A DNA stretch of 64,000 nt from Chitinophagales bacterium. GTDB lineage: Bacteria > Bacteroidota > Bacteroidia > Chitinophagales > Saprospiraceae. How positions within the stretch are numbered: the first letter of the stretch is position 1; each line of letters begins with the position of its first letter. The notes under the pieces are model-generated. The model ran no database searches, was not told the DNA's origin, and saw only the letters and a list, made by a program, of their open reading frames with translations. The position numbers and the translations under genes were made by a program. Below, in pieces: positions 1 to 64,000 of this stretch. Location: NCBI GenBank assembly GCA_013298955.1, contig JAAFJT010000002.1, forward strand, positions 1 through 64,000, read 5' to 3'.

Positions 1-3000
1 ACGTTGCGCGATACAACGGATGCGAATGGTTTGTATAGTTTTGATAATTTGTTGGCGGGTACTTATAAGATAACTTATTTGAAACCAATAGGTTATGAAT
101 TTACGTATCCAAATCAAGGCAGTGATTTGGCAGTCAATAGTGATGCAGACCCTATCACAGGTCAAACGCAAACCATTACCTTGCTTGCAGGTCAAAACGA
201 AACGGGCTTAGATGCTGGTTTATATCGTCCTGCGAAAATCGGAGATTTGGCTTGGGTGGATGTTTCTCGGAATGGTTTAAAAGACCTTACAGAAACAGGT
301 TTAGCGAATGTAACCGTAACCCTTACAGGCATTACAGGGAATGGAACGCCAGCGGATACAACGGTGCGGACGGATGCAAACGGTTTATACTTGTTTGACC
401 ATTTACGTCCAGGTCGTTACATCGTAACGTTCTCAAAACCAACAGGTTACAGCTTTACAACGCAAAGCAATAATCCAACAGGTGACAATGATAGTAACCC
501 AGATGCCAATACAGGCCAAACGGCTACTATTATCCTAATGTCGGGTGCAGACAATCGCACGATTGATGCAGGTTTCACATTACCAGTTAGAATGAGTATT
601 GGTAATTTAGTTTGGAATGATAACAACAACAATGGTAAAAAAGACGGTACTGAAATTGGCATTCCGGGTGTAAAAGTAACGTTGATGGGTCTTGGAACGG
701 ACGGTTTAAGTTTGACCAATGACGATGTTATCATCGATACGTTGTATTCTAATGCAAATGGTAACTATTTGTTTACCAATGTTTTAGCGGGTGATTATTA
801 TGTGATGTTGAGCAATATCCCAGTAGGCATTAAATCATCTACTGGAAATGGTCCAACGGATACAGGCAATACAGGTACTTACGAACCAAGCAATATTGGC
901 GACGTGAACGAAGAAGACCATGGTGCGATGTTGAACAACCGCATTTACAGTCAAATCGTCCATTTAGTAGCCAATCAATTGCCTATCAATGACGGTGATA
1001 CTGACAATAATACCAATTTAACAATCGATTTTGGTTTATATGTTCCACAAGTATTGCCAACGTTGAGTCTTGGAAACTTGGTTTGGAATGATGCTAATAA
1101 TGATGGTATTAAAGAAGCCAACGAAAGTGGCATTCCGAATGTCCGTTTAGGACTTTACAAATTGGGCGCAGATGGGTTGTCGAATACCGCAGATGATGTT
1201 CAAGTGACAGTTACGACGACATCGGCAAATGGTAGTTATTTGTTTACGAATTTAAATGAAGGAGCGTATTTCGTCAAAGTGTTGAGTGGTGTGCCAACTG
1301 GCATGTATTCGTCCACAGGAGACGGCGCAACCGATACAGACGGTATTGGTGCATACGAACCTGCGAATATCGGAGACGTAAACGATAAGGATCATGGTAC
1401 GGATTTGAATGCGATTACATTCAGCAATATTGTTGAATTGACCTTCAATAGCGAACCAACAACAGACGGTGACGCAGATGCCAATACGAACTTAACAGTT
1501 GATTTTGGTTTCTACGCACCACAAGTGCCGCAACGGTTGACGCTTGGTAATTCAGTTTGGAATGATGCGAATAATAATGGTATCAAAGAAGCGACTGAAA
1601 CAGGTATTGCAGATGTTACCTTAGTCTTGTGCAGCGTTGGAAATGATGGACGCAAAGGCACCGCAGATGATGTGGCAATTGATACGACGACGACCAATGG
1701 AAATGGTAATTATCTATTCACCGATTTGTCCGCAGGCAGCTATTTTGTGAAAATCAAAGCAGGATTGCCACAAGGCATGGTGAGTTCCACAGGAGATGGC
1801 GTTTCCGATATGGACGGTCAAGGCGCGTATGAACCGAGTACAGTGGGCGATGCCGATGGCAGAGACCATGGTTCACGCAATCCAGACGGTATCACAAGCG
1901 GTATTATCGAATTGACGGTAGGCGGCGAGCCTGTCAATGACGGTGACACGGATGCAAATACCAACTTGACGGTTGATTTAGGATTTTATCGTCCTGTCCC
2001 ACCTGTTTTGAGCATTGGAAATTTGGTTTGGAATGATGCCAATAATAATGGAAAACGCGATGCAGGGGAGTCAGGTTTAGAAGACATTGAAATTTTATTG
2101 TGCAATGTTGGAAATGACGGTATAAGAGGCACAGCCGATGATGTTCGCGTTGATTCTTTATTGACGGATGCGAATGGAGGTTATTTGTTTACAAACGTAC
2201 CAGAAGGCAACTATTCGGTCAAGGTGAAATTGGGTATTCCAACAGGAATGCGCAGTTCCACAGGCAATGGCATCTACGATAGAACAGGTGTTGGAGCATA
2301 TGAGCCGGGAGTTACGAACACGAATAATGATGAAGACCATGGTACCCAAGTAGGCGGCGGTTTGGAAGCAGTGAGTGGTGTTTTCCACCTTGCTCCGAAT
2401 ACACAACCGATTACAGACGGTGATAACAATCCACACACGAATTTGACCATTGACTTTGGTTTCTACGTTCCACAATCCTTGCCACAATTGAGTTTGGGTA
2501 ATTCGGTTTGGAATGATGCCAACAACAATGGTATCAAAGACGCTGGAGAAGCGGGCGTTGCAAATGTCATTGTTCAATTGTTCCGTCCGGGATTGGATGG
2601 GGTGATTGGTACACCAGATGATGTGACCATGTTTAAGGATACAACGGATGCAACAGGTACGTATCGTTTTGACGGTTTGAGTGCGAATGATTACTACGTG
2701 AAATTGATTGCAGGCATTCCGACAGGCATGCGCAGTTCAACAGGTAACGGTATCACAGACACCTTATATGTAGGTCCTTACGAACCGGGTGTGAATACGG
2801 ATTTGAATAACAGAGACCATGGTACTCGGTCTGGTACAACCATTATCAGTAAAATCGTTACGTTAACGGTTGGTGGTGAACCCACAAATGATGGCGATAC
2901 AGACCCGAATACGAATTTAACCATTGATTTTGGTTTATACAAACCACAAACATTGAATCCAATCTTAAAATTGGGTAATTTAGTTTGGTTTGATGAAAAC

Positions 3001-6000
3001 AACAATGGTAAAAAAGAGGCAACTGAAGAAGGGATTCCGGGCGTAGAAGTGATTTTGTACAAAGTGGGTGCAGATGCTCAACGCGGTACGGCGGATGATG
3101 TAGAAGTCGGCAGACAATTGACGAATTTGACTGGTAATTATTTATTCTCTGCTTTAACCGCAGGTGATTATTACATCAAATTAAACAATGGTTTGCAAAC
3201 CTTAGCATCTTCAACGGGCGATGGACGATATGACCTTGACGGTGCGGGTCTTTATGAACCGAGTAACATTGGCAAAATCAACAATCAAGACCATGGTACG
3301 CAACAGGGTAATACCATTGTAAGTCAAGTGATTACGTTGACGCAAAATGGTGAACCAACGAATGATGGCGATACTAATTCTAATACGAATTTAACAGCCG
3401 ATTTCGGTTTGTACAAATTAGTACCGAATGGTATTTTTGACTTAGCGTTGATTGACCGATTGGGCGATAACGAAGACATCTATGCGAGAGAAGGTGATAC
3501 GGTCAAGTTTACAATGGTCGTATTGAATCAAGGAACGCGAGATGCTTACGACGTAAAAGTGAAAAATTATTTGCCATCGACGATGAAATTCTACCCGAAT
3601 TTGAATACGGCAGCCCGCACGAACAATGCAAATAATTGGGCAACGGATACAACAACGGTGATTCCATTTGTAAGAGCAGGTGATTCGGTTAAAATTGATA
3701 TATACATTGTAGCTGCACCGTTAGTCGTCAATAAAATGATGGTTCACAAAGCAGAAATCATGTTTGCCACAGACCAGTTGAATGGTTTAGTCAATACGCA
3801 AGATGTTGATTCTAAGGCAGATAGCAATCCAAATAATGATGTGGTTGGGGGTGATAATGTTATCAACAATCGCAATAATGATGAGGATGACCATGATTAT
3901 GCAGGGGTGGTAGCGATTCGCAATTTTGACCCACTCGGCTATATTTACTGCGACAAGACGAAAATGGTTGTGAAAGGCGGTACAATAAACGTTACAGGAC
4001 CGGGTTTGGTGTTCATTCACCATGATGGACATGACGGTTACTACCAATGGTGGACGGATGGTACGCCAGGACTTTACACCATGACTTACTCGCATCCAGC
4101 AGGATACCCGATGAGTACGCGCCATTTGCCAGCAGGCTCTTTCCTTGACCCGACTGGTTTAGACGGTTCGCCAAGCGATAGAGATGGTTTGACAGATAGT
4201 TTATACACCTTAGGTTCAAGAGGGAATATCGGAGAAACGTACTTAGCAGATACTTCTTTTGCAGCGAATCCATACTATTTGAGGTTTGAATTGGAAACGG
4301 GAGACCCTTTCATCAATTTCAATAACATTCCAGTACAATGTGGATTGCTTGGTACCTTGGTTTTTGTGGATTTGGATAATAACAATGTGTTGAGCAGTAG
4401 AGATTTATTATTGGACAATGTTCGCGTTGATTTATTTGAATGCGGCAATCCAATTGATATTTTAGCAACAGGCAGAACGGAAAATGGGCGTTGGAATTTT
4501 GACGGTTTGGTGGCAAATCAATATACCGTTCGATTTACAGCACCGTCAGGTTATGAAGTTGTGACGGCAAATGTTGGCTCAGAAGAATTAACGGACAGTG
4601 ATGCAGACCCATCAAATGGATTTACGGCTTGTATTCCGTTAGCTTATGGACAATGTGATACGATTCATGCCAGATTAGGCTTACGGGCGATTGCAGGTTT
4701 CTGTACTACACCAGTCGTAACTTCGAGAACAGGTAATTTATCGACTTGTACGCAGGGTGGTGTTCAAAATGTGACGATTCGCCTTGACCAACCGATTGCA
4801 AGTTATTCGATAGCGGGCAGCGCAGGATACCGAAATGTGGTGGTTAGTGGACAAACGATTCGTTTTGAAAGTATTTTAAATGGTAATTTCAATAACATCA
4901 GCGTCAATCTAACAACCCCAGGTGGTTGTACGGTAACCGAGAATTTTACCTACGAATTGGCAAATGTGCCAGTAGCGAACTTTACGGTGATAGAGCCATT
5001 CTGTCGCGGCGAAGAAGTGAAAATTATCTTTACAGGGCGGGCAACAGCAGGTGCGCAATTGAATTACAGTTTGAATGGTGCAAGAATCATTCGCCGCAGT
5101 GCAGGTACGGCAACGAGACCCACAGGCGACACAACAGTAGTCGTTTGGGATGAATACGGTGGCAAAGTGTTGCGTTTAGATGTAAACGATGGCGGTTGTA
5201 CCGATTCTAAAACGGTTAGTATTTTGATTAAAAAAGCATTGAGAACCGATGTGATTAAGAAAGATACGACGATTTGTCCAAATACATGTGTGGTGTTGAG
5301 AACGACTGCTGCGAATAACAATATTATTTGCACCCACAATTGGCTTACGATTCAAGGAGATTCCGTTGGTTTAAATGCAACGTATATTCCTGAACCAACG
5401 GCTTGTGTTACCAGAACGACAACGTATATTTTAAAAGTAGTAGATGTAAATAGTTGTCATTCAAATGATACTGTTACCATTAGAGTTAGAGATACAGCGA
5501 ATTTAGTGTTCAGTGGTGTGCCAAGTGATGTAACGATGTATTGTGGTGCAATCATTGCAGCTCCAAGCACCGTAACTGGTAGAGATACGGCATTGAATAC
5601 AAATCGCCCTGTGACAATGACCGAACGCCGAGTGAATCGCGCTTGTGGATACGATTTGATTAGAACTTGGACGACAACCGACACTTGCGGACGTTCGATT
5701 TCAAAATCACAAACGATTGCAGTCCGTGATACACAACGCCCTGTTTTTGGACGGGTTCAGAATCCTGTGTATGTAACTTGTGGTCAGCCGTTCCCAGTAT
5801 CGGCGATTCCGACAGCAACAGACGCATGTAGTGATGTAACGGTGACGTTGTTAAGAAGCGATACAACAGGTGCCTGTACGATGAAACGGACTTGGTTGGC
5901 AACCGATGCTTGTGGTAACACTGCTACGACAGGTCAAATCATCCTTTTATTGGATACGGTGAAACCAACGATTCGATTAGTACACCCCATGTTAGCGGGT

Positions 6001-8652
6001 GTTCGGAACGGCGATACGATGACGATGGATTGTGGCAACATGAGAATCTTCAATCCAGAAGATGCGGTTGCAACAGATAATTGTGATGCACGTCCGACGA
6101 TGGAATTTGTGGATTTGAGTAGAAGATTCGGTACTTGTGCAAGAGACGGTTACACGTTATTGATGGAATGCGCTTGGAAAGCGACAGATGCTTGTGGAAA
6201 TGTTGCGTTTTACAAATTCTTTGTAAAAATGACGGATAACCAAGTGCCTGTTTTGAGCAATAACATTCCAAGAGATACCGCAATCAGTTTGTTACAAGGA
6301 CAACAGATTCCAGCAGCACCGACGAATATTACAGCAACGGACAATTGTACGGATAATGTTCAAGTGACTTTGGCAGAAACGCAAACGCCAACAGCCGGTG
6401 GATACATTTTGACACGGATTTGGACTGCGACTGACCAATGTGGCAATGCCGCAACAGGTGGTCAACGTATCACGGTCTTGACAGGATGTACCTTACCAGC
6501 AGCGACTGCCGCAACAACGGCTTCTAATTGTGGTGCAGCTAACGGAACAGTCACATTAGCGATAGACAATGCAGCCAATTATCGTTTTGTGTGGAGCGCA
6601 GGCATTGCAGGCGCGACAAGCAATAACCGAATTGGTTTAACACCGGGTCAATACAGCGTAAGAGTTCAACGATTAACTGATACCGCTTGTATGCAAATCT
6701 TGAATTTCACGATAGCGAATGATGGCACAGGCTGTTGCAGCAACTTTATTGCAGCGACCGCAGTAGTCAGAACGCTCAATGACTGTGTGACGAACATAGC
6801 TTCAACAGCAGAAGTTTGTGTCGAAATTCCGGGCAATCAGATTACAGGTTACACGATTATAGATAATGGCAGACCTTACAATGGTGGTTTTGGTTTATGT
6901 GCAGCAGGTTCAACCATGCGTTTCAACGCAGGAGACCATACGGTGATTTTCACAAAACCTGACGGTTGTAAAGACACATTGAGTGTGACGGTAAACTGTG
7001 TTCAAGAGTTTCAAGTAGAACGGAGTATCGCAGCACAGCAAACGGGTACTTGGTGTCCATCGGAATTGGGCTTGAATCAAACGTTTGTAGGGATTGAAAA
7101 TCAATGTCCTACTTCATCAGGCACGAATGTTCGATACAGCATCAACCCTGTAACGCGTTGTGTAACGTACACAGGGTTAACGAGAGGACTTGATACTGCA
7201 TGTTTATTGTTGAGAGCATCCGACGGACGGAATGTGTTAGTGCGTTTATTGGTGAATACAGGAGCTTGTTTCCAAAACATCGTCGCACAAGATACGATTC
7301 CAGCGTTTTCGGCTTGTGTGAGCGATTCGGTGAAAGCGTGTTTTGATATACCATTAGACAGTATGGTGAATTACGTTTTATTGTCGGATGGTTATCCATA
7401 CACATCGCGTTTTGAAGGTTGTAAATACGATACGACGTATGCTTATACTTACTTTACAGTGCCGGGGCGTGGTAATTCGGGACCTTATCGGGTGGATTCA
7501 TGGATGATGAACGGACGCGCTTATAGTGGCGTTGTAGCAAACATCAATGCTTTGGTCGATTCGATGAATCGGTGGGATGCTGGCGGCAATTGGCGGATGA
7601 ATAGCGGTACAATGACCATTGTAGGCGGTAATCATAACAACAATTACGCGACGATGAAAATTACGAAAATCAATACAGGAGCTTTCGCGCTCTTGAACTT
7701 GAATCGCAATTTGATACCGAAAGCAACGATGATATGGGTGAAAACGGGCAGACATACGTTAACATTCATTGACAACCGCACAGGATGTATCGATACAGCA
7801 GTCGTTTTAGGGGCATGTGTGAATCCATCAACGGTACAACGGACGATTAATGTAGGTCAAAGTGAGACATTCTGTTTAGAGCGCACTGAATTATTGGGCA
7901 ATCGTTACACAAGTCGTGCGATTAGTTCGATACCAATTGCGAATGTTAATTACAGTTTGAATCCGATGACCCATTGTGTTACGTTTACAGGATTAGCAGT
8001 AGGCAGCCAAACGGCTTCATTTGTGATGTGTGACCAATACGGCATTTGCGATACGACTTATTTCGCTGTGAATGTTCGAGTTGGTTTAAGGATTCCAACA
8101 AATGTACCAGTGGCACAAGACGATACAGCAACCACAACGATAGGCAGACCAGTAGTTATCAATGTGTTACGCAACGATTCAACGTTTACAAACGCGGGTA
8201 CAGCACCGCCATCTGTAACGATATTGTTGCAACCACAACATGGTACGGTATCTGTGAATAACTTAGGACAAATCTTGTACATGCCGGATGCGAATTATTG
8301 TGGCTCCGTAACAGACCGATTGATGTATGTGGTTTGTAATGGACGCGGTTGCGATACTGCAATGGTTCGGGTTTGGGTACAATGTCCGACCGTGAAAGTA
8401 AATAATGGTTTCTCTCCGAATGGAGACGGTATCAATGATACGTTTACAATTGAAGGTTTGGAAAATTATCCAAATCACAAATTGCAAGTATTCAATCGTT
8501 GGGGAACTGAGATTTACAATGCAGTACAATACAAAGGCAACTGGGAAGGTTTCTGGGATAATACAAATTTGCCAGAAGGGACGTATTTCTACATCTTGGA
8601 TTTAGGGGACGGCGAGAAACCAAAATCGGGATATGTGCAGATACAACGATAG
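1..8652 (+). CDS. Giant secreted SdrD-like repeat protein, T9SS type B cargo (5' end missing)
   Basis: The reading frame is open from base 1, so the N-terminus lies upstream of the window; at least 2,883 residues are visible. The first 3.4 kb encode SdrD_B-like domains of about 156-160 residues each (starts near 229, 595, 1060, 1531, 2008, 2485, 2962). Each has a GNxVWNDxNNNG motif, GTADDV and NGxYLFTNL segments, and a TNLTxDFGxY end. A DUF11-like domain follows near 3430-3900, another SdrD-like domain near 4339-4690, then HYR/Ig-like modules rich in ATDxCGN (about 5480-6480), cysteine-rich repeats, and a Big_9-like domain (about 8090-8390). The last 85 residues (from 8398) form a CHU_C-type domain with FSPNGDGINDTF, the type B sorting signal of T9SS. 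Expected role: a cell-surface or secreted adhesin or matrix protein. The exact ligand cannot be read from the sequence. Confidence 0.93.
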   Translation, partial: TLRDTTDANGLYSFDNLLAGTYKITYLKPIGYEFTYPNQGSDLAVNSDADPITGQTQTITLLAGQNETGLDAGLYRPAKIGDLAWVDVSRNGLKDLTETGLANVTVTLTGITGNGTPADTTVRTDANGLYLFDHLRPGRYIVTFSKPTGYSFTTQSNNPTGDNDSNPDANTGQTATIILMSGADNRTIDAGFTLPVRMSIGNLVWNDNNNNGKKDGTEIGIPGVKVTLMGLGTDGLSLTNDDVIIDTLYSNANGNYLFTNVLAGDYYVMLSNIPVGIKSSTGNGPTDTGNTGTYEPSNIGDVNEEDHGAMLNNRIYSQIVHLVANQLPINDGDTDNNTNLTIDFGLYVPQVLPTLSLGNLVWNDANNDGIKEANESGIPNVRLGLYKLGADGLSNTADDVQVTVTTTSANGSYLFTNLNEGAYFVKVLSGVPTGMYSSTGDGATDTDGIGAYEPANIGDVNDKDHGTDLNAITFSNIVELTFNSEPTTDGDADANTNLTVDFGFYAPQVPQRLTLGNSVWNDANNNGIKEATETGIADVTLVLCSVGNDGRKGTADDVAIDTTTTNGNGNYLFTDLSAGSYFVKIKAGLPQGMVSSTGDGVSDMDGQGAYEPSTVGDADGRDHGSRNPDGITSGIIELTVGGEPVNDGDTDANTNLTVDLGFYRPVPPVLSIGNLVWNDANNNGKRDAGESGLEDIEILLCNVGNDGIRGTADDVRVDSLLTDANGGYLFTNVPEGNYSVKVKLGIPTGMRSSTGNGIYDRTGVGAYEPGVTNTNNDEDHGTQVGGGLEAVSGVFHLAPNTQPITDGDNNPHTNLTIDFGFYVPQSLPQLSLGNSVWNDANNNGIKDAGEAGVANVIVQLFRPGLDGVIGTPDDVTMFKDTTDATGTYRFDGLSANDYYVKLIAGIPTGMRSSTGNGITDTLYVGPYEPGVNTDLNNRDHGTRSGTTIISKIVTLTVGGEPTNDGDTDPNTNLTIDFGLYKPQTLNPILKLGNLVWFDENNNGKKEATEEGIPGVEVILYKVGADAQRGTADDVEVGRQLTNLTGNYLFSALTAGDYYIKLNNGLQTLASSTGDGRYDLDGAGLYEPSNIGKINNQDHGTQQGNTIVSQVITLTQNGEPTNDGDTNSNTNLTADFGLYKLVPNGIFDLALIDRLGDNEDIYAREGDTVKFTMVVLNQGTRDAYDVKVKNYLPSTMKFYPNLNTAARTNNANNWATDTTTVIPFVRAGDSVKIDIYIVAAPLVVNKMMVHKAEIMFATDQLNGLVNTQDVDSKADSNPNNDVVGGDNVINNRNNDEDDHDYAGVVAIRNFDPLGYIYCDKTKMVVKGGTINVTGPGLVFIHHDGHDGYYQWWTDGTPGLYTMTYSHPAGYPMSTRHLPAGSFLDPTGLDGSPSDRDGLTDSLYTLGSRGNIGETYLADTSFAANPYYLRFELETGDPFINFNNIPVQCGLLGTLVFVDLDNNNVLSSRDLLLDNVRVDLFECGNPIDILATGRTENGRWNFDGLVANQYTVRFTAPSGYEVVTANVGSEELTDSDADPSNGFTACIPLAYGQCDTIHARLGLRAIAGFCTTPVVTSRTGNLSTCTQGGVQNVTIRLDQPIASYSIAGSAGYRNVVVSGQTIRFESILNGNFNNISVNLTTPGGCTVTENFTYELANVPVANFTVIEPFCRGEEVKIIFTGRATAGAQLNYSLNGARIIRRSAGTATRPTGDTTVVVWDEYGGKVLRLDVNDGGCTDSKTVSILIKKALRTDVIKKDTTICPNTCVVLRTTAANNNIICTHNWLTIQGDSVGLNATYIPEPTACVTRTTTYILKVVDVNSCHSNDTVTIRVRDTANLVFSGVPSDVTMYCGAIIAAPSTVTGRDTALNTNRPVTMTERRVNRACGYDLIRTWTTTDTCGRSISKSQTIAVRDTQRPVFGRVQNPVYVTCGQPFPVSAIPTATDACSDVTVTLLRSDTTGACTMKRTWLATDACGNTATTGQIILLLDTVKPTIRLVHPMLAGVRNGDTMTMDCGNMRIFNPEDAVATDNCDARPTMEFVDLSRRFGTCARDGYTLLMECAWKATDACGNVAFYKFFVKMTDNQVPVLSNNIPRDTAISLLQGQQIPAAPTNITATDNCTDNVQVTLAETQTPTAGGYILTRIWTATDQCGNAATGGQRITVLTGCTLPAATAATTASNCGAANGTVTLAIDNAANYRFVWSAGIAGATSNNRIGLTPGQYSVRVQRLTDTACMQILNFTIANDGTGCCSNFIAATAVVRTLNDCVTNIASTAEVCVEIPGNQITGYTIIDNGRPYNGGFGLCAAGSTMRFNAGDHTVIFTKPDGCKDTLSVTVNCVQEFQVERSIAAQQTGTWCPSELGLNQTFVGIENQCPTSSGTNVRYSINPVTRCVTYTGLTRGLDTACLLLRASDGRNVLVRLLVNTGACFQNIVAQDTIPAFSACVSDSVKACFDIPLDSMVNYVLLSDGYPYTSRFEGCKYDTTYAYTYFTVPGRGNSGPYRVDSWMMNGRAYSGVVANINALVDSMNRWDAGGNWRMNSGTMTIVGGNHNNNYATMKITKINTGAFALLNLNRNLIPKATMIWVKTGRHTLTFIDNRTGCIDTAVVLGACVNPSTVQRTINVGQSETFCLERTELLGNRYTSRAISSIPIANVNYSLNPMTHCVTFTGLAVGSQTASFVMCDQYGICDTTYFAVNVRVGLRIPTNVPVAQDDTATTTIGRPVVINVLRNDSTFTNAGTAPPSVTILLQPQHGTVSVNNLGQILYMPDANYCGSVTDRLMYVVCNGRGCDTAMVRVWVQCPTVKVNNGFSPNGDGINDTFTIEGLENYPNHKLQVFNRWGTEIYNAVQYKGNWEGFWDNTNLPEGTYFYILDLGDGEKPKSGYVQIQR

Positions 8653-8682
8653 ACGATAAATGAAATTCAATCATTGAAAGGC

Positions 8683-8714
8683 AACGCCGCAGGAGTTACA
8701 TCCTGCGGCGTTTT
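8683..8714 (+). terminator. Rho-independent terminator of the giant repeat protein gene
   Basis: A perfect 12-bp GC-rich stem (AACGCCGCAGGA with TCCTGCGGCGTT, 6-nt loop) begins 30 bases after the stop codon and is followed by a short T run. Confidence 0.85.
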
Positions 8715-9145
8715 GCTTTGGGGGACTTTACGTAAGTCCCCCATTTTAGTCAGCAATTTAGGTCGATACTATTGGAACACGGATGACGCGGATTGGGCGG
8801 ATTTGCACGGATTTTGTTCGATTTCATTGAACTTTTAGTTCAAAAAAGCATTAAAAATAAAAGAATCGTTTGCATCAAACTAAAAAATCCGTGAAAATCC
8901 GCCCAATCCGCGTCATCCGCGTTCCATTTGCTTTGGGGGACTTTACGTAAGTCCCCCATTTTAGTCAGCAATTTAGGTCGATACTATTGGAACACGGATG
9001 ACGCGGATTGGGCGGATTTGCACGGATTTTGTTCGATTTCATTGAACTTTTAGTTCAAAAAAGCATTAAAAATAAAAGAATCGTTTGCATCAAACTAAAA
9101 AATCCGTGAAAATCCGCCCAATCCGCGTCATCCGCGTTCCATTTG
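8715..9145. repeat. Tandem pair of 215-bp units carrying the family-1 palindrome
   Basis: Two essentially identical 215-bp units (8715-8929 and 8930-9144) lie head to tail. Each starts with a short hairpin (GGGGGACTT with AAGTCCCCC around TACGT). It then carries the dispersed family-1 inverted repeat: arm GGAACACGGATGACGCGG, about 75 bp of AT-rich middle, and returning arm CCGCGTCATCCGCGTTCC. A third copy of the small GGGGGACTT hairpin is at 9183-9204. The 538-base gap after the giant gene holds this repeat, the terminator and nothing that looks coding. Confidence 0.9.
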
Positions 9146-9190
9146 TATCCTAACTTTCCAAAACGGAAATTGCTGCATTTTAGGGGGACT

Positions 9191-10912
9191 TTACGTAAGT
9201 CCCTTTACTTGATTGCCATACACCTTATAAACGCGTTCAATTTCTTCTTTATACGCTCGATATTGTTCAGCCGATATTTTAGCTCGAATGGTTTCTAAGA
9301 ATTGCGATAATTTTTGATATTCCGAATCACTCAAATAATTATCTTCTAAAAAAACATCCACCAATTGTAAAAAACTTTGATTCATATCACGGGTAATTTC
9401 CATCGTCCGCATCTTGTCTTCCAATGAATCATAGAAAAAGGACGCTTCGGAATAATTTACTTTTTGTTGTAAAACCAATTGTTCAAATTCTCGTTTCAAT
9501 AAATTGACATTGCCTAAAACATTGTCATAATCGCGTTTTTTATGTTCAAAATCAAGGGACAATGCATGTATTTTATCAGTATATTCCTTGATATATTTAT
9601 GCCTTTTACGCACGAAAAGCCAACCAAAAAGCCCCGTTACTAAGGCAAACGTTCCTGCAACGGCAAATTCATTGAGCGCACCAGCTTGACGCAAAAAGTC
9701 CAAAAACTGAAAAATAGGGCTTGAATGTTGCTTTTTGCCCTTCGTTTCAATGGTATAGAAAATGGGTTTAAAATCCTGAGCATTCAATTCTTTAGCAGGT
9801 CGGAACGCATTGACATGTTGAATAAAGGTGTTTTGGATTTTAATAAAATCGTCTTTACCATACATTTTCCGAATATCGCACCATTGCCCCAATTGATGTC
9901 CTTTTCCATATTGATTTTCAATCAATTCATTGGTACGAATGAAAAAATAAACCAATCGTTTAAGATTCGGCGTATCTTGCAAGGCAGCCAATTGTTTTTT
10001 CGATTTTTCAACGGCACTCATCAAGGCTTTGTCCGTAGGTTTTTGGGCTAATTCCGCCATTTGTTTCGGAATCATTTGTTTTACTTTTGCCAATTGCTCT
10101 CGAAGGGCTAAAATCAATTCGCCATGATTGACTTCCAACATTTCCTGCCCGCCAAATCGTTTGAAATGTTCATTATTCAACTCGATTTTAGAGCTAACGC
10201 CCGTATGCGTAAGGCATAATAAATAAAAATTATCTGGAATATGAATCGTATCTTTATCAAAAATCACAGGCAAACGCGGTTCATCCAATTTCTGCCATAA
10301 TTCGGGTCCAAACAAAGTTTCAGGATTGATTTTATCAAAATCATCAATCATGCAAACAAATTTTTGATTGGGATTTTTCAAACAAATATCCCAAAATTTC
10401 AATAATTTGCCTTTTTTGAAATGCCCTTGTTCATCGAATTGTCCAATAAATCGTTTGTTGTATTCCAAATCAAATTGGGGCGCGCATAAAATGTCCAATC
10501 GATGTGATTTATCGGTGGTCGCAATCAATGCGGCGATTTTGGACAATAGGGTAGTGTTGCCTACGCCCGAAACGCCTGACATTAAAATCACTTTTTTGTT
10601 TACAACTAAATTAAAATATTGTTTGAATTTGGAAAAGGACATGGTTGGCACATACGGTTTTGCAATCAACTTGAAAGCCGTCGAATCATCCACAAAATCT
10701 TTTTGATGGAATGTTTCATACAAAACTTGTAAAGAATCCGCCGATTTATCTAAGGTCAAATAATCTTTGCCGAGTTGCGCATCCAAATCTTTCCAAAGCG
10801 GGTCATCTTCATTTTTGAGACCCACGTAAAGGGCGGCACTGATGCCAATCAATAGCGGAGCTACCCAAAGACAATAAGGGTATATTTTTTTAAAAAATTT
10901 AAAGCTGGGCAT
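9191..10912 (-). CDS. Membrane-anchored P-loop NTPase with coiled coil, atypical Walker A
   Basis: The protein is 573 aa from the ATG at 10912. An upstream ATG at 10957 would give 588 aa, but a TACATTTG promoter box ends only about 10 bases before it, so the downstream start is preferred. Order: TM segment (about 13-31); P-loop GVSGVGNTT (113-121), where the usual lysine is Asn119; Walker B-like MIDDFD with Asp190-Asp191; second TM (about 416-434); a charged coiled coil and helical C-terminus. The layout (TM, NTPase, TM, coiled coil) recalls membrane-associated STAND or KAP-type NTPases, but I cannot assign a family. Its neighbours give no functional link. If Asn119 is real, nucleotide hydrolysis may be weak or absent. 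Confidence 0.7.
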   Translation of the reverse strand: MPSFKFFKKIYPYCLWVAPLLIGISAALYVGLKNEDDPLWKDLDAQLGKDYLTLDKSADSLQVLYETFHQKDFVDDSTAFKLIAKPYVPTMSFSKFKQYFNLVVNKKVILMSGVSGVGNTTLLSKIAALIATTDKSHRLDILCAPQFDLEYNKRFIGQFDEQGHFKKGKLLKFWDICLKNPNQKFVCMIDDFDKINPETLFGPELWQKLDEPRLPVIFDKDTIHIPDNFYLLCLTHTGVSSKIELNNEHFKRFGGQEMLEVNHGELILALREQLAKVKQMIPKQMAELAQKPTDKALMSAVEKSKKQLAALQDTPNLKRLVYFFIRTNELIENQYGKGHQLGQWCDIRKMYGKDDFIKIQNTFIQHVNAFRPAKELNAQDFKPIFYTIETKGKKQHSSPIFQFLDFLRQAGALNEFAVAGTFALVTGLFGWLFVRKRHKYIKEYTDKIHALSLDFEHKKRDYDNVLGNVNLLKREFEQLVLQQKVNYSEASFFYDSLEDKMRTMEITRDMNQSFLQLVDVFLEDNYLSDSEYQKLSQFLETIRAKISAEQYRAYKEEIERVYKVYGNQVKGLT

Positions 10913-10966
10913 TTTTTGAGTATGTTTGTAAACGAATATTGAGTAGTGATTGTCCATTTAAAGGCT

Positions 10967-10974
10967 CAAATGTA
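10967..10974 (-). promoter_or_regulatory. TAnnTTTG -7 box (TACATTTG) for the P-loop NTPase gene
   Basis: An exact match to the Bacteroidota -7 consensus on the minus strand. Its position makes translation from the ATG at 10957 nearly leaderless and supports the start at 10912. Confidence 0.55.
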
Positions 10975-11048
10975 GCATTTTGTCAGGAACATCTCTTTTT
11001 TTTTGAAAAAAATTTTTGTACAAACGCTCAACACAATTAATTACGCTT

Positions 11049-11056
11049 TAATTTTG
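11049..11056 (+). promoter_or_regulatory. TAnnTTTG -7 box (TAATTTTG) for the Asp-box protein gene
   Basis: An exact consensus match 48 bases before the ATG at 11104. No clear TTG was found at the -33 spacing. Confidence 0.5.
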
Positions 11057-11103
11057 TATTTTTATTGTTGACAAGCTATTGATTGACCCACTATTTTTTT
11101 TCT

Positions 11104-11763
11104 ATGAAAAAGGATTTGCTGTTTTTGATTGGGCTTTTATGCCTTACAAATCATGCTTTTGCACAAACAAGTGAGACGTTTGAATCCAAACGATGGTATA
11201 AAGAATTGTCTCCTAAAATCGCTCCAACCCATTACGCCACTGCCAAACAACAAGCTCCTGCCATGATTTTGGGCATACGCAGCGATGCGCTAAGTCCAAC
11301 TTTAATTGTCTTGCTGCGCCATCCTGAATTGGGCTGGGTGATTTTGGATTTGGGCAAAGACCATTATGGTTTTAATTGGATTTACGGGGCTGCCGAACCA
11401 GAAAGTGGTCATATCTTGCTTTTTCTACAAAATTTGACGAATGGACCGCAACCGAAATTCATTACATTTGTTAGTGAAGACAAAGGTTTGACGTTTCAAC
11501 GCGGAGGCGATTTGCGGTTGCCGACAGGCAATGCAGAAGTACGCGTTTTGAGTGTGGATAAAAAAGGCAAAGGTTTCGTAACGGTGCGGGTCGATGAAGA
11601 CAACACGGTGAGTGATAAAAAAGCAAGTTATCTCACCTTTTTGACCAAAGATGGCGGTAAAAACTGGTCTATTCCCGAAACCAATCCCAATATTCCGACC
11701 GAAACGGTTCAAGATAGTGCAACAGGTTTTGAGGGTATCCTGAAAATTATAGGTAATAATTAA
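11104..11763 (+). CDS. Exported protein with BNR/Asp-box motifs
   Basis: The protein is 219 aa. The frame extends upstream to a TTG at 11083, but the ATG at 11104 starts a clean signal peptide (MKKDLLFLIGLL, cleavage after AFAQ), so that start is used. The mature part contains two Asp-box-like motifs, SEDKGLTF and TKDGGKNW, which form turns in sialidase or BNR beta-propellers. With only two, the chain is too short for a full propeller and is probably a small beta-rich domain. It is predicted to be periplasmic or surface exposed. No catalytic residues can be recognised, so the function is unknown. It has its own promoter box and is followed by a strong palindrome. Confidence 0.75.
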   Translation: MKKDLLFLIGLLCLTNHAFAQTSETFESKRWYKELSPKIAPTHYATAKQQAPAMILGIRSDALSPTLIVLLRHPELGWVILDLGKDHYGFNWIYGAAEPESGHILLFLQNLTNGPQPKFITFVSEDKGLTFQRGGDLRLPTGNAEVRVLSVDKKGKGFVTVRVDEDNTVSDKKASYLTFLTKDGGKNWSIPETNPNIPTETVQDSATGFEGILKIIGNN

Positions 11764-11911
11764 CCCAAGTTGCGAAGCCGCCCTAAAAGAAGGAGATAAG
11801 GGCGTGTGTGTTTTGTTTTTAAAATTTTGCGAAGCAAAATTTTAAAAACAAAACACACACGCCCTTGAAAAGATTTTGCCGCCGTAGGCGGCATTATCGC
11901 GCAACTTGGGT
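11763..11911. repeat. Nested palindrome with a perfect 33-bp stem
   Basis: Outer arms ACCCAAGTTGCG (11763-11774) and CGCAACTTGGGT (11900-11911) enclose GCCGCC/GGCGGC arms. The core is a perfect 33-bp stem (11798-11830 with 11834-11866) closed by a GAA loop. It fills most of the gap to the oxidase gene. It could act as a bidirectional terminator or as a structural repeat. Confidence 0.9.
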
Positions 11912-12061
11912 CAATTAAACGAAATAAACTTTTAGAGGGTTATTTTTGCAGAAAAAATCATTTTAACAAAAATAACGCCCCTACCTCCTTCCTGTGGCGT
12001 AAATCTTCCTCAAATGCTATTTGTGAAAGAATATGAATTATTATTAAAATTAATGTAAAAC

Positions 12062-12694
12062 ATGTCGCAATACAAAGATGTACGCAATCATCAAAATATT
12101 GATTTTACAAACCTCAATACCCATCCATACAATATTATGACGATATTGTTGTTGGCAGGTTTGACGATGATTTTCGTTGGTTTATCGGGAGCGTATTTAT
12201 ACACGCGTTTCAATACGCATGAACCACCAATAAAAATGCCCCTTCTTTTCCTAATCAATACGGCTGTTTTAATGGCAAGCAGTTGGGTATTGCGCAAATC
12301 TAAAACATTTTATTTGAATGATGACACCGAAGGTTATCAACGAACCCTATTGACAACCCTCATTTTAACGCTTTTGTTTGTAATGCTCCAATTCTTGGCA
12401 TGGAAACAACTTTGGATTCAAAATCCAAACATCGGTACAGGTAATATGCGTTCTTACATCTATGCCATTTCCATCATTCACTTCTTACATATTTTGGGCG
12501 GATTACCGTTTTTTATCATTTTTACCTTCAATGCTTACATGCGATTGCGCGAACCTGTGAGTGTATTAGTGTATTTTAGCGACCCTTTAAAACAATTGAA
12601 ATTAAAATTATTAACGATGTATTGGCGGTTTTTAGACCTGCTTTGGTTATACTTAGTTGTTTTTTTCTGGGCAAATTACTTTATCCGAATTTAG
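12062..12694 (+). CDS. Heme-copper oxidase subunit III-like protein
   Basis: The protein is 210 aa with five predicted membrane segments. These include IMTILLLAGLTMIFVGLSGA near residues 29-48, a HFLHILGG segment in the middle, and YWRFLDLLWLYL near the C-terminus. The HhxHhxGG and YWxFLDxxWLYL patterns are typical of cytochrome c oxidase subunit 3 (CtaE/CoxC family), and the length fits the short five-helix forms. Subunit III supports proton uptake and stability of the oxidase; it carries no redox centre. The other oxidase genes are not in the window. It lies 111 bases before nuoA, which has its own promoter box, so it may be a separate unit of respiratory function. Confidence 0.8.
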   Translation: MSQYKDVRNHQNIDFTNLNTHPYNIMTILLLAGLTMIFVGLSGAYLYTRFNTHEPPIKMPLLFLINTAVLMASSWVLRKSKTFYLNDDTEGYQRTLLTTLILTLLFVMLQFLAWKQLWIQNPNIGTGNMRSYIYAISIIHFLHILGGLPFFIIFTFNAYMRLREPVSVLVYFSDPLKQLKLKLLTMYWRFLDLLWLYLVVFFWANYFIRI

Positions 12695-12755
12695 AATCAA
12701 TTTAAATTAAGGCAATATTATACTACCAATGTTATAAAAAATGACGGCAAAGTTT

Positions 12756-12763
12756 TACCTTTG
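12756..12763 (+). promoter_or_regulatory. TAnnTTTG -7 box (TACCTTTG) of the nuo operon
   Basis: An exact -7 consensus match 42 bases before the nuoA start codon. No convincing -33 TTG was seen. Confidence 0.6.
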
Positions 12764-12805
12764 CAACGTGTTAAAAAGGTCATAACAATCTAAAATAGAT
12801 TACGA

Positions 12806-13171
12806 ATGTCGCAAGGAATCAGTACTTATTTACCGATACTCATCATGATGGGCGTTGCTGTTGGCTTTGTTGGAGTCACGATGATTGCAACGCATTGGAT
12901 GGGTCCTCATAAAAAATCGGCTGTCAAATCAGAAACGTTTGAATGTGGAATTGAAATTCAGGGCAATGCCAGAACCCCCTTTTCCATCAAATACTTTTTA
13001 GTAGCGGTACTATTTGTTTTGTTTGATGTGGAAGTTATCTTCATGTATCCTTGGGCAACCAATTTTAAAGCATTAGGATTACAAGGATTAGCAGAAATGT
13101 TTTCATTCATAACGGTTTTCATGATAGGCTTTTTTTACATCCTTAAAAAAGGCGCGTTGAATTGGGATTAA
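12806..13171 (+). CDS. nuoA: NADH-quinone oxidoreductase subunit A
   Basis: The protein is 121 aa with three membrane helices. The conserved loop between helices 1 and 2 reads SETFECGIEIQGNARTPFS, with the cysteine that sits near the quinone cavity. The next helix has the FDVEVIFMYPWA signature of NuoA/ND3. It is a small membrane subunit at the junction of the peripheral and membrane arms of complex I. It is the first gene of a complete nuoA-N series. Confidence 0.96.
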   Translation: MSQGISTYLPILIMMGVAVGFVGVTMIATHWMGPHKKSAVKSETFECGIEIQGNARTPFSIKYFLVAVLFVLFDVEVIFMYPWATNFKALGLQGLAEMFSFITVFMIGFFYILKKGALNWD

Positions 13172-13213
13172 TAACTTAAATGATTGATTTTGAATCATTA
13201 ATATAATAGCAAC

Positions 13214-13777
13214 ATGAGTACAATATCCGTTCCAGGTATCGATATGCGCGCTGAAAATGCGCCTGCTGGCGTAGAAGGGCCAGGTTGGTTTGCTGCAAAA
13301 TTAGATGATGTCGTGGGTTTGGCGCGTAAAAATTCGCTTTGGCCCCTACCTTTTGCGACCTCTTGTTGCGGTATTGAGTTTATGGCGACGATGGGTTCTC
13401 ATTACGATTTAGCTCGTTTCGGGGCTGAACGATTGAGTTTTTCGCCCCGTCAAGCCGATTTATTGATGGTTATGGGGACGATTTCTAAAAAAATGGGTCC
13501 TATTTTGCGCCAAATTTATGAGCAAATGGCAGAACCAAAATGGGTTTTGTGTATGGGCGCGTGTGCCAGCACAGGCGGCATTTTCGATACGTATTCTGTT
13601 TTGCAGGGCATTGACCGCATCATTCCAGTGGATGTTTATATTCCGGGTTGCCCGCCAAGACCTGAACAAGTATTAGAAGGCATTTTGAAAATTCAAGCAT
13701 TAGTACAAAGTGAAGAACGTCGCCGCAGAGATTCCCCAGAATACAAAGCCATGCTGAGTAAATATGGCATTGAATAA
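13214..13777 (+). CDS. nuoB: NADH-quinone oxidoreductase subunit B
   Basis: The protein is 187 aa and carries the N2 [4Fe-4S] cluster, which passes electrons to quinone. The tandem cysteines are in [11 protein letters not shown], a third in [10 protein letters not shown], and the fourth in [10 protein letters not shown]. Length and motifs are those of a normal NuoB/PSST subunit. It follows nuoA by 42 bases. Confidence 0.97.
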
Positions 13778-13858
13778 GATGCTCCTTATTGGAATTATGC
13801 ATTGTGCATTTTAATACTATTTATTTATTTGAAAGCCAACGTTTTAAGTAATATAACA

Positions 13859-14368
13859 ATGGATTTACAAGCATTGACCGCGCTGGTCGAGGAGAAGATA
13901 AAACAACGTTTCAGTGACAGTTTGCTCGCAACAGAGGTGCTGTACGATATGCCTGTGTATTACGTCCGCAGGGAAACGATTGCAGATATTTTGGAATATC
14001 TGTACCACGACAGCGAATTGCGTTTTCAATTTTTGACGACTTTGTGCGGGTTGCATTATCCTGACCAGAAGGGCAATGAATTGGGCGTGATGTATCAAAT
14101 GCACAGTTTGGTGAATAATTATCGGATTCGCCTCAAAACGTTTGCGCCGATTGAAGACCCTAAAATCCCGACTGTGACCACCGTTTTCTCTTCTGCGAAT
14201 TGGCAAGAGCGAGAAACGTTCGATTTTTACGGCGTGATTTTCACGGGACACCCTGATTTGCGGCGCATTTTGAACATGGATGAGATGAATTATCACCCGT
14301 TGCGCAAAGAATATCCGTTGGAAGACGGTTCTCGGGATGATAAAAATGATACGATGTTCGGAAGATAA
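13859..14368 (+). CDS. nuoC: NADH-quinone oxidoreductase subunit C
   Basis: The protein is 169 aa from the ATG at 13859. The open frame reaches back to a TTG at 13802, but those 19 residues are hydrophobic and not part of the family, so they are excluded. It contains the 30-kDa subunit signature ERETFDFYGVIFTGHPDLRRIL and the terminal PLRKEYPLE. It sits in the peripheral arm and contacts NuoD and NuoB. It is a separate gene here, not fused to nuoD as in Escherichia coli. Confidence 0.96.
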   Translation: MDLQALTALVEEKIKQRFSDSLLATEVLYDMPVYYVRRETIADILEYLYHDSELRFQFLTTLCGLHYPDQKGNELGVMYQMHSLVNNYRIRLKTFAPIEDPKIPTVTTVFSSANWQERETFDFYGVIFTGHPDLRRILNMDEMNYHPLRKEYPLEDGSRDDKNDTMFGR

Positions 14369-14387
14369 TAATAAAAATTTAAAATTA

Positions 14388-14602
14388 TAAAAGATTGATT
14401 TTAAATTAATTAAGTAATAATATTTAAAAAACTTGCCGCAAGTTGTGTAAGTAGTTCAAAAGGTCGGCGAGGTTAAAACCTCGCCGACCTTGATTCGCAG
14501 TTCAATTGAAATAACCTATCCAAAAGGTCGGCGAGGTTGTAACCTCGCCGACCTTGATTCGAGTCAACTACTTACTTAATTTTTATTAAAATCAATTTTT
14601 TA
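14388..14602. repeat. Nested inverted repeats between nuoC and nuoD
   Basis: Two copies of a near-palindrome, AAGGTCGGCGAGGTT-nn-AACCTCGCCGACCTT (14460-14491 and 14524-14555), are enclosed by TAAGTAGTT/AACTACTTA arms and by outer AT-rich arms (ATTGATTTTAA with TTAAAATCAAT). The whole 246-base gap is palindromic and noncoding. Confidence 0.9.
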
Positions 14603-14614
14603 AAAGATACTAAC

Positions 14615-15820
14615 ATGAGTCGCAATCTTGAGCATTTAAATCAACCCGTCGAGCGTAAAGAATATTCTACGCTGAATCTCGGTCCGACGCATCCTGCCAC
14701 ACATGGTATTTTCCAAAACGTGTTGACGTTGGATGGTGAGGTGATTATAGAGGCAGACCCGACGATTGGTTACATTCATCGGGCGTTTGAAAAATTGGCA
14801 GAAAGGCGACCTTTTTACCAAATTCCGCCGATTACAGACCGTTTGAATTACTGTTCGTCGCCCATCAATAATATGGGTTGGCACATGACCGTTGAAAAAT
14901 TGATTGGCGCGGAAATCCCAAAACGCGCTCAATATATGCGCGTTATCATCATGGAATTGGCGCGTTTGGCAGACCATATTGTTTGCGATACGGTTATCGC
15001 GGTGGATACGGGTGCAATGACAGGTTTTTTATATATGTTTCAATGGCGCGAGCATATTTATGAAATTTATGAAGAAATTTGTGGTGCGCGTTTGACCACC
15101 AATATTGGTCGCATTGGCGGTATGGAGTGCGATTTTACGCCCAAAGTTTTTGATAAAATCAATTATTTCTTGAAAAATTTCCCACCTAAATTAAAAGAAT
15201 TTGAAAAATTAGTGGTTCGCAATCGCATTTTCATGGAAAGAACGATTGGCGGTGGGGCGATTTCAGGAGAACGCGCTTTGAATTATGGTTTTACGGGACC
15301 GAATTTACGTGCCGCAGGAGTGGATTATGATGTGCGCGTAATGAATCCATACAGCAGTTATGAAGACTTTGAGTTTGACATACCTATTGGTACACACGGA
15401 GATACATATGATAGATTTATGGTACGCATGGAAGAAATGTGGCAATCATTACGGATTATCGAACAAGCCGTGAAAAAAATGCCTGACGGTGCTTTTCATG
15501 CCGATTTGCCCGAATTTTATCATCCGCCCAAACAAGATGTTTATAATAAAATGGAGGCTTTAATCTATCATTTCAAAATTGTGATGGGGGAGAGTGAAAT
15601 TCCGAAAGGCGAAGTCTATCATGCAGTGGAAGGAGGCAATGGCGAATTAGGTTATTATCTAATATCAGATGGCGGTAGAACGCCGTATCGTTTACATTTC
15701 CGTCGTCCTTGTTTTATTTACTATCAAGCGTATCCAGAGATTATCAAAGGCGGGATGTTATCCGATGCAATCATCACATTAAGTTCGATGAATGTGATTG
15801 CAGGTGAGTTAGATGCTTGA
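14615..15820 (+). CDS. nuoD: NADH-quinone oxidoreductase subunit D
   Basis: The protein is 401 aa, the 49-kDa subunit that forms the quinone-binding pocket with NuoB. The N-terminal GPTHPATHG loop, the ERRPFYQ region and the C-terminal [13 protein letters not shown] (a DxDR-like end in most homologues) are all recognisable. Its length matches single-domain NuoD proteins. There is no iron-sulfur cluster, as expected for this family. Confidence 0.97.
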
Positions 15821-15865
15821 TAATCCATCATTTATAAATTGAAAATATTTTACAATCGTTCAGAT

Positions 15866-16408
15866 ATGGCGGGTTCTAAAAAAATACAGTTTTCTGAAAA
15901 AGCAATGGCTTACGTGCGCGAATTGATTGCGCGCTATCCAGCAGGTAAACAAAAATCGGCAGTGATTCCAATTTTACATTTGGCGCAAGCCGAGTTTGAT
16001 GGCTGGTTGAGTGCGCCTGTGATGGATTATGTGGCTTCTCTTTTGAATATTCAATCCATTGAGGTTTATGAAGTTGCGTCTTTTTACAGCATGTTCAATT
16101 TGAAACCTGTGGGCAAATGTACGATAGAAGTTTGTCATACGAGTTCCTGTTGGTTGCGGGGCGCGGAAGATATTATTCGGCATATTGAAAAAAAGTTAAA
16201 TATTTCAGCAGGTGAAACGACGACTGATGGGATGTTTACTTTGAAGAAGGTCGAATGTTTGGGCGCGTGTGGTTACGCACCGATGTTTCAAGTCGGCGCG
16301 GATTTTTACGAAAATTTGACGATTCAAAAAACAGATGAATTATTAGAAAAATTTCGCAAAGAAGGCAAACGCCAAACCTATTGTAATCATTTAGTTGACG
16401 TAAAGTAG
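15866..16408 (+). CDS. nuoE: NADH-quinone oxidoreductase subunit E
   Basis: The protein is 180 aa from the ATG at 15866. A TTG at 15839 in the same frame would add nine residues and is considered less likely. This is the 24-kDa subunit with the N1a [2Fe-2S] cluster, thioredoxin fold. The ligand cysteines are in EVCHTSSCWLRG and VECLGACGYAP. It forms the NADH-oxidising module with NuoF and NuoG. The stop codon is followed at once by a family-1 palindrome. Confidence 0.96.
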   Translation: MAGSKKIQFSEKAMAYVRELIARYPAGKQKSAVIPILHLAQAEFDGWLSAPVMDYVASLLNIQSIEVYEVASFYSMFNLKPVGKCTIEVCHTSSCWLRGAEDIIRHIEKKLNISAGETTTDGMFTLKKVECLGACGYAPMFQVGADFYENLTIQKTDELLEKFRKEGKRQTYCNHLVDVK

Positions 16409-16516
16409 GATACGAATTGAAACACGGATGACGCAGATTCGGCGAATTTACACGGATTTTTTTATTAAAAAGTCCGTGTAAATCCGCCGAATCCGTGTCA
16501 TCCGCGTTCCAATTCG
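16408..16516. repeat. Family-1 dispersed palindrome between nuoE and nuoF
   Basis: It starts with TAGGATAC, then arms ACACGGATGACGCAG...TACACGGA (16422-16456) return as TCCGTGTAA...CATCCGCGTTCCAAT (16471-16513). It is the same family as at 8715-9145, 27697-27814, 40594-40855 and 45793-45964. Confidence 0.9.
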
Positions 16517-16557
16517 CTCTCAAAGTTGATAATTTAAAATTTTCAAATTAAAATATC

Positions 16558-17898
16558 GTGGGTAAGAAGCTCCTGTTAGATAAAGTTGGTGTTGCTGGTA
16601 TTCAAAAATACGATGTCTATCGGCGCGAAGGCGGTTATGCAGCCGTCGAAAAAGCGTTGAAAGCCTTGACTCCAGAAATTATTTTGGATGAGGTCAAAAA
16701 ATCGGGACTTCGGGGGCGCGGTGGTGCAGGTTTCCCGACAGGTATGAAATGGTCTTTTTTGGCAAAACCGCCCGGCGTACCGCGACATTTGGTCTGTAAT
16801 GCAGATGAATCGGAGCCGGGTACGTTTAAAGACCGTTATTTGATGGAAAAATTGCCCCATTTGCTCATCGAAGGGATGATTACTTCGTCTTTCGCGCTTG
16901 GTGCGAACACGAGTTATATTTATATTCGGGGTGAATATGCTTACATTTATAAAATTTTAGAAACGGCGATTCAAGAGGCGTATAAAGCAGGTTGGTTGGG
17001 CAAAAACATTCTTGGCACGGGTTACGACCTTGATTTGTATATGCAAATTGGGGCAGGAGCATATATTTGTGGCGAAGAAACGGCTTTATTGGAATCTTTG
17101 GAAGGCAAAAGAGGCAATCCGCGTATTAAACCACCCTTTCCTGCAATTGCAGGTTTGTGGGGTCGCCCGACAGTAGTGAATAATGTAGAAACATTGATGG
17201 CAGTCGTGCCGATTATCAATTTTGGCGGAGAAGCGTATTCAAAAATTGGTATTGGACGCTCTACTGGTACGAAATTGATTTCTGCGAGTGGTCATATTAA
17301 TAAGCCGGGCGTTTATGAGATAGATTTGGGCTTGCCTGTGGAAGAATTTATCTATTCTCAAGAATATTGTGGTGGGATTTTGGGCGGACGGAAAATGAAA
17401 GCAGTGGTTGCGGGCGGTTCTTCGGTGCCAATTTTGCCCACTGAGTTGATTTTGCGCACCGCAAAAGGCGAACCGCGTTTGATGACTTATGAAAGTTTGG
17501 GTGATGGCGGTTTTGCGACAGGGACGATGTTGGGTTCAGGTGGTTTTATTGTGATGGATGAATCGACCAGTATTGTAAAAAATTTATATACCTTTTCTCG
17601 TTTTTACCACCATGAAAGTTGTGGACAATGCTCGCCCTGTCGGGAAGGAACGGGTTGGATGGAAAAGATTTTACACAAAGTGTTGAGTGGACATGGCACG
17701 TTGCGCGACATTGATTTATTGTGGGATATTCAACAAAAAATTGATGGCAAAACGATTTGTCCACTTGGGGAAGCGGCGGCATGGCCTGTTGCGAGTGCAA
17801 TTCGACATTTCCGTTCCGAATTTGAGGATTTTGTTAAAAATCCACAAAGTATTCAAGATGTGAAGCATTACTATCGTCTAACGGGCGAGAAAGCATAG
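16558..17898 (+). CDS. nuoF: NADH-quinone oxidoreductase subunit F
   Basis: The protein is 446 aa, starting with GTG at 16558, the only start that covers the family N-terminus. It is the 51-kDa flavoprotein that binds NADH and FMN and carries the N3 [4Fe-4S] cluster. Motifs: GRGGAGFPTGMKW (NADH/FMN), NADESEPGTFKDR, GAGAYICGEETAL, and the cluster ligands in ESCGQCSPCREG plus ICPLGEAAAWP. It is full length. Confidence 0.97.
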   Translation: MGKKLLLDKVGVAGIQKYDVYRREGGYAAVEKALKALTPEIILDEVKKSGLRGRGGAGFPTGMKWSFLAKPPGVPRHLVCNADESEPGTFKDRYLMEKLPHLLIEGMITSSFALGANTSYIYIRGEYAYIYKILETAIQEAYKAGWLGKNILGTGYDLDLYMQIGAGAYICGEETALLESLEGKRGNPRIKPPFPAIAGLWGRPTVVNNVETLMAVVPIINFGGEAYSKIGIGRSTGTKLISASGHINKPGVYEIDLGLPVEEFIYSQEYCGGILGGRKMKAVVAGGSSVPILPTELILRTAKGEPRLMTYESLGDGGFATGTMLGSGGFIVMDESTSIVKNLYTFSRFYHHESCGQCSPCREGTGWMEKILHKVLSGHGTLRDIDLLWDIQQKIDGKTICPLGEAAAWPVASAIRHFRSEFEDFVKNPQSIQDVKHYYRLTGEKA

Positions 17899-17905
17899 AA
17901 TTAAG

Positions 17906-17985
17906 ATTTTTTTTGGGATTTTAAGGATTTAATAAGATTAAAAATCCTATGAATCCTCCAAATCCCAAAAATTCTAATTCAAAAG
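17906..17985. repeat. Inverted repeat between nuoF and nuoG
   Basis: Imperfect arms built of GGATT-type blocks: TTTGGGATTT and AAGGATT return as AATCCTCC and AAATCCCAAA. It occupies most of the 125-base gap. Confidence 0.75.
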
Positions 17986-18023
17986 AGAACAAAATTGTTT
18001 TAAAAAATTATAGTTGAAAGATA

Positions 18024-19034
18024 ATGCCAAAAGTAACGATTGACGGTCAAACCATTGACGTGCCTGCTGGAACGACCATTTTACAAGCGGCGAGAATGAT
18101 AGGTGGTGACATCGTACCGCCCGCGATGTGTTATTATTCAAAATTGAAAACGAGTGGCGGCTATTGTCGCACCTGCATCGTGCAAGTTTCACAAGGTTCG
18201 ACGGCAGACCCGAGACCGATGCCGAAACCTGTTGCTTCTTGTAGAACCAATGTTATGGATGGAATGGTGGTTAAAAACATCACTTCTCCTGAAGTTTTGG
18301 AAGCAAGAGCAGGCGTTGTAGAGTTTTTGCTGTTGAATCACCCTTTGGATTGTCCGATTTGCGACCAAGCAGGGGAGTGTCATCTCCAAGATTTGGGCTA
18401 CGAACATGGTAAAGCGGATACGCGGTACGAATTTGAACGCCGTACTTTTGAAAAAATAGACATTGGCAATTACATTCAACTGCACATGACGCGCTGCATT
18501 TTGTGTTACCGTTGTGTGAAAGTGGCGGATCAATTGACCGATGGACGGGTACATGGTGTTATCAATCGCGGTGAAGTGTCTGAAATCAGCACGTATATTC
18601 AAAATGCGATTGATAATGACTTGTCAGGCAATATGATAGATGTCTGTCCTGTGGGCGCGTTGACGGATAAAACATTCCGTTTTAAAAATCGTGTTTGGTT
18701 TACCAAACCTGCGGATGCGAATTGTACATGTACCAAATGTACAGGCAAAGTGCGTTTATGGTTCAAAGGCGATGAAATTTTGCGGGTTACGGCGCGTAAA
18801 GACGAATATGGGGAGGTTGTGGATTGGATTTGCAATGAATGTCGGTTTAAAAAACGCAAATTGTCTGATTGGGTAATTGAAGGACCTGCAAAAGTGAATC
18901 GGCATTCGGTCATTTCGCAGAATCATTATGAGTCATTAAGAGCGATTCAATTTGATACGCGTTTGCAAACCGCCGTTTTGAATGGTCATAAATCAAAATT
19001 GGGTGAAGGTCCGTTAAATCCTAATAATTTATAA
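18024..19034 (+). CDS. nuoG: NADH-quinone oxidoreductase subunit G, short form without molybdopterin domain
   Basis: The protein is 336 aa against about 700-900 aa in proteobacterial NuoG. It has a [2Fe-2S] ferredoxin domain (cysteines in MCYYSKLK, GGYCRTC and VASCRTN), the His/Cys cluster segment NHPLDCPICDQAGEC, and the [4Fe-4S] motifs TRCILCYRC and DVCPVGALT. A cysteine-rich tail follows (CTCTKCTGK, ICNEC). The large molybdopterin-oxidoreductase domain is absent. This short form is known in Bacteroidota, so it is not a truncation. It carries electrons from NuoF/E toward NuoI and NuoB. Confidence 0.93.
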   Translation: MPKVTIDGQTIDVPAGTTILQAARMIGGDIVPPAMCYYSKLKTSGGYCRTCIVQVSQGSTADPRPMPKPVASCRTNVMDGMVVKNITSPEVLEARAGVVEFLLLNHPLDCPICDQAGECHLQDLGYEHGKADTRYEFERRTFEKIDIGNYIQLHMTRCILCYRCVKVADQLTDGRVHGVINRGEVSEISTYIQNAIDNDLSGNMIDVCPVGALTDKTFRFKNRVWFTKPADANCTCTKCTGKVRLWFKGDEILRVTARKDEYGEVVDWICNECRFKKRKLSDWVIEGPAKVNRHSVISQNHYESLRAIQFDTRLQTAVLNGHKSKLGEGPLNPNNL

Positions 19035-19114
19035 ACTTGGATTTTTGGGCTGAATTGGATTTTTTGGATTATAACACCATCCCAAAAATCCAATTCATCC
19101 CAAAAATCCAAGTT
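19034..19114. repeat. Inverted repeat between nuoG and nuoH
   Basis: Arms AACTTGGATTTTTGGG...GAATTGGATTTTTTGG return as CCAAAAATCCAATTC...CCCAAAAATCCAAGTT with a short AT loop. It begins at the last base of the nuoG stop codon and leaves about 15 bases before the nuoH start. Confidence 0.9.
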
Positions 19115-19129
19115 CTAAAAATAAAAAAT

Positions 19130-20182
19130 ATGAGTTCCGAACTTTTATTCTATAAATTGGGAATGGTATTATTCGTTTTTGCAGCATCTATGGTAGTCGC
19201 GCTTTACTCGACCTATGGAGAACGCAAAATCGCAGCCTTTCTACAAGACCGCATTGGACCCAATCGGGCGGGCCCATTCGGCTTATTGCAACCGCTAGCG
19301 GATGGTATCAAAATGTTTATGAAAGAAGAAATGTTGCCAGAAGCGTCGAGTAAATGGTTATTTGTACTCGGTCCGTGTTTAGCGATGATGGTAGCATTGA
19401 CCACAGGCGTTGTGATTCCTTGGGCAAAACCGATTATGCTGGATGGGCAACCTTTCCATTTTCAAGTTTCTGACATCAATATTGGCATTTTATACGTTTT
19501 TGGCGTTGTTTCGATAGGCGTTTACGGCATTATGATAGGCGGCTGGGCTTCTAACAATAAATTTGCATTGTTAGGCGCGTTGCGTGCATCATCTCAGATG
19601 ATTTCTTATGAATTGGCAATGGGTTTGAGCATTGTTGCCTTAGTGATGACGACAGGCACCTTGAGTGTCAACGAAATTGTGGCTCAACAAGACGCAGGTA
19701 TCTGTAATTTTGTTTATCAACCCTTAGGTTTTTTAATATTTTTAATTTGTGCTTTTGCAGAAACCAATCGCGCTCCATTCGACTTGCCCGAATGTGAATC
19801 TGAATTAGTGGGCGGTTATCACACCGAATATAGCTCCATGAAATTAGGATTTTACCTCTTTGCAGAATATATCAATATGTTTATATCTTCTGCAATCATT
19901 TCATGTTTATACTTTGGCGGTTATAATTTCCCATTTGCACACGAAATGGAAGGCATTTTAGGAGAAAATATGGTCAGAGTGCTTGGATTTGGGTTTTTAT
20001 TTGCCAAAATCTTTGGATTCATCTTTTTATTCATGTGGGTACGCTGGACATTACCACGTTTCCGTTATGACCAATTGATGAATTTAGGATGGAAAGTATT
20101 ATTACCTTTATCCATTCTCAATATTGTGTTAACAGGTTTATTCCTAATGAGAAATGAATTATTAGATTTAATCATAAAATAA
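19130..20182 (+). CDS. nuoH: NADH-quinone oxidoreductase subunit H
   Basis: The protein is 350 aa with eight membrane helices. The true start is the ATG at 19130; the 31 residues open upstream are translation of the palindrome. Conserved stretches include GERKIAAFLQDRIGPNRAGPFGLLQPLADG and the loop ETNRAPFDLPECESELVGGYHTEYSS, both diagnostic of NuoH/ND1. It anchors the peripheral arm and lines the quinone channel. Confidence 0.97.
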   Translation: MSSELLFYKLGMVLFVFAASMVVALYSTYGERKIAAFLQDRIGPNRAGPFGLLQPLADGIKMFMKEEMLPEASSKWLFVLGPCLAMMVALTTGVVIPWAKPIMLDGQPFHFQVSDINIGILYVFGVVSIGVYGIMIGGWASNNKFALLGALRASSQMISYELAMGLSIVALVMTTGTLSVNEIVAQQDAGICNFVYQPLGFLIFLICAFAETNRAPFDLPECESELVGGYHTEYSSMKLGFYLFAEYINMFISSAIISCLYFGGYNFPFAHEMEGILGENMVRVLGFGFLFAKIFGFIFLFMWVRWTLPRFRYDQLMNLGWKVLLPLSILNIVLTGLFLMRNELLDLIIK

Positions 20183-20185
20183 TGG

Positions 20186-20286
20186 TTTGAATTAGGATTT
20201 TTAGGATTAAGAGGATTCAATAGGATTATTAATTCCAATAATCAATCCTATCGAATCCTCTTAATCCTAAAAATCCTAATTCAAAA
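20186..20286. repeat. Long inverted repeat between nuoH and nuoI
   Basis: Near-perfect arms of about 42 bp (20186-20227 and 20244-20286) are made of GGATT repeats (TTTGAATTAGGATTT ... AAATCCTAATTCAAA) with a 16-base loop. It leaves 16 bases before the nuoI start. Confidence 0.92.
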
Positions 20287-20302
20287 ACTAAAATAAAACG
20301 AT

Positions 20303-20923
20303 ATGGAACGTCTTACGAATCGCTCGAAAATAGTCGTCAATAAACAAATGACGTTGGCAGAAAAAATGTATCTGCCTGCGATTGCCAATGGCATGGTGAT
20401 TACGTTGAAACACTTGTTTAAAAAACCTGCGACCATTTCTTACCCCGAAGAAAAACGCTACATTGCGCCCGTTTATCGCGGTCAACATGTGTTGAAACGG
20501 GATGAGGCAGGGGCAGAACGGTGTACGGCTTGTGGTTTATGTGCGGTTTCGTGTCCTGCGGAAGCGATTACGATGACTGCCGCAGAACGTAGAAAAGGCG
20601 ACGAAAAGTTGTACCGAGAGGAAAAATATGCTGCGGTCTATGAAATCAACATGTTACGCTGCATTTTTTGCGGTTTATGTGAAGAAGCCTGTCCGAAAGA
20701 AGCTATTTTTTTGACGGATAGAATCGTTGACGTAAGTGGCAATCGGGAAGACATGATTTATGGAAAGGATAAATTGACCGAACCGATGGCAGCAGACAAG
20801 CGGATTGATGTATCGGTGCGTCAGACGCAAGAAGTATTAGATTTTAAACAAAACAAAGCCTTCGGTCACAATCGGACGCATTTGGATTTGGCTAAATATA
20901 TTCAACAAAAAAATCATCATTAA
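20303..20923 (+). CDS. nuoI: NADH-quinone oxidoreductase subunit I
   Basis: The protein is 206 aa, the ferredoxin-like subunit with two [4Fe-4S] clusters (N6a, N6b). The ligand motifs are CTACGLCAVSCPAEAI and CIFCGLCEEACPKEAI. An N-terminal amphipathic region precedes them. It passes electrons from NuoG to NuoB. The spacing to nuoJ is 15 bases, which suggests co-translation. Confidence 0.96.
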   Translation: MERLTNRSKIVVNKQMTLAEKMYLPAIANGMVITLKHLFKKPATISYPEEKRYIAPVYRGQHVLKRDEAGAERCTACGLCAVSCPAEAITMTAAERRKGDEKLYREEKYAAVYEINMLRCIFCGLCEEACPKEAIFLTDRIVDVSGNREDMIYGKDKLTEPMAADKRIDVSVRQTQEVLDFKQNKAFGHNRTHLDLAKYIQQKNHH

Positions 20924-20938
20924 ACCCCGTTTTTTACA

Positions 20939-21439
20939 ATGTTGACGCAATATGCCTTTTATTTTCTATCCATTTTAGCGATTTTCAGTGCTTTAATGGT
21001 CGTTTTTTCGCGTAACCCCGTCCACAGTGTACTGTATTTGGTGGTGACGTTTTTTTCTATCGCGGGACATTATTTTTTAATGAATTCCCAATTTTTGGCG
21101 ATGGTACATATTATCGTGTATGCGGGCGCGATTATGGTTTTATTTTTATATGTGATTATGATGCTCAATCTGAATACCGATACTGAACCCAATAAATCGA
21201 ATTGGGTGAAAGGGGCGGCAGTGGTAACAGGCGGTTTGATGATGTTAATTTTGGTCGTTAGTACTAAAAGTGCAGACCAATTGCCCATTCAAAAAGCCCT
21301 TAATCCGAATATTGGCTTAATATCAAATCTTGGAAAAGTATTATATAACGAATATATGTTGCCTTTTGAAGTCAGTTCTATCCTGTTTTTAGTATCGATG
21401 GTTGGGGCAGTCATGTTAGGCAAAAAAGAAACATATTAA
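20939..21439 (+). CDS. nuoJ: NADH-quinone oxidoreductase subunit J
   Basis: The protein is 166 aa with five membrane helices. The segment [22 protein letters not shown] is the hallmark of NuoJ/ND6, whose third helix has a pi-bulge used in coupling. It lies between nuoI (15 bases) and nuoK (11 bases). Confidence 0.95.
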
Positions 21440-21450
21440 TATCTATTATT

Positions 21451-21780
21451 ATGCAAGAAATTGTACAAGGCGTTCCCTTACAACATTATATTTGGTTGAG
21501 CGCGATATTGTTCTCCATCGGTGTAATGGGTGTACTTTATCGGCGCAATGCGATTATCATTTTTATGTGTGTAGAACTCATGTTAAACGCCGTCAATTTA
21601 ATGTTAGTTGCGTTTTCGCGCTATCATTCGGGTACGACGGGCAGTTCTGCGCAAGTATTTGTGTTTTTCATCATGGCAGTTGCGGCTGCGGAAGTGGCGG
21701 TTGGCTTGGCGATACTGATGATGGTTTATCGCAATACGAAGTCAACCGATATAGATTTTTTGAATCGTTTAAAATTTTAA
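21451..21780 (+). CDS. nuoK: NADH-quinone oxidoreductase subunit K
   Basis: The protein is 109 aa with three membrane helices. Conserved acidic residues lie in [11 protein letters not shown] (helix 2) and [11 protein letters not shown] (helix 3), which are part of the central proton path in NuoK/ND4L. The stop is followed directly by a CACATAG-type palindrome. Confidence 0.96.
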
Positions 21781-21972
21781 CACATAGTTCACATAGGAGT
21801 ACATAGGACACATAGTTTACATAGAGGCATTTTTTTGAAAGCCTACAAGGATGATTCTTTTGTTTCTTTCTAACAATACATCTGACATAGAGATAGCGCA
21901 TTGCAAAGCCTACATTCCCAAAAAATGCCCCTATGTGTCCTAATATCCTCCTATGTGAACTATGTGTTAAAA
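21778..21972. repeat. CACATAG-type inverted repeat between nuoK and nuoL
   Basis: Left arm AACACATAGTTCACATAGGAG...GGACACATAG and right arm CTATGTGTCC...CTCCTATGTGAACTATGTGTT, with short CATAG tandem units inside and a central AAAAATGCC element repeated in inverse. It is related to 44296-44564. Nothing in the 215-base gap looks coding. Confidence 0.9.
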
Positions 21973-21995
21973 AATCCTATAATTAACTTTATAAT

Positions 21996-23906
21996 ATGGC
22001 TCAATTAGCTTGGTTAGTTCCGTTATTCCCGTTATTGGGTTTTGTAATTATCGGTTTAGCGAATCGCAATTTGTCTAAATCGGTGACAACACTGATTGGA
22101 AGCGGAAGCATTTTGGCAAGTTTTGTCGTTTCGCTCTTGCTTTTTTTTGAAAAAGTCAGTCAGCCTACTCCAACCACCGTCCATTTATTCGACTGGATAA
22201 CGGCTGGCAATTTCTCTGCCAAATTCTCTTTTTTGATAGACCCACTTTCGACCATTTTTCTATTGGTGATAACGGGCGTAGGATTTCTAATCCATTTATA
22301 CTCATCGGGTTACATGCACGAAGATGACGGATTTCGACGTTTTTTTGCGTATTTAAATTTATTCGTCTTTTTCATGTTGCTCTTGGTGATGGGCGACAAT
22401 TTTGTAGTGATGTTTGTGGGTTGGGAAGGCGTAGGTTTATGTTCTTACTTGCTCATCGGTTATTGGTTTGAAAATACAGATTATAATAATGCCGCTAAAA
22501 AAGCCTTCATCATGAATCGAATTGGTGATTTAGCTTTTTTAATCGGCATCTTTTTAATCTATCAACACTTAGGCGGCATTGATTTCAATACAGCATTCAA
22601 TATAACAAATTTAGCGAATTTAGCGAAAGGAAATCCTTCGGCGATAACGGCGATTACCTTATGCTTATTCATTGGCGCGACGGGTAAATCGGCACAAGTA
22701 CCCTTATTTACATGGCTGCCTGATGCGATGGCAGGTCCAACACCCGTTTCCGCACTCATTCATGCGGCAACAATGGTGACAGCAGGGATTTACATGATTG
22801 CGCGAAGCAACGCATTATTTTCCTTAGCACCATTGACACAAGATATTATTTTGTATGTAGGTTTAGGAACGGCATTATTAACGGCATCTATTGGTTTATT
22901 CCAAAACGATATTAAAAAAGTATTAGCCTATTCGACCGTCAGTCAATTAGGATTAATGTTCGCAGCATTAGGCGTAGGCGCGTATTCAGCAGGTGTTTTT
23001 CACGTCGTGACGCATGCTTTTTTCAAAGCATTGTTGTTTTTGGGCGCGGGCAGTGTCATTCATGGCATGGGCGGCGAACAAGATATTCGCAAAATGGGCG
23101 GCTTACGCCAATCCATGCCGATTACTTTTTGGACTTTTGTAATTGGAACAGTCGCTATTTCAGGGATTCCACCTTTTGCAGGTTTCTTTTCCAAAGACCA
23201 GATTTTAGCTGAAATTTTAGCGCATAAAGGCATTGGCATCACCGCAGTAGCGATGATTGTCTCGTTGATGACTTGTTTTTACATGTTCAGACTCCTATTT
23301 TTGACCTTTTTCGGCAATTTTAGAGGCACACAGGAACAAAAACATCATTTACACGAATCGCCGTTAAGCATGACGATTCCATTAATGGTATTAGCCTTTT
23401 TATCAACAGTTGGTGGATTTATCGGTTTTCCACATGGGATTGGGCATGAAATGGGCATTCATCATTGGTTAGATGGTTTTTTAGCGCAATCGGTTGTGAT
23501 AACGCCGAATCATTTCACCGCAGGTCAAGAATGGACATTGATAGGTGTGGCAGTTGGTTTATTGGCAGGGATTATTTTCTGGGCGATGAAAACCTATGTT
23601 ACAGATGGCAAAATCCCAGTGAAAGATTCCGAAATGGAAGGATTACAAAAAGTCATTTATGACAAATATTATGTCGATGAAACATATAATCGTTTGATTA
23701 CCAAGCCTTTAAATCAAATATCATCTGGCATTTCCAATTTTATAGAAACAAAAATCATTGATGGCGGCGTAAATGGTATTGGTCATTTTACAAAATGGTT
23801 GAGTAGCGGTATTCGCACGATTCAAACGGGTAATGTCGATTTATACTTTTTTGCCATGACGATTAGTGCTATGTTAATCTTGATAATCAAATTGTTTGAT
23901 AAATAA
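21996..23906 (+). CDS. nuoL: NADH-quinone oxidoreductase subunit L
   Basis: The protein is 636 aa, the largest antiporter-like proton-pumping subunit, with a long run of membrane helices and a C-terminal lateral amphipathic helix (about residues 540-600). Conserved motifs are FVGWEGVGLCSYLLIGYW, the TGKSAQVPLFTWLPDAMAGPTPVSALIHAATMVTAG segment and HAFFKALLFLGAGSVIH. The key lysines and glutamate of the proton channel are present in these segments. Confidence 0.97.
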   Translation: MAQLAWLVPLFPLLGFVIIGLANRNLSKSVTTLIGSGSILASFVVSLLLFFEKVSQPTPTTVHLFDWITAGNFSAKFSFLIDPLSTIFLLVITGVGFLIHLYSSGYMHEDDGFRRFFAYLNLFVFFMLLLVMGDNFVVMFVGWEGVGLCSYLLIGYWFENTDYNNAAKKAFIMNRIGDLAFLIGIFLIYQHLGGIDFNTAFNITNLANLAKGNPSAITAITLCLFIGATGKSAQVPLFTWLPDAMAGPTPVSALIHAATMVTAGIYMIARSNALFSLAPLTQDIILYVGLGTALLTASIGLFQNDIKKVLAYSTVSQLGLMFAALGVGAYSAGVFHVVTHAFFKALLFLGAGSVIHGMGGEQDIRKMGGLRQSMPITFWTFVIGTVAISGIPPFAGFFSKDQILAEILAHKGIGITAVAMIVSLMTCFYMFRLLFLTFFGNFRGTQEQKHHLHESPLSMTIPLMVLAFLSTVGGFIGFPHGIGHEMGIHHWLDGFLAQSVVITPNHFTAGQEWTLIGVAVGLLAGIIFWAMKTYVTDGKIPVKDSEMEGLQKVIYDKYYVDETYNRLITKPLNQISSGISNFIETKIIDGGVNGIGHFTKWLSSGIRTIQTGNVDLYFFAMTISAMLILIIKLFDK

Positions 23907-23908
23907 GA

Positions 23909-23950
23909 AATGATAAATGATTTACAATTAATTATAAATCATTTATCATT
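23909..23950. repeat. Short palindrome between nuoL and nuoM
   Basis: Arms AATGATAAATGATTTA and TAAATCATTTATCATT with an AT-rich loop; it fills the 62-base gap. Confidence 0.85.
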
Positions 23951-23968
23951 TTAATCGAAATCATTAAA

Positions 23969-25426
23969 ATGATAACCGTACTTTTAATATTTTTTCCATT
24001 AGTTGCTGCTATCTTATTGCTCGCGGTGCAAGGCGAAACTTCCAAACGCATTGCTTTTGGACTTTCGTTAGCGGAGTTGGCAATTTGGTTTTACACGTAT
24101 ATTGCGTTTAAAACCAATCCGATAGATGCCTCCTTATCCCTTAAAAAAGCATGGATTGGAAGCATTGGAGCCAGTTTTGCCGTTTCGACAGACGGAATTA
24201 GCCTCATGATGACGTTTTTAACCGCCTTATTAGTGCCGTTTATAATCTTATCTTCATTTAAAGGCAAGTATTCCAATGTGTTTTATGCCCTTATTTTGCT
24301 GATGCAAACCGCCTTAATGGGCGTTTTCACCGCAACAGACGGTTTATTATTCTACATTTTTTGGGAATTAGCCCTCATTCCGATATGGTTTATTTGCTTG
24401 ATATGGGGCGGTGAACATCGCGGGATGATTACCTTTAAATTTTTTGTCTATACGATGGCGGGCAGCCTTATCATGCTTTTGGGTTTATTATATTTATATT
24501 TTCAAACCAATGGCAGTATGGGACGTTCTTTCGCATGGGCAGAATTGGTTCAAGCAGGCAAAGCCCTCTCCGAAACGGAACAAGGGTATATCTTTTGGGC
24601 ACTTTTCTTAGCATTTGCGATAAAAATGCCGATTTTCCCCTTCCACACTTGGCAACCTGATACGTATGTAGTCGCGCCGACACCCGGCACGATGTTACTT
24701 TCGGGTATCATGTTGAAAATGGGTACTTATGGATTATTGCGGTGGTTGATGCCGCTTGTACCTGCGGGCGTTGCGATGTGGGGCAAAACGGCAATGATTT
24801 TAAGTATTATTGGAATTATTTACGCCTCTTGCATTGCGATAGTACAAAAAGATTTCAAACGATTAATTGCTTATTCGTCGATTGCGCATGTTGGATTGAT
24901 AGCCGCAGGGATTTTATCATGGAATGTCGAAGGTATTTCGGGTGCAATGATGCAGATGATAGCGCATGGTATCAATGTCGTAGGCTTGTTTTTCATAGCA
25001 GAAATTATTTTCAACCGCACCAATACCCGTCAAATCGCCGAATTAGGGGGTTTGCGGCAAGTTGCGCCCCAACTGGCATTATTATTTTTGATAATACTAT
25101 TAGGTTCAGTCGCATTGCCGCTGACCAATGGTTTCGTGGGCGAATTTCTATTATTGAATGGCATTTTCAAATATAACATTGGATTTGCGGCAGTGGCAGG
25201 CTTGACCGTTATTTTGGGAGCCGTGTATATGTTGCGCAGTTATCAAAGTGTGATGTTAGGCGATACGAATCCCCGTACTGAAAATGTCTTGGATTTAGAT
25301 TTAAATGAAAAAATCATTTTAATTGGACTTTCCATTTTAATTATTGGGATGGGCGTATATCCAAAACCTTTCATGGAAATCAGTCAACCTGCTATTAAAA
25401 CCTTGCTTGAAACCGTTAAAAATTAA
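23969..25426 (+). CDS. nuoM: NADH-quinone oxidoreductase subunit M
   Basis: The protein is 485 aa, an antiporter-like proton-pumping subunit (ND4 family). Motifs: FWELALIPIWFICLIWGG with the conserved glutamate, FAIKMPIFPFHTWQPDTYVVAPTPGTMLLSGIMLKMGTYG, and the LIAYSSIAHVG segment. It is full length and lies 23 bases before nuoN. Confidence 0.97.
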   Translation: MITVLLIFFPLVAAILLLAVQGETSKRIAFGLSLAELAIWFYTYIAFKTNPIDASLSLKKAWIGSIGASFAVSTDGISLMMTFLTALLVPFIILSSFKGKYSNVFYALILLMQTALMGVFTATDGLLFYIFWELALIPIWFICLIWGGEHRGMITFKFFVYTMAGSLIMLLGLLYLYFQTNGSMGRSFAWAELVQAGKALSETEQGYIFWALFLAFAIKMPIFPFHTWQPDTYVVAPTPGTMLLSGIMLKMGTYGLLRWLMPLVPAGVAMWGKTAMILSIIGIIYASCIAIVQKDFKRLIAYSSIAHVGLIAAGILSWNVEGISGAMMQMIAHGINVVGLFFIAEIIFNRTNTRQIAELGGLRQVAPQLALLFLIILLGSVALPLTNGFVGEFLLLNGIFKYNIGFAAVAGLTVILGAVYMLRSYQSVMLGDTNPRTENVLDLDLNEKIILIGLSILIIGMGVYPKPFMEISQPAIKTLLETVKN

Positions 25427-25449
25427 TCCAAGTCCTAAAAAATAAAGAT

Positions 25450-26832
25450 ATGAATGAATTATTGACCTTATCGAGCGTTGGCATATTGATACTTTTGGCA
25501 GATATGTTCAATTTCAAAAAAATGGCATTTCCGATAGCCATGATAGGTTTGGCGACTTCGATTGCTTTTTCGATTCGGGATTGGAATCACACGGCTTCGT
25601 TATACGGCATGTTGAAAATGGACAATTTCGCATTAGCCTTTAATGTTATCATGTGTAGTGCGACTTTTTTATGGTGCGTCCTTTCAGAAGACTATTTTGA
25701 AGAACGCGAAGCAGGTGCAACAGACCGTTATGCCCTCATTTTTTTCGCCTTAGTAGGCGGTTTATGTATGGTATCTTATTCTAATTTGGTCATGTTATTT
25801 ATAGGGATAGAGATACTTTCGATAGCCATGTACGTCTTGGCGGGCAGCCACAAATACAATGCAGATAGCAATGAAGCCGCCTTCAAATACTTTTTGATGG
25901 GTTCGTTTGCATCTGGCTTTTTGTTATTTGGGATAGCCTTACTATACGGTGTCAGTGGCTCTTTCGATACACAAGTGATTGCCGACAAGGTAAAAGAAGG
26001 GTTTTATTACGACCAAACCTCTTTAATTGTCTTAGCATTGATGATGATGATAGTTGGTATGGGCTTTAAATTATCGGTTGCGCCCTTTCATTTTTGGGCT
26101 CCAGACGTATATCAAGGTTCGCCGACCGTGATTACGGCATTTATGGCAACAGTGGTAAAGATGGCAGCTTTTGCAGCATTTTACCGTTTATTGACCAATT
26201 TTGTGATGTTATACGGCAGTTGGAGCGATATTTTGACCGTCATGGTGGTTTTAACCCTCTTGATAAGCAACGTTTCGGCGGTTTTGCAACACAATGTGAA
26301 ACGGATTTTAGCCTATTCGTCCATTGCACATGCAGGTTATATGTTGATGGCATGCTTATCGTCTAATAGTTCGGGCGACAGTTCCATTTTATATTATACG
26401 GCGGTCTATGCCTTATCCAGTATGGCGGCGTTTATGGTTTTGTATTTGGTGGACAACTCCAAAGAAGGCAGAACCGATATTGGTGCCTTTCATGGTTTGG
26501 CGAAAAAACAACCCGTTTTAGCAGTGGCGATGACTTTGGCATTATTATCTATGGCAGGGATTCCGCCTTTGAGTGGATTTATGGCAAAATATTATATCTT
26601 TGCGGAAGCGGTACATGAAGGGATGACAGGATTAGTATTATTCGCTATATTTATGTCATTGATTAGCTTGTATTATTATATGAAAATCATCATTGCGATG
26701 TATTTCAATGATGCAGATGACCATGCAATCGTCAATGCAAATCCATTACAAGTCGGTTTATTAGCCGTGAGTGCGGCAGCAATGCTCTTATTGGGCATTT
26801 TTCCAGATAGCATCTATCAATTATTATTGTAA
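25450..26832 (+). CDS. nuoN: NADH-quinone oxidoreductase subunit N
   Basis: The protein is 460 aa, the third antiporter-like subunit (ND2 family). It has FIGIEILSIAMYVLAG, FKLSVAPFHFWAPDVYQGSPTVITAFMATVVKMAAF and LAYSSIAHAGYM. It closes the operon and is followed 30 bases later by a terminator hairpin. Confidence 0.97.
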   Translation: MNELLTLSSVGILILLADMFNFKKMAFPIAMIGLATSIAFSIRDWNHTASLYGMLKMDNFALAFNVIMCSATFLWCVLSEDYFEEREAGATDRYALIFFALVGGLCMVSYSNLVMLFIGIEILSIAMYVLAGSHKYNADSNEAAFKYFLMGSFASGFLLFGIALLYGVSGSFDTQVIADKVKEGFYYDQTSLIVLALMMMIVGMGFKLSVAPFHFWAPDVYQGSPTVITAFMATVVKMAAFAAFYRLLTNFVMLYGSWSDILTVMVVLTLLISNVSAVLQHNVKRILAYSSIAHAGYMLMACLSSNSSGDSSILYYTAVYALSSMAAFMVLYLVDNSKEGRTDIGAFHGLAKKQPVLAVAMTLALLSMAGIPPLSGFMAKYYIFAEAVHEGMTGLVLFAIFMSLISLYYYMKIIIAMYFNDADDHAIVNANPLQVGLLAVSAAAMLLLGIFPDSIYQLLL

Positions 26833-26861
26833 AATATATTCTAAATATTGCAGTATTGGGA

Positions 26862-26893
26862 GGCTCAACCTTTATGGGTTGGGCTTTTTTTTT
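26862..26893 (+). terminator. Rho-independent terminator of the nuo operon
   Basis: The stem GGCTCAACC/GGTTGGGC has a short TTTATG loop and is followed by nine Ts, 30 bases after the nuoN stop. Confidence 0.85.
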
Positions 26894-26917
26894 GAATTTG
26901 TATCAAGAACGATATGT

Positions 26918-27559
26918 TCAATTGCTTTTTTTTCTAATAATGCATTCAGCCACTCCTAAATTCAGCATCCAGCTCGCCCAAGACACCATTTGATAGGTCG
27001 TATCCAAATCCATTTCTGTAAATGCAGCAAAACTGGCTTGCATCATCCGCAAAGTGATAGCAGAAAAAGTTAATGCGTAACTCCTTATCATCCAAATGCG
27101 ATGCAATGGAATGTTTTTTTCTCGAATGGTTTTCCAACCTTGCCAAGTCGTGTACCACCAAAGTACGCTCAACAGCAAAAAAGAGGTTTTTGCAATCCAA
27201 CCGCCATTGGCATAAAAAGCCATCACCAATGCCGCAGGCGCACTAATTATTAAAATACCAAATGTATAAATTTTTCCAATCCAACGATGTATAAAACTTG
27301 CTCGTTGCAGGATGTAAGTTGAAAACTGAGTTAAACCTGCTGCCAAAATTAGCATACTCGAAAAAATATGCAAGTAAAAAGACCAACGATAATGTTGCAA
27401 ATGAATAATTTTTTGTTTGGATAACAAAAAATCTACATCTATTTTCCTTGAAGTGTACGGAAATACGATGTCAAACATTTGTTTACAGAAAAAAAGGAGC
27501 ATTAAAATACAGCCGACTGTCAAAAGGCGTTTCGGAAATAGCATGGTTTTAATTGCCAT
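26918..27559 (-). CDS. DUF2306-family membrane protein
   Basis: The protein is 213 aa with about six membrane segments. It shows the family pattern of a histidine-containing helix (LQHYRWSFYLHIFSSML), FIHRWIGKIYTFG, and a C-terminal HRIWMIRSYALTFSAITLRMM. The regularly placed histidines in the helices suggest a cofactor-binding four-helix core like that of cytochrome b561-type or related membrane proteins, but the family has no proven activity. It converges on the nuo terminator and reads on the opposite strand. Confidence 0.8.
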   Translation of the reverse strand: MAIKTMLFPKRLLTVGCILMLLFFCKQMFDIVFPYTSRKIDVDFLLSKQKIIHLQHYRWSFYLHIFSSMLILAAGLTQFSTYILQRASFIHRWIGKIYTFGILIISAPAALVMAFYANGGWIAKTSFLLLSVLWWYTTWQGWKTIREKNIPLHRIWMIRSYALTFSAITLRMMQASFAAFTEMDLDTTYQMVSWASWMLNLGVAECIIRKKSN

Positions 27560-27587
27560 TATTTTTTAATAATTGAGTTGAAAAGGA

Positions 27588-27595
27588 CAAAAATA
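27588..27595 (-). promoter_or_regulatory. TAnnTTTG -7 box (TATTTTTG) for the DUF2306 gene
   Basis: An exact consensus match on the minus strand, 28 bases before the ATG at 27559. Confidence 0.5.
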
Positions 27596-27663
27596 CATCA
27601 AAATATAAAGTTTTTTGATTAAAAGTAACACCCATTTGAAAAATAACTGCATTTTTGTCTAAC

Positions 27664-27841
27664 TATACTTTGCGTCGGGTGTTTTTGCGATCCAATGGGA
27701 ACACGGATAACGCGGATTGGGCGAATTTTCACGGATTTTTTCCTAAATTGGCACTGAATTTCAAAAAAAATCCGTGCGAATCCGCCCAATCCGCGTCATC
27801 CGCGTTCCAATAGTATCCAAAACCACCCGACGCAAAGTATA
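27664..27841. repeat. Family-1 palindrome nested inside a unique 17-bp inverted repeat
   Basis: The family-1 element (27697-27814) is enclosed by a perfect 17-bp pair, ATACTTTGCGTCGGGTG (about 27664-27681) and CACCCGACGCAAAGTAT (about 27823-27841). The outer arms are not found with the other copies. The left arm contains TATACTTTG, which could also serve as a promoter box for the lipoprotein gene. Confidence 0.85.
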
Positions 27842-27899
27842 TTTTAAAGATAAACAAATTACAAACGATTAAAACAAACCATTTAAAAACAACTCTATT

Positions 27900-28373
27900 A
27901 TGCAACATTTACTAAAATTGGTTTTTACCAGTTGTTTAATCGGTTTCACATCATGCGTTTCTCAGAAGCGGTATCAAGAATTGTTGGTTGCCAAAGACGC
28001 GCTCAAACGCGATTTGGATTTATTGCAAAACGTCAGCCATGAAAAATTAGTATTGGCGGATAGCCTTGTGCGGATTCATCGCATCGTGGATTCGTTAGCA
28101 GGCGTTGTTGATGAGTGGAAGCAAAGGCATGAAGCTTTGTTGCGCAGTCAAGCGGTGCAGGCAGCAGCACTCCATAAAGTGCAATCGGGGCAAGACGATT
28201 TGGTGCGGGGCAATGTGGCAGAACAAGAACGCTTGCGCAAATTATTGGTTGAAAAAAGCGTTGAACTCGACCAAAAAAGTAAAGAATTGCGTCTTTTAAG
28301 GTTGACTTTATTGGAATTTAAAGGCACTTTAGAGGATTTCAAAACGCAAACCAATTTACAACCGGAACAGTAA
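27900..28373 (+). CDS. Coiled-coil lipoprotein of unknown function
   Basis: The protein is 157 aa. A lipoprotein signal peptide ends in the lipobox-like IGFTSC (Cys19), so it should be membrane anchored. The rest is a single long, charged alpha-helical coiled coil (about residues 25-150) ending in KTQTNLQPEQ. The start (CVSQKRYQELLVAKDAL) resembles the N-terminal coiled coil found in front of OmpA domains in Bacteroidota cell-envelope proteins, but no OmpA domain follows. It may be a spacer or adaptor in the envelope; the function is not known. Confidence 0.65.
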   Translation: MQHLLKLVFTSCLIGFTSCVSQKRYQELLVAKDALKRDLDLLQNVSHEKLVLADSLVRIHRIVDSLAGVVDEWKQRHEALLRSQAVQAAALHKVQSGQDDLVRGNVAEQERLRKLLVEKSVELDQKSKELRLLRLTLLEFKGTLEDFKTQTNLQPEQ

Positions 28374-28408
28374 ATTTTTGAATTTGGAATGGATAGATTC
28401 GAGCCTAT

Positions 28409-28441
28409 AACTTGCCGCAAGTTTTAAACTTGCGGCAAGTT
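28409..28441. repeat. AACTTGCCGCAAGTTT palindrome
   Basis: Arms AACTTGCCGCAAGTTT and AAACTTGCGGCAAGTT are nearly back to back. Related cores occur at 14430, 36398 and 46828. It could terminate transcription from both sides. Confidence 0.8.
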
Positions 28442-28472
28442 TATTATACTTTATTTATTGATAGACAATGGT

Positions 28473-28571
28473 TTATCTTTCGATAGGAATCTTTTTTGAA
28501 ACATTACAATGATGAGGAGAACAGGCAGAAATGATTTGAAGTAAGACATTGGTGTCAAGCACGATTCTCAT
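28473..28571 (-). pseudogene. Truncated PIN-domain toxin remnant
   Basis: The ATG at 28571 overlaps the end of the antitoxin-like gene and reads MRIVLDTNVLLQIISACSPHH, the N-terminus of a PIN-domain ribonuclease toxin with its first catalytic aspartate (VLDTN). After about 21 residues the family likeness is lost, and a stop follows at 28473, so only 32 of the expected 130-140 residues remain. The sequence after the break (about 28454-28485) matches the 3' end of the neighbouring gene at 29045-29080. This suggests a recombination that removed the toxin body. Confidence 0.7.
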
Positions 28572-28830
28572 AGATTTGCGCTTTGGGTTTTAGTTTTGCT
28601 CGATAGGGTGTTCGTTTTATTTTTTTAGCTTCTTGCGCCAATGTTGCAGTTGACCAACCTTTGGCATCTAAAATTTTATCGGCGAGCGCGGTTACTCGAT
28701 TGAATTTGAAATCAATCAAAATCTGGCGCAAACGGATAAGTTCTTCTTCGCTGATACCTGTTGCAAATAATTGGATGATTTCCAATTGAGCAGGATTGAA
28801 CGGCAATGACATTTGAACCATTTCACTCAT
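28555..28830 (-). CDS. Antitoxin-like partner of a PIN toxin
   Basis: The protein is 91 aa, charged and helical, without a recognised DNA-binding fold. The final codons overlap the start of the PIN remnant (stop at 28555, PIN ATG at 28571), the usual arrangement of an antitoxin before its toxin. The C-terminal KRTPYRAKLKPKAQIYENRA is basic, consistent with toxin or nucleic-acid contact. Antitoxin function is inferred from the position. It appears to be an orphan now, because the toxin is truncated. Confidence 0.6.
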   Translation of the reverse strand: MSEMVQMSLPFNPAQLEIIQLFATGISEEELIRLRQILIDFKFNRVTALADKILDAKGWSTATLAQEAKKIKRTPYRAKLKPKAQIYENRA

Positions 28831-29044
28831 AAAAATGCTTTTTATTGAAAGGATGGATTGGATTACAAAAAAAAGTAACTATTGCAATGCAAGTACAAAT
28901 ATGAGTAGAATAGTTGGAAACTCCAAATTTTTTCGCAAATTTTAGTTTTTGCCCCATGGGTAAAAGGTCGTCGAGGTTGCGCAACACTATCATTTTGTGA
29001 ATAATGGATAGGATTTTAAAACCTCGACGATGTTGATACTAACG

Positions 29045-30094
29045 TTACTTATTGAGAGACAACGGTTTATCTTTATCTTCGATGCGGTGCGTGATGCGTT
29101 GAATGGCATCCACAATGTTGTCAATCACAGGTGGATAATCCACATATTTCACATGATGATTGTCTTGCCCCCAAATGCTAATGGTAATAATTTTCCGTTT
29201 ATCCCCATACGCGACCATCAAACGCAATGGAATTGGAGTCGGTTTATTCATTTTTCGCTTTTCGCAAACGGCGGTATTGCAATCATACATGCGCTGCATT
29301 TCAAAAAACTTATTGGAAAACACATATTCGGCAAATTGTTCTAATTCCGTTCTCGAAATCGTTTTTTTGACCACTCGAAGCGGTTGATTCACGGTTTGAA
29401 ACTCATGAATCAACCGTCCATCGGTTTTGATTTGAGTAAAGTCTTTAATAACGGGGTCAATACCGCCATAATAGCCACCACCTATCAATTCAACACTGAT
29501 ATAAGTGGGTACTTTTTTGGGTTTGGCATCCTCCTTTTTATCGGATTGTTGCAAAATCGCCCACCAAGGACGTTTTTGCGCTTTGACAGGATTGGCTTCT
29601 ACAAGCACTTCTTCCAATTCATTCGCAGGACGCGCAAACGGAGATTCTTTGCTCGAAACCGCCGTAAAATGATATTGATACGTGCCGGGACTATTCGGTT
29701 GTTGAAATTCCAACACCAAAGAACGTTGGCTAATCGTTGCAATCGTAAACTTTTGAATATTTTTAAACGGGTAAAATAACGTACCATTACTCAAACTCCA
29801 ATTGCCTTTGGAAAATTTTCCATTTAAAAACTGTTCAAATTCAAAATCATATTTCAAAAACAAGAAAAATTCATAATCTTTTTCGGCTTGATGAATCGTT
29901 GTGTTCGATTCTAAATGCAGCGTGTAGGCATAACGCCATTTACTGCCGATGATTTGAGATTCCTGTACGGTCGGGTAGCCGAATTTGGCAGGGGTTTGAG
30001 CCGAAACAGGCGCGACGGTTAACGCAAGTATCGCCCAAAGACCGATGTAGCCCAATCTATTCAAAAGGGTATAACGAAAAGTTTTCATACGCAT
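29045..30094 (-). CDS. Exported protein of unknown function
   Basis: The protein is 349 aa from the ATG at 30094; a GTG-type or ATG start farther up (30142) would place 16 residues before the signal peptide. The signal peptide (MRMKTFRYTL..., cleavage after VSAQ) sends it to the periplasm. Residues about 20-130 look like a lipocalin-like beta-rich domain (SKWRYAYTLHLES, GNWSLSNGTLFY, RSLVLEFQQ). The C-terminal part, about 180-340, has ELEQFAEYVFSNKFFEM and a paired-cysteine segment (DCNTAVCE). It may be related to domains like DUF6438, but I am not sure. Confidence 0.6.
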   Translation of the reverse strand: MRMKTFRYTLLNRLGYIGLWAILALTVAPVSAQTPAKFGYPTVQESQIIGSKWRYAYTLHLESNTTIHQAEKDYEFFLFLKYDFEFEQFLNGKFSKGNWSLSNGTLFYPFKNIQKFTIATISQRSLVLEFQQPNSPGTYQYHFTAVSSKESPFARPANELEEVLVEANPVKAQKRPWWAILQQSDKKEDAKPKKVPTYISVELIGGGYYGGIDPVIKDFTQIKTDGRLIHEFQTVNQPLRVVKKTISRTELEQFAEYVFSNKFFEMQRMYDCNTAVCEKRKMNKPTPIPLRLMVAYGDKRKIITISIWGQDNHHVKYVDYPPVIDNIVDAIQRITHRIEDKDKPLSLNK

Positions 30095-30188
30095 TAAGTG
30101 GTGCAGTTTTCCAAAAAAAGGTGCCAGTATGGGGGCAGGCACGGTTTAAGCATCTCGAAAAGATGCAAATTGCGTACCGAATTTTATA

Positions 30189-30261
30189 GGAGTCGGGAAA
30201 TTTATTTTCCGCTAAATGCTTGTTTTTTAATCATTTAGCAGGAAATAAATTTCCCGACTCC
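30189..30261. repeat. Long inverted repeat upstream of crcB
   Basis: Near-perfect 30-bp arms (30189-30218 and 30232-30261) begin GGAGTCGGGAAATTTATTTT. A shorter relative with CGGGAAAT/ATTTCCCG is at 60624-60661. Confidence 0.9.
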
Positions 30262-30304
30262 GATGCGATTTACAATTTTTTTAAAAAAATACTTTGACAT
30301 TAAC

Positions 30305-30312
30305 TAATTTTG
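30305..30312 (+). promoter_or_regulatory. TAnnTTTG -7 box (TAATTTTG) for crcB
   Basis: An exact consensus match 32 bases before the crcB ATG. No crcB-type fluoride riboswitch was recognised between it and the gene. Confidence 0.5.
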
Positions 30313-30344
30313 CGGACTTGCTATTTTTAAAACAAATTATAAAA

Positions 30345-30704
30345 ATGCGTTATCTATTTGTCTTTATAGGCGGCGGCTTAGGCAGTTTAGTCCGTTTTCA
30401 AATGTCAGAATGGTGTGCCAAATATGCCTTTACATTTCCCTTAGCTACCTTGATTTCCAATGGATTAGCCTGTTTGATGATTGGTATTTTAACAGGTTTG
30501 AGTTTGAAAAATCAATTGCCTATTTCCTACAAACTCCTTTTTGCAACAGGATTCTGTGGTGGATTTTCTACGTTTTCCACGTTTTCCATCGAAACGTTGC
30601 GCTTATTTCAAACCCAAAACAGTGCGATTGCGTATATGAATTTATTATTGAGTTTAATCTTATGTTTTACAGCCACTTTTATTGGTTTAAAAATCGTTTT
30701 GTGA
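30345..30704 (+). CDS. crcB: Fluoride channel Fluc/CrcB
   Basis: The protein is 119 aa with four membrane helices. The start at 30345 matches the family; the upstream 17 residues of open frame are not used. Signatures: GGGLGSLVRFQMS at the N-terminus, a polar-track Asn in LISNGLACLMIG, and GFCGGFSTFSTFSIETLRL with the phenylalanine box. It forms a dual-topology dimer that exports fluoride. It is a single-gene unit. Confidence 0.95.
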   Translation: MRYLFVFIGGGLGSLVRFQMSEWCAKYAFTFPLATLISNGLACLMIGILTGLSLKNQLPISYKLLFATGFCGGFSTFSTFSIETLRLFQTQNSAIAYMNLLLSLILCFTATFIGLKIVL

Positions 30705-30816
30705 GATAACCGCGTGTAGGTTTTTTAAACGCTCAGTACACACCCATTAATGGAACTTGTTTTAGAAAAAAATAAAAAAATGACAAAAAAATGACAATAG
30801 AATATTTTAAAAAAGA

Positions 30817-30824
30817 TACCTTTG
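30817..30824 (+). promoter_or_regulatory. TAnnTTTG -7 box (TACCTTTG) for ftcD
   Basis: An exact consensus match that would give an unusually long leader of about 185 bases before the ftcD ATG. Confidence 0.5.
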
Positions 30825-30927
30825 TGCCATAAAATCCAACCAATATCAGAATTTACGTTTTAAAATATTCATTTTTAAAAAATATAATTTCAAATAACGA
30901 TATTTTTTAAAATTAAATGCTTAGAAA

Positions 30928-31008
30928 TACCTCGAAGTCTGAAATAATAAAAGGTTATTTCGGATGGACTCAGCATAATAAGAGAAACTAATTTATCTTC
31001 GACTGGTA
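30928..31008 (+). promoter_or_regulatory. Structured 5' leader of ftcD, candidate cis-regulatory RNA
   Basis: TACC-TCGAAG (30928-30937) can pair with CTTCGA-CT-GGTA (30997-31008), closing a domain just four bases before the start codon. Inside, TCTGAAATAA (30938-30947) pairs over 10 bp with TTATTTCGGA (30955-30964) around a 7-base loop. The rest of the domain is unpaired and purine rich. It does not match a tetrahydrofolate riboswitch that I know. The structure is read from complementarity only. Confidence 0.4.
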
Positions 31009-31012
31009 CGAG

Positions 31013-32128
31013 ATGACAAAACCATTAATTGAATGCGTCCCTAATTTCAGTGAAGGACGTGACTTGACCATTATTAAGCAAATTACAGATGCCATTGAAA
31101 GTGTGGACGGTGTCCGCCTCCTCAATGTTGACCCCGGAAAGGCAACAAATCGTACGGTTGTTACTTTTGTAGGTGCACCTGCTTCTGTTGTGGAAGCGGC
31201 TTTTCGCGCCATTCAAAAGGCAAGCGAGTTGATTGATATGTCCAAACATACAGGCGAACATCCGCGTATGGGTGCTACCGATGTGTGTCCGTTTGTGCCG
31301 ATTGCAGGGATTTCATTGGCAGAAACGGTTGTTTATGCGGCTCAATTGGGCAAAAGGGTAGGGGAGGAGCTTCAAATTCCTGTTTTTCTCTATGAAGCGG
31401 CTGCTACTCGACCTGAACGAAAAAATTTGGCGACCATTCGGTCAGGCGAATATGAAGGTTTGGAGCAGAAAATGCAGCATCCCGATTGGCAACCCGATTT
31501 TGGCAACCCGATTTTCAATGCCAAATCAGGTGCAACCGTTATCGGCGCACGAGATTTTTTGATTGCGTATAATATTAATTTGAATACAACCAGTGTTCGG
31601 CGTGCCAATGCCGTTGCTTTTGACGTGCGCGAACAGGGTAGGGTAGTGACAAATGCTGCTGGCAAACCCATGAAAGATGCTCATGGTGAACCGATTCGAC
31701 AGGCAGGCGCGTGTAAAGCAGTGAAAGGCATTGGCTGGTACATTGAGGAATATGGGATTGCCCAAGTTTCGATGAATTTGACCAATATTCAAGTCACCCC
31801 TTTGCATATTGCGTTTGAGGAAGCATGTAAAAGTGCTGCCAAACGCGGATTGCGGGTAACAGGCTCTGAATTGATTGGCTTAACGCCTAAAAATGTTTTA
31901 ATAGAAGCAGGTCAATATTTTTTGAAACAACAACAACGGTCTATCGGTGTTTCAGAATCCGAATTGATAAAAATGGCAGTTAAAACATTGGGATTGAATG
32001 AGTTAAGCCCTTTTGAACCTTCAAAACGAGTGATTGAATATTTGTTGGAATCAGACCAGAATTTCGGACGCGGGAGTGGGGGCGTTGTGCGCACAAGTAG
32101 CAGTACATGGAGCGATTCTGAATGTTAA
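31013..32128 (+). CDS. ftcD: Glutamate formimidoyltransferase, cyclodeaminase half lost
   Basis: The protein is 371 aa. Residues 1 to about 347 are a normal formiminotransferase: ECVPNFSEGRD at the N-terminus, HTGEHPRMGATDVCPF (His79, His83) in the active site, and NLTNIQVTPLH. It transfers the formimino group of N-formimino-glutamate to tetrahydrofolate at the end of histidine breakdown. In Bacteroidota the chain usually continues into a cyclodeaminase domain of about 200 residues. Here it breaks off after EYLLESDQN and ends in an out-of-frame tail. The missing domain's C-terminus is present downstream in another frame, so an internal deletion is inferred. Formimidoyl transfer should remain possible. 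Confidence 0.9.
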   Translation: MTKPLIECVPNFSEGRDLTIIKQITDAIESVDGVRLLNVDPGKATNRTVVTFVGAPASVVEAAFRAIQKASELIDMSKHTGEHPRMGATDVCPFVPIAGISLAETVVYAAQLGKRVGEELQIPVFLYEAAATRPERKNLATIRSGEYEGLEQKMQHPDWQPDFGNPIFNAKSGATVIGARDFLIAYNINLNTTSVRRANAVAFDVREQGRVVTNAAGKPMKDAHGEPIRQAGACKAVKGIGWYIEEYGIAQVSMNLTNIQVTPLHIAFEEACKSAAKRGLRVTGSELIGLTPKNVLIEAGQYFLKQQQRSIGVSESELIKMAVKTLGLNELSPFEPSKRVIEYLLESDQNFGRGSGGVVRTSSSTWSDSEC

Positions 32129-32261
32129 AATCAATTTATCGGGTTTTGACGATGTTGCGTATGTGAAAAGCATTTCAGAGCGAGTCGCATTTTTGACTCA
32201 ATCTGCGGACAAAGCTGAAGTGGAAATCATGCAAATGGTGCATTCCAAAATAAAGGATTAA
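32058..32261 (+). pseudogene. C-terminal remnant of the formimidoyl-THF cyclodeaminase domain
   Basis: In a frame different from that of ftcD, and overlapping its last 70 bases, the sequence reads ISDAGVGALCAQVAVHGA followed by ILNVKINLSGF, as at the C-terminus of cyclodeaminase domains. It continues to a stop at 32261. The roughly 130-170 residues that should join it to the transferase half are missing. It has no plausible start of its own and is not expected to fold or act. Confidence 0.75.
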
Positions 32262-32300
32262 ATAAAATGAATTATAACAATTATTACAATTATTACAATC

Positions 32301-32326
32301 TTTGGAGGGTTTAAAACCCTCCAAAG
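32301..32326. repeat. GGAGGGTTTAAAACCCTCC palindrome
   Basis: The perfect palindromic core TTTGGAGGGTTT/AAACCCTCCAAA lies between the ftcD remnant and the ATP-grasp gene. A longer version is at 46062-46094. It may terminate the ftcD transcript. Confidence 0.8.
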
Positions 32327-32416
32327 ATTTGATAATCAATTATTTATAATAATTTACGTATCGACAACCAATTAAAAACCAATTAAAATATTGTTTCATC
32401 TAAAACATCCTCTCTT

Positions 32417-33922
32417 ATGAAAAAAATAGGAATCTTGTTTGGGAAAGAAAGTTCTTTTCCTTACGCGCTTATTGAGCGCATCAATGCTAAAAAAATACCG
32501 AATATCGTTGCAGAAGTCGTGACGGTTGACAAAGTGGCGCAAGGTGATCCCACTGAATATGCGGTTATCATTGATAGAATTTCTCAAGATGTCCCTTTTT
32601 ATCGCGCTTATTTGAAAAATGCAGCTATTTGTGGCACTGCTGTCATCAATAATCCATTTTGGTGGTCTGCTGATGAGAAGTTTTTTAATAATGCGTTGGC
32701 GTTAAAAATTGGTGTTCCAGTACCCAATACCGTCGTTTTGCCTTCTAAAAACCGTCCAGATGATACGAGCGAAATGTCTTTTCGCAATTTGAAACATCCA
32801 TTAAGTTGGGATGCTATTTTTGAATACATTGGTTTTCCTGCATATATGAAACCGCATTCTGGTGGTGGTTGGAAAAACGTCTATAAACTCCATTCTAAGG
32901 AAGAATTTTTTGAAAAATATGCTGAAACAGGTCAATTAGTGATGATGTTGCAGTCGGAAGTGCAGTTTGATGAATATTTCAGATGCTATTGTTTGGGTGG
33001 GAATCGGGTTCATATTATGCAATATGAACCGCGCAATCCACACGAAGCGCGGTATGTGCGCGATGGTGCGCCTGTTTCTAAGGAATTATTAGCAAAAGTA
33101 GAAGATTATACCTTGAAATTAAACCGCGCTTTGGGTTATGATTTCAATACGGTAGAGTTTGGCGTTCAAAACGGCATTCCTTACGCAATTGATTTTTGCA
33201 ATCCCGCGCCTGATGCGGATCTTGCATCGGTTGGTGCGGATAATTTTGAATGGGTGGTTGAAAATGCGGCAATCATGGCAATTGAAAGAGCAAAAATACA
33301 CCGCGAAGGTCAAAACAATTTGACTTGGGGAACGTTTGTTAAAAATGGGATTGCAGGTTACGCGCCGAATATTCCAACGCCTGTTTGGAGCAATGTGTCT
33401 CGGGAAGTTCGTGAAATTGCGGATGTTCCAAAGCCAATAATGCCGTCATTGACTCCACATATATCGCGTGCGATGCCTACAACGAATGGCAATAGTGGTG
33501 TAACGCAAACTGTTAATACGATTACGACAACAACTGTCGAATCAAAAACGGTTGAAAAAGCATTGGTTCAACCCAAAGAAGGAATCACTAATGCAGTTAT
33601 AAAAACGGTAGAACCGAAAGAATCGGTTGTAAATATAGTCGTTCAAGCGAAGGGAACAGTAACGCTTAAAGATGATTTGAAAAAAATTGAAGGCATCGGA
33701 CCTAAAATTGAAGAATTGTTAAATACCGCAGGTATTATAAATTTTAGTCAATTGTCCAATACGCCACAACATCGTTTGCAAGAGATTTTGGATGCAGCAG
33801 GCAACCGTTTTGCCATGCACGACCCAACTTCTTGGACTTTGCAAGCGAATTTGGCGAATCAAGGCGATTGGAACGCGCTTAAACAATTGCAATCGCAGTT
33901 GATTGGCGGCAAATCAAAATAG
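32417..33922 (+). CDS. ATP-grasp ligase with C-terminal helix-hairpin-helix domain
   Basis: The protein is 501 aa. Residues 1 to about 310 have an ATP-grasp layout: N-terminal Rossmann-like lobe with GILFGKE; the nucleotide-binding lobe with YMKPHSGGGWKNVY; FDEYFRCYCLGGNRVHIM; and the metal-binding VEFGVQNGIPYAIDFCNPAPDADL. ATP-grasp enzymes join a carboxylate to an amine or thiol through an acyl phosphate. A Thr/Val-rich linker (about 345-412) leads to a helix-hairpin-helix unit (LKKIEGIGPKIEELLNTAGI, from about 418) like those in DNA- or RNA-binding and ribosome-associated proteins. The substrate is unknown. It heads a three-gene cassette with an amidotransferase and a second ATP-grasp-like protein. 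Confidence 0.8.
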   Translation: MKKIGILFGKESSFPYALIERINAKKIPNIVAEVVTVDKVAQGDPTEYAVIIDRISQDVPFYRAYLKNAAICGTAVINNPFWWSADEKFFNNALALKIGVPVPNTVVLPSKNRPDDTSEMSFRNLKHPLSWDAIFEYIGFPAYMKPHSGGGWKNVYKLHSKEEFFEKYAETGQLVMMLQSEVQFDEYFRCYCLGGNRVHIMQYEPRNPHEARYVRDGAPVSKELLAKVEDYTLKLNRALGYDFNTVEFGVQNGIPYAIDFCNPAPDADLASVGADNFEWVVENAAIMAIERAKIHREGQNNLTWGTFVKNGIAGYAPNIPTPVWSNVSREVREIADVPKPIMPSLTPHISRAMPTTNGNSGVTQTVNTITTTTVESKTVEKALVQPKEGITNAVIKTVEPKESVVNIVVQAKGTVTLKDDLKKIEGIGPKIEELLNTAGIINFSQLSNTPQHRLQEILDAAGNRFAMHDPTSWTLQANLANQGDWNALKQLQSQLIGGKSK

Positions 33923-34025
33923 TTGATTTTTGAAATAAAATACATAAAATTGCGTCCGTAAAGGTTCAAAATCAATGATTTAGGTTTTTAGGGATGCAAT
34001 TTGTGTAACCAAACAACTCAAAGAA

Positions 34026-34820
34026 ATGAAAGCAGCACTTTTAGATTTGAACAACAAGGAGCCAAACAAAAGTATCGGCTATTTGAAAAAAATGTTGACC
34101 GAATATGATTTGGCATATCAAACATTTGAAGTGCGGCAAAACCATGAACTGCCTGACACGAGTTTCGATATTTACATATCTTCGGGCGGACCGGGAAGCC
34201 CTTTTGATGGGGACGCGAGTTGGGAAACTAAATATTTTAATTTATTGGATAAATTGTGGAAACACAATCTTAAATATCCCAATCATAAAAAATATGTTTT
34301 TTTTATTTGCCATTCTTTTCAATTAGCGTGTCGGCATTTTAAAGTAGGCAAGATTACGAAACGGGCGTTTAAATCATTTGGTACTTTTCCTGTATATCAA
34401 ACATCGGATGGCTTGACAGAACCGTTGTTTGAAGGACTCCAAAAACCTTTTTGGATAGCTGATTTCCGCGAATGGCAGGTTATAGAGCCTGATATGGAGG
34501 AAGTGGAAGCCAAACATTTTAAAATTTTGGCATTAGAAAAGCCAAATACGAAACGATTGCCCCGTGCAATCATGGCAGTTCGATTTTCGGATGCTTTTAC
34601 GGGAACGCAATTCCATCCCGAAGCAGATGCGAGTGGTATGTTGGCTTATTTTAAAATGGACGATAAAAAACAAGCCATTATCTTACATCATGGCAAGGAA
34701 AAGTATGAACAAATGATTCGAGATTTGACGGATGAAACCAAAATTGAAAAAACGTTTCAAACCATTTTGCCTACTTTTTTTGAAAATGTCATCGCACAAC
34801 ATAAAGTGAGCAAGGTGTAA
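34026..34820 (+). CDS. Class I glutamine amidotransferase-like protein
   Basis: The protein is 264 aa. It keeps the triad of class I amidotransferases: the nucleophile Cys95 in VFFICHSFQLA and the His197-Glu199 pair in GTQFHPEAD. The oxyanion segment ISSGGPGSP is present near residue 51. Such domains release ammonia from glutamine and feed it to a synthetase. It lies 103 bases after the ATP-grasp gene and 17 bases before the next, so ammonia could be passed to one of the two ligases. The family is broad and the acceptor cannot be read from the sequence. Confidence 0.85.
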   Translation: MKAALLDLNNKEPNKSIGYLKKMLTEYDLAYQTFEVRQNHELPDTSFDIYISSGGPGSPFDGDASWETKYFNLLDKLWKHNLKYPNHKKYVFFICHSFQLACRHFKVGKITKRAFKSFGTFPVYQTSDGLTEPLFEGLQKPFWIADFREWQVIEPDMEEVEAKHFKILALEKPNTKRLPRAIMAVRFSDAFTGTQFHPEADASGMLAYFKMDDKKQAIILHHGKEKYEQMIRDLTDETKIEKTFQTILPTFFENVIAQHKVSKV

Positions 34821-34837
34821 TATTAGTATAGAAACTT

Positions 34838-36043
34838 ATGATTAAAAATTTGCGTCAAGCGTATAATGCTGCTTTTACGCTCGAAAAATATAATGCTTTT
34901 TTAAAAAGTGTTTATGCAGCACATCAACATCAACCTATTTTCAGAATTAGTGAGACTCCTGTTTTCATTCCGACAGATTTGAAAAAAAAGTTAATACAGG
35001 GTTGTGATGATGTCGTTGAAATGTTGATACAGCGTGATTTTAAACAAAAAACAGAAGGTTCCATTCAAGAAGCATGTCGCGTCCCAAATGAAGATGCGCA
35101 TACGACTTTTTTGGTGGTTGATTTCGGTATTTGTGAAAATGAAAATGGGGAATTAATTCCACAACTTATTGAATTACAAGGTTTTCCATCTTTGTATTTT
35201 TTTCAACCTATCTTGTCTAAGATGTATCGCCGTCATTTTGATTTTCCTACGAATAGTACACCGTTATTGAATGGTTTGGATGAAACAAGTTATGTTAAAT
35301 TGATGCGAGAAGTCATTGTGGGTGCTACGCCGCCTAAACAGGTTGTTTTATTGGAAATAGAACCACTGAAACAAGCAACCTTGATTGATTTCTTAGCCAC
35401 TGAAAAAGCATTGGGTATCAAGATTTTATGTATTACAAAGGTTTTAAAAAAGCAAAAAAAATTATATTATAAAGATGAAAAAGGCAATTTAATTCAAATT
35501 TTAAAAATATATAATCGCGTTATTTTTGATGAATTGGAACGGCGTAAAGATTTAAAATTGAATTTTAATCTGACGGAGGAAGTGGATGTGGAGTGGATAG
35601 GGCATCCGAATTGGTTTTTCCGCATCAGCAAATATGCGATGCCGTTTTTGAAAAGTGAATTGATGCCCGAAACGCGTTTTTTGAGTGATTACAAAGGGCA
35701 ATATCCCAATAATTTAAATCAATATGTTTTAAAACCTTTGTTTTCCTTTTCGGGATATGGCGTTCAATTGAATATCACCAAATCCGATTTGGATAAAATC
35801 ATGGATAAAGAAAATTATATTTTGCAAAAAAAGGTTCAATACAAACCTGCTTTGGCTGCGCCGAATGAACCCGTTAAATTGGAAATTCGGATGATGTTTG
35901 TTTGGAAAAAAGAAGATGCCAAACCCATATTAGTTAATAATTTAATTCGATTGAGTAAAGGCGAAATGATAGGCGTGCGTTACAATAAAGATAAAGATTG
36001 GGTCGGAGCAAGTTCTGGTTTTTTTGTAGAAAATGGAGCCTAA
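34838..36043 (+). CDS. Second ATP-grasp-like protein of the ligase cassette
   Basis: The protein is 401 aa. It has no signal peptide or membrane segment. The C-terminal half has a likely ATP-grasp core: YVLKPLFSFSGYGVQLNI (nucleotide lobe), YILQKKVQYKPA, and a final acidic strand VKLEIRMMFVW followed by NLIRLSKGEMIGVRYNKD. The N-terminal half has LIELQGFPSLYFFQP. This order suggests a divergent, perhaps circularly permuted, ATP-grasp fold. It is translationally close to the amidotransferase. Function is inferred from context only. Confidence 0.65.
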   Translation: MIKNLRQAYNAAFTLEKYNAFLKSVYAAHQHQPIFRISETPVFIPTDLKKKLIQGCDDVVEMLIQRDFKQKTEGSIQEACRVPNEDAHTTFLVVDFGICENENGELIPQLIELQGFPSLYFFQPILSKMYRRHFDFPTNSTPLLNGLDETSYVKLMREVIVGATPPKQVVLLEIEPLKQATLIDFLATEKALGIKILCITKVLKKQKKLYYKDEKGNLIQILKIYNRVIFDELERRKDLKLNFNLTEEVDVEWIGHPNWFFRISKYAMPFLKSELMPETRFLSDYKGQYPNNLNQYVLKPLFSFSGYGVQLNITKSDLDKIMDKENYILQKKVQYKPALAAPNEPVKLEIRMMFVWKKEDAKPILVNNLIRLSKGEMIGVRYNKDKDWVGASSGFFVENGA

Positions 36044-36306
36044 TTGGAACGCGGATGACACGCATTGGCAGACGAGTACCCACAGAATAAAAAAAGGTGC
36101 ATCGCACCGCAATATTGGTAGCAAATCGGAATTAAAAACCGCGTTTGAGGTGCGTCGCACCGTAACATCCAAACCGTTTCTACCAATGTTACGGTGCGTC
36201 GCACCTTCCAATCGGATTGTCCATCGTTTTTCTACAAATGTTGTGGTGCTACGCACCTTTTTTATTTTGCAAAACCCTTTGAATGCCAATAATCATTCTG
36301 TGGGTA
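36043..36306. repeat. Nested GGTGCGTCGCACC palindromes after the ligase cassette
   Basis: A half copy of the family-1 element (TTGGAACGCGGATGACACG) is followed by outer arms TACCCACAGAAT (36077-36088) and ATTCTGTGGGTA (36295-36306). Inside are four copies of a GGTGCnnCGCACC-type hairpin and complementary ACCAATnTT/ACGGTGC blocks. The remaining 115 bases to the next gene contain an AACTTGCCGCAAGTTT palindrome at about 36398. No gene is visible in this 377-base gap. Confidence 0.85.
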
Positions 36307-36420
36307 ATGGATAGGGTTTCAAACCTTGCCGACGTTTATACGAATAAAATTCTGCCCTTTTCACCTAAGAACACTTATGGGTGATGGACAGCGTTTCAAA
36401 CTTGCCGCAAGTTTAATCTT

Positions 36421-37290
36421 TCACAAATCTATCGGTGTACTGGCATTCAACGGATTTTGTTTGAACATTTTTTCAAACAATTGATACAATTCAGGCGATA
36501 CTTTTTGAAAAGCCGCAGGTAATTTGAAAAAGTGATGCACGGCAATTCCAAAAAGATGAATCGTTGGTAAGTTGAAAAAGCGTTGAAAATCGGCTTCATG
36601 CATCCCGCCGATTAATGCCAATTTATCCCAAATCCCTGCTTCCCATTCGATTGGTTTTGTTTTTAAATATTGAAGCGCGTATGCATTGGCGTATTCATAT
36701 AAACCAATATTAAAAAGATTTTGATTTGTAAGTCCTTGAACCAGTGCATCTGCCGAAAAAATCAATACGCCATCCGCTTCATACACTTCTGATAAATGCA
36801 ATCTATCCGGAAATTGTGGCGATGGAAACGCTTGTGGATAAATAATAATATTTTCAAATTTATCCAATAAAAAATCTTCTAAACCAAAGGTCAATTGAAC
36901 AACGGATGCGGCAGCAGCCGCTTTTAAATCTTCTGGCACATCATTCCGCGTCCGATTGTCTTCTTGCGGCGGCGCAGGACGCATAAATTGATTCCCTTCC
37001 ATATATAAAGCCACTCGTTGCCGAAATTTTGGCTTCAAACTCGGCGAAAGGAGGCGATAATAAGGCACATTTTCCAAAAAATGCGTAATTGCCGCAGGTG
37101 TATCAGGCGGGTTGCGCCTGTACCACCACCAATTAATCTGCGGACTCATTACAAAAATAACAGATAAGCAAATCAACGGGATTGCCGCATACAACGCGTA
37201 CTCGCTACTTTTCATATAAGCCAAGTAGAAACCAATGAATGTCGCTATGGCAAAGGGCAGACCGACGAATTGAGCTGGTTTTAGTTTCAT
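36421..37290 (-). CDS. MtfA-like protein with degenerate metal site
   Basis: The protein is 289 aa with two N-terminal membrane segments. From about residue 65 it follows the MtfA (M90 peptidase, DUF980) fold: FRQRVALYMEGNQF, a VYP-like IIIYPQAFPS, and the helix with PAAFQKVSPELYQLFEKMFKQNP near the end. The zinc motif HEFAH is replaced by YEYAN (198-202), and the downstream glutamate segment by HLFGIAVHH (245-253). So catalysis is unlikely if it is an MtfA homologue. In Escherichia coli MtfA binds the Mlc repressor. A regulatory role without proteolysis is possible. It is divergent from the TetR gene. Confidence 0.7.
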   Translation of the reverse strand: MKLKPAQFVGLPFAIATFIGFYLAYMKSSEYALYAAIPLICLSVIFVMSPQINWWWYRRNPPDTPAAITHFLENVPYYRLLSPSLKPKFRQRVALYMEGNQFMRPAPPQEDNRTRNDVPEDLKAAAAASVVQLTFGLEDFLLDKFENIIIYPQAFPSPQFPDRLHLSEVYEADGVLIFSADALVQGLTNQNLFNIGLYEYANAYALQYLKTKPIEWEAGIWDKLALIGGMHEADFQRFFNLPTIHLFGIAVHHFFKLPAAFQKVSPELYQLFEKMFKQNPLNASTPIDL

Positions 37291-37312
37291 AAAAAACTTT
37301 TAAAAAACTTTG

Positions 37313-37339
37313 GAAACTTTTAAACCTTTAATAGTTTCC
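37313..37339. promoter_or_regulatory. Candidate TetR operator between mtfA-like and tetR genes
   Basis: The inverted repeat GGAAACT-N13-AGTTTCC lies in the 83-base divergent gap, 34 bases before the TetR start. The position suits autoregulation. There is no experimental support. Confidence 0.35.
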
Positions 37340-37373
37340 GTTGTTACAGGCGTATATTTTTCACACCCAAATT

Positions 37374-37982
37374 ATGGAAATTAGTAAAAAAAATATTTTA
37401 AAACGTTGTGAACCCTTGTTTCTGCGCTACGGCATCAAGAGTGTGACGATGGATGACATTGCCCGTGAACTCGGCATCTCCAAAAAAACGCTCTATCAAC
37501 ATTTCGATACCAAGAACAATATTATTGAGCAAATGGTTGTCGAACATTTTGAGGCAGAACAAGTTTTAATGGCAACGATTTTGAGTTCCGCGACCGATGC
37601 GATTGATGAAATTTTGAGCATAGCTCAACATGTCGCCCTCGAATTGGCGCAATTGACCTCGACTTTTGTGTATGATTTGCAAAAATACCACCGAGAAACG
37701 TGGTTGATTTTGGAGAAAACTTCTAATGAACATATTTATGGGATTATCAAAAGCAATATGGAGCGCGGGATTCGAGAAGGATTTTATCGGGCGGATATTG
37801 ATGTGGATATTATTGCAAAATTGTATGTGGCTAAAAGCCTTTGCATTTTAGATGACCATTTATTTCCACCGAAGCGATATTCCAAAACGGCTTTGTATAA
37901 ACAATTTATCACGTATCACTTACACGGCATCCTTGCGCCCAAAGGTCTGGAACGATTGGAAAAGGGCGGTAAAAATTTATAA
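37374..37982 (+). CDS. TetR-family transcriptional regulator of the efflux operon
   Basis: The protein is 202 aa from the ATG at 37374. The N-terminal helix-turn-helix is typical: FLRYGIKSVTMDDIARELGISKKTLYQHFDTKNNII (about residues 15-55). The rest is a helical ligand-binding domain. The next gene (TolC family) starts 34 bases after the stop, so the regulator is probably first in an operon with the RND efflux genes and may respond to a pump substrate. Confidence 0.92.
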   Translation: MEISKKNILKRCEPLFLRYGIKSVTMDDIARELGISKKTLYQHFDTKNNIIEQMVVEHFEAEQVLMATILSSATDAIDEILSIAQHVALELAQLTSTFVYDLQKYHRETWLILEKTSNEHIYGIIKSNMERGIREGFYRADIDVDIIAKLYVAKSLCILDDHLFPPKRYSKTALYKQFITYHLHGILAPKGLERLEKGGKNL

Positions 37983-38016
37983 ATAATTGATTATCAATAA
38001 AATATTAACCAATAAG

Positions 38017-39420
38017 ATGTATATGCGACGCGTTTTTTTATTGAAAAATTTCATAGTAGCATCGGTTTGTATGGTCTTGACAGGGAAGGTCAAGGCGCAA
38101 GAACGGATGACTTTGGATGCTGCGGTTCAGTACGCATTGGCTCATACGAATAGCATCAAAATCGCGCAATCGGGCATTACAGATGCCGATTTGCAGGTGA
38201 AAGAGCGACTTGCGGGTGGTTTGCCACAGGTCAATGCGGAAGTTGGGTATCAATTTTTCGCCATTACGCCCAAAACGTTGATTCCCGATTTTATTTCGCC
38301 TGCGGTCTATGGCGTGTTGGTGCGAGAGGGGGTCAAAGATAGAACGGGCAATGCGATTGCCTTTCCTGCGGGTTCGGGCGGCTTTTTTGAAGGCAGTTTT
38401 GTCCAACGGAATAGTTTGACGATGGGCGTTACGGCGAGTCAATTGGTGTATAGCGGCAGTTATAACGTCGCAGTGAAGGCGGCGAAAACCTACCGAAAAT
38501 TTGTAGAAGCGCAGGTTGCGGTCAAGCAAACGGAAGTGCGGAATCAAGTTTTGGACGTTTATATGCCCGCGCTGCTCGTGACGGAAGGCATGAAAACCTT
38601 AGACAATAATATTACAAACCTCGAAAAATTGTTGAAAGAGAGTTCCGCGATTCAAAAAGCTGGGTTTTCAGAACAATTGGATGTCGATAGATTGGAATTG
38701 TCTTTGGCGAATTTGCGGGTCGAAAGAGAGAACCTTGATAGACAGAAACAATTGATTGTCAATGGTTTAAAAATGGTGATTCAATATCCTTTGGATAAAC
38801 CATTGGAAGTGGCGGATGATGTCAATACGTTGTTGAAATCAGAAGTTGATTTGAATGAGCAGGTTGATTATAATAATCATTCCAATTATAAATTGTTGGG
38901 CATGGCTTACGCGATGAATGAGTTGAATGTGGAAGTCAATCAAGCTGCGTATTTGCCGACGGTAGCAGCTTATGCGAGTTTGCAAGAAAATTTGACTGGG
39001 AATAATTTTTTCAAAAAAGATGGTGCTAACTTCTTGCCTTCATCGGTAATAGGTATTAAAGCAACTTATAATATTTGGGATAATCGGGAAAAACGATATA
39101 AGATTCAACGCGCTCAATTGGCTTTGGAACAGTTGAAATTGCAAAAAGAGGATTTGGAAAGAGCGATTCAATTGCAAAATTTGAATGCACGGATTCAAAT
39201 CCAAACGGCTCAAAAACGGGTTGCAAGCCAACAAAAAAATATTGCTTTGGCAGAACGCATCTATAAAACGACGCAAACCAAATATAAAGAAGGGTTGGGC
39301 AGCAGCCTTGAAATCGTGGTTGCGGAACAACAGTTGTATCAATCGCAACAGAATTTGCGACAAGCGCAATATGATTTATTGGTTGCCCAAAAATCGTTGC
39401 AAAAAGCCTTAGGCAAATAA
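38017..39420 (+). CDS. TolC-family outer membrane efflux protein
   Basis: The protein is 467 aa from the ATG at 38017, with a signal peptide ending in GKVKAQ. It has the duplicated OEP helical pattern (AVQYALAHTNSIKIAQSGI in the first half; REKRYKIQRAQLALEQLKLQKEDLERAIQ and KTTQTKYKEGLGSSLEIVVAEQQLYQSQQNLRQAQYDLL in the second). It forms the outer membrane channel of the tripartite pump encoded by the next two genes. A start at the Met at 38023 is also possible. Confidence 0.93.
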   Translation: MYMRRVFLLKNFIVASVCMVLTGKVKAQERMTLDAAVQYALAHTNSIKIAQSGITDADLQVKERLAGGLPQVNAEVGYQFFAITPKTLIPDFISPAVYGVLVREGVKDRTGNAIAFPAGSGGFFEGSFVQRNSLTMGVTASQLVYSGSYNVAVKAAKTYRKFVEAQVAVKQTEVRNQVLDVYMPALLVTEGMKTLDNNITNLEKLLKESSAIQKAGFSEQLDVDRLELSLANLRVERENLDRQKQLIVNGLKMVIQYPLDKPLEVADDVNTLLKSEVDLNEQVDYNNHSNYKLLGMAYAMNELNVEVNQAAYLPTVAAYASLQENLTGNNFFKKDGANFLPSSVIGIKATYNIWDNREKRYKIQRAQLALEQLKLQKEDLERAIQLQNLNARIQIQTAQKRVASQQKNIALAERIYKTTQTKYKEGLGSSLEIVVAEQQLYQSQQNLRQAQYDLLVAQKSLQKALGK

Positions 39421-39473
39421 AATTTTGTATTTAATTGTAAATCAATTTTTTAAAAATTATACTTATTTTAATA

Positions 39474-40595
39474 ATGAAAAATATAACCATTCTTTTGACC
39501 CTAACGCTTTTAATGACTGCGTGTGGTGGTGGTGAAAAAAAATTAGGTAAAAAAGAACAACTTGCTGAATTGCGCAAGCAACAAACTAAAATTGCGGGCG
39601 AAATCGCGGTTTTGGAAAAAGAGGTTGCTGCAACCGATACGACAAAAATCGTCGAAAAAGCGCGTACAGTGACTTTTGCCGAAGCAAAAACGCAGACATT
39701 TAACCATTTTATTGAATTGCCGGGAGCTATTATTGCGGATGATGAGGTGTTTGTCAATGCGAAAGTACCCGGTTCTTTGACGCGGGTGCATATCAAAGTA
39801 GGCGATAAAGTGAGTGCGGGCGATGTTGTGGCAGAAATTGATGATGCGATTTTGCAAAATAATCTTGCCGAAATCCAAAAACGGTGGGAATTGGCAAATG
39901 ATGTTTTTCAAAAACAAGAATCGCTCTGGAAACAAAATATTGGGGCTGAAATCCAATATTTGACGGCTAAAAATAATAAAGAAGCCCTCGAAAAAACCAT
40001 GAGTACGCTTCAAGAAACGCGGGAAATGTATAAAATCAAAGCGGCGATTTCGGGTGTGGTGGATGAAGTGGTGATGAAAATTGGTCAAACGGCTGCGCCA
40101 GGGCTGCCTTTGGCGAAAATTGTCAATCTTTCTCGGTTGAAAGTCAAGGCGGATGTGCCAGAAAGTTACGCGGGCAAAGTGCGTGCAGGCAATAGCGTAA
40201 CCGTTCATTTTCCAGATTTGAATAAAGACCTTTCGGGCAGTATCAAGTATGTTGGGAATGCGGTGAATCCAATGAATCGGACTTTTAAAGTGGAAGTACC
40301 GGTGAGTTCAATGGCGGGTTTATTGCCGAATATGTTGAGTATCATTAAAGTTACAGATTATAGTAATTCTAATGCGTTTATTGTTCCCATCAATTTATTG
40401 CAAAAATCGGATGCTGGTGATTTCGTTTTGGTGGCTGAAAAAACGGGCGAAAAATGGTATGCAAAACGCACGATGGTCAAAGTCGGTCATTTGTACAAAG
40501 ACCAAGCGGAGGTTTTAAGCGGACTTAAAACAGGAACGCAATTGATTGTAACAGGCTATCAAGATTTGAATGATGGCGATTTGATTGCTTTGTAA
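39474..40595 (+). CDS. Efflux RND transporter periplasmic adaptor (lipoprotein)
   Basis: The protein is 373 aa. A lipobox (LLMTAC, Cys17) anchors it to the inner membrane. An alpha-hairpin and lipoyl/barrel-sandwich domain follow (VNAKVPGSLTRVHIKVGDKVSAGDVVAEIDD, ISGVVDEVVMKIGQTAAPG), then beta-barrel and membrane-proximal domains. It is the AcrA/HlyD-like adaptor linking the RND pump to the TolC-like channel. Its last eleven codons, together with the following repeat, are duplicated downstream. Confidence 0.94.
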   Translation: MKNITILLTLTLLMTACGGGEKKLGKKEQLAELRKQQTKIAGEIAVLEKEVAATDTTKIVEKARTVTFAEAKTQTFNHFIELPGAIIADDEVFVNAKVPGSLTRVHIKVGDKVSAGDVVAEIDDAILQNNLAEIQKRWELANDVFQKQESLWKQNIGAEIQYLTAKNNKEALEKTMSTLQETREMYKIKAAISGVVDEVVMKIGQTAAPGLPLAKIVNLSRLKVKADVPESYAGKVRAGNSVTVHFPDLNKDLSGSIKYVGNAVNPMNRTFKVEVPVSSMAGLLPNMLSIIKVTDYSNSNAFIVPINLLQKSDAGDFVLVAEKTGEKWYAKRTMVKVGHLYKDQAEVLSGLKTGTQLIVTGYQDLNDGDLIAL

Positions 40596-40856
40596 ATTGG
40601 AACACGGATGACACGGATTGGGCGAATTTTCACGGATTTTTAATTTTAATTTTCTTGAAAATGAAAATAAAAAAATCCGTAAAAATTCGCTCAATTTGAA
40701 TGACGGCGATTTGATTGCTTTGTAAATTGGAACACGGATGACACGGATTGGGCGAATTTTCACGGATTTTTAATTTTAATTTTCTTGAAAATGAGTACAA
40801 AATAAAAAAATCCGTGAAAATTCGCTCAATCTGCGTCATCCGCGTTCCAATTCGCT
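40565..40856. repeat. Duplicated adaptor-gene tail plus family-1 palindrome
   Basis: A tandem duplication with a 130-bp period (40565 and 40695) contains the last codons of the adaptor gene (LNDGDLIAL and stop) and a family-1 element. The second copy runs on to the normal right arm CTGCGTCATCCGCGTTCCAAT. The gap of 294 bases to the pump gene holds only this. Confidence 0.9.
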
Positions 40857-40889
40857 CCACAATTGTTTAAAATATAAAAAACCAAGTTT

Positions 40890-43800
40890 ATGCTTGATAA
40901 AATAAAAGAATTTAAACCTGCCAGTTGGTCTATAGATAATCGAACCAGTATTTATTTATTGACGATTTTCATCACGCTTGCGGGCGGAATGGCGTATTTC
41001 GGCATGCCGAAAGAGCAATTTCCCGAAGTGATTTTCCCTCAAATGATGGTTAATACCATTTATCCGGGGACTTCGCCCGAAAATATGGAGAGTTTGGTTT
41101 CAAAACATATTGAAAAACAATGTAAATCCATTACGGGTGTTAAAAAAATCACATCTAATTCGATTCAGGACTTTTCATCCGTCATGGTTGAATTTAATAC
41201 GAATGTGGATGTTGCCTTAGCAAAACAAAAGGTAAAGGACGCGGTGGATAAAGCCCGTTCCGAATTGCCAACGGATTTGCCAAAAGAACCCTCTGTGATT
41301 GAAATTGACATTTCACAAACGCCGATTATGAATGTCAATTTATCGGGCGATTTCGATTTGGATAAGTTGAAACGCTATGCAGATGCGTTGAAAGACCGCA
41401 TTGAAGGCATGAAGGAGATTACGCGCGTGGATATGATTGGGGCGTTGGAGCGTGAGATTCAAATTAATGTGGATATGTATAAGATGGAGGCGAATAACAT
41501 TACGATGCGCGACATCGAAAGTGCTATCAGCTATGAAAATATGACCATTTCGGGCGGTTCGATTGATATGGGCGATGTCAAACGGCAAATTTCGGTCAAA
41601 GGGACTTACAAAGATTCGCGCATTATTGGCGATATTGTGATTCGGGGTGGAACGGGCGCGTTAGTGCATGTTCGGGACATTGCAGATGTGGTGGACACGC
41701 ATAAAGAACGCGAAAGTTTTGCACATTTGGATAAAAAAAATGTGATTACTCTAAACGTTATCAAACGCAGTGGCGAAAACCTTATCAAAGCAAGTGATGA
41801 TATTCGCGCCGCTTGCGACGAAATGAAGCAAACGACCTTTCCAAAAGGGTTGAAAATCACGATTACAGGAGACCAAAGTGCGCGGACGAAACTGACTTTA
41901 CACGATTTGACGAATACGATTATCATCGGATTTATCTTGGTGACGTTGATTTTAATGTTTTTTATGGGCGTGACCAATGCGATTTTCGTTGCGTTGTCGG
42001 TTCCGATTTCGATGTGTGTTGCGTTATTGATTGAACCTGCGATTTTCGTTTATATTTTTGGTCGAGCCAATTTTTCATTGAATTTTATCGTCATGTTCTC
42101 GTTTTTGCTGGCACTTGGGATTGTGGTGGATGATGCGATTGTGGTCATCGAAAATACCCACCGTATCTTTGAAAATGGCAAAGTTCCCATCAAAAAAGCA
42201 GCGAAATTAGCCGCAGGAGAAGTCTTTTTGCCCGTTTTAAGTGGTACTTTGACGACTTTAGCCCCGTTTTTCCCATTAGCTTTCTGGCAAGGTATTGTTG
42301 GGAAATTCATGTTTTACCTGCCGATAACGATGATTATTACCTTGTTCGCATCGTTGGTCGTGGCGTATATTATCAATCCTGTTTTCGCTGTTTCCTTTAT
42401 GAAACCGCATGAACATGGGGTGAAAAAATCGAAATTCACACGCGGATTGTTGGTTACGAGCATTATTTTCGCCGTTATTGCGATTATGAGTTATTTGGGT
42501 GGCAATAGAGGATTGGGCAATTTCACCGTTTTTATTTATTTGTTATATCTTTTAAATAAATTTGTTTTGACAGGCATGATTCTAACTTTTCAAGAAAAAG
42601 TATGGCCTGCGGTGCAAAACGGTTATGCAAAAGTAATGACTTTTTGTTTGAAAGGGTATCGACCTGCGGGTTTGTTGCTTGCGACGATATTTTTACTCTT
42701 TTTCAGTTTCTTTTTGGTGGGCAAATACCCACCGAATGTCGTGTTTTTTCCATCGGCTGACCCCAATTTTGCGTATGCTTATATCAGTTTGCCTGTCGGA
42801 ACGAACCAAGTTTATACCGATTCCGTCGCAAAACAAGTTGAAAATCGTATTTTTAAAGTTATTGGCGAGAAAAACCCATTAGTGGAATCCGTCATTACGA
42901 ATGTAGCAGTTGGTGCGAATGACCCGCGTTCGATGGACGTAAGCGCGAGTCCGCACAAGGCAAAAGTGACGGTTGCGTTTGTCGCTTTTGAGGAACGGCA
43001 TGGTAAATCGACCAAACCGTATCTGAATCAATTTCGAGATGCTTTGAAAGGTATTCCGGGAGCAGAAATTACGGTTGAACAAGAGCAAGGCGGACCACCG
43101 ACCGGAAAAGCGATTAGTGTAGAGATAACAGGAGACGATTTTGGCAAATTATCGAAAACGGTTACTGGTTTGAAACGCCATTTGGACGCACTTCAAATTC
43201 CGGGCGTAGAGGAATTAAAATCCGATTTGGTTTTAAATAAACCTGAATTAATCGTTGATATTGACCGAGAACGCGCCAATCGGGAAGGTATTTCGACGGC
43301 ACAAATTGGTTCTGGATTGAGAAGTGCTGTTTTTGGGAAAGAAATTTCCAAATTTAAAGATGCCAATGATGAATATCCAATTATGTTGCGTTTCAAAGCG
43401 GAACAGCGCGGGAATATCGACGAATTGATGAATCAAAAAATCATTTTCCGTGATATGAATATGGGCGGTGTTTTGCGCAATGTGCCTATGAGCGCGATTG
43501 CGAGTGTGCATTATGGCAACACTTATGGCGGTATTAAGCGTAAAAATCAAAAACGGATTGTGACGCTTTCGTCCAATGTGGTGACGGGTTTCAATCCGAA
43601 TAAAGTGGTTGGAGACGTGCAAGAAGCGATTAAATCGTATAACAAACCAGAAGGGGTTGATGTCCGTTTTGGCGGGGAACAGGATGACCAAAAAGAGTCT
43701 ATGGGCTTTTTAGGCGGTGCATTATTGGCATCGATTGGTTTAATTATGCTTATTTTGGTGATACAATTCAATTCTATCAGCAAAATGGTGATTATTTTAA

Positions 43801-44297
43801 GTGAAATCTTATTCAGTATCATTGGGGTTTTGCTTGGATTTGTGTTTTTCCGCATGGACATTTCCATCATTATGACAGGGATTGGTATCATTGCGTTAGC
43901 GGGCATTGTGGTTCGGAACGGAATTTTATTGGTTGAATTTACAGATATGTTGTTAGGGCAGGGGATGGAATTGAAAGAAGCCATCATCGAAGCAGGAAGA
44001 ACGCGGATGACCCCCGTTTTATTGACGGCTTCCGCAACGATTTTGGGATTAGTCCCCTTAGCGGTTGGTTTGAATATGGATTTTGTTACTTTGTTCAGAG
44101 ATTTAGACCCGCATTTGTTTTTTGGCGGCGATAGTGTTGCCTTTTGGGGACCTTTATCTTGGACGATGATTTATGGATTGTCCTTTGCAACGTTTTTGAC
44201 CCTTATTTTAGTACCTGCGATGTTGCTGATGAGTGAGCGATTGAAAATGCGGTTGAATAAAAATTACAATCCGTCTGCTATAAAAGAAGATGAGTGA
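40890..44297 (+). CDS. RND efflux pump inner-membrane transporter
   Basis: The protein is 1,135 aa with twelve membrane helices in two halves and two large periplasmic porter domains. Recognisable segments: MPKEQFPEVIFPQMMVNTIYPGTSPENMESLVSKHIE near the N-terminus; LALGIVVDDAIVVIENTHR in helix 4 with the proton-relay aspartates; and GIIALAGIVVRNGILLVEFTDML plus TASATILGLVPLA in the second half. It fits the AcrB/HAE-1 group, which exports hydrophobic toxic compounds by proton antiport. It is slightly longer than usual owing to extra segments near residues 510-620 and the C-terminus. Confidence 0.95.
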   Translation: MLDKIKEFKPASWSIDNRTSIYLLTIFITLAGGMAYFGMPKEQFPEVIFPQMMVNTIYPGTSPENMESLVSKHIEKQCKSITGVKKITSNSIQDFSSVMVEFNTNVDVALAKQKVKDAVDKARSELPTDLPKEPSVIEIDISQTPIMNVNLSGDFDLDKLKRYADALKDRIEGMKEITRVDMIGALEREIQINVDMYKMEANNITMRDIESAISYENMTISGGSIDMGDVKRQISVKGTYKDSRIIGDIVIRGGTGALVHVRDIADVVDTHKERESFAHLDKKNVITLNVIKRSGENLIKASDDIRAACDEMKQTTFPKGLKITITGDQSARTKLTLHDLTNTIIIGFILVTLILMFFMGVTNAIFVALSVPISMCVALLIEPAIFVYIFGRANFSLNFIVMFSFLLALGIVVDDAIVVIENTHRIFENGKVPIKKAAKLAAGEVFLPVLSGTLTTLAPFFPLAFWQGIVGKFMFYLPITMIITLFASLVVAYIINPVFAVSFMKPHEHGVKKSKFTRGLLVTSIIFAVIAIMSYLGGNRGLGNFTVFIYLLYLLNKFVLTGMILTFQEKVWPAVQNGYAKVMTFCLKGYRPAGLLLATIFLLFFSFFLVGKYPPNVVFFPSADPNFAYAYISLPVGTNQVYTDSVAKQVENRIFKVIGEKNPLVESVITNVAVGANDPRSMDVSASPHKAKVTVAFVAFEERHGKSTKPYLNQFRDALKGIPGAEITVEQEQGGPPTGKAISVEITGDDFGKLSKTVTGLKRHLDALQIPGVEELKSDLVLNKPELIVDIDRERANREGISTAQIGSGLRSAVFGKEISKFKDANDEYPIMLRFKAEQRGNIDELMNQKIIFRDMNMGGVLRNVPMSAIASVHYGNTYGGIKRKNQKRIVTLSSNVVTGFNPNKVVGDVQEAIKSYNKPEGVDVRFGGEQDDQKESMGFLGGALLASIGLIMLILVIQFNSISKMVIILSEILFSIIGVLLGFVFFRMDISIIMTGIGIIALAGIVVRNGILLVEFTDMLLGQGMELKEAIIEAGRTRMTPVLLTASATILGLVPLAVGLNMDFVTLFRDLDPHLFFGGDSVAFWGPLSWTMIYGLSFATFLTLILVPAMLLMSERLKMRLNKNYNPSAIKEDE

Positions 44298-44564
44298 AAC
44301 ACATAGTTCACATAGAAGGACATAGGACACATAGGCTGTTGTGCATTTCAACTCAAAAGCGACACATAGGCTGTGGTGCATTTCAACTCAAAAGCCTAAG
44401 GACATAGGACACATAGGTTGTGGTGCATTTCCACACATAGGTTGTGGTGCATTTCAACGCATAAGGTGTGGTACATTTCAACTCAAAAGCGACACATAGG
44501 CTGTGGTGCATTTCAACACAAAAGCCTATGTGTCCTATGTCCTTCTATGTGAACTATGTGTTTC
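44296..44564. repeat. CACATAG palindrome with internal tandem repeats
   Basis: Perfect or nearly perfect 42-bp arms (44296-44337 and 44523-44564) start GAAACACATAGTTCACATAG, overlapping the stop codon of the pump gene. Between them are about six copies of a 28-35-base unit with GTGGTGCATTTCAAC and ACACATAGG. The family also occurs between nuoK and nuoL. The copies differ in length and sequence, so it is not a CRISPR array. Confidence 0.92.
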
Positions 44565-44592
44565 AAAAACAATAAATTAAAAAAATATAAGT

Positions 44593-44600
44593 TACTTTTG
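44593..44600 (+). promoter_or_regulatory. TAnnTTTG -7 box (TACTTTTG) for the yihY-like gene
   Basis: An exact consensus match after the CACATAG repeat, 104 bases before the ATG at 44704. Confidence 0.45.
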
Positions 44601-44703
44601 AGTCAAAAAGGAGTCTTTTTAGGTATCCAAGCTCCATTTTTTAAATGCTTTCCATCCAATAACCGACAATTTGGTTGCGTTTGAAAAAATCCAACATCCA
44701 ATT

Positions 44704-45708
44704 ATGATTCAAAAAATAACAGCCAAAATAAAAAGCATTACATGGTTAAGAAAATTAGTGCGTTTTGCTAAAACCCATACCATGCCCGGATTTCAAGGCG
44801 TGCCTATATTTTACGTATTCAATTTTATGCGGCAGGAATTGGGGCGACATCCCATCACGATGCGGGCGAATGCCATTGCATTTAGTTTTTTTCTCTCGTT
44901 ATTTCCCTCTTTAATCCTGTTAATTTCGCTGATTCCGTATTTACCATTTGAAAAAACGAAAGTGATTAAAGAAATTACGATTGCCATTGACGAGTTGATG
45001 CCCAATAATGCAGGGCGCATGGTCACTCAAACGATTAAAGATTTTTTGCATGAAAAACGCAGTGATATTATGAGCATTGGTTTTGGATTAGCAATCTACT
45101 TTTCGTCGAATGGTGTTTTAGCTTTGATGGGCGGTTTTGAAAAATCTTATCCTATTTTTGGCAGGCGCAGCCCTTTGGACAAGCGAATTCGCGCCATTGT
45201 TTTGACTTTTGCTTTGGGCGGTTTAATGGTAACATCGATGATTTTAATCATTTTAGGCAATCAACTCATCCATGAAGGCGTGAATTTGTGGGCAAAATGG
45301 ACGAAATTGACGATGACCAAAAAAGCATTAGCCAATTCTTTATTGACGTTGAGGTGGGTAGTTGTAATTTTATTGTTATATATGGGTTCCGCTTTTATCT
45401 ATCGATTTGGGATTATGATGCGTCGGAAATTGCCTTTTTTCTCACCGGGAGCCGTTTTAGCAACCTTACTTTCGATGTTATCATCCATCATTTTTTCTAC
45501 TTATGTCGATAATTTTGGCAATTACAATAAATTATATGGTTCGATTGGGACGATTATCGTTTTAATGTTGTGGATGCAGCTCAATGCGATGATTTTAGTT
45601 TTTGGTTTTGAACTCAATGCGAGTATTGCTTTAAATCGACAATTGCAGGAGGAGCGTGTTATCCTTAAACGCACCGAAAATGAAGACGATTTTGAGGCAG
45701 TGTATTAG
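44704..45708 (+). CDS. YihY/BrkB-family inner membrane protein
   Basis: The protein is 334 aa. The ATG at 44704 is preferred over a TTG at 44671 in the same frame. It has six membrane helices with family motifs: MRANAIAFSFFLSLFPSLILL, FSSNGVLALMGGFEKSY, and YGSIGTIIVLMLWMQLNAMILVFGFELNA near the C-terminus. The family was once called ribonuclease BN, but it is an integral membrane protein of unclear transport role. It is a single-gene unit. Confidence 0.9.
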   Translation: MIQKITAKIKSITWLRKLVRFAKTHTMPGFQGVPIFYVFNFMRQELGRHPITMRANAIAFSFFLSLFPSLILLISLIPYLPFEKTKVIKEITIAIDELMPNNAGRMVTQTIKDFLHEKRSDIMSIGFGLAIYFSSNGVLALMGGFEKSYPIFGRRSPLDKRIRAIVLTFALGGLMVTSMILIILGNQLIHEGVNLWAKWTKLTMTKKALANSLLTLRWVVVILLLYMGSAFIYRFGIMMRRKLPFFSPGAVLATLLSMLSSIIFSTYVDNFGNYNKLYGSIGTIIVLMLWMQLNAMILVFGFELNASIALNRQLQEERVILKRTENEDDFEAVY

Positions 45709-45719
45709 ACAAATAATAA

Positions 45720-46095
45720 AGGCTAAAATGTTGATTTACAACGAAATAGAGAGTATGGAGGGTTTCAAACAGTAATTTCCGCTTTGGAAAGGTAGGATAC
45801 AATTGGAACGCGGATGACGCGGATAGGACTGATTTTCACGGATTTTTTTATTTTTGTAAAAAAATTTATTTTGATTTGAATGCGATTTTAACCTGAAATT
45901 TCAATTCAATCGAAAAAAATTCGCGTAAATCCGCCACATCTGCGTCATCCGTGTTCCAATAGTATCGCACTTTTCCAGTTACTACATTAGAACTAAGTAG
46001 TTGAAGTTAAAGAATCGACAAAAAAGAATTCTGACTAAAATGTTGATTTTCAAGGTATTATAACGTTTGGAGGGTTTCAAACCCTCCAAACGTTG
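45720..46095. repeat. Family-1 palindrome between direct repeats, plus GGAGGGTTT palindrome
   Basis: The 412-base gap contains a direct repeat (CTAAAATGTTGATTT...GGAGGGTTTCAAAC near 45724 and 46035), an ATTTCCGCTTTGGAAA element (about 45773), and a family-1 copy (45793-45964, arms GGAACGCGGATGACGCGG and CATCCGTGTTCC). It ends in a perfect 16-bp-arm palindrome (46062-46077 with 46079-46094). The last lies just beyond the DUF1573 stop and may be its terminator. Nothing coding is seen. Confidence 0.85.
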
Positions 46096-46120
46096 TTGTC
46101 GATTATTTAACATTAACCAC

Positions 46121-46624
46121 TTATTGAACGCCGCCCGGAATTTGGTCAACCCAAGCCTCTAATTTAATTTTTACGGTACTTGGAGAACCATTCGTAGAAA
46201 CCGTAATTTCAGGTTTTTGCGGACCTACTTTATTTTTAGCTGTGTAAGTAATCGTAATCACCCCTTTTTCGCCTGGCAAAATAGGCGTTTTAGGATATTC
46301 AGGCGCGGTGCAACCACACGTTCCTTTCACAGACGTAATCACTAATGGTTTTACACCCGTATTGGTAAATTCAAATTGATTCGGGATGACGGCATCTTCC
46401 TTGATATTACCCAAATCGATTTTATCCTGTGCAAACGCTATCATCGCACCAGAAGGTGCCATTTTTTTGGTGGTTTTGGCAACAGGCTTATAAGTGGGTG
46501 TTAATTTTGGAGCAGCTTTGTGAACGGATTTGGTACTTGCGCCTTTGCTTTCCAACTGCGCATACCCTGTTGTTTGCAATGCACATAATGCGCCCACAAT
46601 AAGGGATAATGATTTGATATTCAT
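46121..46624 (-). CDS. DUF1573-domain exported protein
   Basis: The protein is 167 aa from the ATG at 46624, which starts a good signal peptide (MNIKSLSLIVGALCALQ, cut after YAQ). The ATG at 46663 is an alternative. It has the DUF1573 fold (Ig-like, ASH-related): FAQDKIDLGNIKEDAVIPNQFEFTNTGVKPLVITSVKGTCGCTAPEYPKTPILPGEKGVITITY. The CGCT motif is typical. It is a periplasmic protein of unknown activity, frequent in Bacteroidota. Confidence 0.9.
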   Translation of the reverse strand: MNIKSLSLIVGALCALQTTGYAQLESKGASTKSVHKAAPKLTPTYKPVAKTTKKMAPSGAMIAFAQDKIDLGNIKEDAVIPNQFEFTNTGVKPLVITSVKGTCGCTAPEYPKTPILPGEKGVITITYTAKNKVGPQKPEITVSTNGSPSTVKIKLEAWVDQIPGGVQ

Positions 46625-46827
46625 GCTAAAAGATTTAATAAATGGTTTTGATATGATAGACAATATAGATTTAGCGATTTTGTAGAAGGCATTTTGGGAC
46701 TACCCAATAGGCTGTATAAGAGACGGGAAAAAAAAAAAAAGTCATTGTTTTTTAAATGGTTTTGTAAAAAATAAGATAAAAATGGTGAAAATAATTATAT
46801 AAATATTTTTACCATTTACAAAAAAAA

Positions 46828-46853
46828 GGCGGCAAGTTTTAAACTTGCCGCCC
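46828..46853. repeat. GGCGGCAAGTTT/AAACTTGCCGCC palindrome
   Basis: A perfect 12-bp-arm hairpin (GGCGGCAAGTTT with AAACTTGCCGCC) in the gap between the DUF6089 and DUF1573 genes, both on the minus strand. It probably ends the DUF6089 transcript. The 260-base gap also holds a run of 14 As near 46727. Confidence 0.8.
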
Positions 46854-46923
46854 TTTGTAGGATACTTACAAAACGTTTGATGAATAATTCCCTTAATTGT
46901 TTTTATTTTTACTCATTCTGAAT

Positions 46924-47769
46924 TTACTGATTCCAATAACTTCGATAACTGGCATTATATTCCATTTTTCGACCACTTGCTAAATTAATCGTTATCGTAC
47001 CTGTGCAAAAATAATAAACATCTGTTTTGTAAGTATCGCCCCTTTTTTGCCCTGTCGGAGCTTCCAATCCACTCGTACCAAAATACTGTGGTGTACGCCA
47101 AGACAAATCCGCCGCTAAGGGGCTTTGTTCGCGCAACGCCTTCAAATCTGGATAATTGCCACTTACATCATCCAAATAATCGGTAAAAGTTTGGTGAAAA
47201 ACCAATTCAACCCCTAAATTGACCCGTTTGTTTGCTGCTAATTTCACCCCAAGCCCATAAGGTATCGAAACTTGCAACAAACTGTATGGTTTGCCGCCAT
47301 TCAATTTTTGACCTTCCGTCGCAAGCGGCTGTAAAGCTGTCCATTTTCCATTCAAATCTCTTGCTTCAGGGTTGTGGTAAAAACCAGCGACCCCCAAAAT
47401 CAAATACGGGGCAGAAATATGTCCATCTAATACATCATATTTGGTCAAATTCCATTCTCCATGAATACCAAACTGATATACAGTGTTGCGAAAACTCAAA
47501 TTTCGACTACGGCGTGAACCAGTGGCATATGCATCAGTGCAGGAAAAATGTCCTGCGAATCCATGTGCCGAAATCGAAAGATGTGGATTTAGGTTGTGGC
47601 GATACATCAACCCGCCTGAGAATCCATAGGATCCATTTGCGGGCATGCCGCCCTGTTGCACATCGCCCATGTAACCGGTAACGCCCGTTATCAATCCAAA
47701 TTCGCCATATTGCGCTTGTATCTGATTGAGGAGCATGAATGTAAAAAGGAGTGTCGTAATTTTTCTCAT
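46924..47769 (-). CDS. DUF6089-family outer membrane beta-barrel protein
   Basis: The protein is 281 aa with a signal peptide (MRKITTLLFTFMLLNQIQAQ). The alternating polar and hydrophobic strands, ending in YNASYRSYWNQ, point to an outer membrane barrel. Family marks: FGLITGVTGYMGDVQ, RSRNLSFRNTVYQFGIHGEWNLT, PLATEGQKLNGGKPYSLLQVSIPYGLG, and the TFTDYLDDVSGNYPD segment. The role in Bacteroidota is unknown. Confidence 0.88.
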   Translation of the reverse strand: MRKITTLLFTFMLLNQIQAQYGEFGLITGVTGYMGDVQQGGMPANGSYGFSGGLMYRHNLNPHLSISAHGFAGHFSCTDAYATGSRRSRNLSFRNTVYQFGIHGEWNLTKYDVLDGHISAPYLILGVAGFYHNPEARDLNGKWTALQPLATEGQKLNGGKPYSLLQVSIPYGLGVKLAANKRVNLGVELVFHQTFTDYLDDVSGNYPDLKALREQSPLAADLSWRTPQYFGTSGLEAPTGQKRGDTYKTDVYYFCTGTITINLASGRKMEYNASYRSYWNQ

Positions 47770-47932
47770 ATGAAATGGGATTTTAATAGTAAAAAGCTGC
47801 CAAGCTGTTAAAATGGTTATTCCAGTGTTTTTGCTTCAAATGACTTTTGATGCTTGAGTAAAAGTAAATATAAATTCGCTTTTAAAAATATTTGTAAAAA
47901 TTGTATAAGTTGAATCAAAAAAGATTCCAAAT

Positions 47933-48507
47933 TTGAAAATAATACCCAATTTTAAGTATTTTCAAGCCGCGAACCCTTTAAACTTAGGGTTTGATTTGGA
48001 AATAACATTTTTAGGGTATTTAAAATATTTAATTTATGTTAAATATTACCGCTTTTTTGATTGCAAACCAACAAAAATGCTTTTAAACGATGCCGAATCG
48101 AAAATCGTAGGGGCTGATTTTACGGCACAATGGTTTTTTGAAAAACAGCATCTTTATCATCGACTGCAATTTAAAGGTTCAACCACATCAAACGCTTCAT
48201 TTACAATCGGTGTACGTTGAAACAGCGCATGCGTTTCAAAAAGACGATGCTGTTTTTTGCAATGGTTTTTAATCTTGGTCTGAAAGCCGCCTCTATCGTT
48301 TTGATGAAAAATTAGATAGGTTGCGTAAAATTGCCTATCCTATTGACCGATTCAAAAGCTATGAAAAAGTGTTACAGAACCACCTTTTTACAATTTACTG
48401 TGTCACGCAACCTGCATTTGATGTTTAGAAAATCGAATTTTTAAAAGAAAAATCAAAGCATATTGCTTATTTTCAGCAATTTCCGCTTTGGAAAATTTTG
48501 AAATAGG
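47933..48507 (+). pseudogene. Decayed gene fragment, possibly GH36 alpha-galactosidase
   Basis: One frame reads ADFTAQWFFEKQHLYHRLQFK. A shift near 48175 leads to another that reads VETAHAFQKDDAVFCNGF, then a stop (48270) where NGFQSWS would be expected. It goes on as SWSESRLYRFDEKLDRLRK and LFTIYCVTQPAFDV, another stop (48426), then KIEFLKEKSKH. The FCNGFxSWSESR piece resembles the NG(Y/W)QSW motif of GH36 alpha-galactosidases. With a frameshift and two stops it cannot be functional. The identification is tentative. Confidence 0.4.
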
Positions 48508-48635
48508 ATGCTTATGATTTGAAGAATAAAAAGGATATTTTGAGTTGCGATTGGTGCTTTTCAACTGAAAAATTCCTTAAATTCCTTGAAATCATAAGCA
48601 TCCTATTTCAAAATTTTCCAAAGCGGAAATTGCTG
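48474..48635. repeat. Perfect 47-bp inverted repeat
   Basis: The arms 48474-48520 and 48589-48635 are perfectly complementary over 47 bases, with a 68-base loop. They begin CAGCAATTTCCGCTTTGGAA, an element also found at 9151-9175 and 45768-45785. The left arm overlaps the end of the decayed gene. Confidence 0.95.
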
Positions 48636-48799
48636 GCTTATTTTAATTTAAGTAATAAATAATTGAAAATCAATGATTTAGTATGGAATCCATTTAAAAC
48701 GAAGATTTTGTAAATGTTATTTTTCTGTTAAAATGGGTTGATTTTCAAAAAAAGTGTCAAAAAAATTTGACTTGTTAACCAGATTAACTGTACTTTTAC

Positions 48800-48916
48800 A
48801 AAAAAATTGAAGATGTGACATAGAAAAACGATAAACTTTTTATGTTTTAAAAAATAGTTTTTGTGTTTATTTGTTTTAATGAACCGTCACTTATCACTGT
48901 TTGTGACGGTTTTTTT
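48800..48916 (+). ncRNA. Candidate small RNA 1 of a run of three
   Basis: A promoter-like stretch (TTG at 48767, then TACTTTTA at 48791) is followed about 80 bases later by a terminator hairpin: AACCGTCAC (48882) with GTGACGGTT (48903) and seven Ts. No ORF or protein signature lies between. The promoter shares TTAAC...CTTTTnCAAAAA with the two following units. Confidence 0.4.
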
Positions 48917-48981
48917 AACAAATTAAAAAAAATACATGTGTAAAGAGTTGAAAATAAATTAACAACACCTTTACAAAAACC

Positions 48982-49073
48982 TTATTAGATTCTATCCATT
49001 CAGCCAAGTAATTATTTTAGTGTTTTATGTTTCAGATGACCGTTGCGAATCGGAGTACCGCAACGGTTTTTTT
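48982..49073 (+). ncRNA. Candidate small RNA 2 of a run of three
   Basis: A TTAACAACACCTTTACAAAAA promoter-like stretch (48959) is followed by about 60 AT-rich bases and a terminator hairpin: ACCGTTGCG (49039) with CGCAACGGT (49059) and seven Ts. No coding sequence is evident. Confidence 0.4.
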
Positions 49074-49116
49074 ATTTTTATTTTTAAATTTCATTAACAA
49101 ATGTGTTACTTTTCAA

Positions 49117-49262
49117 AAAGGGTTCGTCCTAAGATTAGAATGGCTTAAAAGCCTATTCCACTATACTAAAATTAAAGAAATTATAATAGTGATTCAATCG
49201 TTAGATTATTGCAGGTTCCTTAATTGAGTGAATGTCAAGCAGTGCGCTTGACATTTTTTTTT
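49117..49262 (+). ncRNA. Candidate small RNA 3 of a run of three
   Basis: A TTAACAAATGTGTTACTTTTC promoter-like stretch (49094) is followed by a terminator hairpin with AATGTCAAGC/GCTTGACATT arms (49231-49254) and about ten Ts. The transcript would run toward and end at the stop codon of the opposite-strand DUF1501 gene. Confidence 0.4.
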
Positions 49263-50453
49263 TTAAAATAAACCACTTATTGGAGTTGCTTGAATGCCCA
49301 AATCGAGAGGATTCGTATTCAATTTTTGTTTTAAAATGGAGGCATAAATGCTCCGAAAATCCATTTGAAATTTCAAATCGCCATTATTCAAATCGCTCAA
49401 ATCGGGGTTTGCCCCAATTATTTTGCCTTTATTGCCTCCACCAATTACAAAAACAGGAGCCGCCGCACCATGATCGGTGCCAGACCCATTCTCTTTCGCC
49501 CGTCTGCCAAACTCTGAAAAAATCATCAACGTAACATTTTGCAACAAACCTGCTGCTTTCATATCGTCATAAAACGCTTTCACCGACTCAGAAACCTCTT
49601 TCCAAAGGTTTTGATGCTTGGGTTTTTGATTGATATGCGTGTCAAAACCGCCGAGACTCGTGTAATAAACGCTCGTTGGCAAATTCCCTTTAATCATACG
49701 CGCCACCCAAGCAAGGTTTGTAGCCAAACCATGTTTGGGATAAGTCGGCATCCCCAATTTCGTTTTTTCCAAAGCGGCTTGAATTTGGTCAGAACCTTCA
49801 AACGAACCTATCATTAATTTGCGTACAAAATCTAAATTTGGATGCTCCTGAATCGGGTCTTCTTGATTGGCTTTCAAGGCTTTCAACTGTTTTTCAAACC
49901 GAATCGGGTCGGTCATCGTCAATGAATGCGCCGATTGTCCGCGCAAAGCAGGTGCGTCAATCGAATCAATCGTCATCCCGCCAATCGGGTCATCGCCTTT
50001 GCACGCCGCATCCAGATAGCGTCCTAACCAGCCAGTTGCCGAATATTCATGGCTATTCGTAGCCGTTTGCCAAATTTCAACGCTCCTAAAATGGGAACGA
50101 TTGGGATTGGGATAACCTACATTTTGAACCACACTCAAATTGCCATCTTGCATAATCTGGTGCAAACCAGTCATAATCGGATGAAATCCCATCCCATTGG
50201 CAACTTTCAACACTTCCTTTTTAGGAATACCAATATTGCGTCGATATTCATAATATAATGGATTTTCATAAGGTATAAACGTGTTTAAACCATCATTTCC
50301 ACCATTTAATTGCAACGTAACCACAATTTGACGATTGCCCAGAAAATGATTTTGATACAAATTGGAAGGCAATGCTGTTAAAAATTGGGGTAAAAATAAC
50401 ATGCCGCCAGTGGTTGTACCCACTATTTTTAGAAAATTTCTTCTATTCTTCAT
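49263..50453 (-). CDS. DUF1501-domain protein with Tat-like signal
   Basis: The protein is 396 aa. The N-terminus (NRRNFLKIVGTTTGGMLFLPQFLTAL) has the twin-arginine pattern R-R-x-F-L-K, so it is likely exported folded. Family features: VVTLQLNGGNDGLNTFIPY, NRSHFRSVEIWQT, GGFDTHINQKPKH and MIFSEFGRRAKENGSGTDHGAAAPVFVIGG. These recall the alkaline-phosphatase/sulfatase superfamily, though no activity is proven. It lies downstream of DUF1800 on the minus strand, a common pair in Bacteroidota and Planctomycetes. Confidence 0.92.
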   Translation of the reverse strand: MKNRRNFLKIVGTTTGGMLFLPQFLTALPSNLYQNHFLGNRQIVVTLQLNGGNDGLNTFIPYENPLYYEYRRNIGIPKKEVLKVANGMGFHPIMTGLHQIMQDGNLSVVQNVGYPNPNRSHFRSVEIWQTATNSHEYSATGWLGRYLDAACKGDDPIGGMTIDSIDAPALRGQSAHSLTMTDPIRFEKQLKALKANQEDPIQEHPNLDFVRKLMIGSFEGSDQIQAALEKTKLGMPTYPKHGLATNLAWVARMIKGNLPTSVYYTSLGGFDTHINQKPKHQNLWKEVSESVKAFYDDMKAAGLLQNVTLMIFSEFGRRAKENGSGTDHGAAAPVFVIGGGNKGKIIGANPDLSDLNNGDLKFQMDFRSIYASILKQKLNTNPLDLGIQATPISGLF

Positions 50454-50548
50454 TATTTAAATTTTAATTGATAATAAAATAATTTTAATTAAATATTAAA
50501 ATATTTTACTGTTTTGATTTTTCCTTTAAATTTTAATTATTTAAATAA

Positions 50549-51958
50549 TTAAATCAATTGATATTCAGGTGATTTGAAAATAAATTCTGCCAAACGCGTT
50601 ACGCCTAAATTGGCATTTTCCATTGTAGGGTCAAAATCATATTTTAAAATTCGTTCCATATCTTGTTGCAAATCCTTACGCACCTCAAAAAGATGATTAT
50701 CACATAAGTTTTTGATAATCAATTGATTATTAGATAATGTTTTATCCCACCTCAAACGCGCCTTAAAATTTTGAACCTTTTTGGTTTCCAATTCGGCAAA
50801 TTCCACTTGGTCTTGTTCCATCATTTCGTTCTCTTTAAATTTGAAATTGCTAAAATTTTTACCCGCACATACAATCGACACGACACCCACTCGTTGCAAT
50901 AATTTCTGCGCACTCAACCACGTTTTCCCACCATCCCAACCTTTAACATTGGGCGGATTGAATAAATCCATATTTTGTTCTTTCAAATATTGAAAAACAC
51001 TGCGCATCGGTACATCTGTAATTTGAAACTCATAAAACATGCCCAACAAAAAGCTCAACGGATCTTTAATTTTATCCCCTTTTGAATCGATAAATCGTTG
51101 GTCAGCAAAGAGTTTTGTCAAAAAAGGCTTGATTTCAAAGTTTTGTTTTTTCAAAAAAACAGCATATTCCTCCACCAAAACAGCCGTTGGATTATCTGTA
51201 ACAAAAAATTTTAATAATTTTTCAGCGATTCGATAAGCTGCTTTTGGATGTTCAAAAATAAGCTCAACCAAATCTTTTGCTTTCCAAGCACCTGTTTTGC
51301 CGAGATACGTTTTTTGCCCATTGTCTTCCAATGGTTCATAATACTTACCACCATTATCGCCAATATTCAAACCCGCCAAAGCCGCCGCGCCCGCCTTAAT
51401 ATCCGATTCCGTGTAATGACCCGCGCCCAAAGTGAACAATTCTAATAATTCCCGACTGAGGTTTTCATTAATAGCCTGCGCCTTATTTTGCGTGTTATCT
51501 AAATAAATCAGCATGGCATTATCATACAAAACCTTGATAGTCAATGTTTTAAAATTGCCAAATGCATGTTCTCTAAACAAATTATTTTGTTGAAACATCG
51601 CCCAAGATGACTTCACTTTTTGGATACTTGAAACAAAATGATTATGCCAAAACAAAACCATTTTTTCTCGCAGGGGCAATTCCGCGTGATACATGCGTTC
51701 CACCCACCAATTTTGCAATCGAATGGTGCGCAACCGTTCTGAAATCTGAACGAGTTTTTTTTTATCCTCATTCATTTGCTTCATTTTTCTAAATTCTTTG
51801 AGGTTTTTAGGTGCGCCGTCTAAAAAAACGGGCATATCCACTTGAAAAGGCGCGTCGAAACTGCGTTTCAAGAACGTTTCCAAACCGATTTGTTGAATGA
51901 CATCTGCTTGCGCATTGGAAAAGCCCAATCGCTGACTTAAAAAAGGTTCCTTTTTCAT
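50549..51958 (-). CDS. DUF1800-family protein
   Basis: The protein is 469 aa, upstream of and co-oriented with the DUF1501 gene (gap of 95 bases). It has the family pattern WVERMYHAELPLREKMVLFWHNHFVSS, a NLSRELLELFTLGAGHYTESDI segment, and PPNVKGWDGGKTWLSAQ near the C-terminus. No signal peptide is obvious from this start. DUF1800/DUF1501 pairs are thought to act together in the envelope; their function is not known. Confidence 0.92.
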   Translation of the reverse strand: MKKEPFLSQRLGFSNAQADVIQQIGLETFLKRSFDAPFQVDMPVFLDGAPKNLKEFRKMKQMNEDKKKLVQISERLRTIRLQNWWVERMYHAELPLREKMVLFWHNHFVSSIQKVKSSWAMFQQNNLFREHAFGNFKTLTIKVLYDNAMLIYLDNTQNKAQAINENLSRELLELFTLGAGHYTESDIKAGAAALAGLNIGDNGGKYYEPLEDNGQKTYLGKTGAWKAKDLVELIFEHPKAAYRIAEKLLKFFVTDNPTAVLVEEYAVFLKKQNFEIKPFLTKLFADQRFIDSKGDKIKDPLSFLLGMFYEFQITDVPMRSVFQYLKEQNMDLFNPPNVKGWDGGKTWLSAQKLLQRVGVVSIVCAGKNFSNFKFKENEMMEQDQVEFAELETKKVQNFKARLRWDKTLSNNQLIIKNLCDNHLFEVRKDLQQDMERILKYDFDPTMENANLGVTRLAEFIFKSPEYQLI

Positions 51959-52044
51959 ATTTGTGAGGATAGATTTTTTGTGTTGGATAGGCAGGCTGCT
52001 TGAAAGTTTAACAAAGCGTTGGTTAAAACTATCTTAAAATAAGA

Positions 52045-52080
52045 AAGGTCACAGGTTTGAAAACCGATGACCTTTTTAAA
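52045..52080. repeat. GGTCA...TGACC hairpin with T tract
   Basis: AAAGGTCACAGGTTT pairs imperfectly with AAAACCGATGACCTTTTT. It lies between the DUF1800 start and the tRNA and may end the tRNA transcript or be another dispersed hairpin. Confidence 0.55.
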
Positions 52081-52185
52081 AGAAAGGATAAAATCTTAAA
52101 ATTATCTTACAAAGATTGATTTTTATACATAAGATAAAATCTAAATTTATAAAAAATTGATAATCAAACGGTTATCCGATGTAAG

Positions 52186-52260
52186 TCGAGACAAGTGGAT
52201 TCGAACCACTGACCCCTACCCTGTCAAGGTAATGCTCTAAACCAACTGAGCTATGCCCCG
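52186..52260 (-). tRNA. tRNA-Val (anticodon GAC)
   Basis: On the minus strand a complete cloverleaf can be folded. The acceptor stem is CGGGGCA/TGTCTCG, the D stem GCTC/GAGC, and the anticodon stem TTACC/GGTAG around loop TTGACAG, giving anticodon GAC. The T stem is AGTGG/CCACT with loop TTCGAAT. The discriminator is A, and CCA is not encoded. Confidence 0.95.
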
Positions 52261-52358
52261 TTTTCAAATATCGCCGCAAAGATACAGTTGTTTGGGGATT
52301 CTCCAAATTTTTTTTGATTTTTTTGATAAAAAAGAATCGTATTCGATTGAAAATTTCG

Positions 52359-52366
52359 TATCTTTG
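52359..52366 (+). promoter_or_regulatory. TAnnTTTG -7 box (TATCTTTG) for the Uma2 gene
   Basis: An exact consensus match 38 bases before the ATG at 52404. Confidence 0.55.
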
Positions 52367-52403
52367 TAAACAATACAGTCTTTTTAACATCAAAATAAGT
52401 AAA

Positions 52404-52991
52404 ATGACAGTTCAAGTAGCTCTGAAACAACCCAAAGTGCGCATTCCGAAACCCCGTTTGCTCGGATATGAGGATTACGTGCGATTAACACCACCCGATA
52501 GTGGTCATTATGAACTTCACAATGGTTTAATCATTTATATGGCAACTCCGATACCCCTACATCAAATTTTTTTGACGAATCTATTGACCGAAATGACGGT
52601 TTATGTTAAAAAACATAAATTGGGACGTATGTTACCTGCGCCGATGGATACGGTTTTTACACCGAATGATGTTTTACAACCCGATTTGTTGTATTTGAGC
52701 AATGAGCGATTACATTTAGTAGGAGCTAAAAAAATCGAAGGTGCGCCTGATTTAGTGGTTGAAATCCTTTCGCCATCGAATCATTCTAAAGAAATGGGTT
52801 ATAAAAAATTAATCTATGAATTGTCGGGTGTGCGGGAATATTGGTTAGTCAATTTGGATAAAAAGACGTTGACTCAATATGAAAATGTAGAAAATGAATT
52901 TTATATGCGGCGTGTTTTTCAATATGCAGACACGCTTACGTCTCTCATTTTGGCAGGATTTGAAACGCCCATGAGTGAACTTTTTGAGTAA
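52404..52991 (+). CDS. Uma2-family PD-(D/E)XK endonuclease-like protein
   Basis: The protein is 195 aa from the ATG at 52404; the 30 upstream residues of open frame are before the promoter box. It has the Uma2/DUF820 core: YELHNGLIIYMATPIPLHQIF, DVLQPDLLYLSNER, and APDLVVEILSPSNHSKEMGYKKLIYELSGVREYWLVN, with the catalytic-type Asp and Glu-x-x-(x)-Lys pattern. The family is common in Cyanobacteria and Bacteroidota, often in many copies, with no settled role. Confidence 0.9.
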   Translation: MTVQVALKQPKVRIPKPRLLGYEDYVRLTPPDSGHYELHNGLIIYMATPIPLHQIFLTNLLTEMTVYVKKHKLGRMLPAPMDTVFTPNDVLQPDLLYLSNERLHLVGAKKIEGAPDLVVEILSPSNHSKEMGYKKLIYELSGVREYWLVNLDKKTLTQYENVENEFYMRRVFQYADTLTSLILAGFETPMSELFE

Positions 52992-53034
52992 TAAAAGGTT
53001 GATAATCAATTTTTTATTCTTTATTAACCGAAAC

Positions 53035-53073
53035 AGAATTGCCTTGTAAATAGATGATTTGCAAGGCAATTCT
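53035..53073. terminator. Hairpin after the Uma2 gene
   Basis: AGAATTGCCTTG pairs with CAAGGCAATTCT, with TTTT after it. A close relative with the same TGCCTTGTAAA core is at 57197-57244. Confidence 0.65.
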
Positions 53074-53145
53074 ATTTTAATGCTCGACGACCTGCTGTCA
53101 TAAATAGAGAGCACGGCTTTCAATGCTTTTCGGAACACCTTTTTT

Positions 53146-53174
53146 ACCATTCATGCGCTATTTCGACCATTTAT
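53146..53174 (+). promoter_or_regulatory. LytTR-type operator before the histidine kinase gene
   Basis: The direct repeat ACCATTCAT (53146-53154), N11, ACCATTTAT (53166-53174) is followed after two bases by the -7-like box TAATTTTG (53177-53184). LytTR proteins bind 9-bp direct repeats about 20-21 bp apart with consensus [TA][AC][CA]GTTN[AG][TG]; this half site matches at eight of nine positions. It suggests autoregulation of the kinase/regulator pair. Confidence 0.55.
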
Positions 53175-53261
53175 TATAATTTTGCACTAAAATAAGGCGC
53201 AATAAAAGGAATAAAGCGAACTTCGTTTTATTTTCTAACGAATTAATGTTTGCAAAATGTA

Positions 53262-56200
53262 ATGCTGAGACAAATATTGCTTTTCTGTGCTTGTTGGTTG
53301 GTGTGGCAACCGATAACAACCGCACAACAACGATTACAGAATTTCTATACACCACAAAATGGATTACCTCAATCTCAAATCATGGGTTTGCTGCAACATA
53401 GTCGTGGACACCTTGTTGGTGGAACGCATAGTGGATTATTTATTTTTAATGGTACTTCTTTTCGGAACGTGCTTGCCAAAGATGGTTTACCGCATCATGC
53501 TGTCGGTGCGCTCACGGAAGATTCAAAAGGGCGTATTTGGTTTATGACGGGTGGTGGGAATAATCGTTTTATAAGTTATTATGACGGAGCAAAAGTCGTG
53601 ACAGACCCGAAATGGCAAACCGATATTAAGCATTTGAATATTCAACATTTTCGCATAGATGTTCACGGGAAATGTTGGTTTTTAGATAATAAAAATTTAC
53701 TTTATGTATATAACGGCAAATCAGTCAATTGCCTTTCTAAAACGAACCCGACATTACAAGGTCAAGTTTTCCATGCGCTTTTGTATGATAAAAAACATGA
53801 CCAAATCTTGCTCGGTACGACGAAAAAAGGGTTTTTCTTATTCAAAAACGATTCTTTGAAAACAGGGGTTTTAGATACAACCTTAGCTAATTATGGTGGT
53901 TTGCAACGTTTAGAATGGCTTGATAACCAACAAAACCATCAAGTTTTAGTTGGAAACCAAATCTATCGCGTCGAATTGGGAAAACTGCGATGGATTCAAA
54001 AATTGAATTATGCTGTGCCTCAACAAATAGGGAGTATTACTCAAACAAGTGATAGTACTTTTTATTTTATGCAAAAGCAATCAAAACGATTGTATTTTCA
54101 AACGGCAAACGGTAAATTAGATTCTTTTCCTGATTTTGAACACCCATTCAATATGGTTTTAGCAGATAAGGCAGATAATCTTTGGGTTGGAACCGAAGGC
54201 GGTTTGTTGCGTATTTTTTCACCCACACATGGAAAGGCTTTTTACAATTTTGACAAAAAGGATTTGAAGCAGATATGGGCTATGTTGGAGGATAAACAGG
54301 GAAATATGTGGATGGGTTCTTATTATGACAAGACTGTTTTGAAAAAAGTGAATCAAAATAAAATTCAATCGGTCAAGAAAGATGCTCAAAATGGGCTGCT
54401 TCAAGGACAAATAAAGGATGAATTTGGTTTTTTTTATTTTGGTGGTGGTGCAGATTCCATTGGAAACCTTTATTTTCCAATGCATTGGGGCATCATAAAA
54501 TATGATGGTAAACAATTTACGTCTTTTTTTCACAACCAGAAAGGCTGTTCCATGTATCTTTATGTGGACAAACAACAAAATACATTACTATCTGCATCTC
54601 TGGAAGGGTTTGATTGGATTAATCTAACGACCCAAGAAAAGCGACATTATGGAATCGAACAGGGGCTTCGCATCAAAGCTGGCGGTTACATTCGTAGCAT
54701 TGCCAAAGCGAATCAACCCAATCAATATTGGTTAGGCGGCGCATCGGGCATTTATTTATTTGATGTGGCACAAGGAAAATGCCTCAAAAGTTTTACAGAC
54801 ATCGAAGGTAATTTTCCTTTTTATGGCAATCGTTGTATTTGGGTGGACACCTATAATAATGTTTGGGCGGGCAGTAGTCAAGGTTTGTTGCGGTATGATG
54901 CTTCAAAAGATCGTTTTGAACTATTTGGCAAAACAGCTATTTATGTTGATGTGAATGCGCTGACGCAGGAACGCAATCATCTGGTCGTTGGGGCGAATAA
55001 TGGACTTTACTTTATGAATCTCGATGCTTTGCAACAAGGTAAAACCGAAATCACGCATTATGACCATCGAAGCGGTTATATCGGTATTGAACCGAATCAA
55101 AATTGCCTTGTCACGGATTCAAAAGGCGATGTATGGGTTGCGGCATCGGATATTGTTACGAGAATTACCCCATCTTTGCTGGCTCCTGCGGATTCGACAA
55201 CCGAAAATATATATGTTTTAAAAGTGAATGAACAATTGATTCCGTATCCGAAGTATGACCAAATTATCGAAATCAATCAAGGGATTGAAACGGTTCATTT
55301 TGAATTAGAAGCGGTCAATTTCCATCATGCAAACGAACTGATTTATAGGTATTCTATTGATGGCGGCAAGTGGCTCGAAACGTCGAGTGCCCATTTATTT
55401 TTCTCAGATTTATCGAATGGGGTGCATACCGTCCGCATTCAAACGATGATTGGCACGATGGATAAAGAAACGGTATTGCGTTTCAAGTTAACTTATCCGT
55501 TCCATCGGCATCGAAATTTCCCTTATTGGGCAGCACTCCTTACGTTTATGCTGATTTCATGGGCGGGTTACGCCTTGCGTCAATCCACGATCCGCGAAAA
55601 GCAAGCGGATTTGAAAAGTCAACAAGCGGATTTTGATAAAAAGAAATTAGCCCTCCAAAATGACGCTTTACAACTCCAAATGCAGCAAACGGCTTTAGAT
55701 AAAATGAAAGCAGAGCGCAAAACGGATATTTTGCGGGTCAAAATGTTGGAAGCACAGATGAATCCGCATTTTATTTTCAATGTTTTATCGGCGATCCAAA
55801 ATTTGATCTTACAAAATAATCCAGAAGTCGCTTCTGAAAATTTGGTTAAAATGGCGCGGTTAATCCGCCTATTTTTAGAGGCGAATAATAACACGTTGTC
55901 GGATGAATTTTCGATGGTTCCGTTAGATAAAGAAATAGATTTATTGAAACGCTATATTGAATTTGAAAAACTGAAGTATGGGGACCGATTCGATTATGAC
56001 CTGAATATTGCCCAAACGATTCAAGATGACCCTGGTTCCATTGAGATTCCAACCATGTTTATTCAACCTTTTGTTGAAAATGCGATAAAACATGGTGTTT
56101 TATCGTTGCCGAATCGCCAAAAAGGATTCATTTGGATAGAGATGTATTTGGAAAACGAAGATTATTTTATTTGCAAAGTCCGAGATAATGGCATTGGGAT

Positions 56201-56372
56201 TGAAGCCTCGAAGGAATTAAATAAACATTCTATCGGCGGACACAAAAGTTTAGGGACTAAAATTATCAAAGATAGGCTCGACAAATTAAATGAATTAGGT
56301 TCGGATGTCCAAATTACGACGACAAATGTAGCAACAGGTGGCACCGAAGTCACGATTCAAATTGGATTATAA
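53262..56372 (+). CDS. Hybrid-sensor type histidine kinase with two-component propeller (LytS/His_kinase class)
   Basis: The protein is 1,036 aa from the ATG at 53262, with a signal peptide ending in TTAQ. Residues about 25-640 form a two-component-regulator beta-propeller (repeats such as DSKGRIWFMTGG, NLWVGTEGGLL, NVWAGSSQGLLRYD). They are followed by a Y_Y_Y domain (about 655-745), one membrane helix (about 753-770) and a coiled coil. The cytoplasmic kinase is of the His_kinase class: EAQMNPHFIFNVLSAIQNLIL with His836, then the ATP-binding FVENAIKHG and KVRDNGIGIEAS. The periplasmic propeller senses an unknown signal. The response regulator follows after 27 bases. Confidence 0.95.
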   Translation: MLRQILLFCACWLVWQPITTAQQRLQNFYTPQNGLPQSQIMGLLQHSRGHLVGGTHSGLFIFNGTSFRNVLAKDGLPHHAVGALTEDSKGRIWFMTGGGNNRFISYYDGAKVVTDPKWQTDIKHLNIQHFRIDVHGKCWFLDNKNLLYVYNGKSVNCLSKTNPTLQGQVFHALLYDKKHDQILLGTTKKGFFLFKNDSLKTGVLDTTLANYGGLQRLEWLDNQQNHQVLVGNQIYRVELGKLRWIQKLNYAVPQQIGSITQTSDSTFYFMQKQSKRLYFQTANGKLDSFPDFEHPFNMVLADKADNLWVGTEGGLLRIFSPTHGKAFYNFDKKDLKQIWAMLEDKQGNMWMGSYYDKTVLKKVNQNKIQSVKKDAQNGLLQGQIKDEFGFFYFGGGADSIGNLYFPMHWGIIKYDGKQFTSFFHNQKGCSMYLYVDKQQNTLLSASLEGFDWINLTTQEKRHYGIEQGLRIKAGGYIRSIAKANQPNQYWLGGASGIYLFDVAQGKCLKSFTDIEGNFPFYGNRCIWVDTYNNVWAGSSQGLLRYDASKDRFELFGKTAIYVDVNALTQERNHLVVGANNGLYFMNLDALQQGKTEITHYDHRSGYIGIEPNQNCLVTDSKGDVWVAASDIVTRITPSLLAPADSTTENIYVLKVNEQLIPYPKYDQIIEINQGIETVHFELEAVNFHHANELIYRYSIDGGKWLETSSAHLFFSDLSNGVHTVRIQTMIGTMDKETVLRFKLTYPFHRHRNFPYWAALLTFMLISWAGYALRQSTIREKQADLKSQQADFDKKKLALQNDALQLQMQQTALDKMKAERKTDILRVKMLEAQMNPHFIFNVLSAIQNLILQNNPEVASENLVKMARLIRLFLEANNNTLSDEFSMVPLDKEIDLLKRYIEFEKLKYGDRFDYDLNIAQTIQDDPGSIEIPTMFIQPFVENAIKHGVLSLPNRQKGFIWIEMYLENEDYFICKVRDNGIGIEASKELNKHSIGGHKSLGTKIIKDRLDKLNELGSDVQITTTNVATGGTEVTIQIGL

Positions 56373-56399
56373 TTATTATTTAAAACGTATTTTAAAAAT

Positions 56400-57188
56400 A
56401 TGACAAGTATAAAAACGGTCATTGTAGATGATTCCGAATCAGATCGGTTGCTTTTGAAAAATCGCTTATCCAAATTATGCCCTCAAATTGAGATTATCGG
56501 GGAAGCCAATGCGCGTGCAACGGGTTTTCAACAAATTAGGGCATTGAAACCTCAATTGGTATTCTTAGACATCGAATTGCAACCAGGTACGGGATTCGAT
56601 ATTTTGAATGATTTTCTAAAAATCGGTTCGATAGATTTCAAAGTTATTTTTTTCACAGGGCATGGCACCAAAGAGAATTTGCGGAAAGCCATTAATTATG
56701 CCGCGCTTCAAGTGTTAGAAAAACCGATTGGCGATGATAATTTACAGGATGTGGTCAACGTGATTCAAGCCTTCGTTCAAACCGAAACGTACAATCAACA
56801 ACTCCAAATGATGTTAGACCTCGTGGTGGATAAAATACCTTCTAAATTACCTGTGGAGACCATGCGCAACGGTACGCTCTTTTTGGAAAAAGAAAAAATT
56901 GTTTATTTGGAGGCAGATGGCAGTGTGACTGATTTTTATCTTTCGGATGGTACGAAGGTGACTGGTAAAAAAAATTTAGGACAGTATCGCCATTCGTTGG
57001 AAGGGAAATCATCGGTTTTTCACATGATTCATCGCAGTTATGTCATCAATGAAAACTATTTGCATGGCTTGGAATCCCGCTCGGAATCCGAACATGTTAT
57101 CTTGACAATGGGAAATAGATTGCAAAAAGTACCCATTTCCCGAAATATGGGTCGGAAATTCAAAGAATATTGGAATTTAAGAGGTTAG
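56400..57188 (+). CDS. LytTR-family response regulator
   Basis: The protein is 262 aa. The receiver domain (1-120) has the acidic pair Asp10-Asp11, the phosphorylation site Asp57 in LVFLDIEL, Thr86 and Lys108 (VLEKP). The C-terminal LytTR DNA-binding domain (about 158-260) includes IVYLEADGSVTDFYLSDGTKV, MIHRSYVINENYLHGLE and VPISRNMGRKFKEYW. It is the partner of the kinase just upstream. The ACCATTCAT direct repeats in the window are plausible targets. Confidence 0.96.
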   Translation: MTSIKTVIVDDSESDRLLLKNRLSKLCPQIEIIGEANARATGFQQIRALKPQLVFLDIELQPGTGFDILNDFLKIGSIDFKVIFFTGHGTKENLRKAINYAALQVLEKPIGDDNLQDVVNVIQAFVQTETYNQQLQMMLDLVVDKIPSKLPVETMRNGTLFLEKEKIVYLEADGSVTDFYLSDGTKVTGKKNLGQYRHSLEGKSSVFHMIHRSYVINENYLHGLESRSESEHVILTMGNRLQKVPISRNMGRKFKEYWNLRG

Positions 57189-57196
57189 AAAATGAT

Positions 57197-57244
57197 AAAA
57201 CAGGAATGCCTTGTAAACAGTGGTTTGCAAGGCACTCCTGTTTT
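57197..57244. terminator. Bidirectional terminator between the regulator and the nuclease gene
   Basis: AAAACAGGAnTGCCTTG pairs with CAAGGCAnTCCTGTTTT, with one mismatch, and there are A/T runs on both sides. It lies between convergent genes. It shares its core with 53035-53073. Confidence 0.8.
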
Positions 57245-57257
57245 CAAGAAGCAGACC

Positions 57258-58136
57258 TTAATCAATATCTATTTTTCGTCCTTTCGCTATTCGTTCAATA
57301 TCTTCCAAATCTAAACCTGTAATTTTAGACACAAAAGCCCAATCAGCACCTTCTGCCAAAGCCTTTTTAGCTGTAATTATATTTGCTTTTCTCATGCCGC
57401 GCCCCTCTGCCGTTTCAAGCACACTACTTTCGATACGGCGATTTTTAATGTGGTGCGAATAGGTTGCTTTTTCTTCTTCAGACATTTTCTCATAATTCAA
57501 GGCTTCTTTGGCGCGTTCCATGCCCTTTGCGTGGAAATCATCTTTAATGTCACTGTTTTTTAAGAAATAAATCCACTCATCTAAGGGGCGTTCAATCACA
57601 TCCTTTTGAAAATTATTGACCCGAATCACATAATATTTGGGAAAAATATCCGCAACGGTCTCAATATTGAATCGTTCTTTTTGATGTTTCGTAGGTTTGA
57701 AAATGTCTTTTTTATGCTTGCCTACGAAATTTCCTTTGTATTCATAGATATAATCCTTGCCTTGTCCTAATCGAAAGTACAAAATATTAATGGAAAAGGC
57801 TTTTTTAATCGTGCTATAATTTTTACCTTCGGAGATATATTCCGTGATTAATTTGGAAATCCCATAAATCATGCGATGAAAATAATCATCTTGATTATCA
57901 TATTGGAGTTCAATCAACATTAATTCACCTTTGGTGGATTTCGCTAAAATATCCACTCGGTCATATTTATCTTGCAAACTTTCTTTGTTGCCTTCGCTTT
58001 CTAAGAGGTTTTCGATGGTCACATCAAATCCTAAGAGTTCGCTTAAAAAGCCTTCTAAAATCATAAAATTTTCCTTATGACGGAGGATTTTTTTCATCGC
58101 CCAATCAAAACTTATAAAGGTGCGTTCTTTACTCAT
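57258..58136 (-). CDS. Rpn-family PD-(D/E)XK nuclease (transposase-like)
   Basis: The protein is 292 aa from the ATG at 58136. The N-terminus (TFISFDWAMKKILRHKENFMILEGFLSELLG) and the catalytic core DRVDILAKSTKGELMLIELQ (Asp, Glu-x-Gln) are those of PDDEXK_2 or Rpn proteins. They are often annotated as recombination-promoting nuclease or putative transposase. The C-terminal part (EGRGMRKANIITAKKALAEGADWAFVSKITGLDLEDIERI) is the usual helical tail. No terminal inverted repeats or target duplications were seen, so it is not shown to be mobile. Confidence 0.9.
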   Translation of the reverse strand: MSKERTFISFDWAMKKILRHKENFMILEGFLSELLGFDVTIENLLESEGNKESLQDKYDRVDILAKSTKGELMLIELQYDNQDDYFHRMIYGISKLITEYISEGKNYSTIKKAFSINILYFRLGQGKDYIYEYKGNFVGKHKKDIFKPTKHQKERFNIETVADIFPKYYVIRVNNFQKDVIERPLDEWIYFLKNSDIKDDFHAKGMERAKEALNYEKMSEEEKATYSHHIKNRRIESSVLETAEGRGMRKANIITAKKALAEGADWAFVSKITGLDLEDIERIAKGRKIDID

Positions 58137-58391
58137 GATTTTTTTTGATTTTTGGTGAATAATCAGCTGCAAATTAACAACATTTAACCCTTCCTAAACT
58201 ATTTTTTTGCTTAAAAGTTGTTCAAAAACCCTCCTTTAATACATTTTGTATTTTAGAATACAGATTTTAACGCATAACTTTTGGTGATTTCGCTCCAAAT
58301 AAATGTCGGGCACGGCTTTCAATTCTGCAATAATGCCTTTCTGTTTTACATTGATAATCAACGATTTATAATTTTAACAAACCACTTATTT

Positions 58392-59582
58392 TCACCTCCA
58401 AATAGGCTGATACACTGAAAAATGTAAGGGTAAATGCTGGTTCAGCATTGAATATTGGAGATACAATTTGCTGAGATGTTCTAATTCATGTTTATAATTT
58501 TCTTCAAAACTAAGCATCACTGCAGCCTTGAAATAACGCAAGGCATTTTTAGAATCCTTTATTTTCAAATAACGCTCGGCATTAATTCGATGAAAAATAG
58601 CAATTTTGGAACGCGTCAAGAGCGTAATCTCACAAGGGTCTTCATAAACATCTAAAATTTTTTCAGCATTGGCAATGTCACCACTTTTAATATAAAGTTC
58701 TGCTTCTCGCATTTGAGCAAATTTATACCATTTTTCATCATCTGAATTTTTATAAAACGAATTAGAATTTTGAAATAATCTTTTTGCTTCCTCAAAAAAA
58801 GGTTGTTTTTGTTGAATTTCACCTTGTCGCATTAAAGTTAACGCAATTTGATGTTGTGTATTCATAAAAAATTCATCCTTTTGATGGCTTTTCAACGGCA
58901 ACGTTTGAGCGAATTGTTGGGTTTCTTTAAAAACGGTCAAGGCTTTATCATATTGATTTAATTGTCTAAATATATGTCCTTGTAAATTAATAGATTGTAA
59001 TAATTTAATCGGTTCTTTTTCCAGTTTTTCAAAGGCGGCTCTACTTTTTTGAGCGAGTGGCAACGAGCCAATCGAACCTTCACTCGTACCAAATTGCATT
59101 TGGATTTTGGCAAAAACAAGGTGAAAATACCCATACAAATAAGGATTATTGGAATGAAGATGTTCAATTTTGATAAAATCATTCAAGTTCGTAATGATTT
59201 TTAACGAAGTCGTCATTTCTCCTTTTTCGGTTAAGAAATCAGTATTGTGAACCGTTTCTTCCACGAATTTGACCGAATTATCAAAATTGAAGAAGGCTTG
59301 CGGTTGGATTTCTTGGCTTTTGCGCCATTGCTCCTTGGCTGTTTTTTCTTGGTATTTGGTCAAAATTTGATGTGCGCTGTCATAAGCCGCAGGCAAATAA
59401 CAAGCCCATTCGACCCTTTCAAACGTAATTGCACCATTGAGAATGTCGTGATACGCTTTACGATGTAACGTTTTGCCAATTTTTTTGCCAAAAGTCCTAA
59501 CAAAATCCGAAGAGGCTCCATAGTAATTGCCAATATCGGATAATAATTCTTTCAAATGGGATAATTGAATGTTGTGCTGCAT
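58392..59582 (-). CDS. Hypothetical helical repeat (TPR-like) protein
   Basis: The protein is 396 aa without a signal peptide. From about residue 145 the sequence is made of paired helices of the TPR type (SINLQGHIFRQLNQYDKALTVFKET, NTQHQIALTLMRQGEIQQKQPFFEEAKRLF, REAELYIKSGDIANAEKILDVYED, AERYLKIKDSKNALRYFKAAVML). The first 110 residues are helical and do not match anything I know. It is probably a cytosolic scaffold. The 219-base gap to the nuclease contains nothing coding that I can support. Confidence 0.7.
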   Translation of the reverse strand: MQHNIQLSHLKELLSDIGNYYGASSDFVRTFGKKIGKTLHRKAYHDILNGAITFERVEWACYLPAAYDSAHQILTKYQEKTAKEQWRKSQEIQPQAFFNFDNSVKFVEETVHNTDFLTEKGEMTTSLKIITNLNDFIKIEHLHSNNPYLYGYFHLVFAKIQMQFGTSEGSIGSLPLAQKSRAAFEKLEKEPIKLLQSINLQGHIFRQLNQYDKALTVFKETQQFAQTLPLKSHQKDEFFMNTQHQIALTLMRQGEIQQKQPFFEEAKRLFQNSNSFYKNSDDEKWYKFAQMREAELYIKSGDIANAEKILDVYEDPCEITLLTRSKIAIFHRINAERYLKIKDSKNALRYFKAAVMLSFEENYKHELEHLSKLYLQYSMLNQHLPLHFSVYQPIWR

Positions 59583-59684
59583 AGAGATGGTCTGTTTAAG
59601 TTACTGTAACAGTTAAACGAATTCAAAAGTTGTGTTACCGTATTTCAAAAGGGCTGAAAAACACTGCCTATTTTTGACCGATGT

Positions 59685-59745
59685 AAAGCTATAAACTATC
59701 AATGCAGAAAATCTGCATTCATAACGCATAGCTTTGTCCATTATT
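59685..59745. repeat. Nested hairpin with TGCATTCAT element (1 of 3)
   Basis: AAAGCTAT and ATAGCTTT enclose AATGCAGAAAATCTGCATT. Two further hairpins with the same TGCATTCAT arm follow at about 59863-59925 and 60151-60175. Confidence 0.75.
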
Positions 59746-59837
59746 ATAAATTATCTTTTATAAAATAATGAAAATAAAATGTAACGGTTTGAAAAAAACG
59801 GATATAATTAAATACGACAAGGTTTTTGGAAGGCAGG

Positions 59838-59935
59838 TTTCAACAAAAGCTCCTTCCGAAAAGCCTAAAAATTATGAATGCATATTTTTTGCATTCATAA
59901 TTTTTAGGCTTTGCAATGATTCCCAATTCCGTTTT
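59838..59935. repeat. Hairpin with TGCATTCAT element (2 of 3)
   Basis: AAAGCCTAAAAATTATGAATGCA pairs with TGCATTCATAATTTTTAGGCTTT around an AT-rich loop. This is the longest of the three related hairpins in the 673-base gap. Confidence 0.85.
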
Positions 59936-59942
59936 TAGGATT

Positions 59943-60012
59943 ACCATTCATAGCCCTTTTTCGACTATTCATGATTTTGAATGCTATTCATAAGTGATTT
60001 TCGACCATTCAT
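59943..60012 (+). promoter_or_regulatory. Array of four LytTR-type half sites
   Basis: ACCATTCAT (59943), ACTATTCAT (59964), GCTATTCAT (59983) and ACCATTCAT (60004) all point the same way, at 21, 19 and 21 bp. Two standard N12 pairs result. The next promoter box (TACTTTTG, 60067-60074) begins 63 bp after the start of the last half site, 21 bp farther than in the single operator at 62317. Confidence 0.55.
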
Positions 60013-60066
60013 GATTTCAACGCGTGGTAACGGATTTGATAATTTTTTTTGTAAAATTTTAGTATA

Positions 60067-60074
60067 TACTTTTG
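60067..60074 (+). promoter_or_regulatory. TAnnTTTG -7 box (TACTTTTG) for the small TPR gene
   Basis: An exact consensus match downstream of the four-site LytTR array. The leader to the TPR gene at 60256 would be about 180 bases and contains the third TGCATTCAT hairpin (about 60151-60172). Confidence 0.5.
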
Positions 60075-60255
60075 TTTAATAATGGGTTAGGCATGAACGA
60101 AACGGAGTTCATATATTGAAAAATAAAATAATTTTTTTATCAAAAATAGATGAATGCACATTATCTGCATTCATAAAACTCAATTTTGCAAAAGATTATA
60201 AATTAATTTTAACAAAAGATGAAAAAAAGGTAACGTTTTTATAATTTTTGATAAA

Positions 60256-60615
60256 ATGGAGGTAAGGTTAAAATCCTTACTGAACGGATTTTATTTTTTA
60301 ACATATTTAACAACCAATTCAATGATGTTTCAAGACCAAAGCAGATTCGCCCACATTGGTGCAAAACAAATGGAGGCTTTTTTTCTAAGCATGAACCAAG
60401 TTTCGGTTGAAAGTGACAACGCTGTTGAATATTATTCGATGGTTGTCGCGCTCCAACCCAATGATAGTCAAGCATTTGTGCTGTTAGGAGATGCCTACTA
60501 TGCCCGCTATGATTATCCGCAGGCGAGAGCCTGTTATCAAACGGCACTTGAAATTGCCCCAAGTAATATCTGGGCGGCGCACTCTTTAAAGACCATGAAT
60601 TATTATGGATGGTAA
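60256..60615 (+). CDS. Small TPR protein
   Basis: The protein is 119 aa from the ATG at 60256; a start at 60322 (97 aa) is also possible and would remove the odd N-terminus. It has about two TPR units: SVESDNAVEYYSMVVALQPNDSQAFVLLGDAYYARYDYPQARACYQTALEIAPSNIWAAHSLKTM. It is predicted to be cytosolic or an adaptor. It lies just downstream of the LytTR-type array, so it may belong to that regulon. No function can be assigned. Confidence 0.6.
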   Translation: MEVRLKSLLNGFYFLTYLTTNSMMFQDQSRFAHIGAKQMEAFFLSMNQVSVESDNAVEYYSMVVALQPNDSQAFVLLGDAYYARYDYPQARACYQTALEIAPSNIWAAHSLKTMNYYGW

Positions 60616-60623
60616 CGGATGCA

Positions 60624-60665
60624 GCACCGTAGTCGGGAAATTTATTTCCCGCTAGCGGTGCTTTT
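60624..60665 (+). terminator. Terminator after the small TPR gene
   Basis: GCACCGtAGtCGGGAAAT pairs with ATTTCCCGcTAgCGGTGC and is followed by TTTT. It shares the CGGGAAAT core with the repeat at 30189-30261. Confidence 0.7.
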
Positions 60666-60757
60666 CAACTCATTGATAATGAGCATTTTTAATATTATAA
60701 AAATTAATTCAATTTTAAATAAAAATCATTTTTAGCTATCAATCCGTTTTTAAAATC

Positions 60758-62002
60758 ATGGAAAGAAACAACAAAGCTACGGCAATTTATAGTCAAGAGC
60801 AGATTAAACAACTCTGTCAAGATTTGAGTAACCACGTTGCACCGCTTTATCAATCTCAAGGCAAACCGATGGATTTCAACAAAACCACTCCTGCTAATTA
60901 TGAGGTTTTGATGGCGGCGATTAATCATGGACGTGCGCCTTATGCCATCAAATGCGAGTGGTTGCGCGACTTATTTACCGTGCATCGCAAAAAACAAAAG
61001 CCAACGCCCATTCAAAAAATTCATATTGGGGCGTGTTGTCAATATTTAGGTTATGCACAGGAGGCGGCGTATTGGGAAGCGATGGATGCCCAAACGCATA
61101 CGTATCTGGGCAAATACAAAGTCTATTGGAAAGGCACGACCGATAATAGCCCTCATAAACCGCCCCTTTATGAGTATGATTTGGAATTAACCAAACATTA
61201 TACGGCATTTATTCCCGTTACCGATAAAAATTTGGAAATTTATACAGGTGCGCCCGCCAGCGTTCATGCAGGCAACGTCTATTTGGAACTGAACCATCCC
61301 AATCTGAGTGAAAAATTCTTTATGATTTTCCATATCGGCATTAGCGGCAGCGATTTAAATACGTTGTCTGCGTTACTGCTTTGCGTGGATAATACGCCTT
61401 GTCCGTGTTCGCTGCCCGTGTTGCTGGTCAAACACAACACGGTAATATGCCCTCATTTTCTCGTTGAATACTTTCGGCGTTACGATGTCAATGGCTTACT
61501 GAAAGGGAAACGCGTCAGCCGATTAAAAAAAATGTTAGATGATTTATATATGAAACAGCTTGATTTACAGCGATTAAGCGGTTTACAAGGCGTTTGGATT
61601 CTGTATATACAGTCCAAAGGCATGGATGTAGAACACATTAAACTTGAAATTCACAACAATCATCAAGTTTCCTGTGATAGTAGTTTGAATTCTTATACAA
61701 ACGGCACGTTAGAATTGCTGGGTGGCAATGTCAAAATCGAATTACGAACGCCTATTTCTTATGCAGTGGTTATTCTTCAAGTCGGCGCGATTATGAAATT
61801 GGAAAATATTCCGGAACCTATCAAAGCAAGATACTTATCATCGGGCAGACTTCAGCCTGAATCGGGTGCTGTTGTGATGGTTCGGACGCAAGTGCCTTTT
61901 GCCGAATTGCCCAAACCTTATTTTATCAAGGCGGACACGCCTCCTTATAATGAACTGAAACAGCAAGGGATTATCGCACTTTTAGATGAATGTGGGAGTT
62001 AA
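60758..62002 (+). CDS. Hypothetical protein of unknown family
   Basis: The protein is 414 aa without signal peptide or membrane segment. The first 105 residues are helical and basic (EQIKQLCQDLSNHV, YAIKCEWLRDLFTVHRKKQKPTPIQ) and may be a DNA-binding or protein-binding module. The rest is beta-rich with TYLGKYKVYWKG, NVYLELNHPNLSEKFFMIFHIG and a cysteine cluster CVDNTPCPCSLPV. I do not recognise the family. The gene is 142 bases after the small TPR gene, with a terminator between, and is followed by its own terminator. Confidence 0.6.
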   Translation: MERNNKATAIYSQEQIKQLCQDLSNHVAPLYQSQGKPMDFNKTTPANYEVLMAAINHGRAPYAIKCEWLRDLFTVHRKKQKPTPIQKIHIGACCQYLGYAQEAAYWEAMDAQTHTYLGKYKVYWKGTTDNSPHKPPLYEYDLELTKHYTAFIPVTDKNLEIYTGAPASVHAGNVYLELNHPNLSEKFFMIFHIGISGSDLNTLSALLLCVDNTPCPCSLPVLLVKHNTVICPHFLVEYFRRYDVNGLLKGKRVSRLKKMLDDLYMKQLDLQRLSGLQGVWILYIQSKGMDVEHIKLEIHNNHQVSCDSSLNSYTNGTLELLGGNVKIELRTPISYAVVILQVGAIMKLENIPEPIKARYLSSGRLQPESGAVVMVRTQVPFAELPKPYFIKADTPPYNELKQQGIIALLDECGS

Positions 62003-62003
62003 G

Positions 62004-62057
62004 TTTTCAGATGGAATTCACTCAGTAACGGAAAATCAACTGAATTCCACCTGAAAA
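62004..62057 (+). terminator. Terminator of the 414-aa gene
   Basis: TTTTCAGaTGGAATTCA pairs with TGAATTCCAcCTGAAAA around a 20-base loop, just after the stop. It resembles the palindromes seen elsewhere in the window and could act in both directions. Confidence 0.65.
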
Positions 62058-62109
62058 ATGAGGTGAATTACCTTAATAGGTGTGTCTCGTTTTTTACAAA
62101 AATTCACTA

Positions 62110-62117
62110 TACTTTTG
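62110..62117 (+). promoter_or_regulatory. TAnnTTTG -7 box (TACTTTTG), upstream copy
   Basis: An exact consensus match in the long leader region. It is followed by TATCAAA and, 60 bases on, by an AATAATATATTAAAATATT block (62172) that recurs at about 62430. Confidence 0.35.
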
Positions 62118-62316
62118 TATCAAAATTTGCAATCGAATGATTTGTATTGGAGTTCAAATGAAAGTAGGGTGAATAATATATTAAAATATTTTTTTTACAT
62201 AAAAAATAATCATGTGTTAGTTAATTGTATTATTAAAAATGTTGTGATGGAATAGTTTGAAAGTTAAGGTTTTAACAAGGATTTTTTTTGTAAGAACCAT
62301 GTTAAAACCTTTTTAA

Positions 62317-62345
62317 ACCATTCATGCGCAAAAACGACCATTGAT
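62317..62345 (+). promoter_or_regulatory. LytTR-type operator before the small Lys-rich gene
   Basis: ACCATTCAT (62317-62325), N11, ACCATTGAT (62337-62345). The promoter box TACATTTG (62379-62386) begins 42 bp after the start of the second half site. Between them GAAACGATTAAnCATA is also found in the copy at 63521. Confidence 0.6.
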
Positions 62346-62378
62346 TATGTTGTTGAAACGATTAAGCATACATTGAAT

Positions 62379-62386
62379 TACATTTG
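62379..62386 (+). promoter_or_regulatory. TAnnTTTG -7 box (TACATTTG) with TTG 23 bp upstream
   Basis: An exact consensus match with a TTG at 62353, a suitable -33 spacing. The leader to the ATG at 62578 is about 190 bases. Confidence 0.55.
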
Positions 62387-62577
62387 TAGATGTAATTTAT
62401 TTGTATCAAAGTTAAAAAATGGATGAAAATAATATATTAAAATATTTATTTTACATAAAAAATAATAATATGTTAATATATTTTGATTTAAAAAAACGCA
62501 TAATTTTAATTGTGTATATAAATAAGGTCTTCGCCTAAAACCTATTTTAAACAGAGGGCAAATTTACATTTTACAAC

Positions 62578-62742
62578 ATGGCTGAAAAATTCAGAGACGG
62601 CAACAGCAACAAAAATGAAAAAAACTTTGAAAAAAGTGCTGAAGCCCTCAACAAGCAAAAAGCAGAACAGGCGGCTCTTAAAAAAGCAAAAGAGGAGGCT
62701 GAAAAATTAAAAAAGCAGATTCCTCCGAAGAAATCAAAGTAA
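62578..62742 (+). CDS. Small Lys/Glu-rich protein with possible -1 frameshift extension
   Basis: The protein is 54 aa, MAEKFRDGNSNKNEKNFEKS and on, a charged helix ending KKQIPPKKSK. Inside the Lys-rich part is the heptamer A-AAA-AAG in the slippery frame (62709-62715), ten bases after AGGAGG (62693-62698). A -1 shift there would replace the last eight residues with ADSSEEIKVTASPATMFDGK... and stop at 62822, giving about 81 aa. Either this is programmed frameshifting, or an A was lost from the run. The gene follows a LytTR-type operator. Confidence 0.55.
   Translation: MAEKFRDGNSNKNEKNFEKSAEALNKQKAEQAALKKAKEEAEKLKKQIPPKKSK
62709..62715 (+). promoter_or_regulatory. Slippery heptamer AAAAAAG with upstream AGGAGG
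   Basis: The codons TTA AAA AAG place A-AAA-AAG in the X-XXY-YYZ register. The Shine-Dalgarno-like AGGAGG ends 10 bases before it, the spacing known from E. coli dnaX. Confidence 0.35.
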
Positions 62743-62898
62743 CGGCTTCGCCAGCTACGATGTTTGACGGCAAGATAGACAAGTTCAAACGGGTCCGATT
62801 TACAGAAATGGAACCTTATTAGGAAGATGCTTGCCATAAAAGGCACTTCTAAAAAGTGCAAATTCAAATTTTTAGTAATCAAATTTTCAAATTCAATT

Positions 62899-63303
62899 AT
62901 GAAAAAGGTTTTTTTAAGCTTAGTTGCTCTTATTTTGCTTGCATCTTTTGCAGCACCAGTACAACATCCATTGACATGCGATAGTACCCTGTGTAAAACA
63001 GGGCATCATGGACACGTTCAATCTGGTAATATTTACAAGAATGGCAACCTTATCGAAAGTATTATGGCACCTGCATCTGTCGAATGCGACCATGTTGACC
63101 ACGTAGGTGTAAAAGACGGTTTAGATAGATGCGCCAATTGCAATCGTTCCGAAAAGGGCTTTTCTATCTACCAATGCAGAGGATGTAACTTTATTGGATG
63201 TTTTAAATTGAGTTATGTTGGTAAAAGCAGTGGTTGTTGGACAGCAAGTAGATGCCCAAGATGCAATAAATTGAATGATTACAAGATGCTTGGTACTTTG
63301 TAA
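62899..63303 (+). CDS. Exported cysteine-rich protein with zinc-ribbon-like motifs
   Basis: The protein is 134 aa from the ATG at 62899, with a signal peptide (MKKVFLSLVALILLASFAAP). The mature part has CDSTLCKTGHHGHV, CDHVDHVG, RCANCNR, QCRGCNFIGC and CPRCNK. Three CxxC pairs suggest one or two metal-binding ribbons. Such ribbons are uncommon in exported proteins, where the cysteines could instead form disulfides. It lies 77 bases after the frameshift-extended end of the previous gene and may share its transcript. Confidence 0.65.
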   Translation: MKKVFLSLVALILLASFAAPVQHPLTCDSTLCKTGHHGHVQSGNIYKNGNLIESIMAPASVECDHVDHVGVKDGLDRCANCNRSEKGFSIYQCRGCNFIGCFKLSYVGKSSGCWTASRCPRCNKLNDYKMLGTL

Positions 63304-63370
63304 TCACAAGTGTATTGTGCAAACTTGTTACTTGTTTATGGCAACAGGGAAGTAACAAAGCGTCCATGTC

Positions 63371-63443
63371 GTTAGACTTTAAAGCGTTTAAATTGGTTTG
63401 CAGCGTGTGTAAACTCTTTAGAAACCAGTTTAAACGCTTCAAA
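63371..63443. repeat. Inverted repeat after the cysteine-rich gene
   Basis: CTTTAAAGCGTTTAAATTGGTTT pairs with AAACCAGTTTAAACGCTTCAAAG with two mismatches. It is probably the terminator region of the 62578-63303 unit. The rest of the 360-base gap holds the operator and promoter box below. Confidence 0.8.
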
Positions 63444-63520
63444 GTCATCCGTTTCATCTGTATTCCAATTGGGAAGCTCATCTTTCTGACATGTAGTAAA
63501 TTTTTTTTTCAACCATTAAG

Positions 63521-63549
63521 ACCACTCATTGCTTAAAACGACTATTGGT
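63521..63549 (+). promoter_or_regulatory. LytTR-type operator before the T9SS cargo gene
   Basis: ACCACTCAT (63521-63529), N11, ACTATTGGT (63541-63549). The promoter box TATATTTG (63582-63589) begins 41 bp after the start of the second half site, as in the operator at 62317. It is less perfect than the other sites. Confidence 0.45.
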
Positions 63550-63581
63550 TATTCTGTGAAACGATTAAACATATATATAAT

Positions 63582-63589
63582 TATATTTG
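63582..63589 (+). promoter_or_regulatory. TAnnTTTG -7 box (TATATTTG) for the T9SS cargo gene
   Basis: An exact consensus match 74 bases before the ATG at 63664. Confidence 0.55.
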
Positions 63590-63663
63590 CATTGTAATTT
63601 ATTTTAAATCAATTATTTGAACATAATAATATTTAGTAATTTATTTTAAACCGCATTAAAATT

Positions 63664-64000
63664 ATGAAACGTTTACTCAAAACGGGTTTGTTTTTATCCA
63701 TGATTTCAGTCTGCCGTGCGCAAACGGTCATGCCAACGGTTGTGAACAGTTTGGGCAATCAATTCACCGTTCAAGCGACCACCTTTGAAATATCGGTTGG
63801 CGAAAGCGTCATTACGACTTTGCAAAGTAATAATGGCACTGTGACACAAGGTTTCCTACAACCAACTTACGCATTGCCAAATGCAGTAACGGAATTGGAA
63901 CAACGTAAAATACGTATTTTTCCCAATCCTGCAACCGATTATTTGTATTTGGAAGGCTATATCCAAATTTCGCATTACAGTATTCTTTCCATGGCGGGTG
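63664..64000 (+). CDS. Secreted protein with T9SS type A sorting domain (3' end missing)
   Basis: The open frame runs from the ATG at 63664 off the end of the window; 112 residues are visible. It has a signal peptide (MKRLLKTGLFLSMISVCRAQ), a short beta-rich part (QFTVQATTFEISVGESVITTLQ) and the start of a T9SS sorting domain (IRIFPNPATDYLYLEGYIQISHYSILSMAG). The motif FPNPATDxLxL is characteristic. It may be a small protein made of little more than the sorting domain. It follows a LytTR-type operator. Confidence 0.85.
   Translation, partial: MKRLLKTGLFLSMISVCRAQTVMPTVVNSLGNQFTVQATTFEISVGESVITTLQSNNGTVTQGFLQPTYALPNAVTELEQRKIRIFPNPATDYLYLEGYIQISHYSILSMAG

Follow-up and report, generated by a model that had tools for sequence, protein, structure and literature searches.

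A cluster of predicted LytTR-type operators beside a propeller kinase–LytTR regulator pair, ahead of type IX secretion cargo genes

The window (the whole stretch of DNA analyzed, 64,000 nucleotides) contains a sensor kinase gene followed by the gene of a response regulator with a LytTR DNA-binding domain, and short direct repeats stand upstream of this pair as well as upstream of several genes further along the same strand. The initial annotation read these repeats as operators through which the regulator controls its own kinase gene, a TPR gene, a Lys-rich/Cys-rich unit, and a type IX secretion system (T9SS) cargo gene. The question raised by this locus is whether the repeats are indeed operators and, if so, whether the neighboring regulator is the protein that binds them.

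Results

Predicted operator sites and their occurrence in the genome

All of the described sites, three with two repeats each and one array of four half-sites, were found exactly as quoted and are intergenic (cf. Table 1). Their repeats are separated by N11 at the three window sites and at a further site at contig position 66174, and by N12 inside the array, which is within the 11–13 bp known for LytTR sites built of 9–11 bp repeats (PMC4847170). The genome-wide motif search that had been proposed as a check was made with the pattern ACYAYTNRT-N11-ACYAYTNRT over 4,684,908 bases (the whole genome, 4.68 Mb) and yielded four exact matches, as compared with about 0.65 expected from the half-site frequency in flanking DNA. 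All four were found on the + strand of a single contig in a 13-kb cluster (C112:53146-66202), and none of them was in a coding region. When one mismatch was allowed, 13 matches were obtained, the same number as for the reversed-pattern control, which is reported at this one-mismatch level; the weight of the argument is therefore carried by the exact matches and by the fact that they lie together. Within the window alone, a loose pattern (up to three mismatches) was not above chance (4 matches vs 2.3 expected), and a genome search with a single half-site plus box gave 18 matches, mostly with varied gaps, and no convincing further site. The sole match in the Rfam search was a tRNA (52186-52260).

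Table 1 Features of the locus. Positions refer to the window unless the contig (C112) is given.
Feature	Position	Strand	Basis
Predicted LytTR-type operator, two 9-bp direct repeats, ACCATTCAT-N11-ACCATTTAT; upstream of kinase-regulator operon	53146..53174	+	pattern search
TAATTTTG box abutting the 53146 operator	53177-53184	+	box scan
Sensor kinase with Reg_prop beta-propeller, His_kinase, and HATPase_c domains; signal peptide, with ATG 53262 as the probable start	53262..56372	+	Pfam
Response regulator: receiver and LytTR DNA-binding domain (PF04397); likely binder of the operators	56400..57188	+	Pfam
Four-half-site array, two N12 pairs, ACCATTCAT(59943)-N12-ACTATTCAT(59964)-N10-GCTATTCAT(59983)-N12-ACCATTCAT(60004)	59943..60012	+	sequence
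TAnnTTTG box next after the array	60067-60074	+	starts 63 bp past the last half-site's start
TPR protein (119 aa), probably controlled by the array	60256..60615	+	Pfam
Predicted operator, ACCATTCAT-N11-ACCATTGAT, centre near -60 from inferred start	62317..62345	+	pattern search
-7 box TACATTTG	62379..62386	+	42 bp from second half-site's start (62317)
54-aa Lys-rich ORF with ATG 62578 (identified by eye); the 62317 promoter is followed first by this gene and then by the Cys-rich ORF	62578..62742	+	sequence
Cys-rich secreted protein; 158 aa when read from the first ATG, with the ATG near 62899 as the probable start of the signal peptide	62827..63303	+	no Pfam match
Predicted operator, ACCACTCAT-N11-ACTATTGGT; paralogue of the 66174-66202 site	63521..63549	+	pattern search
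-7 box TATATTTG	63582..63589	+	41 bp from second half-site's start (63521)
T9SS cargo gene, Por_Secre_tail; extends beyond the window to contig 64122	63664..64000	+	domain search
Fifth, paralogous operator site, N11, 2.2 kb beyond the window	C112:66174-66202	+	genome pattern search

Site-to-box geometry and a duplicated promoter module

The distance of 41 or 42 bp between site and box that had been noted for two of the sites holds when counting begins at the first base of the second half-site, and the site at 66174 follows the same rule (42 bp, with the box at contig position 66236). At 53146, the box begins 11 bp from that point, whereas at the array it is placed about two helical turns further out than 41–42 bp, so neither of these sites has the geometry common to the other three. 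With the box set at -12 to -5, where the -7 box was mapped in Flavobacterium (PMC9723704), the operator centre falls at -59 to -60 at 62317, 63521, and 66174, which is not the case at 53146 or at the array. The promoters of the 41–42 bp sites have no clear -33 TTTG.

The sites at 62317, 63521, and 66174 are parts of one duplicated module, alignable for about 250 bp that take in the leader and a terminator-like sequence, and these three of the five sites are therefore not independent of each other. The stretch between site and box (GAAACGATTAA / GAAACGATTAAnCATA) is conserved, as the initial annotation stated; however, judging from the alignment, this is due to shared ancestry via the duplicated terminator-operator-promoter module and not to a separate motif, so the conservation of GAAACGATTAA is not independent evidence. 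The T9SS cargo genes at 63664-63730 and at contig 66318-66380 have nearly identical signal peptides (MK.LLKT.LFLSMISVCRAQT) and similar promoter modules, while the mature proteins are different; promoter and signal peptide of the two genes were evidently duplicated as one cassette.

Genes of the cluster

The kinase comprises PF06580 and PF02518, which form a LytS-type His_kinase module as in the LytS/LytTR two-component systems BtsS/BtsR and YpdA/YpdB. The Pfam search detected propeller repeats (Reg_prop) in it but no sensor domain of LytS type, so that its sensor is not of the multi-transmembrane LytS type. Seven LytTR domains are encoded in the whole genome, and only the one at 56400 is near the sites. 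A PD-(D/E)XK transposase-family gene (PF12784) on the - strand (57258-58136) separates the regulator gene from the remaining putative regulon. Other downstream genes code for a 414-aa protein without Pfam match and, after the T9SS cargo gene, a 642-aa secreted protein. Beyond the window, the 66174 site is followed by an operon-like run of T9SS proteins (C112:66174-77726; loci L014 and L015), namely a 247-aa Por_Secre_tail protein, a 2121-aa CHAP/Fn3/SprB-repeat/CHU_C protein, a 1019-aa CHU_C protein, and PorP/SprF. The regulon thus appears to extend past the window to the site ahead of this large T9SS/CHAP/SprB-repeat operon.

The array ends 244 bp before the TPR gene, and the single intergenic region that holds it also carries three copies of an inverted repeat, ATGAATGCA-N7-TGCATTCAT (59698-59722, 59874-59898, and 60150-60174; one copy with one mismatch), found nowhere else in the genome at up to two mismatches. 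Compared with the operator half-site, its arms are changed at 2 of 9 bases, and a long hairpin (-31.9 kcal/mol) has the middle copy at its core.

Recurrence in other genomes

A set of places blind to the box was obtained by scanning 398 Saprospiraceae genomes with the half-sites only, which gave 29 non-repetitive places. A -7 box matching at least five of the six fixed bases was located exactly 41–42 bp from the last half-site at eight of these (p ~4e-9), against a background of 1.4% per offset pair at other offsets; all eight were among the 14 intergenic places, as compared with none of the 15 coding ones. An earlier offset probability (p=4e-21) was set aside in favor of the box-blind value, since part of its sites had been picked by their box. 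The complete operator-plus-box pattern was found nine times in the same 398 genomes vs zero times for the reversed control. Across about 85,000 species, the strict architecture had five exact matches, all in Bacteroidota (two in Dyadobacter, two in Saprospiraceae [G229 and G100], and one in another Bacteroidetes MAG). A class-wide search with 16 gaps allowed gave 15 matches vs 3 for controls, and 5 of the 13 non-own matches (one orthologous duplicate removed) were at 41–42 bp (p=0.016), which hints that this architecture may be widespread outside the family.

The sites elsewhere tend to be found with LytTR genes: the operator-to-gene distance is 84 bp in G126, 9 bp in G229, 27 bp in G034, and 95 bp in the Bacteroidetes MAG, the locus of which was found by the DNA pattern alone, while in G100, G157, and G241 LytTR genes are 2–4 kb from the sites. 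Propeller-type kinases similar to the 53262 kinase precede the regulator in both G229 and G034. At the Bacteroidetes MAG locus (L169:4150-5641), a LytTR regulator gene is followed, 95 bp on, by operator and -7 box and then by small secreted-looking proteins of similar size, and this arrangement is possibly a minimal version of the same circuit. The operator-box architecture upstream of a gene for a small secreted-looking protein is also kept in two Dyadobacter species (L165:4509 and L167:1835), and there the 8 kb of sequence covered contain no LytTR gene.

The regulator itself has no close orthologue in 60 relatives, in 397 other family genomes (best match, 39% identity), or in the wider genome-contig database, so the operator cannot be traced along with it. 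Its LytTR domain is divergent, being 20–23% identical to the other operator-linked LytTR domains, and its residue corresponding to AgrA R198 is Met. Arg occupies the position of the DNA-contacting AgrA residue N201 in 8 of 8 operator-linked regulators vs 7 of 40 others (p=5e-5 for the first seven operator-linked regulators), which is only suggestive, since the family as a whole has Arg as its consensus at this position. A search of solved structures with the regulator returned only receiver-domain matches and, for the LytTR region, a single weak match (3d6w), and the DNA contacts were therefore taken from the AgrA literature.

Comparison with known LytTR systems

The half-site, the spacing, and the -60 position agree with characterized LytTR sites (PMC4847170, PMC4227749, PMC6193735). 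LytTR-type operators lie at a constant distance ahead of a promoter, at about -60 or immediately before the -35 region. AgrA operators are centred about -60 from the start site, and AgrA activates weak promoters (PMC4227749); its sites at agr P2/P3 of Staphylococcus aureus share with the present ones the 9-bp direct repeats and the centre at about -60 as computed here, but differ in half-site sequence, in having -35/-10 promoters, and in a quorum-sensing kinase instead of a propeller kinase. The pln regulon of Lactobacillus plantarum likewise has a cluster-specific LytTR regulator (PlnC/PlnD), and tandem repeats stand ahead of several operons at its locus, that of the regulator among them (PMC2714321), whereas its half-sites are TACGTTAAT with N12 and its targets are bacteriocin genes. 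In Escherichia coli, YpdB at yhjX uses a direct repeat, GGCATTTCAT-N11-GGCATTTCAT, which has the 11-bp spacer and the CATT..CAT core in common with the present sites (PMC4847170); the differences are 10-bp half-sites, a single main target, and a LytS-type sensor.

Operons of LytTR Regulatory Systems (LRS) and LRS-like operons of Bacteroides also have ACCACTTAC/ACCATTCAA-type repeats, 11–12 bp apart at a fixed distance from the promoter; listed examples are ACCACTTAC-12-ACCACTTGC and the S. aureus half-site ACCATTCAA (PMC6193735). An LRS is positively autoregulated through repeats ahead of the promoter of its own operon; at the kinase-regulator operon, repeats are present at 53146, but the -7 box abuts them. 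An LRS, however, combines a LytTR regulator lacking a kinase with a co-transcribed inhibitory membrane protein, while here the regulator contains a receiver domain and its gene follows that of a histidine kinase, and the half-sites of the Bacteroides operons are different (TCCGGTATTCA/ACCGGAAATCA). Since two Bacteroides operons have already been predicted to carry LytTR repeats ahead of a TATCTTTG -7 box (PMC6193735 Table 3), the present cluster represents a known kind of switch.

Discussion

Taken together, the sequence comparisons make it very likely that the sites are operators of the LytTR regulator encoded at 56400-57188, which would govern a local regulon activated from -60 with 41–42 bp to the -7 box. 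The neighboring protein is the likely binder because it is the sole LytTR protein of seven near the sites and because the same operator stands beside LytTR genes in four genomes. We propose that the propeller kinase, when stimulated, would phosphorylate the regulator, two molecules of which would occupy the 9-bp direct repeats on one DNA face, with the centre near -60. The bound regulator might then recruit RNA polymerase to the sigma-A -7 box (TAnnTTTG), 41–42 bp past the start of the last half-site. The activated set would comprise the Lys/Cys-rich unit and the T9SS cargo operons located at 63664 and 66318, with the TPR gene as a probable further member; if transcription continues, the 66318 operon would reach the CHAP/SprB-repeat/CHU_C adhesin and its PorP/SprF partner.

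The earlier regulon reading thus stands as regards LytTR-type operators, a local regulon, and the likely binder, while two of its parts are weakened. The assignment of the TPR gene is less secure because of the box at 63 bp, the long distance from array to gene, and the odd inverted repeats. At the kinase operon, the different geometry means that positive autoregulation cannot be assumed, and the box abutting the operator makes it more likely that the regulator represses or fine-tunes its own synthesis there. A bolder proposal would be a dual-sign regulon, in which the same regulator activates the T9SS adhesin/CHAP operons from -60 and represses its own kinase operon from the operator next to the -7 box, the choice of half-site is read by the Arg at the AgrA-N201 position, and the protein also recognizes ATGAATGCA-N7-TGCATTCAT around the array as operators of a second, inverted type; we regard this combination as rather doubtful.

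The sites might also be genuine LytTR operators that are bound by one or several of the other six LytTR regulators, whose existence, together with the diversity of motif-linked regulators elsewhere, speaks for this assumption. Nevertheless, every exact site is at most 13 kb from the 56400 regulator gene, one of them being in the leader of its own operon, and the adjacency to LytTR genes recurs in other genomes, so we consider binding by another regulator unlikely. A further explanation is that the likeness reflects mere duplication of a promoter module along with secreted-protein genes, the repeats having no regulatory role, as the alignment of the 62317, 63521, and 66174 modules and the near-identical signal peptides of the 63664 and 66318 products could suggest. 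This is very unlikely in view of the 53146 site and the array, which carry the repeats yet stand outside the module, and of the same repeat-to-box geometry at unrelated loci in other genera. Finally, loose matches do arise by chance in the window and low-complexity ACCATTAAT runs were found in relatives, but the exact matches are genome-unique and co-located, and the box-offset test (8/29) and the absence of reversed-control matches for the operator-plus-box pattern leave hardly any room for chance matches in AT-rich intergenic DNA.

Among the open-access papers searched, none was found that defines an operator for a kinase-linked LytTR regulator in Bacteroidota or that connects LytTR operators to type IX secretion targets or to Saprospiraceae. 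The present analysis contributes the fixed 41–42 bp coupling to the Bacteroidota -7 box and its recurrence beside LytTR genes elsewhere, as well as the extra operon past the window and the odd geometry of the kinase operon. The combination of ACCATTCAT-like repeats, N11/12 spacing, and TAnnTTTG 41–42 bp on is sufficiently specific for regulated promoters to be predicted from sequence, and the system offers a test case for activator action on Bacteroidota -7 promoters that have no -33 element. These findings also suggest that operons for surface adhesins can have a sensor dedicated to them.
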